Position numbers and translations under genes: made by a program. A DNA stretch of 64,000 nucleotides from Oscillospiraceae bacterium (GTDB lineage Bacteria > Bacillota > Clostridia > Oscillospirales > Ruminococcaceae): NCBI GenBank assembly GCA_028692035.1, contig JAQUYD010000001.1, positions 1 to 64,000 on the forward strand. The letters are read 5' to 3'. Position 1 is the first letter of the stretch; each line of letters starts with the position of its first letter. Positions 1 through 64,000 of the stretch are shown in pieces. Below the pieces are notes generated by a model. It was given only the letters and a program-made list of their open reading frames with translations, was not told the DNA's origin and searched no databases.

Positions 1-247
1 GTTCATTTTCTATAAGGATTGTTTCGCCGCGAAAAGCAAAGGCGGTTGGCTCATTTTGCACAATGAAATACTTGTCTGTTTTGCTCGGTTCAAGGCTATA
101 CTCGCTCAAATAGTCAAGCGATACCTCGCGCTTCCGCTTCCTCTGCAAGTCGCAGCAAGCATTGATTGTTTCATAGCGCAAAGTGGTCTTGCAAAAGGCG
201 TTGAATGTGTGCTGAATATGCTCCCGTTGCTTATCCGTATAAGTCAT
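1..247 (-). CDS. Truncated (window edge) ICE/conjugative-transposon-type sigma-70-like factor
   Basis: Not in the ORF list because it runs off the window. The reverse strand from ATG at 247 reads MTYTDKQREHIQHTFNAFCKTTLRYETINACCDLQRKRKREVSLDYLSEYSLEPSKTDKYFIVQNEPTAFAFRGETILIENE, with an upstream AAAGGGGGTGA ribosome-binding site. Resembles small sigma factors of Tn916/Tn1549-type elements. Confidence 0.7.
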   Translation of the reverse strand, partial: MTYTDKQREHIQHTFNAFCKTTLRYETINACCDLQRKRKREVSLDYLSEYSLEPSKTDKYFIVQNEPTAFAFRGETILIENE

Positions 248-361
248 CTAAATCACCCCCTTTCCTCCCAGTAGAGGGGTAATTGCAATAGCAATGTTTG
301 TTAGGGGCTGTAATTCAACATGGCGGTCATCCTCCTTTATGTCGCTGTGTCGTTGATACAG

Positions 362-399
362 CAAAACGGCGGCCTTGATTACTCAAAGCCGCCGTTTTG
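362..399. terminator. Hairpin, 12-bp perfect arms (CAAAACGGCGGC/GCCGCCGTTTTG)
   Basis: Inverted repeat 362-373 / 388-399, downstream of the minus-strand ORF ending at 458. Confidence 0.6.
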
Positions 400-457
400 T
401 GGGCGTAAAAATATGTCTGCTATACGACGGCTTTTTTCTTTTGCCATCGTGCGGCAG

Positions 458-850
458 TTAATGTTTCAAAATATCTCGTATTGTTGCCTCAATATCTCCA
501 TCAATGCAAATGGAGCGATTATTAATTTCGTCTGGCGCTATCGCCTCTCCAATATTAATACAGGCGTAAACCGCATTTTTATTTTGCGCGGTCATTTTCC
601 AAAATGGATATTTGATAATAACAGGGGTATTGCCGCCAACGCCAAGTTCTAAATGCAGGATAATTTGCCCCGAGGCCGATAAAAAGCGGCCTCCGTCCTC
701 TGTTTGCAGGTAAACCGGTTGGCCGGAACGCAGGCGAATTTCTCGTATTCCTTTTTTAACCGCAGGCACCAAAGAGTCAAGTATACTGCAAAAGGGCTCT
801 GGCAGAACCGATAAAATACTTTGAAAGGAATTATTTCCATATCCGTTCAT
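458..850 (-). pseudogene. Chimeric ORF: SpoIIIAA N-terminus joined in frame to a SIR2-family (sirtuin) C-terminal fragment
   Basis: N-terminal half ILSVLPEPFCSILDSLV...GIREIRLRSGQPVYLQTEDGGRFLSASGQ reads as SpoIIIAA. C-terminal half LHLELGVGGNTPVIIKYPFWKMTAQNKNAVYACINIGEAIAPDEINNRSICIDGDIEATIRDIL reads as the end of a bacterial sirtuin (SirTM-like). Confidence 0.6.
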
Positions 851-920
851 CTTTCACACTCCTTTGCTTGATTTATATGGAGACCTGTCCTTAAATAGAA
901 CCGCCAACACAAGCTTGCGC

Positions 921-962
921 ATAAAAAGAGACGCTTCGATGACTCGAAGCGTCTCTTTTTAT
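921..962. terminator. Bidirectional hairpin terminator, ~19-bp perfect arms
   Basis: ATAAAAAGAGACGCTTCGA-tgac-TCGAAGCGTCTCTTTTTAT. Confidence 0.85.
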
Positions 963-1133
963 CTAATGGATGCAAAAAATATCTTACGTTTTTGGTGGAC
1001 GTAGTTGAACTCCCATCGTAGCCCGCAAAAGGTTGGTTGTGAGCGGATCGGCGTATAAAGCCCGCGTTTGCAAGAGCTTAGCCGATGCGAACGTGACCTT
1101 TTGCACAAAAGGAACAGCGATGAAGCGATAGAA

Positions 1134-1165
1134 AAATGCCCAGTCCGAAGACTGGGCATTTTGAT
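1134..1165 (-). terminator. Terminator downstream of tRNA-Gly
   Basis: Hairpin TGCCCAGTC..GACTGGGCA flanked by A/T runs. Confidence 0.75.
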
Positions 1166-1190
1166 TGCAGCGGAATCCGCTGCGACGTGG

Positions 1191-1263
1191 AGCGGGTTAC
1201 GAGACTCGAACTCGCTACCTCCACCTTGGCAAGGTGGCGCTCTACCAGATGAGCTAAACCCGC
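1191..1263 (-). tRNA. tRNA-Gly (anticodon GCC)
   Basis: Reverse strand GCGGGTTTAGCTCATCTGGTAGAGCGCCACCTTGCCAAGGTGGAGGTAGCGAGTTCGAGTCTCGTAACCCGCT folds as a cloverleaf; anticodon GCC, TTCGAGTC T-loop, no encoded CCA. Confidence 0.95.
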
Positions 1264-1361
1264 GAACTGCTTTTTTATTATAGCCAAACATATTAGGGCT
1301 GTCAAGCGCCTTTCAGAAATTTTCAGCTGTCCTTTTTCCGCTTTTTCTGCTATAATCAAAA

Positions 1362-2393
1362 ATGAAATTTGGTGCGCCTATGGAAGTGAGAAAAAGTATG
1401 GAATATCAGATCTGCTATGAAAATTGGAAAAATACCTTTTCGGTTCCGTGTGGCGTAACCGACGAATATTTGGCGGGTTGCGGCGCCGTCCAGCTCAAAG
1501 TGCTCCTTTTGGTACTTCGACACCAATCTGAAACGATTTCCCCGGAAATGATTGCAAAAAGCCTTTCCGTACCAGCGGCGGATATCCGGGATGCGCTGAA
1601 TTATTGGGCCAATACTGGCATTTTAAAAGCGGTCTCCGATTCTGATCCGGCGGGCAAAGAAGAACCGGTCGCACCACCCGCTGCATTACCTGCTACAGAT
1701 CCGGTTCCTACTATACCGAAGGCGCAATCGCCTAAGCCATCGCCAGCCCGCATGACCGCCAGCGAAATTCACGAATTGACCCAACGTCAGCCTGTTATCC
1801 GCTCTTTATTGCATGAAACTGAGGCAATTTTAGGAAAAACCCTTACTTCTACCGATATTTCTACTGTTATTTCTTTATATGATTGGGCTGGGATTTCCGC
1901 CAACGTCATTCTGATGGCAGTCGCTTACTGCACCTCCATTGACAAACGGAATTTGCGGTATATCGAAAAAACCGCTCTATCCTGGCAGGAAATGGGGCTG
2001 GAAAGCGATGAAGAGATTGGAAAATATCTGGACCGGCAATCGACGGCACACAAACGGGAACAGGAAGTACAAAGCGCTTTCGGGATCCATGGGAGGCGGC
2101 TTACGGCGAAGGAACAAGGGTGCATTTCCAAATGGTACGGCGAATTCCATTTTTCGATTGATATGATCCGCCTTGCTTATGAAAAAACAGTTGACAATAC
2201 GGGAAAGGTCAGCTTTCCTTACATCCATAAAATTTTGTCCGCCTGGCATGAAAAAGGTTTCCGGACGCCGGAAGAAGCGTCGTCTGAATCCGCACCGCGG
2301 CAATCTGGGCAAAAAGATGGGAAAAAAGAGTATTCTTTCGATCTGGAAGAATTTGAACAACGGCACCGTTGGCATGTTCCCACCGTCGATTAG
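1362..2393 (+). CDS. DnaD-domain primosome-associated protein (start possibly 1380 or 1398)
   Basis: Two DnaD-like segments (e.g. ISTVISLYDWAGISANVILMAVAYC; FHFSIDMIRLAYEKTVDNTGKVSFPYIHKILSAWHEKGFRTPEE), followed directly by a DnaC-like gene. Confidence 0.85.
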   Translation: MKFGAPMEVRKSMEYQICYENWKNTFSVPCGVTDEYLAGCGAVQLKVLLLVLRHQSETISPEMIAKSLSVPAADIRDALNYWANTGILKAVSDSDPAGKEEPVAPPAALPATDPVPTIPKAQSPKPSPARMTASEIHELTQRQPVIRSLLHETEAILGKTLTSTDISTVISLYDWAGISANVILMAVAYCTSIDKRNLRYIEKTALSWQEMGLESDEEIGKYLDRQSTAHKREQEVQSAFGIHGRRLTAKEQGCISKWYGEFHFSIDMIRLAYEKTVDNTGKVSFPYIHKILSAWHEKGFRTPEEASSESAPRQSGQKDGKKEYSFDLEEFEQRHRWHVPTVD

Positions 2394-2404
2394 GAGAGTG
2401 TTTT

Positions 2405-3391
2405 ATGGCATATTCCAAAGAACTTTTTGAATACGGACGATCCGTTTTGAACCGGCGCAGGCAGCAAGCCTCCCAGTCTCTTACCGAGCGCAAGCAGGAA
2501 CTGTACTCCTCCATCCCAAGGCTGGCGCAAATTGAAAACGAGCTTCTTCTGACCGGCTACGGGGCCATCCGTGCCGCAATGTCTGGCGGCCAGGGGCTGC
2601 AGCAGCTAAAATCGATCAAAGAGAAAAATCTATCTTTGCAACAGGAACGCCGGGGGATTCTCCAATCCGTCGGTCTTCCTGAGGACTATCTGACTGAGCC
2701 TTTTTCCTGCTCGATCTGCCGTGATACGGGCTATAAAGACGGCAAGCGGTGCCAATGTTACGAAAAGATTCTTCGAGAGGAAGCGTTCCGCCGTTTAAAC
2801 AGCCAGACCCCGCTTTCTCTGTGTGATTTTTCGAATTTCGATTTGTCCTATTACCCGGTCTCGGCGGAAGCCGGCCCATCTCCCAAAGAACAGATGGCAA
2901 ATATTCTGCAGTACTGCCGGCATTATGCGCAAACCTTTTCTTTCGCTTCTCCCAATCTCTTGATGAGTGGTCGAACCGGTCTTGGAAAGACCCATTTGTC
3001 TCTTTCCATCGCAAAATCAGTAATTGAAAACGGATTTGGCGTTATTTATGGCTCCGCGCCTGACTTTTTATCACAAATCGAGCGGGAAAGGTTTTCCCGC
3101 ACGGAAAACGATCTACAGACATTGGAATTGATGCTGGCGTGCGATTTGCTGATTCTCGATGATTTGGGGGCGGAATTCTCTACGACCTTTACCTGTGCCA
3201 CCATCTACCAGCTGATGAATTCCCGGCTTAACAAACAGCTTCCCACCATCATCAGCACCAATTTAACGTCGCAGGAGCTATTGAAGCTTTATGGCGAGCG
3301 GGTTTCTTCCCGCCTGATTGGCAGTTATGTGCCCCTATTCTTTGCAGGCCAGGATATAAGGCAGAAAAAAGAACAGGCAGCTTTATCTTAA
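2405..3391 (+). CDS. DnaC-like ATP-binding helicase loader
   Basis: Walker A SGRTGLGKTHLS, Walker B LLILDDLGAE, Cys cluster CSICRDTGYKDGKRCQC; start at ATG 2405 after GGAGAG. Confidence 0.88.
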   Translation: MAYSKELFEYGRSVLNRRRQQASQSLTERKQELYSSIPRLAQIENELLLTGYGAIRAAMSGGQGLQQLKSIKEKNLSLQQERRGILQSVGLPEDYLTEPFSCSICRDTGYKDGKRCQCYEKILREEAFRRLNSQTPLSLCDFSNFDLSYYPVSAEAGPSPKEQMANILQYCRHYAQTFSFASPNLLMSGRTGLGKTHLSLSIAKSVIENGFGVIYGSAPDFLSQIERERFSRTENDLQTLELMLACDLLILDDLGAEFSTTFTCATIYQLMNSRLNKQLPTIISTNLTSQELLKLYGERVSSRLIGSYVPLFFAGQDIRQKKEQAALS

Positions 3392-3392
3392 T

Positions 3393-3447
3393 TTATTCCA
3401 AAAGAAAATACGCCTCGGATACCGAGGCGTATTTTCTTTTGGAATAA
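3393..3447. terminator. Bidirectional terminator, 26-bp perfect arms, 3-nt loop
   Basis: TTATTCCAAAAGAAAATACGCCTCGG-ATA-CCGAGGCGTATTTTCTTTTGGAATAA between convergent genes. Confidence 0.92.
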
Positions 3448-3464
3448 TCTGAAAAACACTGGAT

Positions 3465-4154
3465 TTATTTTTCTGTCCGCTGTTCTTCGGTGCGCTGAAA
3501 CCCGTTTGCAAACATCTTTTCATGCACGCCGGTAATGGAAAATTCTACCCATTCGGCGATATTTACCGCATGATCTCCAATCCGCTCAAAATATTTGGCG
3601 ATCATCAAAAGATCTACCGCATATTCCGCATCGGCATGTCCGGAAGCGATCAACTCGATCAATTCTTTTTTGACAGTATCAAACAAATCGTCTACCACAT
3701 CGTCGTAGGCCACCACCGCTTGGGCAGCGTCCAAATCCCGCTTAACAAACGCATCCACGCTATCCATTACCATTTTGATAGTAGCTCTTGCCATTTCGCC
3801 GATGTGCATAGTCTTATCCGACGCCTTGATATTCGCAAGACTGATAATCTCAGCGATATCGGCCGCCTGATCGCCGATCCGCTCCATGTCTGTAATCATC
3901 TTTAACGCGGAGGATATCTGGCGCAAATCCCGGGCCACCGGCTGCTGCTGGAGCAACAGCTTTAGACACAGGCTTTCAATATCCCGTTCCTGCTGGTCGA
4001 TCTCATTGTCAATGGTAAGGGCCCGTTCTGCCAAGGATTTGTCTCCGTTTAATAGCGCTTTGGCGGAACTGGCAATGGCGCTTTCGCATAGCGCCCCCAT
4101 TTCGTTAAGTTCTTCATTGAGCAGTTTGAGCTGCTCGTCAAATTTGTTTCGCAT
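3465..4154 (-). CDS. phoU: Phosphate signalling complex protein PhoU
   Basis: PhoU helical repeats (DIESLCLKLLLQQQPVARDLRQISSALKMITDMERIGDQAADIAE); downstream of pstB. Confidence 0.95.
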   Translation of the reverse strand: MRNKFDEQLKLLNEELNEMGALCESAIASSAKALLNGDKSLAERALTIDNEIDQQERDIESLCLKLLLQQQPVARDLRQISSALKMITDMERIGDQAADIAEIISLANIKASDKTMHIGEMARATIKMVMDSVDAFVKRDLDAAQAVVAYDDVVDDLFDTVKKELIELIASGHADAEYAVDLLMIAKYFERIGDHAVNIAEWVEFSITGVHEKMFANGFQRTEEQRTEK

Positions 4155-4166
4155 TCCGCTTCCCCC

Positions 4167-4916
4167 TTATCCAAATCTGCCCGTGATATAGTCCTCCGTC
4201 CGCTTATCTGATGGGATTGAGAACAAGGCTTCGGTGCTTCCGTACTCAATGACCTCCCCCAGTAGGAAAAAGGCTGTTTTATCTGAAATTCTGGCTGCTT
4301 GCTGCATATTGTGGGTCACCATAATGATGGTGTATTCTTTTTTTAGCTCCAACGCCAGATCCTCGATTTTTGAAGTCGAGATTGGATCCAACGCAGAGGT
4401 CGGCTCATCCATCAAAAGCACCTCTGGATGCACTGCAAGCGCCCGGGCGATGCAAAGGCGCTGCTGCTGGCCACCGGAAAGGCCCAAGGCGCTTTTGTTC
4501 AAGCGATCCTTCAGCTCCTCCCAGATCGCAGCATCCCGCAGGGATTTTTCCACAATTTCGTCTAACTCTTTCTTTTTTCGAACTCCGTGCGTCCGGGGAC
4601 CAAACGCAATGTTGTCGTACACGCTCATGGGAAAGGGGTTCGGTTTCTGAAATACCATCCCTACCCGCTTCCGAAGGAGGTTTACATCCATATCACCGTA
4701 GATGCTCTCCTGATCCAAAAGTACATTTCCCGTGATCCGGCAACCCTCTACCAAATCATTCATCCGGTTGAGGCTTTTTAAAAAGGTCGATTTACCGCAT
4801 CCGGACGGGCCGATAAAGGCTGTGATCTCATTTGAAGGTAGATTGAGATTGACCGATTTTAACGCCTGAAAATCACCATAATACAAATCTAGGTTTTCAA
4901 TTGTAAATTTATCCAT
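4167..4916 (-). CDS. pstB: Phosphate ABC transporter ATP-binding protein PstB
   Basis: [52 protein letters not shown]. Confidence 0.97.
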
Positions 4917-4923
4917 ATAAGCT

Positions 4924-5790
4924 TTATCCCTTCGCTATTTTCTTTGCCACAAAATTTGACAGGCTGTTGATGGCGATGACTACGATCAGCAAAACGACTG
5001 CGGTCGCATAAGCTTGATCGACATACAAGCCCTCCTGCGATAGGTTATACATATGTACCGAGAGCGTACGAGCCGAGTCAAACAGGCTCTCCGGTACAGT
5101 AGGTGCGGTGCCAGCAGTAAAAATCAGCGCCGCTGTTTCCCCCACAATACGCCCGATGGCTAGGATAACGCCCGCTAAAATGCCGGGAACTGCCGAAGGA
5201 AGCACAATGCGAAATACGGTGCGCAGCCTTCCGGCGCCCAGCCCAAAGCTCCCTTCCCGATAGATGTCCGGTACCGACTTCAGCGCTTCTTCGGTAGTAC
5301 GCATGATCAACGGCAGGATCATAATTGCCAGCGTACAGGCGCCGGAAAGGATCGAATAGTTCCAATGCAACGTCACAACAAAGAACAACATGCCAAACAG
5401 ACCGTAGACGATAGAGGGAATCCCGGACAAGGTCTCAGCTGTAACCCGGATGACCTTAACAATTTTGTTTCCCCGCTTTGCATATTCTACCAAATAAATC
5501 GCAGCGAAAATGCCCAAGGGTGCCGCGATCAGCAGGGACAATAAGGTCATTAGAATCGTATTGATGATGGACGGCAACATCGAAACATTTTCGGAGTTGT
5601 AGGTCCATGAAAACAGCTCCGGTGTTAAGTGCGGCACACCCTTTACCAGAATATAGGCGATCAAAAAAAACAAGGCGGAAACAGTAATAATCGCGGAAAT
5701 CGTCACCAGGAGAAACAGGAGCAATGAAAGAGGGCTGCGCTTATAGCTTTTTAACCGTTGCCGAAAAGTCTGGATATTGATTTTCTCCAT
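4924..5790 (-). CDS. pstA: Phosphate ABC transporter permease PstA
   Basis: [16 protein letters not shown] and the [18 protein letters not shown] loop; operon context. Confidence 0.95.
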
Positions 5791-6656
5791 TATTCTTTCG
5801 ACCTCCCTTTCAGCACAGAAAATAGCAAGTTAATCAACAGGATAAACACAAACAGTACAACCGCCGTAGCGATCAGTGCCTCCCGGTGGAGATCAGCCGC
5901 ATAGCCCATTTCCATAACGATGTTCGCTGTCATAGTTCGCACGCCTTTTAATAAGCCGGCGGGCATACGCGGCTGATTGCCCGCGATCATAATAACCGCC
6001 ATCGTTTCACCGATGGCCCGCCCAACGCCGAGAACAACACCGGCTAAAATACCAGACTTCGCCGCCGGTAGCGTGGCAAAGAAAACGCTTCTCTCATGGC
6101 TGGCGCCAAGGGCCAACCCACCCTCGTAATAGCTTTCAGGTACTGCACGGATCGCCGATTCACTCACACCAATAATGGTCGGCAGGATCATAATACCCAA
6201 AAGTAACGATGCCGCCAGCATAGTAGTGCCTTTACTATCGGGAAAAATCTCTCGGATCAACGGCACAATTACCACCAGTCCGAAAAAGCCGTAGACTACC
6301 GACGGAATACCCGACAACAGTTCTATCGCAGGTTTTAAAACGCGGTAAGCCTTTTTGGGGCAAAATCTTGCCATAAATACCGCGGTCAGAATACCAATGG
6401 GTACGCCTACTACGATTGCGCCTGCTGTTACATATATACTGCCTAAAATCATTGGCAGAATGCCATACAGGTCATTGCCCGGCTTCCACACCTGTCCTAG
6501 AAGGAAATCAAGCGGGCCAATTTTCCCAATGGCAGGTAGCCCGTTTGCAAAGAGAAAAAGGCAAATTAAGGCAACCGCCAGGATTGAAGCGCAAGCAGCT
6601 AGGAAAAACACGCCTTTCATGATAGCTTCTTTTGTTAAGTATCGAAAATGCTTCAT
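5790..6656 (-). CDS. pstC: Phosphate ABC transporter permease PstC
   Basis: ELLSGIPSVVYGFFGLVVIVPLIRE, SAIRAVPESYYEGGLALGAS; overlaps pstA. Confidence 0.95.
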   Translation of the reverse strand: MKHFRYLTKEAIMKGVFFLAACASILAVALICLFLFANGLPAIGKIGPLDFLLGQVWKPGNDLYGILPMILGSIYVTAGAIVVGVPIGILTAVFMARFCPKKAYRVLKPAIELLSGIPSVVYGFFGLVVIVPLIREIFPDSKGTTMLAASLLLGIMILPTIIGVSESAIRAVPESYYEGGLALGASHERSVFFATLPAAKSGILAGVVLGVGRAIGETMAVIMIAGNQPRMPAGLLKGVRTMTANIVMEMGYAADLHREALIATAVVLFVFILLINLLFSVLKGRSKE

Positions 6657-6818
6657 ACATGCTCCATTCCGCCGTACGGATCCGGCTGGAAATTTCGGTT
6701 ATGCGTCCTTTGCCCAACAAAACGCCCAGGGCAACCGCGCAATTATTCCGTACCGATATAGCACAAGGGCCGCGGCTGATGATGCCGTAACCCTTGGCGC
6801 TTGTATCGTTATTATCTA

Positions 6819-7757
6819 TTAGGCAACTTCAGACCAGGCGAGAGTCTCTCCTACGTAGATGGATTTGACTTGATCCTTGGTCAGGTTCTCAATGGGGTTG
6901 TCATTGTTTACAACCACTGCGATACCGTCGGTCGCAATTACAGTAGCGGTCAAGCCTTTTTCAATCTCAGTGTCTTTCAGCTCTCTGGAGGCCATGCCGA
7001 TATCGCAGATGCCGTCGATGGCAGAGGTCATACCGGTGGTGGAATCGCTCTGCTGAACTTCGATCTCAGCGTTGGGGTTCACAGCCAGATACGCTTCTTT
7101 CAGTTTCTCCATGACTGGAGTGACGGAAGAAGAACCTGCAACTACGATCTTACCGGAAGGTTTGCTACCGGCATATGCTGCGCTGGTTTCCTGCGGGATA
7201 TAACCTGCTCCCTCTACGACCGCCTGGCCGTCAGAGCTCATGATGAAATCGATGAAATCCTGAGCCACTTCGCTTACTTCTGCTTTGGTCGCAATGTTGA
7301 AAGGTCTGGAAATTCCATAGGTACCGTTTTTGATGTTTTCGACGGAAGCTTCAGCGCCATCGATTTTTACCGCTTTCACAGTATCGTTTAAGGAACCGAG
7401 AGAAATGTAACCGATTGCATAGGTGTTGCCGGCTACAGAGGTCATCATAACAGAAGTGCTGTTGGTAATATCAGCTTCTTCGCTGGTTCTGTCCACTTTA
7501 TTTCCGTCGGCGTCTTTTTCTTCTACACCAAACAGCTCAACAAAAGCGCCTCTGGTGCCGGAACCGTCTTCACGGGAAATGACCGCGATGTTCTTGGAGG
7601 TGTCGAAGTTCGACTCAGCTTGGCTGCTCTGCGCGGAAGAAGCGGGAGTGCTGGTCGTAGGAGTTGCCGCCGAGGAAGAGGTGGTCGTTCCAGAACAACC
7701 TGCGAGAGCCGACATCATCAATGCCGCCGCAACGCATACAGTAATCATTTTTTTCAT
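6819..7757 (-). CDS. pstS: PstS-like phosphate-binding lipoprotein, apparently circularly permuted
   Basis: Lipobox ALAGCSG. IAVISREDGSGTRGAF...GYIPQE precedes GKIVVAGSSSVTPVMEKL...IYVGETLAWSEVA, the reverse of classical PstS order. Start taken at MKKMITVCVAAA. Confidence 0.9.
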   Translation of the reverse strand: MKKMITVCVAAALMMSALAGCSGTTTSSSAATPTTSTPASSAQSSQAESNFDTSKNIAVISREDGSGTRGAFVELFGVEEKDADGNKVDRTSEEADITNSTSVMMTSVAGNTYAIGYISLGSLNDTVKAVKIDGAEASVENIKNGTYGISRPFNIATKAEVSEVAQDFIDFIMSSDGQAVVEGAGYIPQETSAAYAGSKPSGKIVVAGSSSVTPVMEKLKEAYLAVNPNAEIEVQQSDSTTGMTSAIDGICDIGMASRELKDTEIEKGLTATVIATDGIAVVVNNDNPIENLTKDQVKSIYVGETLAWSEVA

Positions 7758-7934
7758 TGCTAAATTCTCCTTTTGTGTTCTTACTTTTGATTGCACAATC
7801 ATCATACAAATTGCATGTAAAATGTAAAACAGTGCGCAAGAAAAATTTTTGTAAAGAACTGATTGAATAGATTTTACATGGATTTTTGACCTTTCCGGTG
7901 GAATACCACCGCTTTTGTGCTGCCATGAAAACAA

Positions 7935-7970
7935 AAGAGCGGATAAAACGTTTCCGTTTTATCCGCTCTT
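7935..7970. terminator. Hairpin, 16-bp perfect arms
   Basis: AAGAGCGGATAAAACG-tttc-CGTTTTATCCGCTCTT. Confidence 0.85.
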
Positions 7971-8003
7971 CGATTTGAATCCGAACATGATATAAGACAA
8001 TTT

Positions 8004-9050
8004 CTAGCAATCCAAGTAGGCTAAAATCAGCTTGATCGTGTTTTCCATCCCTTTATAGTGGGTGCGCTCCATCCCGTGAGAGGCATGGACTCCGGGGCCG
8101 ATTAACGCGCCTTTCACATCGTTGCCGGCCGACCAAGCCGCACCTACATCGGACCCATAACGGGGATAGATATCCACCGCGTAATCCAACCCCCGCTCCT
8201 GTGCCATACGCACCAAACGGCTGACCATCTCGTAATCGTATGGACCATGGGAATCCTTAGCGCAGATGGATACGTCATATTCCGTACAGCTTAAATCATC
8301 GCCAATGCAGCCCATATCCACCGCCAGCAGCTCCGAAAGACCTGCGGGAAGATAGGCCGCGCCATGTCCTGTCTCCTCATACACGGAAAAGAAAAAAACT
8401 GTGTTGTATGCCGGGCGCAAATTCTGATCCCGCAAAAGCTTTAAAACAGCCAGCAGGCAGGCGGCGCTGCCCTTATCGTCAATAAATCGGGACTTTAAAA
8501 AGCCGCTGGGCGTGATAACCGTTTTCGGATCAAAGAAAATGTAATCGCCGGGGCAAATTCCCAGACCTTCCACATCCTCTTTGGATGTTACGCACTCATC
8601 GATCCGAACCGCCATATTGACATCGTCGCGAGGGCGCGTCGCCGCATCTGTAAAAACGTGGACGGCAGGGCTTAAACTCAAAATGGTACCAGTATAGGTC
8701 GTGCCATCCCGGGTAAGGATTTTACAATATTCTCCATCCAAGGTTGGAAGAATCGGCCCGCCGACCGGCGTGAATTTGAGCATTCCGTCGCTGGTAATGG
8801 AGCGGACCATCGCGCCCAGTGTGTCCACATGGGCAGAAACAGCTACTTTCTTGCTGCTGTCACGGCCTGGTACGTAAATCATGCCGCACCCCTTCGCCGT
8901 TCTTTCAAAGGAAAATCCCAAGCTCTCCGCGACCTGCCCGATGGCGTCTATCACACCGGCGGTATAACCGGTCGGGCTATCGGTTCCCAAAAGGAGTTTT
9001 GCATAAGTAAAAAGATCGTGCTGGTAATCGGCATTGTTCATTGAAACCAC
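8004..9050 (-). CDS. M42-family metallopeptidase (aminopeptidase)
   Basis: AVSAHVDTLGAMVRSI, SRFIDDKGSAACLLAVL, FSVYEETGHGAA, GVHASHGMERTHYKGMENT. Confidence 0.9.
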   Translation of the reverse strand: MVSMNNADYQHDLFTYAKLLLGTDSPTGYTAGVIDAIGQVAESLGFSFERTAKGCGMIYVPGRDSSKKVAVSAHVDTLGAMVRSITSDGMLKFTPVGGPILPTLDGEYCKILTRDGTTYTGTILSLSPAVHVFTDAATRPRDDVNMAVRIDECVTSKEDVEGLGICPGDYIFFDPKTVITPSGFLKSRFIDDKGSAACLLAVLKLLRDQNLRPAYNTVFFFSVYEETGHGAAYLPAGLSELLAVDMGCIGDDLSCTEYDVSICAKDSHGPYDYEMVSRLVRMAQERGLDYAVDIYPRYGSDVGAAWSAGNDVKGALIGPGVHASHGMERTHYKGMENTIKLILAYLDC

Positions 9051-9152
9051 TCCCCTTTACTTTTTAGTATACACCAGCTCTTTTGGAAATTCAACCCAAC
9101 GGCAGACGCGCCGGAAAGGGTCTATCAATTTTCCGATGGGTGCTGTTATCTA

Positions 9153-10370
9153 TTACTGGGGCAAATCCGCTAAAAACGCGTCGTGAATCGCCGCTACCGC
9201 GCGGGTGGAATTTTTCCGTTCGATCAAGACTGAAATTTTAATTTCGCTGGTAGAAATCATCTGGATATTGATCCCTGCATCCATCAACGCCTCAAACATT
9301 TTCGCCGCCACACCGGGATTGCTCTGCATCCCCGCCCCGACGACCGATACCTTGGAAATATCTTCCGCCCGCTCAATGGATTGGTAGCGCAGTATATCCT
9401 TTAGGGACTCTACCGCTTTGACCGCTTCCTCCACGTTTCCTTTGGAAACGGTAAAACTGATATCTTTACTGTCGTTCCGGCCGATGGATTGGAGGATGAT
9501 GTCAACGTCAATTTTTTTAGAGGCCAGCGTAGAAAACAGACGGAACGCAACACCGGGGCTATCCGGTACGCCGACGACCGAAATCCGGGCCACATCGTTA
9601 TCTCTTGCCACACCTTTGATCAACATTTTTTCCACGTCTGTTGCCTCCTTTACCTTGGTTCCTGGTTTCCGCTCCAAACTGGAAACCACCTCAAGGTTTA
9701 CATTGTATTTTTTTGCCATCTCTACTGAACGGTTATGTAACACATTTGCACCCAGACTAGCCAGTTCCAGCATTTCGTCGTAGGTGATCTCATCCAATTT
9801 TTTTGCATTTGGCACAATACGGGGATCGGCGGTATAAACGCCGTCTACATCCGTAAAAATCTGGCACAAATCCGCATGGAACGCCGCTGCCAAAGCCACC
9901 GCGCTAGTGTCGGATCCGCCGCGGCCCAGTGTTGTGATGTTATCATAGCGGTTCATGCCCTGAAATCCCGCGACAATCACAATATTGTGCTTTCCGATTT
10001 CGTTTTCCACCCGCTCTTTTTCAATGCGGCGGATACGCGCCTTGCCATAATTGGAATCGGTAACGAACCCCGCCTGCGGACCGGTCAGAGAAATAACCGG
10101 ATATCCCAGCTTCTCAATCGCCATAGCCAGCAGCGCGATGGAAATTTGTTCTCCGGTGGAAAGCAGCATATCCATTTCCCGTTTGGATGGCGCGGGATTG
10201 ATCTGGGCCGCCTTTGCGATCAGATCATCTGTAGTATCCCCCTGAGCGGACACCACTACGATTACGTCATTTCCCTGATCATAGGTGTCGGTAATGATAT
10301 GCGCCACATGAAAGACCCGTTCGGCATTCGCAACCGATGATCCACCAAATTTCTGGACGATCAAACTCAT
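9153..10370 (-). CDS. lysC: Aspartate kinase
   Basis: MSLIVQKFGGSSVANAERV, TTLGRGGSDTSAVALAAA, tandem ACT domains. Confidence 0.96.
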   Translation of the reverse strand: MSLIVQKFGGSSVANAERVFHVAHIITDTYDQGNDVIVVVSAQGDTTDDLIAKAAQINPAPSKREMDMLLSTGEQISIALLAMAIEKLGYPVISLTGPQAGFVTDSNYGKARIRRIEKERVENEIGKHNIVIVAGFQGMNRYDNITTLGRGGSDTSAVALAAAFHADLCQIFTDVDGVYTADPRIVPNAKKLDEITYDEMLELASLGANVLHNRSVEMAKKYNVNLEVVSSLERKPGTKVKEATDVEKMLIKGVARDNDVARISVVGVPDSPGVAFRLFSTLASKKIDVDIILQSIGRNDSKDISFTVSKGNVEEAVKAVESLKDILRYQSIERAEDISKVSVVGAGMQSNPGVAAKMFEALMDAGINIQMISTSEIKISVLIERKNSTRAVAAIHDAFLADLPQ

Positions 10371-10382
10371 CTTATGTACCCC

Positions 10383-11276
10383 CTATTCTTCTAAGACACG
10401 AGCGCCTACGTTTGTAACGGACAGCTCATGGATCTGCCACTGTTTTAAGCCCAGCGCATCGCAGCCTATTCGCATCTGCTGGACAAAATCCTTTTTCTCC
10501 TGATTGACAATTGCCATCAAAGTAGAGCCGGCGCCGCTGATATACACGGCATAAGCGCCATATTGATAGGCCAGATCAAACACTTCATGCGCGCTGTCAA
10601 TCAAAGACAGGCGATAGGGTTGATGGAGCCTGTCATCACAGGCAACTTTTAAATTATGGTAGCTGCCGGAGTAAAGGGACACCGACATCAGCGCCGCTCG
10701 CGACAGGTTAAACACGGCGTCTTTGTGCGAAACGTCCCGCGGCAGGGCTTGCCGGGCAAAAGAAGTTTTCAGTTCAAAATTAGGGATAATCGCCACAAAC
10801 CTCAAATCTTGCGCAATCGCCTGCTTGACATAATAAACCTTGCCCTTTTCCAGCACCGCCGTGACCAACCCGCCCAGCAGCGCCGGGGTGGAATTGTCCG
10901 GATGCCCCTCCAATGTGGCGGCGATATTGACCAGCTCGCGCTGGCATAGGGGGTTGCCCAACAGCTGGTTAGCGCCTACGATGCCGCCTACAATACAAGC
11001 GGACGAACTACCCAATCCGCGGGCCATTGGAATCCGGTTGGTCTGGCGGATTCTCATGCCTTGCAAGGGCTTTCCGCATAGATCATAAATGTATTTTACG
11101 CTTTGGTATACAAGATTGCTTTCATCCAGTGGAATCGGAATAGCGTCCATCGCCTGGATATCCACCTGATCCCATTCTTCCATTTCAATATCATTGTACA
11201 TTGTCACCGCCAATCCCAGCGAATCAAACCCCGAGCCAAGATTGGCGCTGGTTGCAGGAATCTGCACTTTTATCAT
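10383..11276 (-). CDS. thrB: Homoserine kinase
   Basis: MIKVQIPATSANLGSGFDSLG, PMARGLGSSSACIVGGIVGAN (GHMP kinase). Confidence 0.95.
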   Translation of the reverse strand: MIKVQIPATSANLGSGFDSLGLAVTMYNDIEMEEWDQVDIQAMDAIPIPLDESNLVYQSVKYIYDLCGKPLQGMRIRQTNRIPMARGLGSSSACIVGGIVGANQLLGNPLCQRELVNIAATLEGHPDNSTPALLGGLVTAVLEKGKVYYVKQAIAQDLRFVAIIPNFELKTSFARQALPRDVSHKDAVFNLSRAALMSVSLYSGSYHNLKVACDDRLHQPYRLSLIDSAHEVFDLAYQYGAYAVYISGAGSTLMAIVNQEKKDFVQQMRIGCDALGLKQWQIHELSVTNVGARVLEE

Positions 11277-11298
11277 ATGTTGTTTCCCCTTCCCCCGT

Positions 11299-12528
11299 TC
11301 ATCCAAGTAAACGGATTTTCCCCAAAAGCTCCGCCTTTCCGGCCAGCTTTTTCTCGGCGGATTCGGCCTGTGATTCCGGCATAACGCCGGTCAAAAAGGC
11401 CACTTCCCCCGTCGGCTGTCCTTGGCGGGACAAAACGGTCACCGTTCCCCAAAGCGCCTCGATTTGCTCTTTGGAAATCGGGCCCTGCAGCCGGTAATAA
11501 AAAGCGTTCCTGTAGGCTGAAGCATCCGCTACCGTATCCGCCGCCGAATCTTCCCAGATTAAGGACTGGCTGGTGCTGGGCGATTTGGCAATGTGTACGA
11601 CATCGGCTACCACCGCCGACGCCGTCGGCAATTTGCCAGCCCCTTTGCCGTAAAACATTACTTCGCCGGTCTCATCCCCTTTGATCAGCACACTGTTGAA
11701 TACGTCGTCAACGCGGGAAAGCTGGTTTTCTACTGGTACCAAAGCCGGGCTGACCATCACTTGGCTTTTGCCATCCGGCAAGCGTTTGGCCTGTCCGATC
11801 AACTTTACCACATATCCGCCGTTCCGGGCATATGCCACATCTTCCAGCGTAATGTTAGAAATGCCCTCGGTGTAGACCTCCTGGGGGTAAACATGCCTTC
11901 CAAATGCAAGCGAAGCCAAAATACAGATTTTTCGACAGGCGTCGATTCCATCTATGTCCGCTGCGGGATTTTTTTCCGCATACCCCAGTTGCTGCGCCAG
12001 AGACAGGGCCGCGTCAAACGTCATCTGTTCTTGGATCATCTTTGTAAGAATAAAATTAGTTGTACCGTTTAAGATGCCATATATCTCGTCAATCCGGTTG
12101 GCCGCAAGACACAGGTGCATCGGGCGGATAATTGGGATCCCGCCGCCGACACTGGCCTCAAAGAAAAAATTGACATTCTTCGCCTTGGCCACCGCCAAAA
12201 GTTCTGCGCCCTTTTCCGCTACCAGTTCTTTGTTGGAGGTGACAACGTTTTTGCCCTTTTCCAAGCAAGCCTTTACAAACTCGTAGGCCGGATGCAGCCC
12301 TCCCATTGCCTCGACCACAATCTGAATGGACTCGTCCTCGGCAATATCGTTAAAATCCTTGGTAAATCGGTCTGCATATGGCGTATCCGGAAATTCGCGT
12401 AGATCCAAAATTTTCGCGCAGTATAGCGCATCCCCTGCTTTTTGTGCCAAGCTTTGTTTTTTCTCCTCTAGAATTTCCGCTACGCCGGAGCCGACAACGC
12501 CATGCCCCATCAATGCGATTTTAATCAT
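11299..12528 (-). CDS. hom: Homoserine dehydrogenase
   Basis: MIKIALMGHGVVGSGVAEIL, TSNKELVAEKG, GILNGTTNFILTKM, C-terminal ACT-like region; GGAGG ribosome-binding site before ATG 12528. Confidence 0.96.
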   Translation of the reverse strand: MIKIALMGHGVVGSGVAEILEEKKQSLAQKAGDALYCAKILDLREFPDTPYADRFTKDFNDIAEDESIQIVVEAMGGLHPAYEFVKACLEKGKNVVTSNKELVAEKGAELLAVAKAKNVNFFFEASVGGGIPIIRPMHLCLAANRIDEIYGILNGTTNFILTKMIQEQMTFDAALSLAQQLGYAEKNPAADIDGIDACRKICILASLAFGRHVYPQEVYTEGISNITLEDVAYARNGGYVVKLIGQAKRLPDGKSQVMVSPALVPVENQLSRVDDVFNSVLIKGDETGEVMFYGKGAGKLPTASAVVADVVHIAKSPSTSQSLIWEDSAADTVADASAYRNAFYYRLQGPISKEQIEALWGTVTVLSRQGQPTGEVAFLTGVMPESQAESAEKKLAGKAELLGKIRLLG

Positions 12529-12553
12529 CTTTGTATCTACCTCCATCTTTTGC

Positions 12554-12997
12554 TCAATGCCCGGACACAACCTTGATGTCCAGTACGCCGGGCAGGTTTT
12601 TCGCTTTCTCCAGCAGCTGCTCCTCGGAACAGTTCAGCTGATCGGTTCGCAGGGAAATCGAAACCGGCGCCACCGAATCCACTGGAATGTTCTGATGGAT
12701 GGTCAGAATATTCCCGCCGCTGCCCGAAATCGCCGCCATCAAAGACGATAGCACCCCTGCCTCGTCTGCCAACGAAGCGGAAATAGTCATCATACTATCG
12801 CTCAGACGAGTATTATACTCATGGATCGAATCTTTGTATTTATAAAAGGCGCTGCGAGAAATCCCAGCAGATCTGGCCGCTTCGGACGCACTTTTTGCCT
12901 TACCCTGCGCCAACAGTTTTTTGGCCAGAATAACTTTGAGATATACATCCGGCAGAATTTGGGAATCAACCAGAAAGTATTTGGGGTGATCCTTCAT
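12554..12997 (-). CDS. ACT-domain regulatory protein (UPF0735/PheB-like)
   Basis: N-terminal HTH-like KSASEAARSAGISRSAFYKYKD followed by an ACT domain; directly upstream of hom. Confidence 0.85.
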   Translation of the reverse strand: MKDHPKYFLVDSQILPDVYLKVILAKKLLAQGKAKSASEAARSAGISRSAFYKYKDSIHEYNTRLSDSMMTISASLADEAGVLSSLMAAISGSGGNILTIHQNIPVDSVAPVSISLRTDQLNCSEEQLLEKAKNLPGVLDIKVVSGH

Positions 12998-13346
12998 ATT
13001 GTCCTCTCCTAAAATACGTTTGTCCTTGAATAAACTACACTATATCAAAAGCTTTCTATTCGCACAATCCGGAATTCTGTAAATTTCGGCAGATTTTCCG
13101 GTAAAAAACCTTGTTTTTTTTAATTGATCCACCATTTTGTCAGATTATCTCCTGATTTCGCTATTTTTTATTGAATAATTACAATTTTTTAAACAGTTTC
13201 TTTTAAATTTCATCTTAAATTCCCTGATCCTTTTTCATTTTGTCAAACTTTTTCTGGTATAAACGGAAAAAGGAACCGCAAATTAATAAAAGCGTTTGTT
13301 TTTTCAGAAAAGACAATGGAAAACGAATAAGCGATGGAGGGCCGCT

Positions 13347-14417
13347 ATGAATGCAAACCGGAAACAAGAGTTCCTTTTGACCGCCGCATTTTGGACTGTC
13401 GTCCTATTGCTCTCCTATTTTGGCGTCAAACTGCTGTTTTATTTATTCTGGCCCTTTTTGGCCGGACTGTTTCTGGCGTTCTTGCTGCATCCGGCGGTAA
13501 ATTGGATCAGCCGGTTTTCTTGTGCCAAAAAAAGCTTTTGGTCTGTGGCTGTCCTGCTGCTTCTATATCTGATAATAGGGATCTCCCTGTGGTTATTATG
13601 CGGCTTGGCCTTCACCGGCATCCAAAATCTAGTCGACTTTCTTCCGCGGTTTTACGCCGATCAGATTGAGCCGTTTTTGCTGCGCTTGTTTGATCAAATT
13701 TCTGTGCCCAACGCGCGCGCCGGCTCATCGGCAAAGATATTCGGCGAATGGCTGCCCCAAATTCAAAAGACGCTACTAGAGTATTCCGGTAAGGCCCTCT
13801 CTGCTATCAGTGGCTGGATCACCAAAGCGCCGACAGCTTTTACCGCTTTTTTGTTCGCAGTGTTCTCCTCTTTCATGATTTCAATGCAATATCAAAACAT
13901 CACCCTTTGGATCCAGCGCAATACGCCGCGCCCGGTTCACCGGGCGTTACTAGATTTAAAAGAATTTATCTTTTCTACTTTACTGCAACTGCTAAAAGCG
14001 TATGGGGTTTTGTTTCTTATCACTTTTTCTGAACTTTCATTGGGCCTTTGGCTGCTAAAGGTGCCAAACTTTTGGTCTATGGCGCTTTTGGTTGCGGTGG
14101 CGGACGCCCTGCCAATCGTCGGTCCCGGCATCATTTTGGTCCCATGGGCGGCTGCCTGCTGCGCCGATGGCCAGTATTTTCAAGGAATCGGGCTGTTGGC
14201 CCTGTTCGGGGTCGTTGCGCTGATTCGGACAATCATTGAACCCCGAATCATCGGCCGCCAATTCGGTCTGCATCCTTTGGTCACCATCACCGCCATGTAC
14301 GCCGGGGCACAGCTCTGGGGGCTGTGGGGGTTTTTGTTGGCGCCGGTGGCAATTCTTTATCTTTTGCATCTAAAAGAAAAGCAAAACTGGAATTTTTCCC
14401 TAAAAAACTTATTCTAG
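13347..14417 (+). CDS. AI-2E/YtvI-family integral membrane protein
   Basis: FWPFLAGLFLAFLLHPAVNWISR, VADALPIVGPGIILVPWA, PRIIGRQFGLHPLVTITAMYAG. Confidence 0.88.
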   Translation: MNANRKQEFLLTAAFWTVVLLLSYFGVKLLFYLFWPFLAGLFLAFLLHPAVNWISRFSCAKKSFWSVAVLLLLYLIIGISLWLLCGLAFTGIQNLVDFLPRFYADQIEPFLLRLFDQISVPNARAGSSAKIFGEWLPQIQKTLLEYSGKALSAISGWITKAPTAFTAFLFAVFSSFMISMQYQNITLWIQRNTPRPVHRALLDLKEFIFSTLLQLLKAYGVLFLITFSELSLGLWLLKVPNFWSMALLVAVADALPIVGPGIILVPWAAACCADGQYFQGIGLLALFGVVALIRTIIEPRIIGRQFGLHPLVTITAMYAGAQLWGLWGFLLAPVAILYLLHLKEKQNWNFSLKNLF

Positions 14418-14538
14418 CCCCAGAACTGCTTTTTGATCTGTTGGGAGCAAGTTGCCGCCACCCAGCGGTTGACATCCGCGCCGCTTGATTCCAAATCCAC
14501 ATCCGGATATAATAAAGAAAAAACGGGAGCGATGCGTA

Positions 14539-15645
14539 ATGAAGCAAAGCCAGGTGCTCAAGACCTTTTTGGAATATGTTCAAATCTCAAGCGAGAGCCG
14601 GTCTGAACAGGCATTTGCCACTCGGTTGGCAGAGGACCTGCGAAAAATCGGACTGCGGGTGGAAACGGATAAAGCTGGCGTAAAAGCAAATGCCAATACC
14701 GGAAACCTGTACGCTTTCCTCGATGGAGATCCTGCTTTGGAGCCGATTCTTTTCAGCGCCCATATGGATACGGTGCCGCCTGGGAAAAAAATCCAACCGA
14801 TTGTCTGCGACGGGGTAGTGCATAGCAGCGGTGATACGGTTTTGGGGTCTGACGATAAATCCGGCATCGCCGCCATTGTAGAGGCGCTGCATATTGTTGT
14901 CGAACAAAACATTCCGCACCGGCCAGTGGAGGTTGCGTTTACGATTAGCGAGGAGGTTGGCCTATTGGGTGCCAAAGCCTTGGATTACACCCGCTTTTCC
15001 GCCAAAAATGCAATCGTTTTTGATAATGAAGGCGATGTGGGAACCATCGTTAACAAGGCGCCTGGGCACGTTGAAATTTTGGCGACTATCACCGGTAAGG
15101 CGGCCCATGCAGGTGTTGCACCGGAGGAAGGGATCAGCGCGATTGTCGTTGCGGCGGCAGCTGTGAATGGCATGCAGCTTTTGCGGATCGACGAGGAAAC
15201 CACCGCCAACATTGGCACTCTTTGTGCCGCCGGGCCCAATAATATCGTTCCGGAAACGATCCGCTTTTCCGCCGAAGTTCGCAGCCATAACGAACAAAAG
15301 CTCCACCGTCAATGCGATCAAATCGTTGGCTGTCTGCAAGATGCCTGCCATCGATATGGCGCCTGTTTGCAATATACCATTGAACCTTCTTACGCTTCCT
15401 ATTACATTCCGGAAAGTGATCCTCTTATTGAACTGCTGCGTTCTTGTTGTAATGCCATTGGCGCACCTGTTTCCATCTGTTCTACTGGCGGCGGAAGCGA
15501 TGCCAACGTTTTCAACGCCCACGGAATGCATGCCATCGTGGTCGGGACCGGCATGGAAAAAATTCATGGCGTATCCGAGTATATAACGGTCAAAAACCTA
15601 GAGAATACCCAAAAACTTGCTTTAGAATTGATGAAAAAGCAGTAA
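14539..15645 (+). CDS. M20-family peptidase (PepT-like tripeptidase)
   Basis: PILFSAHMDTVPPGKKIQP, VLGSDDKSGIAAIVEAL, TISEEVGLLGAKALD, STGGGSDANVFNAHG. Confidence 0.9.
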   Translation: MKQSQVLKTFLEYVQISSESRSEQAFATRLAEDLRKIGLRVETDKAGVKANANTGNLYAFLDGDPALEPILFSAHMDTVPPGKKIQPIVCDGVVHSSGDTVLGSDDKSGIAAIVEALHIVVEQNIPHRPVEVAFTISEEVGLLGAKALDYTRFSAKNAIVFDNEGDVGTIVNKAPGHVEILATITGKAAHAGVAPEEGISAIVVAAAAVNGMQLLRIDEETTANIGTLCAAGPNNIVPETIRFSAEVRSHNEQKLHRQCDQIVGCLQDACHRYGACLQYTIEPSYASYYIPESDPLIELLRSCCNAIGAPVSICSTGGGSDANVFNAHGMHAIVVGTGMEKIHGVSEYITVKNLENTQKLALELMKKQ

Positions 15646-15663
15646 TGGCACATCAGCCATCAC

Positions 15664-15698
15664 AAAAAGCAGCCGCAATGGAAATGCGGCTGCTTTTT
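15664..15698. terminator. Hairpin, 14-bp perfect arms
   Basis: AAAAAGCAGCCGCA-atggaaa-TGCGGCTGCTTTTT. Confidence 0.85.
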
Positions 15699-15738
15699 TA
15701 TGCCAGGGTTGCAACTCCTTCCTCGAAACCGAAGGCCA

Positions 15739-16617
15739 TTAGAACAAGGGCAGGAAAATGCCATTATAAGTCTTGTCGATGAACTCCTTTATTTCCGGGC
15801 TGGTCAGTGCCTCGGCTAGGGCTTGGATGGCTTCCATCTTTTCATTGTCCTCTTTTACCACCAGCACATTGGCATAAGTATCTGCAATCTCTGATTCCTT
15901 GTCCTCGGTAGCCAGCGCGTTATTGAGATCTAAGCCCGCCTGCAGCGCATAGTTTCCGTTGATGACCGCCATGTCCACATCCTGTAAAGAGCGGGCTAGC
16001 TGGGCGGCAGCCATTTCGGTAATCTGTAGATTCTTTGGGTTTTCTGCGATATCTAAAATCGTAGCGGTGGTGCCAACCCCTTCTTTCAGCGTAATCAATC
16101 CCAAGGATTCCAGCAAAAGCAGTGCCCGCGCTTCGTTGGTGCCGTCGTTGGGGACCGCGACCTGCGCGCCGTCAGCCAACGCATCCAGCGAAGTGGTTTT
16201 CCCGGGGTACAAACCGAACGGTTCATAATGGATGATGGCAACCGGGACTAAGTGGGTGTTGTTTTCCTCGTTGAAGTTTTCCAGATAGGGCCGGTGCTGG
16301 AAAAAATTCGCATCCAGCTCGCCGCTTTCCACATTCAAATTGGGTAGGATATAGTCGTCGAATTCCACAATATCAAGCGTATATCCTTTTTCTTCCAGCA
16401 GCTTGTTTGCCGCTTGAAGGATTTCAGAATGGGGGGTGATACTGGCGCCCACTCGGATCGTGACCAGTTCCCCACTATTTGCCGGCAATCCGGCGCTCGA
16501 ACCCTCTCCAACGTTTTCGCTCCCCGTCGTCGAGGGGGCGGCCGTTCCTCCACAGCCAGACAGGGCGCCTAGGCACAGCAGGAAACTCAAGAGAATTGCA
16601 ATCGTCTTTTTCATCAT
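15739..16617 (-). CDS. metQ: MetQ/NlpA-family methionine-binding lipoprotein
   Basis: Lipobox LGALSGCGG; ITPHSEILQAANKLLEEKGYTLDIVEFDDYILPN, ELDANFFQHRPYL. Confidence 0.93.
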   Translation of the reverse strand: MMKKTIAILLSFLLCLGALSGCGGTAAPSTTGSENVGEGSSAGLPANSGELVTIRVGASITPHSEILQAANKLLEEKGYTLDIVEFDDYILPNLNVESGELDANFFQHRPYLENFNEENNTHLVPVAIIHYEPFGLYPGKTTSLDALADGAQVAVPNDGTNEARALLLLESLGLITLKEGVGTTATILDIAENPKNLQITEMAAAQLARSLQDVDMAVINGNYALQAGLDLNNALATEDKESEIADTYANVLVVKEDNEKMEAIQALAEALTSPEIKEFIDKTYNGIFLPLF

Positions 16618-16671
16618 TTTTTCCTCCTAATAATCAAATTCTATCAAACCGCGCTGCGGTAAGAAATAAAT

Positions 16672-17334
16672 TTAATGGGACCGCTTATCCCCTTTGGCCG
16701 CAATGCGCATTCCGATTTCCTGGAACACCTGTACGATGACCACCAAGAGCAGCACCGTCACCAGCATCACATCGCTTTGATAACGATAAAACCCATAATT
16801 AATCGAAATGGTACCCAGTCCGCCGCCGCCTACAAACCCGGACATCGCGGAATATCCCAAAATTGTGGTTGTTGCGATGGCAGCGTTGAGGATCAGAGAA
16901 GGTCGCGCTTCTGGCAACAGGACTTTCGTCACAATCTGCCAAGGGCTCGCCCCCATCGACTGGGCCGCCTCAATCACACCATGATCCACCTCTTTTAAAG
17001 AGGCTTCTACCATTCTGGCCACAAAGGGGGCCGATGCCAGCACCAAAGGCACGATCGTAGCCGTGCTGCCCACCGATGTCCCCACCAAAAAACGGGTAAA
17101 CGGGATAACGGCGATCAAAAGGATCAAAAACGGAACAGAGCGGACGAAATTGACCACAAATCCCAGCAACCGATTGAAAAATCCCATCGGACAGATACCA
17201 TTTTTATCGGTGACAACAAGCAAAAGGCCCAATGGAAGCCCCAGTACATAGGCCAGAAGGGCGGACACAATCGTCATGTACAGCGTTTCCCAAATCCCCT
17301 GCGCCAGCAGACGTACCATATCTGGATTAAACAT
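16672..17334 (-). CDS. metI: Methionine ABC transporter permease MetI
   Basis: MFNPDMVRLLAQGIWETLYMTIVSALLAYVLGLPLGLLL, NFVRSVPFLILLIAVIPFTRFLVGTS. ORF track extends upstream; ATG 17334 overlaps the metN end. Confidence 0.93.
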   Translation of the reverse strand: MFNPDMVRLLAQGIWETLYMTIVSALLAYVLGLPLGLLLVVTDKNGICPMGFFNRLLGFVVNFVRSVPFLILLIAVIPFTRFLVGTSVGSTATIVPLVLASAPFVARMVEASLKEVDHGVIEAAQSMGASPWQIVTKVLLPEARPSLILNAAIATTTILGYSAMSGFVGGGGLGTISINYGFYRYQSDVMLVTVLLLVVIVQVFQEIGMRIAAKGDKRSH

Positions 17335-18334
17335 TGACGGATTCCTCCTTAAATGGGATGTTTTGGCTTGTGAGGTAAGCGTATATTTTCCGTTTGGCGC
17401 TCTCATCATCCGGCAGCTGGAGCAGCATCTGGCCGTATGCCTGCCCGTCGATATTCTTCGTATCGGCGAACAGGATATTAACCGCCGTACCGCAAGCCAA
17501 AACCATGTTGGAAACGACCGGCTCAAAAGACGAATTTCCATCAAACACAATGCGCAGGCACTCCCCTTTATGGAAGCTGGCCTCTCTTCTTCCCTGTGGG
17601 TAGATCAGCTGTTTCGCAATTTCGGACTGGGGGTTCACAAAGATATCCTCTACTTTCCCACATTCTGCCACACGGCTGTGATCCAGGATCGCCACCCGCT
17701 GGCAGACAGCCTCGATCACCCCCATTTCATGGGTAATGATGACGATGGTAACCCCTAACTTGCGGTTGATTTCCTGCAACAGCGCCAGGATTGACCGGGT
17801 CGTTGTGGGGTCCAGCGCGCTGGTCGCCTCATCGCACAACAGCACTTTTGGATTGGTCGCCAGCGCGCGGGCGATGGCGATGCGCTGCTTCTGCCCACCG
17901 GATAACTGGGAAGGATAAGCGTGTTTTTTATCCGCGATGCCAACCAGTTCCAGCATTTCTTCCGCCCGTGCAAGGCTCTCTTTTTTTGGTATACCTGCGA
18001 TTTCCAGCGGGAAACAGACGTTTTGCAGCGCGTTCCGTTGTAAAAGCAGATTGAATCCCTGGAAGATCATGCTAATGGACTGCCTTGCCTTGCGCAGCTC
18101 TTTCTCATTCATGGCGCCTAGCTCTTTTCCATCAAAAACCACCGTGCCGTCGGTGGGCTTTTCCAAATAGTTCATACATCGGACAAGTGTGCTTTTCCCC
18201 GCTCCGCTGAGCCCGATGATGCCAAAAACCTCCCCTTCCTCCACCGAAAGATCGACTCCCTGCAATGCGACGACCTCATTTTCCTTGGTCGCAAATGTTT
18301 TTCCAAGGCCATTGATTCGGATAATTTCGCCCAT
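17327..18334 (-). CDS. metN: Methionine ABC transporter ATP-binding protein MetN
   Basis: GLSGAGKSTLVRCMNYLEKPT, LSGGQKQRIAIARALATNPKVLLCDEATSALDP, C-terminal NIL domain. Confidence 0.95.
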   Translation of the reverse strand: MGEIIRINGLGKTFATKENEVVALQGVDLSVEEGEVFGIIGLSGAGKSTLVRCMNYLEKPTDGTVVFDGKELGAMNEKELRKARQSISMIFQGFNLLLQRNALQNVCFPLEIAGIPKKESLARAEEMLELVGIADKKHAYPSQLSGGQKQRIAIARALATNPKVLLCDEATSALDPTTTRSILALLQEINRKLGVTIVIITHEMGVIEAVCQRVAILDHSRVAECGKVEDIFVNPQSEIAKQLIYPQGRREASFHKGECLRIVFDGNSSFEPVVSNMVLACGTAVNILFADTKNIDGQAYGQMLLQLPDDESAKRKIYAYLTSQNIPFKEESVNV

Positions 18335-18357
18335 TCTGCTACCCCTTTCTAACAAAC

Positions 18358-18625
18358 AAAAAGCTCCCGTCCTTTTTCAAGGACGAGAGCCAAACGCTTC
18401 GTGTTACCACCTGAATTCACCTGGTTCTCACGAACCAGATCTTTACAAGTACAGACCTTTACCGGTCGATACTCTGACGCTGTCACGGGCGCTCCCGTCG
18501 CAGCCTATGCATAAAACGCAGTCGGTGCGCAGCTCCAAAACCATGTTCAGCAATGCGCTCTGTACTCCTTTTCACCAACCGGAGCTCTCTGCGACATTCT
18601 TCATTGCCTACTCTTCTCTTCAACG
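18358..18625 (-). promoter_or_regulatory. T-box leader upstream of metNIQ (probable Met specifier ATG at 18542-18544)
   Basis: Reverse strand carries AATTCAGGTGGTAACACGAAGCG (T-box motif), then the terminator GCTCTCGTCCTTGAAAAAGGACGGGAGCTTTTT; GAACATGG upstream is the likely specifier loop. Confidence 0.9.
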
Positions 18626-18697
18626 CTTTTTTCTTATGAAATTGTTATTAATATATACAAAACGAATCGGTTTGTCAACCCCCAGCAATCAAATTTT

Positions 18698-21397
18698 TTA
18701 TTTTTCCCGCACTGGAAGCTGAAGGGGGAGCGCCTCTTGGCTTTTTTCCCGTTTCAGCCTGTTTTTTAACGGGATCACAACAGAGGACAAAATCGGCACT
18801 GCGGCGCAATAGGCGGTAATCGTTCCGATTTGCCCCCAGCTGAGCGGCGCTGTTTGAAACAATCGATTGCAGATGGGAAGGTGGATGCTTAAGGCCAAAA
18901 CAAGGGCAGAAAATACCACAGCTGCCACCAATTTCCAGTTGTCAAGCAGGTTGATTTTAAAAATGCCAACCTCCTCTCGTTTGCATTCAAATACATGAAC
19001 CAGCTGGGTCATCACAAGCGCCGCCAGTGCGCCGGTTCGCGCGATGGTTAAATCGCCGCTGCTGTGATAAAAAGAAGTAAAGACCGCCAGCGTCGTCAGC
19101 CCGATCAAAATGCCACGGAACAGGATGGTGGAAAGTAGCCCGTCCGAAAAAATCCCCTCTTGCCTTTTGCGCGGCGGGCGGTGCATGCTGTCCTTTTCCG
19201 CCGGCTCTAGCCCCAATGCAATGGCCGGCAGCCCGTCTGTAACCAGATTGACGATCAAAATCTGGATCGGAAGCAAAACCACCGGCATTCCCATCAGCAT
19301 GCCGAAAAACATCGTCACGATTTCGCCGATGTTGCAGGAGAGCAGGTAGCGGATAAACTTGCGGATATTTTTATAGATCACCCGCCCCTCCTCGATGGCA
19401 CTGACCAATGTGGCAAAGGAATTATCCAGTAGGATCACCGATGAGGCTTCTTTGGTCACATCGGTGCCATTTCCCATGGAAACGCCGATGTCGGCCTCTT
19501 TGATGGCAGGCGCGTCGTTGACCCCGTCACCGGTCATGGCCACGACTTTACCCTTTTTCTTAAATGCCTTTACAACTCGCAATTTATGAGCAGGCGCAAC
19601 CCGGGCAAATACACGGATCTGTTCCAGTTCCCGTTCTAGTTGGGCATCAGTCATTTCATCCAGCTCTTTCCCGGTCAGTACCCGGCCGCCAGACTCCAAA
19701 ATTTTCAGTTTTTCGGCTATGGCGGTGGCGGTTACCACATGGTCTCCTGTAATCATGACCGTTTGAATTCCAGCCTTTTTGCAGGTCTGCACCGCCTGAT
19801 ACGCCTCCTGCCGGGGCGGGTCCATCATCCCAGCCAGCCCCACGAAAACAAGGTCCGTCTCCGCCTGCTCCGATTCTTCCGGTTCCGGCCTGTAAGCAAA
19901 ACTCAGCACTCGCAGCGCCTTTTTTGCCATTTCCTCATTTTGCGTCTGGATTTTTTTTCGGATGGATGGCGTAAGCAGCTTTACAGTTCCATCCTCCAAA
20001 TAATACCGGCACAATTCCAGCAAATAATCCGGTGCGCCTTTGGAAAACAACCACCGATCCCCTTCCCGGCTTTGCACCACAACGCTCATCCGTTTTCGCT
20101 GGGAATCAAAAGGGATCTCAAAGGTGCGGGAAAATTCCCGCACGATCTTTGGTACAGAAAAGCGCGCGTTTTCTGCCATGACTAGCAAAGCGCTTTCTGT
20201 CGGATCACCCGGCACAGGCTCCGGCCCCTTGACACGAAAGCTGCTCTTTTCCCCTTGTGCCAAGTGGGTATTGTTGCACAAAACCGCGATTTCGATTAGT
20301 TTTTTCACATCGGGCAAGCCAAATGGGTCAACCTTTCCGTCATCGGATAAAAAACGCATGTTCTTTCGTCCTGTATCCTCCAGATACAGATGGTATCGCG
20401 GCGTAGCAACCTCCTGGACCGTCATACGGTTTTCAGTCAGCGTCCCCGTTTTGTCGGTGCAGATGACCTGGGCGCAGCCCATGGTTTCCACCGCGTGGAG
20501 TTTACGGATGAGGGCCCCCCGCTTTACCATTCTAGAAACGGCAAGCGCCAGCGCAATGGTTACCACTGCGGGCAGCCCTTCCGGAATGGCGGCGACAGCG
20601 AGGGAAATCCCAGTCAGAAGCATATCGAACACCGGTTCGCCTCGCACAATTCCCGTTGCTGTTACGACAGCACAGATCAGAAGGCATCCGATGCCGATAT
20701 ACTTTCCCAATATACCCAGTTTTTCTTGAAGAGGTGTCCGTTCCGCCTCGATCGTCTCCAGCATTCCGGCGATCTGCCCCATCTGAGTCGCCATGCCGGT
20801 CCCAACCACAGCTGCCTTTCCTCTGCCTTTGGTGATTGTCGTGCCCATGTAGACCATGTCCTTGCGAAAGTTGTCCTGCGTCCCATTTTGGGGCTGTTCC
20901 ATTTTGCTCACCGGATGGGATTCGCCGGACAGCAGCGATTCATCCGCCTGTAAGAGTACTGCCTCCACAACCTGCGCGTCGGCGGCTACTCGGTCGCCCG
21001 CCTGCAAAAGCAGCAGGTCTCCCGGCACCACCTCGGCAGCAGGAATCTCAATCTCCCGATTGTCCCTCACCACCTTTGCGGTAGGCGCCGCCATATTTTT
21101 CAGCGCTTCCAGCGTTTTTTCCGTTCGGTATTCCTGTAAAAACCCTAAAACTGCGTTGACCAGTACAATGAGCACAATGGTCAGCGCTTCCACCGCTTCT
21201 CCCATTAAAACAGAAACCACAGTAGCGCCCAACAAAATCATGACCATAAAATCCTTAAACTGGCCTGCAAAAATTTTTGCAGGATGAATCGACTTTTTAT
21301 GCGATAGAATATTTTCTCCATATTTTGCCAGTTGCTTCTCCGCCTCAACGGAAGAAAGTCCGGATAAATTCGTATTTTCCCTGCTTGCTCTTGCCAT
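18698..21397 (-). CDS. Cation-translocating P-type ATPase, Ca2+-type (SERCA/PMCA-like)
   Basis: CTDKTGTLTENRMTV, MTGDGVNDAPAIKEADIGVSMG, AVAAIPEGLPAVVTIALAL, SLLSGES. Confidence 0.93.
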   Translation of the reverse strand: MARASRENTNLSGLSSVEAEKQLAKYGENILSHKKSIHPAKIFAGQFKDFMVMILLGATVVSVLMGEAVEALTIVLIVLVNAVLGFLQEYRTEKTLEALKNMAAPTAKVVRDNREIEIPAAEVVPGDLLLLQAGDRVAADAQVVEAVLLQADESLLSGESHPVSKMEQPQNGTQDNFRKDMVYMGTTITKGRGKAAVVGTGMATQMGQIAGMLETIEAERTPLQEKLGILGKYIGIGCLLICAVVTATGIVRGEPVFDMLLTGISLAVAAIPEGLPAVVTIALALAVSRMVKRGALIRKLHAVETMGCAQVICTDKTGTLTENRMTVQEVATPRYHLYLEDTGRKNMRFLSDDGKVDPFGLPDVKKLIEIAVLCNNTHLAQGEKSSFRVKGPEPVPGDPTESALLVMAENARFSVPKIVREFSRTFEIPFDSQRKRMSVVVQSREGDRWLFSKGAPDYLLELCRYYLEDGTVKLLTPSIRKKIQTQNEEMAKKALRVLSFAYRPEPEESEQAETDLVFVGLAGMMDPPRQEAYQAVQTCKKAGIQTVMITGDHVVTATAIAEKLKILESGGRVLTGKELDEMTDAQLERELEQIRVFARVAPAHKLRVVKAFKKKGKVVAMTGDGVNDAPAIKEADIGVSMGNGTDVTKEASSVILLDNSFATLVSAIEEGRVIYKNIRKFIRYLLSCNIGEIVTMFFGMLMGMPVVLLPIQILIVNLVTDGLPAIALGLEPAEKDSMHRPPRKRQEGIFSDGLLSTILFRGILIGLTTLAVFTSFYHSSGDLTIARTGALAALVMTQLVHVFECKREEVGIFKINLLDNWKLVAAVVFSALVLALSIHLPICNRLFQTAPLSWGQIGTITAYCAAVPILSSVVIPLKNRLKREKSQEALPLQLPVREK

Positions 21398-21528
21398 TTT
21401 TATCCTCCCAATCTTTTTCTGCGTATAGCGGTTCGTCCGATTGATATCTATTCGGGGCAAGTCCTATTTATTCCTTTACGCCGCCCGCCAAAAAGTGTAA
21501 AATAAAAGCAGCACAATAAGGAGAAGAC

Positions 21529-22710
21529 ATGATGAAATGGATTCATACTTCCGATCTGCATATCGGCAAACAGCTAAATGAATTTTCTCTGCTGGAGGAT
21601 CAGCGCTTTTTTTTGGAGCGTTTGGTGGAACTGGCGCAAAAAGAGCGCCCGGATTTGCTTTTACTCTCCGGCGATTTATACGACCGATCGGTGCCATCGG
21701 CCGAAGCGGTAGGTGTTTTGGACGCGTTTTTGAGCCGAATGAGCATCGATTTGAAAATTCCGATACTGGCAATCGCCGGAAATCACGATAGCCCCCAACG
21801 GCTGGAATTTTGCAGCCGATTGCTGCGCACGTCAGGGCTTTATCTAGCTGGAAATTATCGGCGGATTTTTGAACAGGTGACCTTTTTCGACCCCTGGGGG
21901 CCAGTCCATTTTTATCTTTGTCCCTATCTGGAACCGGCTTTGGTCCGCGCGGATTTTCCGGGCAAGGAACTGCGTTCCTTTGACGATGCGTTCGGTGCGG
22001 TACTGGACGAAAATCTGCCGCAGATTGATTTTTCCCAACGGAACGTTCTGCTGGCCCATGGCTTTTTTTCTTACTTGAAAAATCCAGATTCGGTAGCCAG
22101 AAGCGAATCAGAAGTCTCTCTCGGCGGTAGCGACCTAATCGATGCCAAACGGCTGGAACAATTCGACTATGCAGCGCTGGGACATATCCACCGCCCACAG
22201 ACCACTGGACGGGAGCATCTTTGTTACAGCGGTTCCCCGTTAAAATACTCCCAGTCGGAAATTCCCTATCAAAAATCAGTCGTCATCGGGCAACTGTGCG
22301 AAAAAGGGAATCTCACCCTCGAGCGCCGCTCCCTGCCGGTCCTGCGGGATATGCGGATCATCCGAGGAACCTTTGATGAAATTCTGCGCCACACGCCGGA
22401 CAAGCAAGCCGCCCAAGATCTGATTTTCTTTTCTTTGGAGGACCAGCTGCCCATCCCAAATGCCATGAACAGGCTGCGTGCGGTCTATCCCAACGCACTG
22501 GGTCTGCGTATTGGGCAGCGTGAGAACCCCGAAAACTTGGAGATTCCCGACCAGAAAGCGGCCAGGCCGATGGATCTTTTGTTCCAGGATTTTTATCAGT
22601 CCATGACCGGCGGACCGATGTTGGACGGCCAAGACCAAATTGTCCGAAAAATTTGTGAATCGATCGAAGCGGGAGGTGGCACAGATGAAGCCGATCCGGC
22701 TGGAATTTAA
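21529..22710 (+). CDS. sbcD: Exonuclease SbcCD subunit D
   Basis: WIHTSDLHIGKQLNEFSLLEDQRFFL, LLLSGDLYDRS, IAGNHDSPQRLEF. Confidence 0.95.
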   Translation: MMKWIHTSDLHIGKQLNEFSLLEDQRFFLERLVELAQKERPDLLLLSGDLYDRSVPSAEAVGVLDAFLSRMSIDLKIPILAIAGNHDSPQRLEFCSRLLRTSGLYLAGNYRRIFEQVTFFDPWGPVHFYLCPYLEPALVRADFPGKELRSFDDAFGAVLDENLPQIDFSQRNVLLAHGFFSYLKNPDSVARSESEVSLGGSDLIDAKRLEQFDYAALGHIHRPQTTGREHLCYSGSPLKYSQSEIPYQKSVVIGQLCEKGNLTLERRSLPVLRDMRIIRGTFDEILRHTPDKQAAQDLIFFSLEDQLPIPNAMNRLRAVYPNALGLRIGQRENPENLEIPDQKAARPMDLLFQDFYQSMTGGPMLDGQDQIVRKICESIEAGGGTDEADPAGI

Positions 22711-25663
22711 CGCGTTCGGCCCTTTTGCCGGAAATGAAGTCGTTGATTTTGAAGTGGTTGCCGACGCGGGGATCTTTTTGATCTCCGGCCCCACCGGCGC
22801 GGGCAAAACCACCATCTTCGACGGGATCTGTTTTGCCTTATACGGCGAGGCGAGCGGAACTTTGCGGCAAAACGAAGATTTTAAAAGCGATTTTGCCGAC
22901 CCTTCCGCCCTTTGTTCAGTAAGATACCTCTTTTCTGTACGGGAAAAGCAGTTTGCAGTCTATCGCGCGCCCAAACAGCACAAGCAGAAAAAAAACGGCG
23001 ACATGACCATTGTTGCGGCAAAGGCAGAGCTGACTTTGCCGGATCAATCAGTCGTCACTGGCCCCGCCGCTGTCAGCGCCAGGATCCAGGAGATCCTGGG
23101 CCTTTCTGTAAAACAGTTTAAGCAGATTACCATGTTGGCCCAGGGGGATTTTCGCCGTTTTTTAGACGCGCCCAGCAATGAAAAACAGGAGATCTTCCGC
23201 CACATTTTTGACACGGAAAAATTTGACCGCTTTACAACGCTGCTGGAGCGGGAATCCAAGTCTTCTTTAGAGCGCATCGAGAAAGAACAACAACTGCTGT
23301 CCTTCCATCTGCAAAGCCTCTCCGTGCGGGAGGACGAAACACTCCGTGCCTTACAAACAGCCGAATTTCCGGTTGTTCCTCCGCTATTGGAGCGGCTGTC
23401 CGTCTTGCTTGCATCCGATCAAGAGGAGTTGGCTCGGCGCCAAGAGTGCATCCAAGGGTTGGAAGAGAAGATTTCTGCCTTACAAATCGAGGTACACCGG
23501 CAAAATAATCAGCGGCTCCAGGAACTGGAAGAGCTACAGAAACGCATGGCCCAACTGATTGAGAAAAATCCGGAAATGGAGAAACGCCGTATCCAGTTGG
23601 CCCGACTAAAAAGCGCTAAAGATCTGTTGCCGCTATGGCAAAAAATAAACGAGGCCCAGGAAGAAAAAAAGGCGCTGGAAACTCTATCGGTGCAAAAACA
23701 GGCAGATTTGCGCGCCCTTTCGCTGAGAAAAGAAACGGCAGAAAAGGAGGCGGAGGTGGCTCAGGCGCTGGCTGGAGAAAAGGAATGCCTTCTATCTGAA
23801 ATTGCTTCTCTTCAAGCCTTGTCGCCTTTATTTGAGGAACAGGCTGCATCCCTTCGCTCCATCGCACAGCTTCAAAACGCCATCGCAGAAACGGAGAAAA
23901 ATGCCGCCTTTGCCGATGGGTTAATGGACTTTTTTACTTTAGAAGAACAAACCGCCAAAAAGGCAGATCAAACAAACGCTTGCCGTACATTGTTGGAAAG
24001 CATCCGGCAAAAAAATCGTTTGATTCCTGTTTACCAGCGCCAAAAGGAAACCTATTTGCAAAATTATACGCTTTTTTTTGACGCGCAGGCTGGAATTCTT
24101 GCGTCCACATTGCGAAAAAAAACGCCCTGTCCTGTTTGCGGGAGCCTAGAACATCCCGCCCCAGCCGCCTTGCAATCCGATCCGCCCTCGCAGGAACAGC
24201 TTCGCTCCTATCATGATGCGGCAGATCAAACTTCGCAGCAAATTTTTCGCCTGAAAGAGCGGATCGAAGCTCAAATGCAAACGCTGAAGGACGCTGTTTC
24301 CTTACTGTCTCTCCCCTTTGAAACTGCAGGGCAGCAAGAAGAGGCCGCTGCAAAAGCGTTAGATCAATGCCAATTAGAAGAACAGGCGGCCCATCATCAA
24401 CTGGATGCGCTCAAAAACGATCTTCGCCAAAAGCAGATTCGACTTACAAATCCACCAGCCCCTGCAAACAAACAAGCCGCACAAATTTGTGCTGAGGATT
24501 TCCGTCGTAAACTGGAAGCCGACCAGGGGACCCTACGCTTACAGCAAACCCAATTGGTACAAATCAGGCAAAAGCTTCCGGCACAACTGAACTCCCTGGA
24601 GGACCTGGTAAAAAAGGTCAAAGCTGTTCGAGAACGGATCTCCCAAACAGAAACGCGTTTAGAAAACGCCCGAAAACATCTGCAGAATATCCTTTCCCAG
24701 ATCAGCCTTACCAAACAAACGATCGACGATATGGCCCTTCGCTTAAAATCCCTTCAAGAAAAAATTGACACATCCCAAAGGGCCTTTTTTTCTACAATGC
24801 AAGATCTTTTTCCCGGTGGCCAGCAGGATTTTTTGGATCAGCTCTCCCATATTGGAGAAATTGAAGCAATGGAATACCAGTTGCAGCGCCATCAGCTTAC
24901 CATTACCGCACTGGCAGGGCAAATCGATCAGTTGAAAAGCCAATTAAAATCCGTAAAGCTAATTAGCATTACAGATTTGCAGGAACAAGAAAAAACATAT
25001 CGCACAAAAATACAGACGCTGCGCGAACAGGTAGCATCCTTACAGCAGAGTTTGACCAATGATACTACTCATGCCAAAGAGATCAAAGTGCTCTATCAAA
25101 AGATCGAAAAGGCAGAAGGATATTGCCGACAAGTAAATTGCCTTTACCGAATTGCCAACGGAAACAACGAACAACGCGTTTCTTTTGAGCGGTACGTCCT
25201 GGGATTTTATTTTGATGCAATCATCTCTTTTGCCAACCGTCGCCTGGAATCTCTAAGCGATGGCCGGTATCTTTTATGCCGCAAGCGGGATCGTGAAAAA
25301 TTTGGCCGCTCCTCCGGCCTGGATTTGGAGATTCTGGATCAATATAGCGGCAAATCCCGCCCAACTTCCACCCTTTCCGGCGGCGAATCTTTTCAAACGG
25401 CGCTGGCATTGGCTTTAAGCCTTGCGGATGTGGTGCAAATGTACGCCGGTGGCGTGGTGATCGACACAATGTTTATCGACGAAGGATTTGGCTCATTGGA
25501 TGCGGAATCTTTACGCGGTGCTGTAGATTCCCTCCTGTCTTTGGGGCATGACGGCCGCTTGGTTGGAATCATTTCTCATGTTTCCCAACTGAAAGAACAA
25601 ATCTCCTGCCAAATTCAGGTGAAAGCAGGAAATAGCGGCAGTAGCATATATATTCAAACCTGA
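22685..25663 (+). CDS. sbcC: Exonuclease SbcCD subunit C (SMC-like ATPase)
   Basis: MKPIRLEFNAFGPFAGNEVVDF, GPTGAGKTTIFDGICFALYGEASG, zinc hook CPVCGSLEHP, LSGGESFQTALALALSLADVVQ. Confidence 0.95.
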   Translation: MKPIRLEFNAFGPFAGNEVVDFEVVADAGIFLISGPTGAGKTTIFDGICFALYGEASGTLRQNEDFKSDFADPSALCSVRYLFSVREKQFAVYRAPKQHKQKKNGDMTIVAAKAELTLPDQSVVTGPAAVSARIQEILGLSVKQFKQITMLAQGDFRRFLDAPSNEKQEIFRHIFDTEKFDRFTTLLERESKSSLERIEKEQQLLSFHLQSLSVREDETLRALQTAEFPVVPPLLERLSVLLASDQEELARRQECIQGLEEKISALQIEVHRQNNQRLQELEELQKRMAQLIEKNPEMEKRRIQLARLKSAKDLLPLWQKINEAQEEKKALETLSVQKQADLRALSLRKETAEKEAEVAQALAGEKECLLSEIASLQALSPLFEEQAASLRSIAQLQNAIAETEKNAAFADGLMDFFTLEEQTAKKADQTNACRTLLESIRQKNRLIPVYQRQKETYLQNYTLFFDAQAGILASTLRKKTPCPVCGSLEHPAPAALQSDPPSQEQLRSYHDAADQTSQQIFRLKERIEAQMQTLKDAVSLLSLPFETAGQQEEAAAKALDQCQLEEQAAHHQLDALKNDLRQKQIRLTNPPAPANKQAAQICAEDFRRKLEADQGTLRLQQTQLVQIRQKLPAQLNSLEDLVKKVKAVRERISQTETRLENARKHLQNILSQISLTKQTIDDMALRLKSLQEKIDTSQRAFFSTMQDLFPGGQQDFLDQLSHIGEIEAMEYQLQRHQLTITALAGQIDQLKSQLKSVKLISITDLQEQEKTYRTKIQTLREQVASLQQSLTNDTTHAKEIKVLYQKIEKAEGYCRQVNCLYRIANGNNEQRVSFERYVLGFYFDAIISFANRRLESLSDGRYLLCRKRDREKFGRSSGLDLEILDQYSGKSRPTSTLSGGESFQTALALALSLADVVQMYAGGVVIDTMFIDEGFGSLDAESLRGAVDSLLSLGHDGRLVGIISHVSQLKEQISCQIQVKAGNSGSSIYIQT

Positions 25664-25676
25664 ATGGAGGTATCGC

Positions 25677-26114
25677 ATGAAACCAATCGACCATTATTCT
25701 TATCAGTGCGGCGTGATTGACTGCTTTAATGAAATGCTTCGCGCCGGCCTAAAAAGAATCGCGCTTAGCCATCCGGCATCTTCCGCCGGAGAACGGGATG
25801 TGCTGATCCCCTTTTCACGCGAAATTTGTCAAAAATACGGGACCCATTTTTATGTTGAAGACCAGCCGCTACTGACCGATTTGTTCCCAATTTCTTTAAA
25901 TTTGGGCAAGTTCCATTTGATTTATTGGAAAGAAGAAGCGGATTTGGCCGAATATCTGAAAATTAAAGCAGATAAGGAACGGCTGATTTTGCAAAAAGCT
26001 TATACCGGTGAATCCAGGCGGCAGATTGCCCGGCGTTTTGGGCTTCTCCTTTCCTACCCCGCAACCGGTATCGACCGATTGATCCTGGAAAATCTGGAAC
26101 CGGAACAGATATAA
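25677..26114 (+). CDS. Hypothetical protein (145 aa) downstream of sbcC
   Basis: ATG after GGAGG; good coding character; family not recognised. Confidence 0.75.
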   Translation: MKPIDHYSYQCGVIDCFNEMLRAGLKRIALSHPASSAGERDVLIPFSREICQKYGTHFYVEDQPLLTDLFPISLNLGKFHLIYWKEEADLAEYLKIKADKERLILQKAYTGESRRQIARRFGLLLSYPATGIDRLILENLEPEQI

Positions 26115-26172
26115 AAACCTACGATGATTAGTAGCCCTATATGGAATAAAAATCGTCCTGTAATTGGATCGA

Positions 26173-26219
26173 AACAGCAAACGGCACAGGGGCCTTTTAC
26201 CCCTGTGCCGTTTGCTGTT
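26173..26219. terminator. Bidirectional terminator, 20-bp perfect arms
   Basis: AACAGCAAACGGCACAGGGG-cctttta-CCCCTGTGCCGTTTGCTGTT between convergent genes. Confidence 0.9.
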
Positions 26220-26264
26220 ATACAGAATGGACGCAGCCATTTTGTATCCGTCGTGCTTTCGCAT

Positions 26265-28157
26265 CTACATCGATGGGATCTGACGACCACCACGTCCGCC
26301 TCCGCCCATCGGCGATCCGCCTGCATTACCACCTCCGCTATTGGTAGCGATGCTGGTCAAAGTGATCTCCGCGTTTTGGCCACCTGCAGACAGCTGATAA
26401 GTTTGCCCCTGAACCAATTCCGGCGCGCTGATTGCAACGGACTGGAAACTTTTTTCTGCCGTATAGGACAGGATTGTGTTTCCGCTGGCATCAACAAGCG
26501 TGATTTCGCTGCCTTCTGCAATGGCGCTGCCAAAATTATAAAGGAAGGAGCACTGGGTCGAGGTGCCAGAAAATCCCTGTGCCATGCCGCTGCTGCCTAT
26601 CGCGAGAATCGTGCCGCCAGTCACCTCTGCCGTACCGTCATAATCCAAGGCACCGTTTCCGCTATTGGTTGGCCCATTGACAAAAGTGGTTCCTCCTTCC
26701 ACATAAAGAGGGCCATTGCTGTCCAGGCCATCTCCTGCAGCATTGACTGTTAAAGTGCCGCCGGAAATCCGGATAAAATAACTGCTATTCGCCGTAAAGC
26801 TATTTTGACCAGGTCGTCCGCCCATGGCCGAACCGTCATTTCCGCCTGCTGCATTAACGCCGTCGTCGTTGGCTGTCAAGTGGATTGTACCGCCGCTTAT
26901 TGTCACGCTTGCGCCCTCAATCCCTTCATAGCTTTTCAGAATGGTGATCTCACCGCCCTCAATCAAGGTGGCGTCATCGGCATGGATACCGTCATCCCCG
27001 GAAGAAATGGTCAATGTGCCGCCAGATATGGACAGATCGCCATTACAGTGGAGCGAATCGTCGGAGGAATCGACATTAAAATCGCCTCCGTTTACGATCA
27101 GCTCTGTCCCCGCCTTCAGTGCTTTGGCGCTGTCCGAGGTGCCATCATCTGCCCCTGCGTCGGTTGTTGTCACCCCCCAGCCGCCCCATTGCTGGTTCTG
27201 ATTGCCCGCCGCATCAACGCTGGCGTTTTGGCTCCCATTGCCGGTTGTGATGGTAAAATTCCCCCCATTGATCAGTAAAACCGTCTCAGCTTGGATGCCA
27301 TCGGTTTCTGCAGTAATCTCATAGGTTCCGCCTGCGATATACACAAATCCCCTCGTTACATCTTCAGCGTTACTGGATTGGATCGCGTCTCCGCCGGTGT
27401 TCAATTGGAAAGTGCCGCCGGAAATTTTAACGCAGTCCTTGCCGTGGAGACCGCCGCCGACCGCGTTGATTACAAATTGTCCGCCTGTAACGATCAGGTC
27501 GTCCTTGGACACGATCGCATGTTTATAGTTGGCACTGATTTTTAGTGTTCCCGTTCCGTTGATCGCCAAATCTGCTTTGCTAAAGATCACACCGTCCAGA
27601 TTGCTGTCCGAGTCAGTTTGTACATAGGTAGTGCCATCGCTCAGATCGTTTTCGCTGCCGTCTGCCATCGTCAAAAACACTTTGTCGGCGCTCTTGATGA
27701 AAATAGCTGGATTGTCCTCGCAATGAATCGTTACCCCGTTGAGGACCAGGTGGATTTTATCGCTGTCTCCAGCTTCAATGCACACCTGGCCGTCGCTGAG
27801 AGTCCCGGAAAGGACATAGGTGCCTGCGGCAGTAATGGTAACAACCCCACCGTTATAACTGGCTCCAGATCCCGTAACCGTCACCTGGTCGCCACTGAAT
27901 TCCAGATAGGATGCCTCTGATTCTTCATAGCCGACATCCAGATCATTGGCCGAAAACTCTAGATCAATGCTGGCTTGCGGGGAGATTGCCCCAACCGGCA
28001 GTACCAATGGCTCCACCTCGCTGCCTTGAACATTGGTAATATCTGATGCGGATTCCGCATTGCTACTGGCCGGAGCCGATGACGGCGTTTTTTGGCAGCC
28101 GCCCAAAAACAGCAAAGATAACGCCAAAAAACTTGCGATTTCTTTTTTTCTTTTCAT
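26265..28157 (-). CDS. Cthe_2159-like carbohydrate-binding beta-helix lipoprotein
   Basis: Lipobox LFLGGCQ; repeated ISGGT/INGGNF plus DDGIH/DDGVN motifs; Gly-rich C-terminus GGGRGGRQIPSM. Confidence 0.82.
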   Translation of the reverse strand: MKRKKEIASFLALSLLFLGGCQKTPSSAPASSNAESASDITNVQGSEVEPLVLPVGAISPQASIDLEFSANDLDVGYEESEASYLEFSGDQVTVTGSGASYNGGVVTITAAGTYVLSGTLSDGQVCIEAGDSDKIHLVLNGVTIHCEDNPAIFIKSADKVFLTMADGSENDLSDGTTYVQTDSDSNLDGVIFSKADLAINGTGTLKISANYKHAIVSKDDLIVTGGQFVINAVGGGLHGKDCVKISGGTFQLNTGGDAIQSSNAEDVTRGFVYIAGGTYEITAETDGIQAETVLLINGGNFTITTGNGSQNASVDAAGNQNQQWGGWGVTTTDAGADDGTSDSAKALKAGTELIVNGGDFNVDSSDDSLHCNGDLSISGGTLTISSGDDGIHADDATLIEGGEITILKSYEGIEGASVTISGGTIHLTANDDGVNAAGGNDGSAMGGRPGQNSFTANSSYFIRISGGTLTVNAAGDGLDSNGPLYVEGGTTFVNGPTNSGNGALDYDGTAEVTGGTILAIGSSGMAQGFSGTSTQCSFLYNFGSAIAEGSEITLVDASGNTILSYTAEKSFQSVAISAPELVQGQTYQLSAGGQNAEITLTSIATNSGGGNAGGSPMGGGGRGGRQIPSM

Positions 28158-28169
28158 AGTTTCCTCTCC

Positions 28170-28859
28170 CTATAATGTTTCTTTTCCAAAAGATATTTTT
28201 CCACAAATGATTTCAAGATTTCCGTTGCGACAACGCAATTCGTCCAAAAATCCCCTTTCGTTTATGCCGTTTTTGAAAAGGACATGATACTCCAACTTAT
28301 ATAAGCTTCCCATATTGGTCGTTTTAACCTGTTGTAAATCGTAATGGAGCGTATATTGATGAAACAGATCATCAAACAGACCAGTATAATCCAACGTTTC
28401 TGGGATGGTGATTACAAGTCGTTTTTCTTGGCTTCTTGGGGCTCCAAACCGGGATATCATATAAAAGAGATTTACCGCACCTAAAACCAAAACGAAAAAG
28501 ACCGCGATAGCAAGGTACCCCATTCCAGTGGCAAGCCCCACCGCCATCGCCAGAAAAATGCTACTGATCTCCCGGGCGCTGCCCGCGACAGAACGGAACC
28601 GCACTAAGCTAAAGGCGCCCATGACCGCAACGCCGGTTCCCAAATTGCCATTGACCAGCATAATAACCATCTGAACGATTGCTGGCATTAGGGCCAGCGT
28701 GATCACAAAGCCCTTTGTGTAGGTGTTGCGGAACATATAAACCGCGGCGATCGCCGCTCCCAAAAGCAGCGAAAACAACGTGCAAAGGCAAAATTCGGTT
28801 ACTGTAAAAGTAGTCGTTCCGGTAACCGAAGAGAGTATGCTGTCAAATAAACTAGGCAC
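28170..28859 (-). CDS. DUF4956-family membrane protein
   Basis: Multi-TM with GAFSLVRFRSVAGSAREISSIFLAMAVGLATGMGYLAIA; adjacent to a VTC-domain gene. Confidence 0.87.
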   Translation of the reverse strand: MPSLFDSILSSVTGTTTFTVTEFCLCTLFSLLLGAAIAAVYMFRNTYTKGFVITLALMPAIVQMVIMLVNGNLGTGVAVMGAFSLVRFRSVAGSAREISSIFLAMAVGLATGMGYLAIAVFFVLVLGAVNLFYMISRFGAPRSQEKRLVITIPETLDYTGLFDDLFHQYTLHYDLQQVKTTNMGSLYKLEYHVLFKNGINERGFLDELRCRNGNLEIICGKISFGKETL

Positions 28860-29571
28860 AAATAATCAGTCCTTTCTTGCTTTCAGCGGATTGTAGGTAC
28901 GCTTTTCCATATTTGGAGAAGGAAGTTGGAAACACCCCGTTCTCACTCAGCATCCAGGACATCCAAAGAGGCATTGCACCGGCGATTTTAATTTCCATCA
29001 AACGCTGGCCGGGTTCCAGAATCTGTTTTCCCCAGGATCCTTCGGTCAACAATAAGTCTGTTTCCCGCCATTGGATCGTGCTGTCAAATGTCACCCGAAC
29101 GGAAGGGTCTTCGATCCCACGCAGCGCGATCCTATCATAAGAAAGGTACATTGCCGGGGCAATACCAGGATAATAATCCAAAAACCAGTCAATTTCTTTT
29201 TGAATTTGGGCCGGATTTTCAGTTCTCTCATTACAATAAAGGTATGCCTGGGCTTGTCGTAAGGGCATTTGGATCCGTCGTTTATACACCACTTTTTTGT
29301 ACTTCTTTTTCAACTCCACAAAGACTTCCGTATCCGGCTGTGGCGTTCCATAACTGCGAAGCCGCAATTTCTCTTTATAAACCGGCTTCTCCAAAGAATT
29401 TCGAATCAGCTGGTGGGTCGGTGTATCAAAATAACTGTTACAAATCGTACTCTTTCCGTATTGGTCCGCCTCGAGATAAGGCTGAAAGCCGTCACGCAAC
29501 GCACGATATTGTTCGGCATTTAGCAGATATTTTTTTTCGTAACGCTGAAAAACGCCCTGCGCGCCTATCAT
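28852..29571 (-). CDS. VTC-domain (polyphosphate polymerase-like) protein
   Basis: FQRYEKKYLLNAEQYRAL, CNSYFDTPTHQLIRNSLEKPVYKEKLRLRSYG, FVELKKKYKKVVYKRR, RVTFDSTIQWR. Confidence 0.88.
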   Translation of the reverse strand: MIGAQGVFQRYEKKYLLNAEQYRALRDGFQPYLEADQYGKSTICNSYFDTPTHQLIRNSLEKPVYKEKLRLRSYGTPQPDTEVFVELKKKYKKVVYKRRIQMPLRQAQAYLYCNERTENPAQIQKEIDWFLDYYPGIAPAMYLSYDRIALRGIEDPSVRVTFDSTIQWRETDLLLTEGSWGKQILEPGQRLMEIKIAGAMPLWMSWMLSENGVFPTSFSKYGKAYLQSAESKKGLIICA

Positions 29572-29734
29572 AAAAATCCCTCCTGTGTTTGTAAAAGTCT
29601 CTTTCATAAAACACAGTATAGCGTATCAACCTAAAAGCAACTTTAAATTCTTTACCCACTTTTTACAAATCAATCTGAGGTCGTCTTTTTTAGCGAATTC
29701 GATAACCAATTACAAGTGCATTCAGCCAATAATC

Positions 29735-29792
29735 CGAAAAAGCAGGGCGCCTGACAAGAGGAAAAATCTCCCGTCAAGTGCCCTGCTTTTTC
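29735..29792. terminator. Hairpin terminator between the histidine kinase and the VTC gene
   Basis: CCGAAAAAGCAGGGC...GCCCTGCTTTTTCGG. Confidence 0.75.
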
Positions 29793-29808
29793 GGCCTTCT
29801 GCAACCGT

Positions 29809-31083
29809 TTATTGATCCCGTTCCACTTCTGGCTCCATTTTTTTTTCTTTCAATGGGAAGGCGACAGAAAAACAAATTCCATCTTCTTGTTCGCGCCGAA
29901 CCTGAATTTTTGCTTTATGCCCCTCGGCAATCGCTTTCGCGATCGAAAGGCCAATGCCGTATCCCCCGGTCATACGGGATCGGGACTGGTCAGAACGATA
30001 AAACCGGTCAAAAAGTTTCGAAAAATCCAGACTTTCCAAATCCTCATAGCTATTCGTGATTGCAAAGTAGGCGACTTTGCCCTCCATGCGCAACTGAATC
30101 CGAATCCAGCCACCCTCTCCCGCATATTTTACCGCATTGTCCAACAGGATGGACAATAGCTTACGAATGCTCTCCCGCTCCCCGTAGATGATGATGTCTT
30201 CCTGAATCTGCGTTGTAAGCGCAATATGGGCGGACTGGGCCAAGATATAAAAAGATTCCGCCGCATCCCGCACATCTTGTGACAGTGAAAACGTGGAAAA
30301 CTGAAACACCCGCTGCTCTTCCTCCATTTTTGTCAAGGTCAAAAGCTCCTGTACCAAACTGTTCATCCGCATTGTTTGGTTTCGGATACTATCGACCCAT
30401 TCGTTTGTCCCACCGGTCAACTCCAATACATCTGCATTGGCCGCAATAATCGAAAGGGGTGTTTTGATCTCATGGCCCGCATCGGTGATAAATTGTTTTT
30501 GCTTTTCAATGCTCTCCACAATCGGCTTAATCGCCCTTTGGGAAAGCACCGATACCAGCAAAAATACCACCAGGACGCAGAGCGTCCCAATTCCCAGCGA
30601 CAGCAATAAAAAGGAAAACATCGTGTCTAAGTTGGAGTGGCAGTCCAAAAAAACGACCAGCCTTCCATAATCTTTCTCGCGCACCAGATATTTATAATGC
30701 TCCAGGTAACCGCTCGTCTTTCCTTCCGCGAGAACCCGATCCGCAAACTCCTGCGCGTCCGAAGAAGAAACAGCCGCGATATGCCCGGTGTTGATCTGCG
30801 TGACCGTGTTGGAAGGATTGGTCCAAACCAGGAAATAGCGGGTTTCAAAGCGGGTTTCCTCGGTCATTTTCAAAGAAAAAGACCGATTGTCTTTGGGTGG
30901 CTTTTCCTTTTCAAATTCCGGAAAGTGCCCCTCATTATCCGCTAGGATCTCCAGCAAGCTGTCTGCCTCCTGGTTGATGCGGTAAAAGTTCACCCCATTG
31001 ATGGCGCCCAAAATGATAACCAGCACCAACACTAGCGAACTCATTGCGATCAAAACAAATTTCTGCCGCAGTTTCTTGATCAT
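29809..31083 (-). CDS. Sensor histidine kinase
   Basis: H-box FITDAGHEIKTPLSIIAANADVLEL, N-box LLSILLDNAVKYAG, GYGIGLSIAKAIAEGHK. Confidence 0.94.
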   Translation of the reverse strand: MIKKLRQKFVLIAMSSLVLVLVIILGAINGVNFYRINQEADSLLEILADNEGHFPEFEKEKPPKDNRSFSLKMTEETRFETRYFLVWTNPSNTVTQINTGHIAAVSSSDAQEFADRVLAEGKTSGYLEHYKYLVREKDYGRLVVFLDCHSNLDTMFSFLLLSLGIGTLCVLVVFLLVSVLSQRAIKPIVESIEKQKQFITDAGHEIKTPLSIIAANADVLELTGGTNEWVDSIRNQTMRMNSLVQELLTLTKMEEEQRVFQFSTFSLSQDVRDAAESFYILAQSAHIALTTQIQEDIIIYGERESIRKLLSILLDNAVKYAGEGGWIRIQLRMEGKVAYFAITNSYEDLESLDFSKLFDRFYRSDQSRSRMTGGYGIGLSIAKAIAEGHKAKIQVRREQEDGICFSVAFPLKEKKMEPEVERDQ

Positions 31084-31760
31084 TTTATTTCCTCCAGCAA
31101 ATATCCGGCGCCCCGGGTCGCCTTAATTTGCACCGTAGCCGCCAACGCGGAGAGCTTTTTTCGCAGGTTGGAAAGGTACACCCATACTACACTGATTTCT
31201 GCCTCTGCATCGTAACCCCATATTTTTTCCAAAAACTGTTCCGTAGAGATGAGCCTGCCGGGGTTGCTCATCAAAAGCTCCATGATTTGATACTCTTTAC
31301 CGCTTAACCGAAAGTTTTTTTGATCCGTTGACAGCTCAAAGTTTTCCCGATTCAAAAAAAGATTTCCACATTGGAGGGTATTTGGGGCAAATTCCGGTTG
31401 CCGGCGGCAAATGGCCCGCAGCCGGGCCAGCAGTTCCCCCATGGCAAAGGGTTTGGTCAGATAATCGTCCGCTCCAGTATCCAACCCGGCAATAATATCC
31501 TGTAACTGGGATTTTGCGGTCAACAGCAAAACCGGCGTGGTCCGCCCTTTTTGGCGGAGCGTTTTCAGCACTGTAAGCCCATCCATTTTGGGCATCATAA
31601 TATCTAGGATCAAAGCATCATATTCGCCCACCAAAGCATAATCCAACGCGTCTGCCCCATCGTAAACCGCATCAACAGAATAGTTAGAATGTTTTAAAAT
31701 TGCAACCAGCGCATTGGAAAGTTCTTTTTCATCTTCAGCCAATAAGATCCGCATCTGCAC
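31080..31760 (-). CDS. OmpR-family response regulator
   Basis: RILLAEDEKELSNALVAIL, YDALILDIMMPKMDGL, C-terminal winged helix; overlaps the kinase gene. Confidence 0.95.
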   Translation of the reverse strand: MQMRILLAEDEKELSNALVAILKHSNYSVDAVYDGADALDYALVGEYDALILDIMMPKMDGLTVLKTLRQKGRTTPVLLLTAKSQLQDIIAGLDTGADDYLTKPFAMGELLARLRAICRRQPEFAPNTLQCGNLFLNRENFELSTDQKNFRLSGKEYQIMELLMSNPGRLISTEQFLEKIWGYDAEAEISVVWVYLSNLRKKLSALAATVQIKATRGAGYLLEEIK

Positions 31761-31944
31761 AGCCTCCCCCTTTCAGCGCTTGGAAAACAAAATCGCCCGA
31801 ACAACAATAAGGTTAGGATAGCATACCTGCCTAAAAGGAACCTAAAATCCCATCCATATCATAACAAAGAGAAGTCTTTTTGTAAAATAAACTTTGCGAT
31901 CACAAAAAAGCGGCAGCCTGTTACAGCCGCCGCAAAAATCAATC

Positions 31945-33075
31945 TCAATACCGGAGCTTCGCCAAATTGGTATCGGTCGAAAAATTCATAAAATTATAGA
32001 GGATCAAGACATCGTCAAACTCGTTTTCCGCCAAAAATTCGCTCATTTTCACTGGGATCGACCGCAAATCGACGACATAAACCTCATCGTATTGGTAGGT
32101 CAAAAAGGGCGAGAAGCAGTTCCCATAAGAATCCTTAATAACAAGGATCCGGCTGGTTTTTCCCGCTTCCTGGCGCAGGTTGTTTTCGCTTTTTATCACT
32201 GTAATTCCATGATTTCCCCATAGAAAAGCTGCATATTTATCCCTTTTCTGAAATTGTTCCAAATCATATAGTCCGTCAAACGTTTCTCCGTCAATCGTCA
32301 CCTCACGAACTGGGATATCATAATAGCACAATGTGTCCGGTGTAGCGTCATAGCGCTTGGTTTTGGAAAAATAAGTGCCGTAAAAGCTCTCTACATCTGT
32401 TTTGGGGATGGCATCCAGCGATACCGGTTCCCAACCCTTTTGCGCGCAGAAAGCGGAATAACCATAATAAGCGCCCAAGGTGGTCCAATGATGGTCTGTA
32501 TGATAAAAAATGTATGCATCCTTTTGAGCCTGTAAAGGCGTAAGAAAGTCCAGCGTATCAACATCGGAGCCAAGCTGCCCATAAATCTTTTGGGTCAGCG
32601 CTGTTTGATCTACCTGTCCCGCCCCTTCTGGTACCTTTTCCGGATAGATCATATAAGCATTGGGTATAATCCCTAGCATGACGTTTAGCTGTGGGTACAT
32701 TTGAACAAATTCGCCGATAAATCCGGTATTGGTCGCAATCCGTTCTGTGTCTGCCGTTGTATAGTGCTGGAACATGTACCCGTCTTCCCCGTACATAATC
32801 CCATTGTTTTCAATCTTTCCCAACAGGCTTTCTGACCTAGATTTTAGGCTGATCCACTGATCCCGCAACACAAATTGATCGTTGATATAACTTTCATATT
32901 TGGGCGAAAACTTGTTGTTGTAAAAGGAAGACAGCGTGAAGGCCGGCCTTTGGGCTAATTCCCGGTTTTCCAGCTCCGAAAAATCTTTATGGTATTGAGA
33001 CATGTCAAAAATCATATATCCGAACAGGAACAGGAAAAAAAGCCAGATCAATGGATATTTTAAAATCTTTTTCAT
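31945..33075 (-). CDS. DHHW/AlgX-like cell-surface acylation protein
   Basis: FYHTDHHWTTLGAYYGYSAFC, ILVIKDSYGNCFSPFL, N-terminal TM; adjacent to MBOAT. Confidence 0.88.
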   Translation of the reverse strand: MKKILKYPLIWLFFLFLFGYMIFDMSQYHKDFSELENRELAQRPAFTLSSFYNNKFSPKYESYINDQFVLRDQWISLKSRSESLLGKIENNGIMYGEDGYMFQHYTTADTERIATNTGFIGEFVQMYPQLNVMLGIIPNAYMIYPEKVPEGAGQVDQTALTQKIYGQLGSDVDTLDFLTPLQAQKDAYIFYHTDHHWTTLGAYYGYSAFCAQKGWEPVSLDAIPKTDVESFYGTYFSKTKRYDATPDTLCYYDIPVREVTIDGETFDGLYDLEQFQKRDKYAAFLWGNHGITVIKSENNLRQEAGKTSRILVIKDSYGNCFSPFLTYQYDEVYVVDLRSIPVKMSEFLAENEFDDVLILYNFMNFSTDTNLAKLRY

Positions 33076-33085
33076 AGGTTCCCTC

Positions 33086-34462
33086 TTAAAATCTGAAATA
33101 CAAAAAAGGATTGTAGGTCGCGTCCACCAAATAGGCCACCGACACAATGAAGATAACGGCCAGGATTAGCAGGTTCACCACCGGAATCCCTTTTATCTTG
33201 TTGTATAACTTTTCGACCAACGGGATAGAGCACAGAATCGCCGCTAAGAAGGTGATAAAATAATTTCGTAAATAGTAAGTCCAATCGTTTCCGCCAGTAA
33301 ATGAAAACAGCTTTTGTAAAAATAACCCCAACTGGGAAAAATCAGTGATGGCAAACAGCGTCCAGCTGAGCAAAAGGAAAAAACAGACGTAAAGATGGGA
33401 AAACACCTTGCTTTTTTCAAGAGACTTTAACAAAAACGCCTTTTCGATTACCAAGAACACAAAGAAAAACAGTCCCCACAAGACAAAATTCCAGCTGGCG
33501 CCATGCCAAAACCCGGTTGCTGCCCAAACGATGAAAATGTTAAGGTACATCCGCGGTTTGGATACTCGGTTGCCCCCCAGAGGAATGTAGACATACTCCC
33601 GGAACCAGGAGCCCAGCGTCATATGCCAACGGCGCCAAAATTCTGTCATACTTTTGGAAATATAAGGATAATTAAAGTTTTGAGGGAATTCAAACCCCAA
33701 CATCTTCCCCATGCCAATAGCCATCAGAGAATAACCGCTGAAATCAAAATAAATCTGGAAAGAATAAGCCAATATGCCCAGCCATGCCAAAGGGGTGGAA
33801 ACGTTGGCAAATCCCAGATCCTGCACCTGGTTCCACAGACTCCCGATGTTATTGGCGATCAGCACCTTTTTGCCCAAGCCAAAAATGAACAGCGCAATGC
33901 CCTCATTGATCTGGGCTAGGTGGATTTTTCTATCCCGTAGCTCCCTGCTGATATCTGTGTACTTGACGATCGGGCCTGCAATCAGCTGCGGAAAGAGCGT
34001 GACAAATGCTGCAAAATTCATGATATTCCGTTCGGCTGTCGTTTTGCCGCGGTAAACGTCAATGGTATAGGACAAGGTCTGGAAGGTGTAAAAGCTGATT
34101 CCCAAAGGAAGCGTCAGCTGGATGCCGGTCAAATGGATACCGGTCAAAGCATTGATATTTTCTACAAAAAAATTGGTGTACTTAAAGAAAAACAGCATTC
34201 CCAGATTAAAAAATAACGAAATCCCCATGCACAACCGGCAGATTCCCTTTTTCCCCCGATTTTTTTCGATCACAAGCGAAACGATATAATCCACCAGAAC
34301 GGATGCAATCATAATCGGAAAATATTTTACCTCGCCCCAGGAATAGAAAAACAGGCTGCAAACGACTAGGACCGTGTTTTTCAGTTTTTTCGGCGCAATA
34401 TAATAAACAAAAAGCGTGATCGGCAAAAATCGGAACAAAAATATAATGCTGCTAAAAACCAT
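33086..34462 (-). CDS. MBOAT-family O-acyltransferase (AlgI/DltB-like)
   Basis: PLGISFYTFQTLSYTIDVYRG, WRRWHMTLGSWFREYVYIPLGGNR, ATGFWHGASWNFVLWG. Confidence 0.94.
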   Translation of the reverse strand: MVFSSIIFLFRFLPITLFVYYIAPKKLKNTVLVVCSLFFYSWGEVKYFPIMIASVLVDYIVSLVIEKNRGKKGICRLCMGISLFFNLGMLFFFKYTNFFVENINALTGIHLTGIQLTLPLGISFYTFQTLSYTIDVYRGKTTAERNIMNFAAFVTLFPQLIAGPIVKYTDISRELRDRKIHLAQINEGIALFIFGLGKKVLIANNIGSLWNQVQDLGFANVSTPLAWLGILAYSFQIYFDFSGYSLMAIGMGKMLGFEFPQNFNYPYISKSMTEFWRRWHMTLGSWFREYVYIPLGGNRVSKPRMYLNIFIVWAATGFWHGASWNFVLWGLFFFVFLVIEKAFLLKSLEKSKVFSHLYVCFFLLLSWTLFAITDFSQLGLFLQKLFSFTGGNDWTYYLRNYFITFLAAILCSIPLVEKLYNKIKGIPVVNLLILAVIFIVSVAYLVDATYNPFLYFRF

Positions 34463-34518
34463 GTCCTGCTCCCTTGGCTGCCCGATGATACCCATGCGAG
34501 CAGAGCCATTCCTCATCG

Positions 34519-35040
34519 TTATTCAAAAAGCGATAAAAAATATTCCTGGGCCTGCTGATACTGAGATTTCCAATCCATCTGCAAATCGCCCAGTAGGATA
34601 AACGCGGCGAAATTTCCTTTTGTTACAATACGTCCGTCGCATGCTTTGTCATATTGATCCGGAAGATATCCTTCAAAATTTCTCTTGATATCCTCCTGCC
34701 GCTTTTGCATCCCTTCTACAATCGCGTCCAGCTTTCCCTTTTTCGCTTTTACAACCAGCAGATTGTCTGGCGAGGTGATGGCGCGAGAGTAGAACCCGAT
34801 ATACGCCTCTGTATCCGTAGGACTGATATAAAAAAGCGATTGGAGGGATTCGTCATCGACAGCCGTGTTGAAGGGGATCTCGTAGCCCGGAAAGCAAGCT
34901 TGTACACCATTTAACAAGCTGGACAGGGATTCCCCTGATCGCAGCCGTGCCTGACTTTGCTGCTGGCAGGAGGAAAATACCTGCAACAGTAAAAATAACG
35001 CGGTAAGACGCACCATCATTCGTTTTCGCAAAGAAAACAC
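34519..35040 (-). CDS. DUF4358-like lipoprotein
   Basis: Signal and Cys (FSSCQQQ); LFYISPTDTEAYIGFYSRAITSPDNLLVVKAKKGKLD; part of the MBOAT/DHHW cluster. Confidence 0.75.
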   Translation of the reverse strand: MFSLRKRMMVRLTALFLLLQVFSSCQQQSQARLRSGESLSSLLNGVQACFPGYEIPFNTAVDDESLQSLFYISPTDTEAYIGFYSRAITSPDNLLVVKAKKGKLDAIVEGMQKRQEDIKRNFEGYLPDQYDKACDGRIVTKGNFAAFILLGDLQMDWKSQYQQAQEYFLSLFE

Positions 35041-35116
35041 AACCCTTCCGAAAATACAATCAGAAAAAGTATGTGCCCCTTTTCGATGATTATGCGATAA
35101 ACACTATACGTAAAAG

Positions 35117-35151
35117 AAGATACGAACACGACAGTGCCCGTATCTTCCCAA
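35117..35151 (-). terminator. Terminator downstream of the IspH-S1 gene
   Basis: Reverse strand GGAAGATACG...CGTATCTTCTTTT. Confidence 0.7.
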
Positions 35152-35197
35152 ACATTCTCCGATGCACCAGACGTTTTTTGATGCGCTGGTTATTGGA

Positions 35198-37144
35198 CTA
35201 TTCTGCGTCCCCATCCTCCGGTGCGCTCTCATTGACCGCACGCATCGACAGGCTAACGCGTTTTTTCTCAAAATCGATCTCAGTGATTTTTGCCTCGACC
35301 TCATCGCCAACATTCAAAACGTCAGAAACTTTGTTGACCCGATCCGCAGAGATCTGAGAAATATGAATCAATCCGTCGATTCCCGGGATAATTTGTGCGA
35401 AAGCCCCAAAGGTGGTGATGGACACGATTTTCACCTTGGTAATGGTGCCAACAGGGTACTCATTCTTCAAAATTTCCCAAGGATTCTCTTGTTCATTCTT
35501 GTAGCCAAGAGAAATCTTGTGCTTTTCAGCATCGATATCTTTCACGTATACTTCCAGCACGTCGCCTACTTTAACAACCTCGGACGGATGTTTAATGCGA
35601 TTCCAAGACAATTCGGAAATGTGGATCATGCCGTCTACGCCGCCCAAATCGACAAACGCGCCATAAGAAGTGAGCGATTTGACTGCGCCAGTATATTTCT
35701 TACCAACCTCAACCGTCTGCCAAAACGCCTCTTCCAGAACCTTTCTTTGTTCTTTCATAACGGCTTTCATCGAGCCGATGATACGCTTGCGGCCACGACC
35801 GATATCTTTGCACTCAAGAATTTTTAAAGAAACGTGCTGTTTTACCAGCTCTTCCAGATTCTCCACGCGGGACAGACTCGACTGAGAAGCGGGAACGAAT
35901 ACTCTTACACCGTTGGTGGAAACAATCACGCCGCCTTTGACCGCTTCGATTACGTTGCCTTCCAAAATTTCACCGGTCTCAGCAGCCTCCTGTACCTTCA
36001 TCATACCGGCAATGGCATCCAAGCGCTTCTTGGACAAAACAACAGTACCCTCTACATCATTAACACGGACGACCAGCAACTCGATCTCATCGCCAACTTT
36101 AACCAGATCCTCGATCTTTACGTTCGGATCATCGGTCAACTCGCTTAGTGGTACATATCCGGTATGCTTCGTGCCGATATCTACCTGTATCTCGGTCGGT
36201 GTAACACCAACAACGACGCCTGTCTCCTTCTTACCGTTATATGTACTTTTGAAAGATTGATCCAGCATCTCCCCAAAGCTTAATTCGTCGGTTGTAATAA
36301 ATTCATTCATGGTTTCTTGTACCTCCTTAATTATGCAAGCCGGAGTCGAAGCGCCGGCAGTAACACCAATCACACAGTTTGCAGAAAGATCGAATCGCGG
36401 CAATTCACTGGCCTTTTCGATGTGAAATGTTTGACAGTATTGGCCGCATATCTCGGCCAATTTCATGGTGTTGGAGCTGTTTTTGCCCCCGATCACCACC
36501 ATGCTATCCGATTCTTTCGCCAGCACGATCGCTTCCTGCTGCCGCATTTCCGTAGCATTACATATTGTATCAAAAATAATTAAGTTTGTATAGACTTTTT
36601 TCGCGAAAATTGCAGATTTTCTCCATTCCTGGATATTAAAAGTGGTCTGCGCCACTAAAATTGCGGGCTGTTTTGCCAAATCCGGCGTCTTGGCCGTTAT
36701 TTCTTCCAATTCGGCCAGAGATTTAAATACCCTCGCGCCGTTTTTGCAAAATCCAATGATCCCCTCGACCTCCGGGTGATTTTTGTCCCCCGCAACCAGA
36801 ATTTGGCACCCTTTTTCGCTGTGTTCTGTCACGATTTGATGGATTTTTGCGACAAATGGGCAGGTCGCGTCCACATAAGGGATGCCGCTGCGTTCCAGAT
36901 AATCGTAGATCGACCGGCCAACACCATGGGAGCGGATGACCACCGTCGCCCCCTGGGGGATCTGCTCCGGTGCTTCCACCGCTTGGACCCCTTTGCCCGC
37001 CAGCTGCTCTACAATCTGCGGATTATGAATGATTGGCCCTAGCGTTACGACGTGAGGGTACTCTTCCGCCGCATCGAAAGCGATTTTTACCGCCCGGTCA
37101 ACGCCAAAGCAGAACCCTGCGGTTTTTGCTATTTTGATTCGCAC
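35198..37144 (-). CDS. ispH: Bifunctional IspH (HMBPP reductase) / S1 RNA-binding-domain fusion
   Basis: [45 protein letters not shown], then four S1-like repeats ([59 protein letters not shown]; etc.). Probable GTG start after GGAGG. Confidence 0.93.
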
Positions 37145-37743
37145 GATCTGGTTTCCTCCAAAAGTTTCTCCACCTCGTCCCACAATAAGGCGACCACCGC
37201 CTTAATTTGTTTGGTGGAATGATCCTCGATTAAAATTTGACTGCTGGAAATCGGTTTCCCGTACCGGACGACCACCTTGGACCGGAAACGCTTTCCGCCG
37301 TACCAGATTGCCGCCGGTAGCAGATCGCCGCCGCTTTGGGCGGCGATCACCGCGGCACCTGATTTAAACCGCAGCAGCTGATCGTCGTGGGAACGGGTTC
37401 CTTCCGGGAATAAGCCCAGCACCCGTCCGCTCCTGACCGTTTCCACCGCCGTATCGATGGCGCTGGTATCCCCTTTGCCCCGGGCCACTGGAAACGCTCC
37501 TAAATGCCGGATAATAAATCCGACAAATTTATTTTTAAAAAGCTCAACCTTTGCCATATACCGGATGGGCCTTTTGATTTTCTGCGCGACCAAAATCGGA
37601 TCCAGTGCCGACCGGTGATTGCAGCAAAGGATATATCCACGGTCCTGGGGCTGGTTTTCCTGACCGTAAAATTCCACCTTAAACCAAATCCGGAAAAGAA
37701 ATCCCGTTACAGTTTTTCCAAAATAATAAAACCAATTCGTCAT
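37129..37743 (-). CDS. plsC: 1-acyl-sn-glycerol-3-phosphate acyltransferase
   Basis: CCNHRSALDPILVA, LFPEGTRSHDDQLLRFKSGAAVIAAQSG. Confidence 0.92.
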   Translation of the reverse strand: MTNWFYYFGKTVTGFLFRIWFKVEFYGQENQPQDRGYILCCNHRSALDPILVAQKIKRPIRYMAKVELFKNKFVGFIIRHLGAFPVARGKGDTSAIDTAVETVRSGRVLGLFPEGTRSHDDQLLRFKSGAAVIAAQSGGDLLPAAIWYGGKRFRSKVVVRYGKPISSSQILIEDHSTKQIKAVVALLWDEVEKLLEETRSCESK

Positions 37744-38417
37744 ATGATCTCCTGCCCTATTTTCTCTTTGATAACCGCCAAAACCGCCTGCACCGATTGT
37801 TCAAAATCCAACGCGGTCGTATCGACCAATATTGCATCCGGCGCTTGACGCAGCGGTGCGACTTTGCGTTTTGTGTCGTTTTCATCCCGTTTTTTCACGT
37901 CGGCCAACACTTCATCGAATCCGGAGCCAATCCCTTTTTCCTGAAGCTCTGCAAAACGCCGCCGTGCCCGCTCCTCTACCGCTGCGGTCAAATAGATTTT
38001 GACCTGTGCGTCAGGAAGTACAACAGTGCCAATGTCCCGGCCATCCATGATGATATTATTTTCCCGGGCAATATTCTGCTGCTGGCCGAACAAAAACTGC
38101 CGCACCTGCCCGATGGCGGAAACGGCCGAGGCCGCCGCAGACACCTGCGGCGTGCGGATGTTGGCGGTTATATTTTCTTTGTTCAGATAAATCTGCTGCT
38201 CCCCGTCTTCATATCCAAAAGCCACCTCGATTTGCGGCAGGCGGGTACAAACCGCTTTTTCGTCCGCCGGATCGATCCGGCTTTTTAGCATATCATACCC
38301 CACTGCCCGGTATAAAGCGCCAGTATCCACATATAAAAAACCGATCCGCTTGGCAGCTTCCCGAGAAATGGTACTTTTTCCGGCGCCGGCTGGGCCGTCT
38401 ATGGCTATTGCGTACAT
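37740..38417 (-). CDS. cmk: Cytidylate kinase
   Basis: MYAIAIDGPAGAGKSTISREAAKRIGFLYVDTGALYRAVGY, IIMDGRDIGTVVLPDA. Confidence 0.96.
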   Translation of the reverse strand: MYAIAIDGPAGAGKSTISREAAKRIGFLYVDTGALYRAVGYDMLKSRIDPADEKAVCTRLPQIEVAFGYEDGEQQIYLNKENITANIRTPQVSAAASAVSAIGQVRQFLFGQQQNIARENNIIMDGRDIGTVVLPDAQVKIYLTAAVEERARRRFAELQEKGIGSGFDEVLADVKKRDENDTKRKVAPLRQAPDAILVDTTALDFEQSVQAVLAVIKEKIGQEII

Positions 38418-39661
38418 GATACATCTTCCTTTCCCACACTTTCTCCGGCCACAAAACCAGTGCAAAAGGCGATTTGCAGGTTAAACCCACCGGTTCGCGC
38501 ATCCAAGTCCAAGACCTCCCCGGCAAAATACAACCCCTGGCAAAGCTTAGATTCCATTGTATGGGGGTTGACCTCTTTTGTCTGGACCCCCCCGGCCGTC
38601 ACGATGGCCTCCTCAATCGGCAGAAGGCCCTTTGGGGTTAAAGCCAAATGTTTGATAATTCCGCAAAGTTTTTCCCGTTGTTCACGCGTCACCTGGTGAA
38701 CCTTTTGCTCAGGTGGGATTTCGGATAGCCGAACGATCACCGGGATCAATTTACGTGGCAGTAGCTCTGAAAGGGAATTGAAAAAATCCCGGTTGGAATT
38801 GACCTGAAAATCCCGTAAAATCCGTTGCTCCAGCTGCCGGTTATCCAAGGCCGGCTTTAAATCGATCTCCAACTGATATTGCGAAAGATCTTTTTTTAAA
38901 TAGGTGCTAGCGGTGAGGACCAACGGGCCAGATACGCCAAAATGGGTGAAAAGCATTTCGCCCAGCTCGGTATATAAAGGCTTTTTTCGCCCCTTTTCCC
39001 ATAGTGTGAGGGTCACATTTTTAAGCGAAAGCCCCATACATTCCCGGCACCAGTCCTCTTTTGTTTCAATCGGTATCAGCGAAGGCATTGCCGGCGTCAC
39101 TGTATGCCCAGCCTGAGTGGCAAGCTGATACCCGTCCCCGGTGGACCCGGTCAGCGGATAGCTTTTCCCGCCCGTGGCTACAATGACCTTTGGCGCAGAG
39201 AATACGGCGCCGTCCTCACAACCAACGCCTGTGACTGTGCCGTCTACAACCAAAAGCTGTGAGATTCTCTGCTGAACAAAAACAACCCCCGCCTTCTTGG
39301 CGAAAGACACCAGCGCATCCACAACATCTACAGCTTGATCCGAAACCGGAAAAACCCGGTTCCCACGCTCCACTTTCAAAGGAACGCCAAGGCTCTCCAA
39401 AAGGGCCATCGTGCGTTGCGGCGGAAAACGGTGGATCGCCCCGAACAAAAACTTGCTATTGGAGCACACGTTTTGCAGAAAAACCTCCTCGCTGCAATCA
39501 TTGGTCACATTACAGCGCCCCTTGCCGGTGATCATGACCTTTCGGGCCATGCGGGAGTTACGTTCAGCCAGTAGTACCTGTGCGCCATTTTTTGCCGCTG
39601 TCCCTGCGGCAATCAAACCGGCTGCGCCGCCGCCGACAACAATCACGTCAAATTGCTTCAT
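38405..39661 (-). CDS. NAD(P)/FAD-dependent oxidoreductase (HI0933/BaiN-like flavoprotein)
   Basis: DVIVVGGGAAGLIAAGTAAKNGAQVLLAERN, KVMITGKGRCNVTND, LYFAGEVLDLDARTGGFNLQIAFCTG. Confidence 0.93.
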   Translation of the reverse strand: MKQFDVIVVGGGAAGLIAAGTAAKNGAQVLLAERNSRMARKVMITGKGRCNVTNDCSEEVFLQNVCSNSKFLFGAIHRFPPQRTMALLESLGVPLKVERGNRVFPVSDQAVDVVDALVSFAKKAGVVFVQQRISQLLVVDGTVTGVGCEDGAVFSAPKVIVATGGKSYPLTGSTGDGYQLATQAGHTVTPAMPSLIPIETKEDWCRECMGLSLKNVTLTLWEKGRKKPLYTELGEMLFTHFGVSGPLVLTASTYLKKDLSQYQLEIDLKPALDNRQLEQRILRDFQVNSNRDFFNSLSELLPRKLIPVIVRLSEIPPEQKVHQVTREQREKLCGIIKHLALTPKGLLPIEEAIVTAGGVQTKEVNPHTMESKLCQGLYFAGEVLDLDARTGGFNLQIAFCTGFVAGESVGKEDVSCTQ

Positions 39662-40530
39662 CGATGGGGCTCCTCTATTTTTTCATAAACATTGTATTCG
39701 TCCCAAATTTGTTCCAGCCGCTCGTAGGTGCTGGAAATCTCGTCCTTCTTTCGGATTCCAATCGCTACAATCAGCGCGTTGATCATGCTCAACGGCGCCA
39801 CCAGAGAATCCACAAAAGAGGCCATGTCGCTGCGGGCCAGCAGCAGATGGTCGGCAGTTTCGGCAATGGGTGACAGATCCGAATCTGTAATGGCAATTAC
39901 CTTCGCCCCGCTTTGCTTGGCAAATCGGGCCGCATTCACCGTCCGTTGGGAGTACCGTGGGAAGGTAATGCCGATAAAAACATCCCCTTCTTGAATCCGC
40001 ATGATCTGTTCAAACATCTCGCTGGTGCTGGTCGTGTTCACCAAGCGGACATTTTCAAAAATCTGGTTAAAATAAAAACTCATAAAGCCGGACAAGGCCG
40101 ATGCGCTGCGCACGCCCAGGATATAGATATTTTTGGCGTTTACAATCGTATCCACCGCCTGCTCAAAATCCTCGACCGATGCTTTTTCCATGGTGCGACG
40201 GATTTTTTCAATATCCAGGTTCAGCACCTTATGCAGAACGTTTCCTTCGCCTAGCTGGTCGCTGGTGACCTCCATCCGCTGTACCGAAGTCAGCCGGTTT
40301 CGGATCAGTTCCTGTAACGCCCGCTGCAGCTGCGGATATCCCTCAAACCCCAGCTCCGACGCAAAACGAACTACTGTGGATTCACTGACGCCTACGGTCA
40401 TTCCAAGTTTTGCTGCGGTCATAAAAGCCGCTTTGTCATAATGTTCCAGGATATACCGCGCAATCAGCTTTTGCCCTTTTGAAAAACCGGGCATCAGCTG
40501 CGTGATGGAATGGATCAGATCTCTGCTCAT
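39658..40530 (-). CDS. MurR/RpiR-family transcriptional regulator (HTH + SIS domain)
   Basis: LGMTVGVSESTVVRFASELGFEGYPQLQRAL; SIS segment GDVFIGITFPRYSQRTVNAARFAKQSGAKVIAITDS. Confidence 0.92.
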   Translation of the reverse strand: MSRDLIHSITQLMPGFSKGQKLIARYILEHYDKAAFMTAAKLGMTVGVSESTVVRFASELGFEGYPQLQRALQELIRNRLTSVQRMEVTSDQLGEGNVLHKVLNLDIEKIRRTMEKASVEDFEQAVDTIVNAKNIYILGVRSASALSGFMSFYFNQIFENVRLVNTTSTSEMFEQIMRIQEGDVFIGITFPRYSQRTVNAARFAKQSGAKVIAITDSDLSPIAETADHLLLARSDMASFVDSLVAPLSMINALIVAIGIRKKDEISSTYERLEQIWDEYNVYEKIEEPHR

Positions 40531-40669
40531 CCTCTCACCCTTTCAAGAACCTTTTATCTGGATATAATTTTATCGTTCTCAAGACAGAAATGCAAGAGAT
40601 TTTGCAGGAATTTCATCAGTTTCCTGTTTTTTGGGGCAAAAATCGGGAAAACTCCAGCTTTCACCATAA

Positions 40670-40714
40670 AAAAGCAGGGAAAATGAAAATCCATTTCCCC
40701 TGCTTTGCAGATAT
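40670..40714. terminator. Hairpin terminator downstream of spoVG
   Basis: AAAGCAGGG...CCCTGCTTT. Confidence 0.55.
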
Positions 40715-40791
40715 ACGATTGATCCGGCTTGTTGTTCTCACCGGATTTTACGGGGTAACTTCGTTTTGAATCCTCCCGCACGGAGATGGAT

Positions 40792-41091
40792 TTACCATCG
40801 ACTTTTCTCCTCATTTTCGGCGTATGCTGCTTGCTGGGAAAGGTGTTTCTGGTACTCCTCCAGGATCATCCCCTCCAGCGTTTTGCGCCCCTCCATTGTG
40901 ATTGGATGAACAATATCCCGGAACACGCCGTTATCGTCCTTTCGGCTGGGCATGGCGACAAATAGCCGTTCGCTCCCTGCAATCACTTTGATGTCATGCA
41001 CCGCCAAATCCTGGTCGATTGTCACCGAGACCAGCGCTTTGAGTTTTCCTTCCTCGTAAGTTCTTCTGATTCGGATATCTGTTATATTCAT
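40792..41091 (-). CDS. spoVG: Septation regulator SpoVG
   Basis: MNITDIRIRRTYEEGKLKALVSVTIDQDLAVHDIKVIAGSERLFVAMPSRK. Confidence 0.95.
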   Translation of the reverse strand: MNITDIRIRRTYEEGKLKALVSVTIDQDLAVHDIKVIAGSERLFVAMPSRKDDNGVFRDIVHPITMEGRKTLEGMILEEYQKHLSQQAAYAENEEKSRW

Positions 41092-41250
41092 CGTGATTTC
41101 CCCTCCTTGTTGATGTCCTTAGTATGGAACGCCGGGAAAAATCTTATGCAATCCGGCAAAATCTCCGCGAAATTTTTGAAAGGTGTTTATTTTATTCTCC
41201 TGAAGCAATATAATAGGAATATGGACCTATATGATTTGGGGGGCTTATTT

Positions 41251-42624
41251 GTGTATGGCAGTTATGAAGAAATTTTAGAAAACAAAAAACATTTCCATTT
41301 CATTGGCATCGGCGGATCAGGCATGTTCCCGCTTGTGCAGATTTTACATCAAAAAGGATGCTATATTACTGGCTCTGATAACAACGAAACTGATACGGTA
41401 GAATATGAACGCAGCGTGCTGGGTATCCCCGTTCATATCGGCCACGATCCAGCCAATCTCGGCGGTGCAGACTGTGTCATTTACACAGCTGCCGTCTCCA
41501 AAGACAATCCGGAACTGAAAGCCGCTTTTGATTCCGGCGCGCTGGTACTGGAGCGGGCTAAGATGCTGGGGCTCATCTCCCAAGGATACCACAACGCCAT
41601 CTGCGTTTCCGGCACCCATGGGAAGACGACCACCTCCGCCATGATTACCCAGATGCTGTTAGGCGCGGGACTGGATCCCTCTGTCGTCATCGGCGGCAAG
41701 CTGCCTTTGCTCCATGGCGGCGGGCGGGTGGGAAAAAGCGATCTGATCGTCTGCGAGGCATGCGAATTTTCCGACCATTTTCTGGAGCTCTCTCCGGATA
41801 TCTCGGTCATTTTAAATGTGGATGCGGATCATTTGGAATATTTCGGGACATTGGAAAACATCATTCGTTCTTTCCACAAATTCTCTGAAAAGACCAGCCG
41901 TACCTTGATCGTCAATATAGACGATCCTAACACCAAAAAAGCCGTTGAAGGGTTAGGCGGAAAAGAAATTATCACCTTCGGCTCCAGCGATACCTGTGAC
42001 TACTATCCGACGAATATTTCCTACCATCCAGAGGGAAAAACGACTTTTACTTTGATGCATCAAAAAGAAAAGGTCGCGGAGATTTCCCTGTCCATCCCGG
42101 GCAGGCACAACATTCTAAACGCCGTCGCCGCTATCGCCGCCTGCTTGGCTGTTGGCGCCAAGCCCGGTGACATTGTGAAAAGCCTCAAAGAATTCCACGG
42201 TGCCGGGCGCCGGTTTGAAATTCTCGGCGTAAAAAATGGGATTACCATCGCCGACGACTACGCGCACCACCCCACTGAATTGGAAGCCACTTTAAAAGCC
42301 GCCAAGGAAATGCATTTTAATCGGGTCTGGGCCGTTTTTCAGCCTTTCACTTTCTCCCGCACCAAAATCCTTTTTGACGACTTTGTGCGGGTGCTGCCGA
42401 TCGCCGATCAGGTCATTTTGGCGCCGATTATGGGCGGCCGAGAGGTGAACGAATACGGAATCGCCTCTGAGGATCTGGCGGCGAAAATGCCTCGGACTGT
42501 TTGCCTTCCCTCCTTTGAAAGGATTACGGAATATGCACTGTCCCATGCAAAGCCGGGAGATCTGATCATCACCTTGGGCTGTGGGGACATCAACAAATGT
42601 TCTAAAATGATGGTCAACGCATAA
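41251..42624 (+). CDS. murC: UDP-N-acetylmuramate--L-alanine ligase (start GTG 41251 or ATG 41221)
   Basis: KHFHFIGIGGSGMFPLVQIL, VSGTHGKTTTSAMI, ADDYAHHPTELEATL. Confidence 0.95.
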   Translation: MYGSYEEILENKKHFHFIGIGGSGMFPLVQILHQKGCYITGSDNNETDTVEYERSVLGIPVHIGHDPANLGGADCVIYTAAVSKDNPELKAAFDSGALVLERAKMLGLISQGYHNAICVSGTHGKTTTSAMITQMLLGAGLDPSVVIGGKLPLLHGGGRVGKSDLIVCEACEFSDHFLELSPDISVILNVDADHLEYFGTLENIIRSFHKFSEKTSRTLIVNIDDPNTKKAVEGLGGKEIITFGSSDTCDYYPTNISYHPEGKTTFTLMHQKEKVAEISLSIPGRHNILNAVAAIAACLAVGAKPGDIVKSLKEFHGAGRRFEILGVKNGITIADDYAHHPTELEATLKAAKEMHFNRVWAVFQPFTFSRTKILFDDFVRVLPIADQVILAPIMGGREVNEYGIASEDLAAKMPRTVCLPSFERITEYALSHAKPGDLIITLGCGDINKCSKMMVNA

Positions 42625-42642
42625 AGTTTGCAGCACATTTTT

Positions 42643-42696
42643 CCGAAAGACAGAGGGCCGATATCCGTTGAGGGTACCGGGCCCTCTGTCTTTCGG
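42643..42696. terminator. Terminator, 17-bp perfect arms
   Basis: CCGAAAGACAGAGGGCC...GGCCCTCTGTCTTTCGG. Confidence 0.85.
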
Positions 42697-42790
42697 CAGA
42701 CATCAAAAGCTTAAAAAGACAAATCCATCCTCGTATTTGTCAAAACGAACAATAAATATTTCACATATCTTACAAAATTATGGAAAATAC

Positions 42791-42819
42791 TTGACATGGA
42801 CCTGGCTCCAAATGATAAA
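42791..42819 (+). promoter_or_regulatory. Candidate sigma-A promoter for the MATE gene
   Basis: TTGACA (42791-42796), 17-nt spacer, GATAAA (42814-42819). Confidence 0.55.
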
Positions 42820-42897
42820 GTATCAATATGCGTTGTTTTATAAACCGAAAACGTCGCTTTTATCGATACGGACCAATAAAATGTTAGGAAGGTGAGG

Positions 42898-44307
42898 ATG
42901 AAGTTGGCGACAAAAACAATCAACATAACAGATGAATCCCAGAGCGTGACGAAAACCATTGTGTTTTTGGCTTGGCCCGTTTTTTTGGAGCAGATTTTCA
43001 CCACGCTGGTCAGCTATGCGGACACGGCGATGGTCGGCTCCCTCGGTGCCTGGGCGACCGCATCGGTTACCATCAGCAATCCGCCGATTTTTCTTTTAAA
43101 CGGCATTATTATGGCATTGGGGATTGGCATTACCTCGTTGGTTGCCCGCAGCGTCGGTGCAAAAGATCCGGAAACGGTTAAAAAATTGATGCACCATGCT
43201 ATTTGGGCAATTATCGTGATCGGGATCCCCATCTGCCTGATTACCATAGCGCTGTACCGGATGATCCCGTTGTGGATGGGAGCCGCGCCGGATATCATCG
43301 ACACCGCCGCCCAGTACAACCTGATCCTCTCCTTGGGCCGCTTTTTTATGGTTGTCTCCATGATGCTCAACTCCGCTTTCCGTGGCTATGGAGACACTAA
43401 AACGCCGCTGTTGGTCAATTCGGTCATGAACGTGGTTAATGTGATCCTTAACTTTTTCCTGATTTACCCTACTCGGGAGCTTTCTCTTTTCGGGCGCACC
43501 TTTACCGTCTTCGGCGCTGGGATGGAGGTCGCCGGCGCAGCGATCGCCAGCTCGTTAGGCATGGCAGTTGCGGGGTTGATGACCCTTTGGGTTGCTTTCT
43601 TTCGGAAAAATGAATACCGAATTCATTTTAAGGGCAACTGGAAAATCGATAGGCTGCTGACAAAACAGATTTTCGGAATTAGTTTTCCCTCCATGCTGGA
43701 GCGGATTTTTATGTCCTCTTCCGGGATTTTTGTCACCAGCAGCATTGCCATTTTGGGCACCGCCAACATCGCGGCGAACAGTCTGTGCCTGACAGCAGAA
43801 TCCCTGTCCTATATGCCTGCTTTCGCTTTTCAGACGGCAGTAACGACCTTGGTTGGGCAGTCGCTTGGCGCTAAGAAATCGCAATTGGCCGAAAAATTTG
43901 TCCGGCAGACGTTGCTCATGGGCGTTATCACGATGGCTTTTACCGGCGCAGGATTGTTTATCTTCTCAAACCAGCTGATCAGCGTTTTTACGCCAGACGC
44001 GGATGTCATCGCCTTGGCCGCCCACTGTTTGCGGCTCGTTGCGTTCATGCAGATCCCCCAGGTTGCCGCCTGGATTTTCTCCGGTGTGTTGCGCGGCGCA
44101 GGAGATACCAAATTTAATTTCTATATTACTGCCGCCACCAACTGGTCCATTCGGACCCTGTGGTCGGTTCTGGCCATCCGGGTTTTTCATTTTGGACTGT
44201 TCTCTACCCAGGTCGTCATGCTGGTGGAAATTGTCGTCCGTCTGATGCTTCTTTATCTGCGCTATCGCACTGGCAAATGGAAGTATGTATTGGAGAAAAA
44301 CGGGTAA
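42898..44307 (+). CDS. MATE-family efflux transporter
   Basis: Twelve-TM-like; VFLEQIFTTLVSYADTAMVGSLG, VNVILNFFLIYP, FQTAVTTLVGQSLGAKK. Confidence 0.93.
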   Translation: MKLATKTINITDESQSVTKTIVFLAWPVFLEQIFTTLVSYADTAMVGSLGAWATASVTISNPPIFLLNGIIMALGIGITSLVARSVGAKDPETVKKLMHHAIWAIIVIGIPICLITIALYRMIPLWMGAAPDIIDTAAQYNLILSLGRFFMVVSMMLNSAFRGYGDTKTPLLVNSVMNVVNVILNFFLIYPTRELSLFGRTFTVFGAGMEVAGAAIASSLGMAVAGLMTLWVAFFRKNEYRIHFKGNWKIDRLLTKQIFGISFPSMLERIFMSSSGIFVTSSIAILGTANIAANSLCLTAESLSYMPAFAFQTAVTTLVGQSLGAKKSQLAEKFVRQTLLMGVITMAFTGAGLFIFSNQLISVFTPDADVIALAAHCLRLVAFMQIPQVAAWIFSGVLRGAGDTKFNFYITAATNWSIRTLWSVLAIRVFHFGLFSTQVVMLVEIVVRLMLLYLRYRTGKWKYVLEKNG

Positions 44308-44323
44308 AGACTGCGATTTGAAA

Positions 44324-44360
44324 AAAAAACCGGTATAGCGTGGCTATACCAGTTTTTTTC
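44324..44360. terminator. Hairpin terminator between MATE and mazF-like genes
   Basis: AAAACCGGTATAGC-gtg-GCTATACCAGTTTTTTT. Confidence 0.8.
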
Positions 44361-44386
44361 ACCTCTGGTCAAGACGTTTTTAGCTC

Positions 44387-44788
44387 CTATGTAAACCGGG
44401 CAGGAGCGTTTTCCTCTCCATGTAGTCCAAAGCTGATGGAGAGAGCCTGATCGATCTGCGACATAGAAGCGGTATCCAGCTTACCCATTCGTTCCTTTAA
44501 GCGCCTTTTATCAATCGTTCGCACCTGTTCTAAAAGCACCACGGAATCCTTGGACAAGCCGCAATCCTGTGAATGAAGCGCAATATGAGTCGGTAGTTTG
44601 GATTTATCTTTTTGGCTTGTGATCGCCGCAGCAATCACAGTGGGGCTGTATTTGTTGCCGACGTCGTTTTGCACGATAAGAACCGGACGAACGCCCCCCT
44701 GCTCCGATCCTACTACCGGGCTCAAATCCGCATAGTAAATATCTCCGCGTTTTACAGTCAAGGAAATCACACTCCGTAGGTTTTTCAT
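44387..44788 (-). CDS. MazF/EndoA (PemK)-family endoribonuclease toxin-like protein
   Basis: [68 protein letters not shown]. Confidence 0.92.
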
Positions 44789-44955
44789 TTCTTTGAAACC
44801 TGAAAGGTCGCTTTTAGTATGCGCATAAAAGCAGCGGCTTAGTCATTTGTTGCCGCAAAACCGGTTTCACTTCATTATATTTTCCATCGGAGTTTTTTGA
44901 CAAAAGCTGCGGATTGTCAGATGAAAAAAAGCAGGCGAAAAAGTTCGTCTGCTTT

Positions 44956-45495
44956 TTACCTCGATGAAAGGGCCCCATCAGAAAAATCGGCCCGAAACGA
45001 ATGGCTGGGAACTGATAGGGATTGAAGGGTTCCTGTTGGCGCATCCAACGCCCACACAAAGGGGGCGCCATCCCTTTGCAGCCTGCCTTTCGCCAACAGG
45101 GCGCTTTCCTCCCATTCCAGATCAATCTCTTCCCCACTGCAAAGCCGTTGTGAGGCTTGTGCAAGCAGATTTCCCATCGCTGCCTGCGGAATGGAATCCG
45201 TCCGGTAGTTTCCGGTCAACCCCCGATATTCTATCGTAACCTGACCGGTCTCAAAACGCATGATCATCCCCTTTAAAACTTCTGGCGCGTCAAATTCCAG
45301 CAAAAAAGAACCATCTTCTTCCCGGGATAAAAGCCCCTCTGCCACGAAATCGTCATACTGCAAAACAGCTTTTGCGTGGAACGGCTGTTCCAGCCATTCC
45401 GGCAGCCTGGGGGGGCCTCCTTTTGCTCCACAGCCGGATAACGCAAAAAACAGAATCGGTAAACAAACCCATAAACGCCATCGGAGCCTCATCAT
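44956..45495 (-). CDS. Hypothetical lipoprotein (LolA/GerS-like fold possible)
   Basis: Lipobox ALSGCGAKG; QYDDFVAEGLLSREEDGSFLLEFDAPEVLKGM; sits between nnr and the mazF-like gene. Confidence 0.65.
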   Translation of the reverse strand: MMRLRWRLWVCLPILFFALSGCGAKGGPPRLPEWLEQPFHAKAVLQYDDFVAEGLLSREEDGSFLLEFDAPEVLKGMIMRFETGQVTIEYRGLTGNYRTDSIPQAAMGNLLAQASQRLCSGEEIDLEWEESALLAKGRLQRDGAPFVWALDAPTGTLQSLSVPSHSFRADFSDGALSSR

Positions 45496-45519
45496 GCACC
45501 CTCTCCAATTTGTGTTTTT

Positions 45520-47058
45520 TTACAGGCCGTGGGCAACAAAGATCCGCGACAGATCCTCCAGAAGATCGCTGGGCAGCATACTGTACTGGGAGAGCCGCGC
45601 TGAACAGGCGTCGGCCGCCGCCCCATGCAAATACACTGCGCAAACGGCACTTTTCAGCGGTGCAATCCCCTGGGTGCAGAATCCTGCGATCATGCCCGCC
45701 AGCAAATCGCCGCTGCCGCCTTTCGCTAGGCCGGCATTGCCGGTCTGATTCACGAAGAAGGTTCCTCCCGGTTCAAAAATCGTCGTCACGCTGTCTTTCA
45801 AAACCACGATTACGCCAAAATCTGCTGTAAAGCGTTTTAGCTTTTCAATCCGGTTTTCGCGCAGCTCTTCGACCGAAATGCCCAGCAGGCGGGCCATCTC
45901 CCCCATGTGGGGCGTCAGGATTACCGGCTCCCTGGCCTGTTGTAATATTTCTATGCACCCGGACAAATTGTTTATGCCATCTGCATCGATAACCACCGGA
46001 CAAGCCGCGTTTTGTAGAACGCTTTCCAATAAACCGGCCACAGGACCTTTTTTTCCGATCCCACACCCAATCAAACAGGCACTCATGTTTGTCAAAGTTG
46101 CCAGAATACGCGGAAGGTTGCTTTCATGTATCGCTCCGTCCGTATCCAGCGCCAGCGGAAGGGTCATGGCCTCCGGCAGCCGGACCGTCAAGGGAACCAA
46201 AACCGAGGCCGGGGCCGCTGCCGTCAATAGACCTGCGCCGACCCGCGCCGACCCCATAGCGGAAAGCACTGCCGCACCAGAAAACCCGACACTGCCACAA
46301 ATATGAAGCAAGCGCCCATAGTCCCCTTTGTGCGAATCTGCCGCACGCTTTGGCAAAGCAGAAAACACATCGTCTTCCCCTACGAGAATGCCATCCTCCA
46401 ACGCCTCGTCACCCATATCCTCTGGCACTCCGATAGAGACCGTCTGCACTTCGCCCAAATGCCCACGGGCGGGCCAATAAAGCATCCCCGCCTTTACTCG
46501 ATGGAACGTGATTGTGAAGTCCCCCTGTACTGCGCCTTCCGCTGCCAGCCCGTTCTGGGCTGAAACGCCGCTGGGAACATCCAGGCAAAAGACTGCTGCC
46601 ACAGCTTGATTGATCTGCTCAAACAACGGTTTCATGCCGTCTGGAATCTCTCCGTGAAAGCCAGTGCCGAAGATCCCGTCTACGATCAGATCAGCAGCGG
46701 CAATTTTTTTCGCCGCCAATATTTCATTGGAACCAAAAGGCAGGACCTCAATCCCCATGCGCAAAAGCTGATCCAGCATCTCTTTGCTCTCCTCGGTGAT
46801 TGGCAGCTCATTCGCAAGGATGACCGAGACAACCCCTTCGTTCTCAAATAGTTTGCGCGCTACTACAAATGCGTCGCCGCCATTATTTCCCTTTCCTGCA
46901 ATGATTACACAACTGCGGCCACGCACATCCGCTTTTTTGCGGATCAATGCTGCGGCGGCGCTCCCGGCATTCTCCATCAGGCGAAAATCATTGATTCCCG
47001 CGTTGTTGCTAGCTTTTTCGATTTCTTTCATCCGATCAACGGTTACGATCCCTGTCAT
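45520..47058 (-). CDS. nnr: Bifunctional NAD(P)H-hydrate epimerase/dehydratase
   Basis: Epimerase domain (IIAGKGNNGGDAFVVARKL) plus dehydratase domain (HKGDYGRLLHICGSVGFSGAAVLSAMGSARVGAGLL; KGGSGDLLAGMIAGF). Confidence 0.94.
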   Translation of the reverse strand: MTGIVTVDRMKEIEKASNNAGINDFRLMENAGSAAAALIRKKADVRGRSCVIIAGKGNNGGDAFVVARKLFENEGVVSVILANELPITEESKEMLDQLLRMGIEVLPFGSNEILAAKKIAAADLIVDGIFGTGFHGEIPDGMKPLFEQINQAVAAVFCLDVPSGVSAQNGLAAEGAVQGDFTITFHRVKAGMLYWPARGHLGEVQTVSIGVPEDMGDEALEDGILVGEDDVFSALPKRAADSHKGDYGRLLHICGSVGFSGAAVLSAMGSARVGAGLLTAAAPASVLVPLTVRLPEAMTLPLALDTDGAIHESNLPRILATLTNMSACLIGCGIGKKGPVAGLLESVLQNAACPVVIDADGINNLSGCIEILQQAREPVILTPHMGEMARLLGISVEELRENRIEKLKRFTADFGVIVVLKDSVTTIFEPGGTFFVNQTGNAGLAKGGSGDLLAGMIAGFCTQGIAPLKSAVCAVYLHGAAADACSARLSQYSMLPSDLLEDLSRIFVAHGL

Positions 47059-47089
47059 AGGGTACCACCCTTTCCTTTGTTTGATAAAG

Positions 47090-47114
47090 AAGCCCTCGTT
47101 TATAAAACGAGGGC
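47090..47114. terminator. Hairpin between the DUF6106-like gene and nnr
   Basis: AGCCCTCGTTT-ata-AAACGAGGGCT. Confidence 0.6.
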
Positions 47115-47143
47115 TTTCCAATTTCTGTTTCAAATAGGCCCAA

Positions 47144-47668
47144 TCACCGGCGGCCAAAAAGCTCTTGATACATATGCCGCGGGATTCGCTCCTTGATCGC
47201 TTCAATCAAACGTTCCGATCCGTTGAACACCACCAGCGTATTGCCTTCACTGGAGCCCTTGGCTACAAAATACCAAAGATTTTCTGATTTGGGACTGTCA
47301 CAGGCGAAAATCTTTTTTTCATATTGTTTCTGGGTGTGCTCCTCCGGAAGATAAGCCCCAAAATCGTCAAAATTTTTGCAGGAATCAGAAATCAGCCGCT
47401 TCCTGGTCCGTTTGGCGATGATTGTATCAATATCAAAGGTATCATTGGTCAGAGAATATTCAAATTCAATGGACCGGCGGGTAATAAAGAAATACCCAAA
47501 ATAAACAGAAAGCCCAGCCAAAACCCAACAGAATGGGAAAAACATCCCCAAAAACAAAAAGCCCGCCGCCAGTCCCAGGCACAAAAGGACAATCGCTGTG
47601 ATTTTCACCCAATCCATCGAGCTTTTTTTCTTTTTTACGATTTCTTCAATAAAAACGTCCCGAACCAT
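47144..47668 (-). CDS. Hypothetical membrane protein (DUF6106-like)
   Basis: Two N-terminal TM segments; FEYSLTNDTFDIDTIIAKRTRKRL. Confidence 0.65.
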   Translation of the reverse strand: MVRDVFIEEIVKKKKSSMDWVKITAIVLLCLGLAAGFLFLGMFFPFCWVLAGLSVYFGYFFITRRSIEFEYSLTNDTFDIDTIIAKRTRKRLISDSCKNFDDFGAYLPEEHTQKQYEKKIFACDSPKSENLWYFVAKGSSEGNTLVVFNGSERLIEAIKERIPRHMYQELFGRR

Positions 47669-47839
47669 TGTTCTTCTCCTTTATTGGCTGGAATTGCGCC
47701 AAAAATTCCTTTTATACGATGAATCGATTGTAGCATAAAATCCTGTGAAAAACAACCGCCAGCAATCATTTTCGTTTTCTTGTGCCTGATGAATTTTTGC
47801 TTGCTTTTTTTTTTAGGATGTGCTATGGTTAATTGTAAT

Positions 47840-48095
47840 CAAATAACGCTGAGACTGGGAAAGTAAAAATCCTGTAATCCGCGCCAGAGAAGATCGGCCA
47901 CCGGCTGCAAGCAGATCTGCGGGTTTGTTTTTTGAAGTTCACCCACGAGCGGCGGCGCTGAACCGATAAGTAGGCGCTGACGGCTGCCACCGTTAACTGG
48001 CGTCAAGCGTTTGCCTTTGGGCAAAAATTTGGGTGGTACCGCGGAATCCGCTATGTGGCTTTCGTCCCTTGATGGGATGAAGGCTTTTTCTTTTG
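47840..48095 (+). promoter_or_regulatory. T-box leader upstream of pheST (probable Phe specifier TTC at 47938-47940)
   Basis: GGGTGGTACCGCGG at 48031-48044, terminator stem with T-rich tail, GAAGTTCACCC specifier region. Confidence 0.93.
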
Positions 48096-48208
48096 TCCGC
48101 AGCTCCTTTCTCTTTTTTGTTCCAGCAGGCATGGATTTCTCCATCTGGTAAGAAACTTTTTTCCAATTCTGTTCTATTTTTGTCTAATTTAAAATTGAGG
48201 TGAATAAA

Positions 48209-49228
48209 ATGAAAGCTGCTTTGGAAGCAATCCGGCAAAAAATTGTCGTTGAGCTGCAAGAGGCCCACGATATGCAAGCGCTGGAAAACATTCGTGTCAA
48301 ATTCCTTGGCAAAAAAGGAGAGCTCACTGCCATCTTAAAACAGATGGGTACTCTCTCTGCCGAGGAGCGCCCTGTCATCGGCCAGCTCGCCAATGATATC
48401 CGCGTCTTTATGGAAGACCATATTGCCGGGCGTTCCGCACAGCTCAAGGACGAATTGACCCAGCAGAAAATGAAAGCCGAAAAGCTGGACGTTACCCTTC
48501 CTGGGAAAAAGAATCCCATTGGCAAAAAACATCCGCTGAACATTGTGCTTGACGAGATCAAGGAGATCTTTCTCGGCATGGGCTTTAGCATTGCCACCGG
48601 ACCCGAAATAGAACTGGACTACTACAATTTTGAAGCGCTGAATATCCCAAAAGACCATCCGGCCCGCGACACGCAGGACACGTTCTACATTTCTGATAAC
48701 GTACTGCTGCGCACCCAGACCTCTCCGATCCAGGTTCGGGTCATGGAAAAACAAAAACCGCCAATCCGCGTTCTTGCACCGGGCCGTGTTTATCGTTCCG
48801 ACGCGGTCGACGCCACCCATTCCCCGCTGTTCCATCAAATCGAGGGGCTGGTGGTAGACAAAGGAATTACCATGGCGGATTTGAAAGGTACGTTGGAAAT
48901 TTTTGTGAAACGTTTGTACGGCGAGGATTCGGTGGTGCGGTTCCGTCCCCACCACTTCCCCTTTACTGAGCCTTCCGCCGAATTGGACTGCATGTGCTTT
49001 AACTGCCACGGCAAAGGCTGCCGCCTGTGCAAGGGCGAGGGTTGGATTGAAATTCTCGGCTGTGGCATGGTGCATCCTAAAGTATTGTCCAATTGCGGCA
49101 TCGACCCGGAAGTTTACAGTGGCTTTGCCTTCGGAATGGGGTTGGAACGCGTTGTCATGCGCCGTTTCAACATTGACGACATGCGGCTGCTGTACGAAAA
49201 CGATCTGCGGTTCTTGAATCAATTCTAA
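48209..49228 (+). CDS. pheS: Phenylalanine--tRNA ligase subunit alpha
   Basis: [70 protein letters not shown]. Confidence 0.97.
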
Positions 49229-49240
49229 GGAGGAATAACC

Positions 49241-51616
49241 ATGAATTTATCCATGAAATGGCTTTCCGATTTCGTAAAGCTGAAAGTAGAGCCCCGGGAA
49301 TTCTCCGAAAGAATGTCTTTGTCCGGTTCTAAAGTCGAAGGCTGGGAAATCGAAGGCGAAGAGATCAAAAACGTCGTGGTCGGTAAAATCCTGTCTATTG
49401 AGCCCCATCCGGATGCTGATAAGCTGGTTGTCTGCCAGATCGACGTAGGGGAATCCGAACCCATTCAGATCGTGACTGGCGCGACCAACGTGTTCCCCGG
49501 CGCCATTGTACCCGTGGCAAAAGACAAATCTGTGCTGCCTGGCGGCAAGGAAATCCGCAAAGGGAAACTGCGGGGCGTTGTCTCCAACGGAATGCTCTGC
49601 TCTTTGGGCGAGCTGGGGCTGACTGCCCACGATTTTCCTTATGCCATCGAAGACGGCATCTTCATTATAGAAGAGGACTGCCAGGTGGGACAGGACATCC
49701 GTTCCGCCATCGGCCTGGACGACACCTGTGTGGAATTTGAAATCACCCCCAACCGCCCGGATTGTCTATCTGTCATCGGCCTTGCCCGGGAGGTTGCGGT
49801 CACTTTTGGGAAAAATCTGACGCTTCATACCCCCTTGGTTCAGCACGAAACCGGCGATATCCACGACCTGTTGTCCGTGTCGGTGGAGAACGCCCAACTG
49901 TGCCAGCGCTATGTGGCTAAAATGGTCAAAAATATAAAAATCAAGCCTTCGCCCCGCTGGATGCGGGAACGGCTGCGCGCCAGTGGTGTGCGCCCCATCA
50001 ACAACATCGTTGATATCACCAACTATGTGATGCTGGAATATGGCCAGCCGATGCATGCATTTGATTACCAATATGTCAAAGGCGGCAAAATCGTCGTCCG
50101 TAACGCCAAAGTGGGAGAGTCGATCATGACCCTTGACGGTACACAACGCTCCCTTTCCCCCGAAATGCTGGTCATTTGTGATGAGGAGAAGCCCTCCGCT
50201 GTCGCAGGCGTGATGGGCGGTGAATACAGCGGCATTATGGACGATACCAACACCATCGTGTTTGAGTCCGCCTGTTTTTCGGGCACTTCCATCCGCACCA
50301 CGGCCAGAAAACTCGGTATGCGTACTGAAAGCTCCGCCCGTTTTGAAAAGGGCCTGGACAGCGAAACCTGCATTCCTGCCGTCCTGCGCGCCTGCGAACT
50401 TGTAGAAATGTTGGGCGCCGGCGAAGTGGTCGGCGGTATGATCGATGTGGATCATGCTGCTTATCAGCCCACCCGGATCACACTGAATCCGGAGTGGATC
50501 AATCGGTTCATCGGCATTGACGTCAGCCGCGAAGAAATGGTTTCCATTCTGGAGCAGCTGGACTGCAAAGTGGATGGAGATACCATCATTGCCCCCTCTT
50601 TCCGTAAAGATTTGGAGCATAAAGCGGATATCGCCGAGGAAGTGGCACGGTTCCACGGCTATGATAAGATTCCAACCACTGCCATCCGCGGCGCCGCCCA
50701 GGGCGCGCTGACCGACTATCAAAAATTTGAGCGTACCATCCTGGATACGTTGCTGGCCCAAGGCTGCTATGAAATCTCTACCTACTCGTTCATCAGCCCT
50801 AAATACTATGACAAAATCCGCCTGCCGGCAGATAGCCCGCTGCGCAAATCTGTTGTCATTTTAAACCCGTTGGGAGAAGATACCAGCGTTATGCGCACCA
50901 TCGTGATCCCTTCGATGATGGAAATCCTTTCTAAAAACTACAATAACCGCAACGCTGCCGCCAGTTTATTTGAAATGGCCAACGAATACATCCCGGTCGA
51001 AGGGCAGGAACTGCCGGATGAAAACCCGGTCATCACAATTGGCCAATACGGCTCTTCCTACGATTTCTTTACGCTGAAAGGCGTTGTAGAAAATCTTTTG
51101 TCCGTGCTGGGAGCCGAAAACCTTTCAGTGGAAGCGGAAAGCGCCATCCCCTATTATCATCCTGGCCGCTGCGCAAGAATTTTTTCCGGTTCGGTGGAAC
51201 TGGGCACCATTGGCGAAATCCATCCCCAGGTTGCGGAGAACTATGGAATCGGTGTAAAGGTATATGTTGCCCGCTTGAGCTGTAACGCACTATTTGAAGT
51301 TCGCTGCAATGAGAAGGAGTATCATCCTCTGCCGAAATTCCCGGCCACAACCCGCGATTTGGCTCTGCTGTGTGATGATGAACTGCCTGTGCAGTCCATC
51401 GAAAAAGCAATCCGCGTTGGCGCCGGTAAGCTTTTGGAGCGGATTGATCTATTCGATATCTACAAGGGTCAGCAGATTCCGGACGGAAAAAAGAGTGTCG
51501 CTTATAATATTACCATGCGTTCCGCGGATCGGACCCTCAATGACGAGGACGTAGAGAAAGCGATGGGCAAAATTCTCAAAAACCTGTCGGATTTGGGCGC
51601 CGCGATTCGGGAGTGA
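49241..51616 (+). CDS. pheT: Phenylalanine--tRNA ligase subunit beta
   Basis: tRNA-binding domain VGKILSIEPHPDADKLVVCQID, NNIVDITNYVMLEYGQPMHAFD, C-terminal anticodon-binding domain. Confidence 0.97.
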   Translation: MNLSMKWLSDFVKLKVEPREFSERMSLSGSKVEGWEIEGEEIKNVVVGKILSIEPHPDADKLVVCQIDVGESEPIQIVTGATNVFPGAIVPVAKDKSVLPGGKEIRKGKLRGVVSNGMLCSLGELGLTAHDFPYAIEDGIFIIEEDCQVGQDIRSAIGLDDTCVEFEITPNRPDCLSVIGLAREVAVTFGKNLTLHTPLVQHETGDIHDLLSVSVENAQLCQRYVAKMVKNIKIKPSPRWMRERLRASGVRPINNIVDITNYVMLEYGQPMHAFDYQYVKGGKIVVRNAKVGESIMTLDGTQRSLSPEMLVICDEEKPSAVAGVMGGEYSGIMDDTNTIVFESACFSGTSIRTTARKLGMRTESSARFEKGLDSETCIPAVLRACELVEMLGAGEVVGGMIDVDHAAYQPTRITLNPEWINRFIGIDVSREEMVSILEQLDCKVDGDTIIAPSFRKDLEHKADIAEEVARFHGYDKIPTTAIRGAAQGALTDYQKFERTILDTLLAQGCYEISTYSFISPKYYDKIRLPADSPLRKSVVILNPLGEDTSVMRTIVIPSMMEILSKNYNNRNAAASLFEMANEYIPVEGQELPDENPVITIGQYGSSYDFFTLKGVVENLLSVLGAENLSVEAESAIPYYHPGRCARIFSGSVELGTIGEIHPQVAENYGIGVKVYVARLSCNALFEVRCNEKEYHPLPKFPATTRDLALLCDDELPVQSIEKAIRVGAGKLLERIDLFDIYKGQQIPDGKKSVAYNITMRSADRTLNDEDVEKAMGKILKNLSDLGAAIRE

Positions 51617-51766
51617 TATCTCACAGCAAGCGGGAAAAAATGGTATATCTATACAAAGATCCGAAAAAATGTTTGCTGATTCTTCCCCTTGTTATTTCGT
51701 CTCGTTTGGTGTATGCTAAGAATGTAGTTGTCAGAAATTAGAAAACCGAAGAATGGAGGGTGTTTT

Positions 51767-52012
51767 ATGCACGAACCTACAATTTCCTTCTCGATCCATG
51801 AGGACAAAGAGCAGGAGATGAAAGAAATTTTGACGACAGTGTATGATGCGCTCCGCCAAAAGGGATATAATCCTATCAATCAGATTGTAGGTTATATCTT
51901 GTCCGAGGATCCGACGTATATTACAACTCATAATAACGCGCGCAGCTTAATTCGCCGGATTGACCGCGATGAGTTACTGCAAATCCTGGTAAAATCCTAT
52001 TTAAACGATTAA
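51767..52012 (+). CDS. ireB: IreB-family (UPF0297) regulatory phosphoprotein
   Basis: [74 protein letters not shown]. Confidence 0.94.
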
Positions 52013-52017
52013 GAACA

Positions 52018-52056
52018 CCCCGCCAGATGCTAAAATCCGGCGGGCTTTTCTTTTAG
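52018..52056 (+). terminator. Terminator downstream of ireB
   Basis: CCCGCCAGATGCTAAAATCCGGCGGGCTTTTCTTTT. Confidence 0.75.
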
Positions 52057-52197
52057 CCAAAAGCTATTGGATTTCTCTTTGGCTTGGATCTTTTTGTTTA
52101 CTTACCACAGAATTTGTGGTATACTAATTTGTAGTATCTATATTTTGCTATATGGAGCCATATCGCTCCATTTCTTGTTGTAAGGAGGTTTTGACCC

Positions 52198-52494
52198 ATG
52201 AGCGATAAAAAAGAACCGTTTTTGATGTATAAAGGCAAACCGCTGGTTCGTTCTGGCAATACTTTGTATTATGGGGATATGAACGATCCATATGTGATCA
52301 TGATGCAGATCGCTTCTACCCACCCAGGATATGATATGGACATGGCCGAAAAAATTTCGATCCAGCTGTTGGCCACCGATACCGATCTTCGACCGAAAGA
52401 GCGAATCATTCGTAAAAGCGAAAAGGTGGGGCTTTATAATGCCCTGGATATTGGAAGCATTTGGTTGGAACGGGCGCTTGCCGGCACGATGTAA
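52198..52494 (+). CDS. Conserved-looking hypothetical protein (98 aa)
   Basis: AAGGAGG ribosome-binding site, ATG 52198; own promoter region and downstream terminator; no recognised family. Confidence 0.75.
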   Translation: MSDKKEPFLMYKGKPLVRSGNTLYYGDMNDPYVIMMQIASTHPGYDMDMAEKISIQLLATDTDLRPKERIIRKSEKVGLYNALDIGSIWLERALAGTM

Positions 52495-52502
52495 AAAAGC
52501 CC

Positions 52503-52566
52503 TTCCCTTTCAGGAATAGAAAAAGGACAGGCAATTGCCTGTCCTTTTTCTATTCCTGAAAGGGAA
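52503..52566. terminator. 64-bp perfect palindrome (32-bp arms, zero loop), probable bidirectional terminator
   Basis: TTCCCTTTCAGGAATAGAAAAAGGACAGGCAA followed immediately by its exact reverse complement, between convergent genes. Confidence 0.85.
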
Positions 52567-52572
52567 ACAAAA

Positions 52573-53523
52573 CTATTTCTTCGCTTGATATGCCTCTTTG
52601 GCTTTTGCTGCGATATTTTCGGCGCTGAGTCCATAAATTTCTAGCATTTTGGCAGCTGGCCCGGAGCTACCAAATACATCGTTGACGCCCACGCGCACCA
52701 CCGGGACGGGACATCCACCGCAGACCGCCGAACAAACTGCCTCTCCAAGGCCGCCGATCACGCTGTGCTCTTCCGCCGTCACAATCAGTCCGGTCTCCCG
52801 CGCCGCTTGAAGCACCAGTTCTACATCCAGCGGTTTAATGGTATGGATATTTAAAACCCGTGCAGAAATTCCCTGCTCTTCCAACATTTCTGCTGCTTTC
52901 AACGCCTCTTGAACCATCAGGCCGGTGGCAATAATGGTCAAATCCGTTCCATCGCGCAGAGAAACGCCCTTGCCAATTTCAAAACGATAGGTCTCTGGAT
53001 TGTTGACATTTTCCACCGCCAAACGGCCCAAACGCATATAAACCGGACCTTGATAGGTAGAGATGGCCTTGACCGCTTCGCGGGTCTCTAGGTCGTCCGC
53101 CGGGCTAAGTACGATCATACCAGGAATCGTGCGCATCAACCCGATATCTTCGCAGCACTGGTGGGTGGCGCCGTCCTCTCCCACTGAAATACCCGCATGG
53201 GTAGCACAAATTTTAACGTTCAGATGCGGATACCCCACCGAATTGCGAATCTGCTCAAAAGCGCGGCCCGCAGCAAACATGGCAAAGGAGGACGCAAACG
53301 GAATTTTTCCCGCTGCTGCCAGGCCGGCGGCAACGCCGATCATATTTCCCTCGGCAATCCCACAATCGAAAAAACGCTCCGGCGCTTTTTTTTGGAACAG
53401 CTCTGTTTTTGTAGATTTGGACAGGTCCGCATCCAATACAACGACATCTTTATTTTCATCTGCCAGAAGAGCCAAGGCTTCTCCATAGCTTTCCCGGGTG
53501 GCTTTTTTTGTAAAACTAGCCAT
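52573..53523 (-). CDS. Transketolase C-terminal half
   Basis: VVLDADLSKSTKTELF, FDCGIAEGNMIGVAAGLAAAGKIPFASSFAMFAAGRAFEQIRN. Confidence 0.93.
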   Translation of the reverse strand: MASFTKKATRESYGEALALLADENKDVVVLDADLSKSTKTELFQKKAPERFFDCGIAEGNMIGVAAGLAAAGKIPFASSFAMFAAGRAFEQIRNSVGYPHLNVKICATHAGISVGEDGATHQCCEDIGLMRTIPGMIVLSPADDLETREAVKAISTYQGPVYMRLGRLAVENVNNPETYRFEIGKGVSLRDGTDLTIIATGLMVQEALKAAEMLEEQGISARVLNIHTIKPLDVELVLQAARETGLIVTAEEHSVIGGLGEAVCSAVCGGCPVPVVRVGVNDVFGSSGPAAKMLEIYGLSAENIAAKAKEAYQAKK

Positions 53524-53573
53524 TTGAAACATCCTTTCTTTTGCAGAAGTTTTCCCAAAAACGCTTCTGGTTT

Positions 53574-54416
53574 TTATTCGAGCCCCGACAAAACCTTTTC
53601 AAGATCAGAGACCGCCGTCCGGTACTGTTCGTCGTTAGGCGCGGCGCCATGCCATGCTACATTGTCCGCCATAAAAGAGACATCCTTGCCCTTCACCGTC
53701 TGCGCCACAATTACCGTAGGCCTACCCTTGGTTTGTTTGGCTTCATCAAATGCGGTAGCCAAAGCGTCAAAATCATGGCCATCAATCTCGATGGTATGGA
53801 ACCCAAAAGCGGAAAATTTTTCTGCAATGGGATAAGGGGAACAAATATCCCCGACCCGGCCGTCAATCTGCAACCCATTGTTATCGACCACCAGGCAAAG
53901 ATTATCCAGCTTCCGGTGTCCTGCAAACATCGCCGCTTCCCAGATCTGCCCCTCCTGGATCTCGCCGTCGCCGGTCACCGCATAAATGCGGTAATCCTTC
54001 TGGCCCAATTTGGCCGCAAGCGCCATTCCACAAGCAGCAGAAAGGCCCTGGCCCAGCGAACCGGTAGACATATCAACTCCCGGGATGTGTTTCATATCCG
54101 GATGCCCTTGTAGCATCGCGCCAGGATGGCGGAATTTTTTCAGTTCATCCAATGGGAAAAAACCTTTTAACGCCAGCGCCGTGTATAACGCCGGGCAGGT
54201 GTGCCCTTTTGAAAGTACAAACCGATCCCGATCTGGCCAGTGCGGATTTTGCGGATCAACATGTAGCTCCGCAAAATACAAATAGGTCAGGATGTCCGCC
54301 ACCGACAGTGATCCGCCCGGATGACCGGATTTGCCGGAGTAAACCGCTTCCAGTGCGCCTAAACGCACTTTGCAGGCAGTTTTTTGCAGCTGATGTTTTA
54401 AGGATTCTTCCATCAT
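53574..54416 (-). CDS. Transketolase N-terminal half
   Basis: SGHPGGSLSVADILTYLYF, DRFVLSKGHTCPALY, TGDGEIQEGQIWEAAMFAGHRKLDNLCLVVDNNG (TPP motif). Confidence 0.93.
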   Translation of the reverse strand: MMEESLKHQLQKTACKVRLGALEAVYSGKSGHPGGSLSVADILTYLYFAELHVDPQNPHWPDRDRFVLSKGHTCPALYTALALKGFFPLDELKKFRHPGAMLQGHPDMKHIPGVDMSTGSLGQGLSAACGMALAAKLGQKDYRIYAVTGDGEIQEGQIWEAAMFAGHRKLDNLCLVVDNNGLQIDGRVGDICSPYPIAEKFSAFGFHTIEIDGHDFDALATAFDEAKQTKGRPTVIVAQTVKGKDVSFMADNVAWHGAAPNDEQYRTAVSDLEKVLSGLE

Positions 54417-54434
54417 AAATGCCTCCTCCGAAAA

Positions 54435-55238
54435 TTATAAGCGTTCGATAAATTCAATCAGGTCCGCCACTGCGCCTTGGGCGCAAGGGCCGACTACCAT
54501 ATCGCACATATTGATAATATCCTGTGCGCCGTCTCCCACCGCCACCGAGGTGCCAGCGGCCTTCAGCATGTCAATATCGTTATAAAAATCGCCAATTGCA
54601 AATGTATCGCGGACATCTACCCCCATGACGCGGGCCAATTTGCGAAGGCCGGTTCCCTTATCCACACCCTTAGCCATCATTTCACAAAAAACCGCACTGG
54701 AATTGGTATAATAAGTTCCCTCCAAGGGGTGCGCGTCCAGCCACCGGTGCAACTCATCCATTTGTTCCGGTGCGCGGACAAACAAAATTTTAAACCAATC
54801 CTGCCCAATTTCGTCAATGTTATACACCTGTCTGTTATTCAAATAAGCTTTTTGCTTTTCCATGCTCTGCGCAGACGAAATGGCTCTGAATTCGTCCTCC
54901 ATCGACACGGCGACCGCCATATCCGGGAAAGCCCTACAAGCCTCTTTGATGTAGGCATTGGCAGTACGGGGCACAAAGGTCCGTTCCAGCACTGTCTGCG
55001 TGGTGCAATCATAAAGATAGGCGCCATTGTTCTGGGCAGAAGGCACGTTGATCCCAAGGGTGCGATACAGCTCCGCGCAATGATAATGCGACCGGCCCGT
55101 CGCAAAAGTAAATTTGCCGCCTTTCTGTTGGAACCGATGGATCGCCTCCAAATTCCGCTGTGGTATTTCGCCCTCGTGGGGAAGCAGCGTGTCGTCAATA
55201 TCGGTTACAACCAAGTAACGGGATAGGGTTTTCTCCAA
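54435..55238 (-). CDS. Cof-type HAD-superfamily hydrolase
   Basis: LVVTDIDDTLLPHEGEIPQRNLEAI, FTFATGRSH, AIGDFYNDIDMLKAAGTSVAVGDG. Confidence 0.92.
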   Translation of the reverse strand: MEKTLSRYLVVTDIDDTLLPHEGEIPQRNLEAIHRFQQKGGKFTFATGRSHYHCAELYRTLGINVPSAQNNGAYLYDCTTQTVLERTFVPRTANAYIKEACRAFPDMAVAVSMEDEFRAISSAQSMEKQKAYLNNRQVYNIDEIGQDWFKILFVRAPEQMDELHRWLDAHPLEGTYYTNSSAVFCEMMAKGVDKGTGLRKLARVMGVDVRDTFAIGDFYNDIDMLKAAGTSVAVGDGAQDIINMCDMVVGPCAQGAVADLIEFIERL

Positions 55239-55261
55239 AACCGTTCCTCCTAAATTATAAT

Positions 55262-56188
55262 CTATTTTTGCGGCAAATCCGCTAAAAAACGAACAAAATA
55301 ATCCGGTAAATCACTGTTAAACTCCATATATTCCCTGGTTTTGGGATGGATAAAGCCAATCTTTTTAGCGTGAAGGCATTGTCCATGCAAGGACTGGATT
55401 ACTTTTTTGGGTCCATAGACCGGATCCCCCGCCAGCGGATGCCCCATATAAGCCATATGGACACGAATCTGATGGGTTCGGCCTGTTTCCAGCCGGCACC
55501 GGATATGAGAAAAATCGCAATATTCCTGCAACAGCCCATAATTTGTGATTGCACTGCGGGAATGCTCATAGGTCACTGCCATTTTTTTGCGGTCTTTTTT
55601 GCTTCGGCCAATGGGCAGATCAACCCGCCCCTCCGGCTCCTTCAGATGGCCATACACCACCGCTTCATACTCCCGGGTAAAGCTGTGTGCCTGAATCTGC
55701 GCCGCCAAAAAACGGTGTGCCTGGTCATTTTTTGCCACGATCAAAAGGCCGCTGGTGTCCTTGTCGATCCGATGGACGATTCCGGGACGGATCACCCCGT
55801 TAATCCCCGAAAGATTCCCCTCGCAATGATACAACAGGCCATTTACTAAAGTACCATCATAGTTACCTGGCGCGGGATGGACAACCATCCCTTTGGGTTT
55901 GTTCACAACCAGCAAATCTGCATCTTCATAAACAATATCAAGGGACATCTTCTCAGGCTGTGCTGCATCCTGTACCGGTTCCGGCAAGCGAAACGTCACC
56001 CGATCCCCGGCCTTTAGCCGGGCGCTTTTGGAAGCCGGCAGATCATTGACAAGCACGTCGCCCCTTTTGATGCTTTTTTGCAAAAAAGAGCGTGTCTGAT
56101 CTGGCAGAGCTTTTGTCAAAAAAAGGTCGATGCGCTGGCCCTCCTGCTCTGGCAAAACGGACAAACACAGCCTTTCTCCCAGGCTCAT
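55262..56188 (-). CDS. RluA-family pseudouridine synthase (YlyB/RluD-like)
   Basis: S4 region plus VIRPGIVHRIDKDTSGLLIVAKND, LETGRTHQIRVHMAYMGHPLAGDPVYG. Confidence 0.95.
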   Translation of the reverse strand: MSLGERLCLSVLPEQEGQRIDLFLTKALPDQTRSFLQKSIKRGDVLVNDLPASKSARLKAGDRVTFRLPEPVQDAAQPEKMSLDIVYEDADLLVVNKPKGMVVHPAPGNYDGTLVNGLLYHCEGNLSGINGVIRPGIVHRIDKDTSGLLIVAKNDQAHRFLAAQIQAHSFTREYEAVVYGHLKEPEGRVDLPIGRSKKDRKKMAVTYEHSRSAITNYGLLQEYCDFSHIRCRLETGRTHQIRVHMAYMGHPLAGDPVYGPKKVIQSLHGQCLHAKKIGFIHPKTREYMEFNSDLPDYFVRFLADLPQK

Positions 56189-56703
56189 CTACCCTCTCCC
56201 TTTGGCGGTTCAGGCGCTGTCTTTTCTCGCTTCCGGTCACTCCAGAACACATAAACGGCAATCGCCAAGACCCCAACCACAACACAGCAGTCTGCAAAAT
56301 TAAAAACAGGGTAATGGATCCAACAAAAATCCAAGTAGTCTACCACAAAGCCGCGAAAAATCCGGTCAATCAAATTCCCGATTCCTCCCGCTATCACCAG
56401 TCCCACCATCCAAGGGAGAAACCGACCGGGGATTTTTTTGAAAAGCAACGCCGCCAGCAAAATCACCAGCACAATAGAGGTCACCACGATCAAAAGCAGC
56501 TGCTTCCCCTGCAAAATTCCACCTGCAGCGCCAAAGTTTTCCACATAGGTCAGATGGAAAACACCATCAATCAAGGGAACCGACCCAAGCGGCTGCAAAT
56601 GGGTGATGGTCAGATATTTGAAAAGCTGATCCAGACCAACCAACGCCGCAACCATCCCCAGAATACCTATCACCAAGAACGCACCTCCCGCAAATAGCAA
56701 CAA
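56185..56703 (-). CDS. lspA: Signal peptidase II (start codon uncertain)
   Basis: VTYVENFGAAGGIL-type region, VIAGGIGNLIDRIFRGFVVDYLDF, FNFADCCVVVG. Confidence 0.93.
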   Translation of the reverse strand: MLLFAGGAFLVIGILGMVAALVGLDQLFKYLTITHLQPLGSVPLIDGVFHLTYVENFGAAGGILQGKQLLLIVVTSIVLVILLAALLFKKIPGRFLPWMVGLVIAGGIGNLIDRIFRGFVVDYLDFCWIHYPVFNFADCCVVVGVLAIAVYVFWSDRKREKTAPEPPKGEGR

Positions 56704-56715
56704 AATAAAACACCT

Positions 56716-56937
56716 TTACGATAAACATGGCTCATGCCCTATCCCCATATTTCCAAGCTGGATAACCTGGCTGTCGTGGGTAAACAGGGTTCCTCCCATC
56801 TTCGTAAAAGGTGCCTTTCCAATCGAATCTATTTGACAAACAAACCGAGTAATCTTCTTTATATCCTTCTTCTTCCGGCGGACAAAAGAAGATGCCCATA
56901 TAAAAGGGGGAATTTGCTTTTCTTGTTGTACGCCCAT
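56716..56937 (-). CDS. Small ORF (73 aa) between divIVA and lspA
   Basis: GGGGGAAGAAGAC then ATG, same strand as neighbours; no recognised family. Confidence 0.4.
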   Translation of the reverse strand: MGVQQEKQIPPFIWASSFVRRKKKDIKKITRFVCQIDSIGKAPFTKMGGTLFTHDSQVIQLGNMGIGHEPCLS

Positions 56938-56971
56938 GTCTTCTTCCCCCTTTTTATTTCGATAAAATAGT

Positions 56972-57661
56972 TCAGCGATCTCTTTTCAAATCGTAGCCAG
57001 CGCCAAATCGCAAAGGCCCAAACCGGGATTCCCGCTCTGTTTCCGCCACAGGCTCCTCTTCGACGACCTCTGCAGATGCAGATACTCCCTGCGCAGGTTC
57101 GGCAGATTCAACCGCTAAAACAGGAGGATCTTCAGGCTCTTCGTACTGTGCAGTCGGCATTTCTTCCGCCGGCGCCCTTTTTTCCTGCTCCTCAGAAACC
57201 GCATCTTCCTGCTTTACATTTTCAGGCAGGGAACTAATCAACTCTAAATGGTTCTTATACAAAGCCAATAGCTGATTTTTAAAGGTTGCCACCTCTTTTT
57301 GCAGGTGGGAAAGGTTCATTTTTTCCCGCTCTGCCCGCATTTGGATACTATCAATTACTTTTGCAGACTGGGTATTGGCGTCCGCCACGATTGTATCCGC
57401 CTGCTTTTGAGCGTCTTTTACAATGGAGGAACCCAACTTGCGGGCATCCAGAATCGCCGCACGCATACTGTCTTCGTCCGCGCGATACTCTTCTATTTTT
57501 TCCGCCAACACTTCCAGCTTCCGCTCCATTTGGAGTTTTTCATTCTGGAGCTTATCAAAAGCCGCTGCAAGTTCTTGGAGATACTCGTCCACCTCGTCTC
57601 CACGGTAGCCAAATGCAGACTTTTCAAATTTTTTCTCTAAAATTTCCTGCGCGTTCAGCAT
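56972..57661 (-). CDS. divIVA: DivIVA-domain protein
   Basis: MLNAQEILEKKFEKSAFGYRGDEVDEYLQELAAAFDKL, long coiled coil and acidic C-terminal region. Confidence 0.93.
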   Translation of the reverse strand: MLNAQEILEKKFEKSAFGYRGDEVDEYLQELAAAFDKLQNEKLQMERKLEVLAEKIEEYRADEDSMRAAILDARKLGSSIVKDAQKQADTIVADANTQSAKVIDSIQMRAEREKMNLSHLQKEVATFKNQLLALYKNHLELISSLPENVKQEDAVSEEQEKRAPAEEMPTAQYEEPEDPPVLAVESAEPAQGVSASAEVVEEEPVAETERESRFGPLRFGAGYDLKRDR

Positions 57662-57673
57662 CGTCCCCACTCC

Positions 57674-58450
57674 TTACTGATAATGGCCTGCCACAATACG
57701 CAGCCGGCCTTTTTTTGTAACACCGTCGAAAGCATCAATGATATATTTCCCGTATCCGCGGATCGATAACCGACTTTTTTCCTCGATCTGCCCGGCCACA
57801 TCCGTCCGCACCTGTCCATTCACCTTAACCAGCTCTTGCCGGATCAATTCCTGCGCCTTTTCCCGGGATAGGCGGGTTAAAAACGCAACCACCGCATCCA
57901 GCCTTTGACTGTGAACTGTACCGTTCAGCGGTTCCACCACAGGGCGGATCTGATCCAGATCCCGCGCGCCCTTGGATAACGAAACGCCTACCCGGCCAAC
58001 CTTTTTGAGCTCATCTAAAATCAAAGGCACAACCGGTTCTAAAACAAACAACACCGCCAGCCCATCGGTGACCAAAATATCGCCGACCATTTCCCGGGAA
58101 ATACGAAGCCCCATCAAAGACCCCAAAAAGTCCCTATGGGTCAACTTGTCCTGCGTGCGGAATTGGGCCGTAAGCGCAACAACCGGAAAAAAGTCCGCTG
58201 GCTGCTCGTCTGGATCCATATAATCTGGAAAGAAGCCTGCAATCTTCCGTTCTGCTTCTGGGAATCCGCCATAAAGCCGGCAGGATTCAAAGCCGGCAGA
58301 TGCGGTGGAAGCATCCAGGATTTCCTGCTGACGAAGATCCAAAAAACCGATAAATTTTATCTGGCTTTTCAGCCGGGCCGTATCGATCGCGTCCTGAAAG
58401 CGCGATTGCAAAATCTTTTCATCGCCCGCCAGCTGCTGCAACTGGATCAT
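57674..58450 (-). CDS. YlmH-like S4-domain RNA-binding protein
   Basis: FPDYMDPDEQPADFFPVVALTAQFRTQDKLTHRDFLGSLMGLRISREMVGDILV, S4 domain at C-terminus. Confidence 0.92.
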   Translation of the reverse strand: MIQLQQLAGDEKILQSRFQDAIDTARLKSQIKFIGFLDLRQQEILDASTASAGFESCRLYGGFPEAERKIAGFFPDYMDPDEQPADFFPVVALTAQFRTQDKLTHRDFLGSLMGLRISREMVGDILVTDGLAVLFVLEPVVPLILDELKKVGRVGVSLSKGARDLDQIRPVVEPLNGTVHSQRLDAVVAFLTRLSREKAQELIRQELVKVNGQVRTDVAGQIEEKSRLSIRGYGKYIIDAFDGVTKKGRLRIVAGHYQ

Positions 58451-58888
58451 TTAAAAGAACACGCCGCTATTTTCCAGCTCGTCCAACAAATCGCCCATAA
58501 TGTCTACATTATATGGGGTGATAATATAGGTGCTGTTGGCCACCCGCTGAATCTGGCCGTTGTTGGCATAGGCAACGCCGCTGAGAAAATCGATCAGCCG
58601 GCGAGATACATCTTTGCTGCTTTGCTCCAAGTTTAAAACCACTGTACGCTTCGCATTCAAATGATCGGCAATCGAACGGGCATCGTCAAACCGCTCCGGC
58701 TTGACCAAAACAACCGCCAGCTGAGTCGTCGCATGAATGTTCACCACTTTGTTCCGTCTGGAGCCCTGTTCCGCAATCGGCGCACCGGCAGCCGAGGAAC
58801 CTTCGTGAGGCAGGAATTCCTCTTCCTCCTCATATTCGTCTTCCTCCGGGTAATCAAACAATCTCCTGATGCTATCCATTAAACTCAT
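58451..58888 (-). CDS. sepF: Cell-division protein SepF
   Basis: KVVNIHATTQLAVVLVKPERFDDARSIADHLNAKRTVVLNLEQSSKDVSRRLIDFLSGVAYANNG. Confidence 0.95.
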   Translation of the reverse strand: MSLMDSIRRLFDYPEEDEYEEEEEFLPHEGSSAAGAPIAEQGSRRNKVVNIHATTQLAVVLVKPERFDDARSIADHLNAKRTVVLNLEQSSKDVSRRLIDFLSGVAYANNGQIQRVANSTYIITPYNVDIMGDLLDELENSGVFF

Positions 58889-58902
58889 GTTGGTTCCTCC
58901 CG

Positions 58903-59619
58903 TTATTTTCGTTTCCCAAATAGAGCCGTGCCAAGCCGGACGATATTCGCTCCGCACGCAATTGCGGTCTCAAAATCTCCCGACATTCCCATTGACAAAA
59001 ATCGCACACTACTATTATCCAATTTTTTTGTCTGCATGTCAAGAAACAGATGATGCATCTTGGAAAAATAATAGGTATTTTGCTGTGTGTCTCCCCCGGA
59101 CGGTGGAATCGCCATTAATCCCGAGAAGCGCACATGCGGCAGATCGTCCACCGCCCCGGCCAGTTCCAGCAGGTTTTCCTGCAACACGCCGGCCTTTGTC
59201 GCTTCTTTTCCAATGTTGATTTCCAGTAAGACATCCATCACTTTACCGACGGCTGCGGCCCGTTTTTCGATCTCCTTTGCCAGGTGCAAACTGTCCACCG
59301 ATTGGATCATATCCACCTTATCGATGATATACCTGACCTTATTGGTTTGAAGGCCGCCGATAAAATGGATAGCGCAGCCATCTTTTTTATAAAGGGGATA
59401 TTTCTCCAGGTATTCCTGAACCCTGTTTTCGCCCAGCAGGGTTATCCCGCATCCGATGGCCTGGTTCACCCGCTGCACCGGAACGGTCTTAGTCACCGCC
59501 ATAATGGCAATTTCCTCTGGGGTTCTGCTGCTTTTGGCCGCCGCCAGTCCCACCCGTTCCCGGATCTCACAGATGTTTTCCTGCAAATCCAAATCAGGAA
59601 TTGACTGCCTTTCCATCAT
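58903..59619 (-). CDS. YggS/YlmE-family PLP-binding protein
   Basis: IMAVTKTVPVQRVNQAIGCGITLLGENRVQEYLEKYP, IHFIGGLQTNKVRYI, LSMGMSGDFETAIACGANIVRLGTALFG. Confidence 0.95.
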   Translation of the reverse strand: MMERQSIPDLDLQENICEIRERVGLAAAKSSRTPEEIAIMAVTKTVPVQRVNQAIGCGITLLGENRVQEYLEKYPLYKKDGCAIHFIGGLQTNKVRYIIDKVDMIQSVDSLHLAKEIEKRAAAVGKVMDVLLEINIGKEATKAGVLQENLLELAGAVDDLPHVRFSGLMAIPPSGGDTQQNTYYFSKMHHLFLDMQTKKLDNSSVRFLSMGMSGDFETAIACGANIVRLGTALFGKRK

Positions 59620-60811
59620 ACAGATCAGTCCCTTCCGTTACGATATCGTCATAAAGCTGCACGAGCTCTTTGTTATTGCTATCGATACTACTGATAAAAA
59701 AGCCTACGGATTGATAAAGGATATCCACCTTTTTGAATTCTAACGCCTGATTGGACAGTACATAAACGCCCTGCAGCCCATCTTGAAAGCGCAACGCCCG
59801 ATAGGGAATCTTCAGCCCCTGGTAGGTTCCCAGCTCAATGCGGGCCGACGAATTGCGAAGGCGGGAAATCTCCTGCGACATATAATCGCAGGAAAAAATC
59901 ACGGCGGTCTTCTCTGAGCTATCGTCTTGGAGCAGCTGGATCACGGTCCCGGGGATCGCTTCGGAGGTCGAAGATCCAAAATAGAGATTGGCTACCATCC
60001 CCACTGAAAACTTTTTTGCATCCTCCGCGCTGACCAGCGCCGCATAATACCATGTATACCCCAGAATCACTTTTCCTGCGTAGTCGTTATTTTGCTCGTA
60101 CCTGGACGACGCCAGCTCTTCCAGCTGGGATACCGTAGCCTCCGTCAGCAAGGCGGTGGTGACAGTATCGGACGCCGTGTCGCAATAACTGCCAAAATAG
60201 CCATAAGCCGGAGAGGTGATCTGGCCGATGTCCGTAGACATCTGATTTTGCAGCGTTGCTTTTTCATTTTCCAGCCGGCTGATCTTATCGGAAAAGTCGG
60301 TGACATCCCGGATCGCAACGGCTTTTTTGTTCAATACATCCTGCAGATCATCGCAGATCTCCTGTGCGTTTTGCAGGTCGCCGGAACGATTCATTTCGAT
60401 CAGGCCGTCAAGCTGCACCTCGATCTGATCGGAAATTGAGGATACATTGACAACGCTGGATGCCGTTTTCTCAATACTGGCTAGCCGCCCTATTTCATCG
60501 TCGATTTCCTCAAGGCGGTGCTGGTTCTGCACGTTTTCCCGGCTGCTGTGAACCTGCGCCACGGCCGTGCCGGTAATGACCCGGACGCCATCGTCATAGA
60601 AATAGCTAACGACGCCGGAGGATACGCCTTCTACCGGAATCTCGTCCCGAATCGCGATTCCCTGGGCGTATACCATATCCTCGATCGTGTATTGCTGCAC
60701 AGATTCTGTTTTTATCGGCGAATACAGATAGCGGTAGACCTGATAGCCCACGTATCCCACTAAAAAAAGCGACATGACGACGGCAAGGATTTTTCCGCTC
60801 AGGTTATTCAT
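59594..60811 (-). CDS. HlyD-like membrane-fusion/adaptor protein
   Basis: N-terminal TM; biotinyl-lipoyl-like SGVVSYFYDDGVRVITGTAVAQVHSSRENVQNQHRLEEID; central coiled coil. Confidence 0.72.
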   Translation of the reverse strand: MNNLSGKILAVVMSLFLVGYVGYQVYRYLYSPIKTESVQQYTIEDMVYAQGIAIRDEIPVEGVSSGVVSYFYDDGVRVITGTAVAQVHSSRENVQNQHRLEEIDDEIGRLASIEKTASSVVNVSSISDQIEVQLDGLIEMNRSGDLQNAQEICDDLQDVLNKKAVAIRDVTDFSDKISRLENEKATLQNQMSTDIGQITSPAYGYFGSYCDTASDTVTTALLTEATVSQLEELASSRYEQNNDYAGKVILGYTWYYAALVSAEDAKKFSVGMVANLYFGSSTSEAIPGTVIQLLQDDSSEKTAVIFSCDYMSQEISRLRNSSARIELGTYQGLKIPYRALRFQDGLQGVYVLSNQALEFKKVDILYQSVGFFISSIDSNNKELVQLYDDIVTEGTDLYDGKAVNS

Positions 60812-60817
60812 AGCGTT

Positions 60818-61096
60818 TTATCGTTCCCCTTCCTCGTCCCGCTCGGCGGCGTCCAAAATACTAATCGGCTTTACCGGGATGATCGTGGAAATCGCATGCT
60901 TGTAAACCAGGTTCTGTTTACCTTCAGAATCCAAAATGACGACATAGGAATCAAATCCCCGCACTGTTCCTTTAAACTGGAACCCGTTGGTCAAAAAAAT
61001 CGTCACGGCAATTTTCTCTCTTCGCGCCTGATTCAAAAAAACATCCTGCAAATTCATACTCTTGTTCATACTTTTCCCTGTCCTTTCAAATTCCAA
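60818..61096 (-). CDS. hfq: RNA chaperone Hfq
   Basis: [60 protein letters not shown]. Confidence 0.96.
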
Positions 61097-61117
61097 ACTG
61101 AAATAAAATAAAATTAT

Positions 61118-62098
61118 CTAAAAAACAGCCGGTCTTCCCAACTGGTTTTCTACCAACAAAGCTGCTTGCTTTACCAGATCATTATAATCGCCAAAATCGT
61201 CAATGTAAAGCCAATTTACCCTTCCATCCCGGCGAAACCAGGTCAGCTGCCGTTTGGCATACCGCCTTGATTCCTGTTGCACCTGAGCGACCGCCGCCTC
61301 CTGTGTGCCATTTCCCGCAAGACAGCCAAAAAACTCCTTGTAACCAATGGCCTGCGCCGCCGTGTGGGAGTATCCCATGCGGACCAGCGCTTGAATCTCT
61401 TCCAACAGCCCATTTTCCAGCATCCGCTCTACCCGGTAGTCGATCCGCCGATACAGGCGCTGCCGGTCTTTAAAATTTAAGCCGATCATGCAGCACTCAT
61501 AGGGCGGCGGATTCTGGCGGGACGCTTTCTGGTGCTCGGACATGGGGATCCCGGTGAGGCGGTACGCCTCAATCCCGCGGATAATCCGCCCCAGATTATT
61601 CGGGTGCAGATTTTGGGCCAATAGCGGATCGAAGACACGTAGCTGTTCCAGCAGGTATTGGTTGCCCTTTTCTTTTGCCGTTTGCTCCAACTGATGCCGG
61701 AGGGCCGGGTCACTTTTTGTCTCAAAAAAGGTGATGTTGTCTAACAGGGAACTGATATACAGTCCTGTGCCGCCAGCCAAAATCGGCAATTTCCCTCTGG
61801 CGTGAATCTCCCGTATGGTTTTGCTGGCCAACTCCACATAATCCGCCACACTAAACGTTTCGTCTGGGTTCAAAAACTGCAGAAGATGATGAGGAACCCC
61901 CTCCATCTCCTTTTCTGTAGGCGCAGCTGTCCCGACCGTCATGTACCGGTAGATCTGCTTGGAATCGGCGGAGACCACCTCACCGTCAAAACGGTGCGCC
62001 AAATCCACCGCCACAGCGCTTTTTCCCGATGCAGTAGGCCCCACGACCGCTACCAGCGGGATACGCTGCTCCTGTCCGGGCATATCAAATCCTCCCAA
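61118..62098 (-). CDS. miaA: tRNA dimethylallyltransferase MiaA
   Basis: VVGPTASGKSAVAVDLAHRFDGEVVSADSKQIYRYM, LAGGTGLYISSLL. Confidence 0.96.
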   Translation of the reverse strand: MGGFDMPGQEQRIPLVAVVGPTASGKSAVAVDLAHRFDGEVVSADSKQIYRYMTVGTAAPTEKEMEGVPHHLLQFLNPDETFSVADYVELASKTIREIHARGKLPILAGGTGLYISSLLDNITFFETKSDPALRHQLEQTAKEKGNQYLLEQLRVFDPLLAQNLHPNNLGRIIRGIEAYRLTGIPMSEHQKASRQNPPPYECCMIGLNFKDRQRLYRRIDYRVERMLENGLLEEIQALVRMGYSHTAAQAIGYKEFFGCLAGNGTQEAAVAQVQQESRRYAKRQLTWFRRDGRVNWLYIDDFGDYNDLVKQAALLVENQLGRPAVF

Positions 62099-64000
62099 AT
62101 TGTTTTTCGATCTCTTTCTTGGTCAGGATCACCGCTACTGGCCGTCCATGGGGGCAATGGAACACTGTCCCGTCTTCCCGCATCAGTCTGAGAATTTCCT
62201 GCAGCTCCTCCGGCGTGCTGCGGTCGCCGCCCTTGACCGCCGCCCGGCAGGAAATATTGTGGTACAGCCAATCCAGGTGCTCCGGTGAAACATCCTGCTT
62301 TCCCTGGGATAAGTAGCCACAGATTTCGTTGACAGTCTCTTCGATCTGCGCATTTTCCAGCCACATGGGCGCGCTGCGCACCAAAAGGGAGCCGCCGCCA
62401 AAATCCTCCGCCTCGAACCCACATTCCAGCAATACGTCCAAATGCTCCAGCGCGGCGGAATACTCCTCTTGCGACAAGAGCACCGCAACCGGGGACAGCA
62501 GGTTTTGCATAAACTGTTCCGTCTTTCCTGCCTTCAGCTGATTATACAAGATCCTCTCGTGGGCAGCGTGCTTATCCACCAGCACCAAGCGCGCTTTCCC
62601 TTCGAACAGGATATAGGTGTGAAAAAGTTCACCCAAGTAGGCCAAATCTTCGTATGCTTGGGACGGCGGGAGAAATTCCTGCTGTTCTAAGCTCTGTGCC
62701 GTAGCGGCCGGGGAAGCGATTGCTTGATCCGGCAAAATCGCCGCTCCCGCCGCATCCATTTCCTCCGGCCCACCCTTTTGCCGGTTCGGCAGCAGCGCAT
62801 CCTCCACCTCTACGTCGAGGGAAAGATTTTTTCCCCACAGGTCCGGCGAATAAACCTTCTTTTCGAAGGGGAGGTTGTCCGCAGGTTTTTGCGACGGGAT
62901 TCCCGTGTCAAAAGAAAGCCACTTTCCGGAACTGTCCTCCAAAGCCCTGCCGGGAAAAGGCGGTTGCTGCTGCCCCACCTTCTCGCGGGTACTGCCAGCA
63001 CCTGCCGCTGTATGCATCAGGGCCGGGTCTGCCGTCTTTTCCTTCTCCTCGCCCCCAAATGCGCTGCGGAATTCCTCCGCGCTCATCCGCTGCTGCACCG
63101 GCTTTTGGCGGGGCTTTTCAAGGGAGCCCTCCACCGTTATATCTCCTGCCTGGAGTGCGTTCTTCACCCCAAAGTATACCAAATCGAAGATGGGCTTTTC
63201 ATTTTCGAAGCGCACTTCGATCTTCGCCGGGTGGACGTTGACATCCACCGAATGGGGCGGCAGATGAACATCTAGCACACAGGCGGGGAACCGGCCCACC
63301 ATCATGGAATGCTTAAACCCCTCTTCCAAGGCGACGGCGCAGGTGCGGGATTTAACATACCGGCGGTTGACATAAAAATTCTGCATGGAACGGTTTGCCC
63401 GCGCCTTATGCGGTTTTGAGACAAACCCTTTCAGCGAAAAACCGTTCATGGTGTAATCCACTGGCAGCAGCCCCGCAGCAAATTCCCTGCCAAATATAGC
63501 ATAGATCGCCGAAAGCTGCTGGCCATCCCCAGGAGTGTGGAGTTTTTCTTCTCCGTCGCGGATCAGCCGGAAGGAAATCTCTGGATAGACCAGCGCGATT
63601 TTTTCCACAATCCCCGCCACTGCGTTGGCCTCGGAAACATCTTTTTTCAAGAACTTCAGCCGGGCGGGCGTATTGTAAAATAGATCCCGCACGACGATGG
63701 TCGTCCCCACCGGGCAGCCTGCCGCCTCATATGCGACCTCTTCCGACGCGTCGATCGCATAGCGGATGCCCTCCACCGCATCCTCCCGCCGGGAGAGCAG
63801 CTCCACCCGCGCCACCGCGGAAATAGAAGCCAGCGCCTCGCCGCGAAAACCCATGGTGGAAATGGCGTCCAAATCACCCGCGCTGCGAACCTTGCTGGTT
63901 GCATGGCGCAGAAATGCGTTTTTCACATCTTCCGGATAAAAACCGCAGCCGTTATCGGTTACCCGCATAAAAGACATGCCGCCTTTTTGAATTTCGACCG
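62085..64000 (-). CDS. mutL: DNA mismatch repair protein MutL (N-terminus cut by window edge)
   Basis: VTDNGCGFYPEDVKNAFLRHATSKV, TMGFRGEALASISAVA, VRDLFYNTPARLKFLKKDVSE, C-terminal dimerisation domain. Confidence 0.96.
   Translation of the reverse strand, partial: VEIQKGGMSFMRVTDNGCGFYPEDVKNAFLRHATSKVRSAGDLDAISTMGFRGEALASISAVARVELLSRREDAVEGIRYAIDASEEVAYEAAGCPVGTTIVVRDLFYNTPARLKFLKKDVSEANAVAGIVEKIALVYPEISFRLIRDGEEKLHTPGDGQQLSAIYAIFGREFAAGLLPVDYTMNGFSLKGFVSKPHKARANRSMQNFYVNRRYVKSRTCAVALEEGFKHSMMVGRFPACVLDVHLPPHSVDVNVHPAKIEVRFENEKPIFDLVYFGVKNALQAGDITVEGSLEKPRQKPVQQRMSAEEFRSAFGGEEKEKTADPALMHTAAGAGSTREKVGQQQPPFPGRALEDSSGKWLSFDTGIPSQKPADNLPFEKKVYSPDLWGKNLSLDVEVEDALLPNRQKGGPEEMDAAGAAILPDQAIASPAATAQSLEQQEFLPPSQAYEDLAYLGELFHTYILFEGKARLVLVDKHAAHERILYNQLKAGKTEQFMQNLLSPVAVLLSQEEYSAALEHLDVLLECGFEAEDFGGGSLLVRSAPMWLENAQIEETVNEICGYLSQGKQDVSPEHLDWLYHNISCRAAVKGGDRSTPEELQEILRLMREDGTVFHCPHGRPVAVILTKKEIEKQFGRI

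Follow-up and report, generated by a model that had tools for sequence, protein, structure and literature searches.

The pstS gene that we studied, in a window of 64,000 nucleotides (the whole stretch of DNA analysed) from an Oscillospiraceae genome, encodes a PstS whose two halves stand in swapped order. The 312-aa lipoprotein is a genuine circular permutation of PstS and not an artefact. It is almost certainly a working, lipid-anchored phosphate receptor of the PstSCAB importer, a natural circular permutant of the classical protein. The chain starts midway through lobe II, on the strand that precedes the REDGSGTR motif, reaches the old C-terminus, crosses a short new linker into the old N-terminus and ends just past the W-x-E motif, again in lobe II. 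The two-lobed phosphate trap is predicted to be unchanged as folded, with its membrane tether now on lobe II.

The gene occupies 6819..7757, including the stop codon, and is read from 7757 to 6819 on the minus strand, the strand of all the features described below; it was recovered intact as a single match in a whole-genome search. It is preceded by a ribosome-binding site, AGGAG, at 7767..7771. Further upstream (7816-7855 of the window, minus strand), three TTTACA hexamers begin 98, 71 and 64 bases ahead of the first base of pstS; they resemble Pho-box half-sites, but their spacing is not the usual 11-base one. From the sequence, residues 1-20 form a signal peptide with the lipobox LAGC at residues 18-21 (7695..7706), C21 being its cysteine, and residues 22-54 (7596..7694) a tether rich in Ser, Thr and Ala; pLDDT is low over residues 1-50 and about 55-70 in the tether up to residue 50. 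Half B (IAVISREDGSGTRG...GYIPQ, residues 55-190, 7188..7595) follows, which corresponds to the C-terminal half of classical PstS and contains the second part of lobe II and then the C-terminal part of lobe I. A junction linker (residues 191-200, 7158..7187) makes the new join between the old C-terminus and the old N-terminus. Half A (GKIVVAGSSSVTP...WSEVA, residues about 198-312; residues 201-312 occupy 6822..7157), the classical N-terminal half, contains the N-terminal part of lobe I, the hinge strand and the first part of lobe II, and the stop codon comes after ...WSEVA. Both halves were assigned from sequence matches and from the relatives of the protein.

The swapped order is evident from comparison with known proteins. 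The solved classical PstS structures 4GD5, 4Q8R and 1TWY each align to the protein in two crossed pieces (for 4GD5 of Clostridium perfringens, E 5e-47), while 4H1X, the PstS2 of Streptococcus pneumoniae, gives a single collinear match over residues 52-311 (E 2e-61). Similarly, positions 30-157 of the NCBIfam profile TIGR02136 are matched downstream, in half A, and positions 161-294 upstream, in half B. In the native order this profile scored 190.4 bits in two pieces, below its curated cut-off of 206.6, whereas the halves put back into the classical order gave one collinear match of 208.6 bits; the cut-off is thus missed solely because the order is swapped. The match to PF12849 (107.9 bits; cut-off 27) is above threshold, and re-permutation raised the score of the local alignment with E. 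coli PstS from 66 to 104, the best of 200 shuffles being 55. It is clear that the halves-swapped match to classical PstS is far beyond chance. The chain order is therefore B-A and not the canonical N half then C half, which is usual in PstS though not a formal requirement, and the swap proposed in the first-pass annotation is borne out by the crossed matches to 4GD5 and TIGR02136 and by the gain on re-permutation.

The same annotation had placed the cut in the hinge between the two lobes, and here our results differ. PhoX is a phosphate-binding protein related to PstS; its domain II is continuous over residues 101-251, its hinge strand covers residues 93-108 and its Arg159 contacts the phosphate (PMC5439949). 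If PhoX Arg159, E. coli R135 and R62 in our protein are taken as equivalent, the cut, which lies between about residues 112 and 128 of mature E. coli PstS, maps to about 136-152 in PhoX; on the TIGR02136 profile it lies at about position 158-160 of 295. By this alignment the cut falls in the interior of lobe II and the hinge strand is about 30 residues away, so the hinge position does not hold. The equivalent of the PstS/PhoX hinge strand (PMC5439949) is a long strand at residues 270-283 (6909..6950) in a DSSP assignment of the model. With the cut inside lobe II, lobe I, which normally carries both chain ends, would be one continuous segment and both ends would now lie in lobe II; the lipid tether would thereby have been relocated from lobe I to lobe II.

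The arrangement is not confined to this genome. A scan of contigs found more than 500 relatives, of which 80 loci were kept. When the PstS frames in these loci were classified by half order, 132 were B-A, 41 were A-B and two were A-B-A-B, and no further two-half arrangement was seen among the classified frames. All 132 permuted proteins have the break point in common, nearly all stop within 5 residues of the end of half A, and the length of the junction is identical in 113 of them. The protein of the source genome, collinear with 4H1X, has the same B-A order, opened ahead of the REDGSGTR strand and just behind the W-x-E motif. A search of 289 genomes of the class with a model for the permuted family gave a single match spanning both halves, at 193 bits or more, in at least 57 of them; in addition, there was a weaker full-length match in one genome (G188) and partial matches in two (G098 and G061). 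With this model, the halves of classical proteins matched separately and none scored above 161 bits. Among the matches listed, about six genomes with a permuted PstS have a full-length classical one too (G020, G039, G079, G123, G145 and G224). The suggestion that similar proteins may already exist in databases was thus confirmed, and the proposed survey of Clostridia found the same order.

Outside Clostridia, permuted PstS was found in pneumococcus, in Flexilinea and in Treponema, which suggests transfer. Flexilinea was the sole carrier among the 151 genomes searched of its phylum, Chloroflexota, and horizontal transfer is the probable source of its permuted PstS. One Flexilinea genome (G670; loci L041, L184 and L185) has two permuted PstS. 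A plasmid of Treponema saccharophilum carries the same operon, where the permuted gene is annotated simply as "substrate-binding domain-containing protein". We also noticed loci with two PstS genes adjacent or close to each other (L065, 451-1263 and 1494-2327; L038, 1625-2425 and 6037-6852; L069; L015). The upstream copy in L038 is permuted but very divergent (35% identity), a paralogue on a long branch.

To reconstruct descent, the halves of all PstS proteins were placed in one order before trees were built. All permuted proteins, including 4H1X, which sits on a long branch, fell on one side of a single branch (bootstrap/SH-aLRT 100/95, present in 100% of bootstrap trees). The same split was obtained when the two halves were analysed in separate trees, with low local support for half B (0.39). 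When the tree was rooted on E. coli PstS, the root being one long branch, the permuted clade (99/94) was nested in classical PstS, which indicates that the permuted order is derived; its sister group was weakly supported (93/54). It could be argued that the order had several origins, or that different PstS genes exchanged halves, and the tandem A-B-A-B proteins, which arose independently in another lineage, mean that the first step of such a process can recur. We consider this improbable, because one branch separates all permuted proteins, pneumococcal PstS2 among them, in the whole-protein, half A and half B trees, the Treponema protein is also on the permuted side in the rooted whole-protein tree, and no permuted PstS was seen nested elsewhere among the classical ones in these trees. 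With this one split, multiple origins were rejected on the present sampling, on which the permuted order appears to have arisen once from classical PstS. The neighbouring permease gave a corresponding result: in a quick tree of PstC with some long branches, the 67 rows associated with permuted PstS lay on one side (SH-aLRT 100). The agreement of the two splits argues that receptor and permease were inherited together, and permuted PstS has since its origin travelled with its own PstC lineage.

As to how this single event took place, an in-frame tandem duplication of pstS followed by loss of the outer halves is the probable route. A-B-A-B proteins of 531 and 544 aa were found in two genomes (locus L132 in G582 and L133 in G563; wider context in L176 and L175), where they head complete pst operons. 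They show that pstS does undergo in-frame tandem duplication, which leaves an internal B-A core. They share with the permuted proteins this core and the full pst operon, but their chain as a whole is not permuted and they form an independent branch, not close to the permuted clade. For this reason they support the duplication route by analogy, and they were rejected as its direct ancestors. The first-pass annotation, which had considered duplication and loss of outer halves plausible, is therefore supported in that such fusions exist, while the route of the permuted clade itself is not demonstrated by them. The A-B-A-B proteins possibly carry two phosphate sites per chain, and they may serve as a model for a permutation intermediate. 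Other "PstS" frames of about 440-580 aa (L177-L181 and L183) were rejected as tandem proteins; their matches were weak or partial and in one order only.

The permuted chain is predicted to keep the PstS fold. The AlphaFold2 model had a pLDDT of about 97 over residues 51-312, and a Foldseek search with it ranked 4H1X first (TM-score 0.95 on the target, rmsd 1.6, 259 columns); among the matches listed, just one half of the classical PstS structures was aligned (135 columns for 4GD5 and 140 for 1TWY). We take the phosphate contacts of E. coli PstS to be T10, F11, S38, Asp56, R135, S139, G140 and T141. Aligned to these, the motif R62-E-D-G-S66-G67-T68 (7554..7574) supplies the equivalents of R135, S139, G140 and T141, the AGSSS segment (residues 207-211, 7125..7139) those of T10 and F11, namely S210 and S211, and S239 that of S38. 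The contact set of PstS, that is, the Arg, the Ser-Gly-Thr, the Ser/Thr pair and Ser38, is thus present. R62, S66, G67, T68, S211 and S239 were invariant in 69 of 69 sequences and S210 was conserved in 68 of 69.

The surroundings of the gene are those of a phosphate importer. The permuted pstS is the first gene, followed by pstC (5790..6656; TIGR02138, 294.8 bits), pstA (4924..5790; TIGR00974, 287.7 bits), pstB (4167..4916; TIGR00972, 414.5 bits) and phoU (3465..4154; TIGR02135, 204.1 bits), all above the curated cut-offs, in agreement with the normal operon described from the first reading. Among the relatives, permuted pstS was followed by exactly pstC-pstA-pstB-phoU in 67 of 80 loci; the remaining ones were mostly partial pst operons, many on short contigs. 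A TIGR02136 search detected no second PstS in the source genome, the assembly of which is 96.9% complete.

An alternative is that the protein is a permuted paralogue for another substrate, such as phosphonate, arsenate or molybdate, or for sensing, and not the phosphate receptor. The position of the E. coli ligand Asp56 is indeed taken by a serine, S257, and some genomes (e.g. G039 and G123) have kept a classical PstS as well. The same serine, however, is found in classical 4GD5 and 1TWY, and the PDB title of 4GD5 states that phosphate is bound; the difference is therefore a subfamily trait and not an effect of permutation. As the Arg, Ser, Gly and Thr contacts are invariant, pstC comes directly next in almost all loci with pstA-pstB-phoU in most, and the source genome yielded no other PstS, we give this alternative very little weight, marginally less than repeated origin. 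From the site, the operon and the sole-copy status we infer that this permuted PstS would capture phosphate. From the names, we take the PstS2 of the pneumococcal Pst2 system to be SP_2084, the protein of structure 4H1X. In pneumococcus, the phenotypes of a phoU2 deletion need every Pst2 component (PMC4913102), which supports the view that permuted PstS is functional in vivo. A misassembled repeat or rearranged contig, an objection already foreseen in the first-pass annotation, or a faulty gene call can be practically dismissed: although the source genome is a draft in 39 contigs, the identical order and break point recur in 132 proteins whose assemblies are independent of one another and include isolates as well as single-contig genomes, and the crystal structure 4H1X shows the same order.

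The closest known protein is 4H1X (SP_2084), which has the same permuted order end to end and 46% identity. Classical Clostridia PstS (TIGR02136/PF12849; C. perfringens 4GD5 and 4Q8R) share the halves, the phosphate-contact residues and the operon but have the opposite half order. E. coli PstS (TIGR00975 type) is homologous and collinear after re-permutation; it differs in chain order, in having no lipid anchor and in its Asp56 contact. Permuted binding proteins are in themselves already known, since TpMglB-2 (Tp0684) of Treponema pallidum, proposed as "Type Ic", was described as a circularly permuted, tethered binding protein of an ABC importer that still binds its ligand (PMC4990184). TpMglB-2 binds glucose, has a type I fold and another break point, and belongs to a family not shared with PstS; our protein matches the PBP_like_2/PstS family with 4H1X as the best fold, and shows neither the type I fold nor homology to MglB. 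The novelty and rarity implied at first were overestimated, as a crystal structure from 2012 (4H1X) already has the same order and the lineage is widespread. In the open-access papers searched, we found no description of PstS, or of 4H1X, as permuted. Permuted PstS is a real variant of PstS, widespread and of a single origin, and apparently undescribed.

This variant is probably under-named in public annotation. Relatives carry vague names such as "substrate-binding domain-containing protein", and surveys of phosphate uptake that depend on the curated TIGR02136 cut-off can overlook the sole PstS of many Clostridia. On balance, we favour the broader view that there is a Pst lineage, found in about one fifth of the sampled genomes of the class and in streptococci, a genus of Chloroflexota and Treponema, which is defined by a once-only permutation of its receptor that left the anchor on lobe II instead of lobe I, is inherited together with its own permease and has never been described as such. 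In a core nutrient receptor, it offers a clean natural case of a fixed circular permutation that arose once and has many descendants, and comparison across permuted and classical PstS can test the effects of a shifted tether and of a different continuous lobe.
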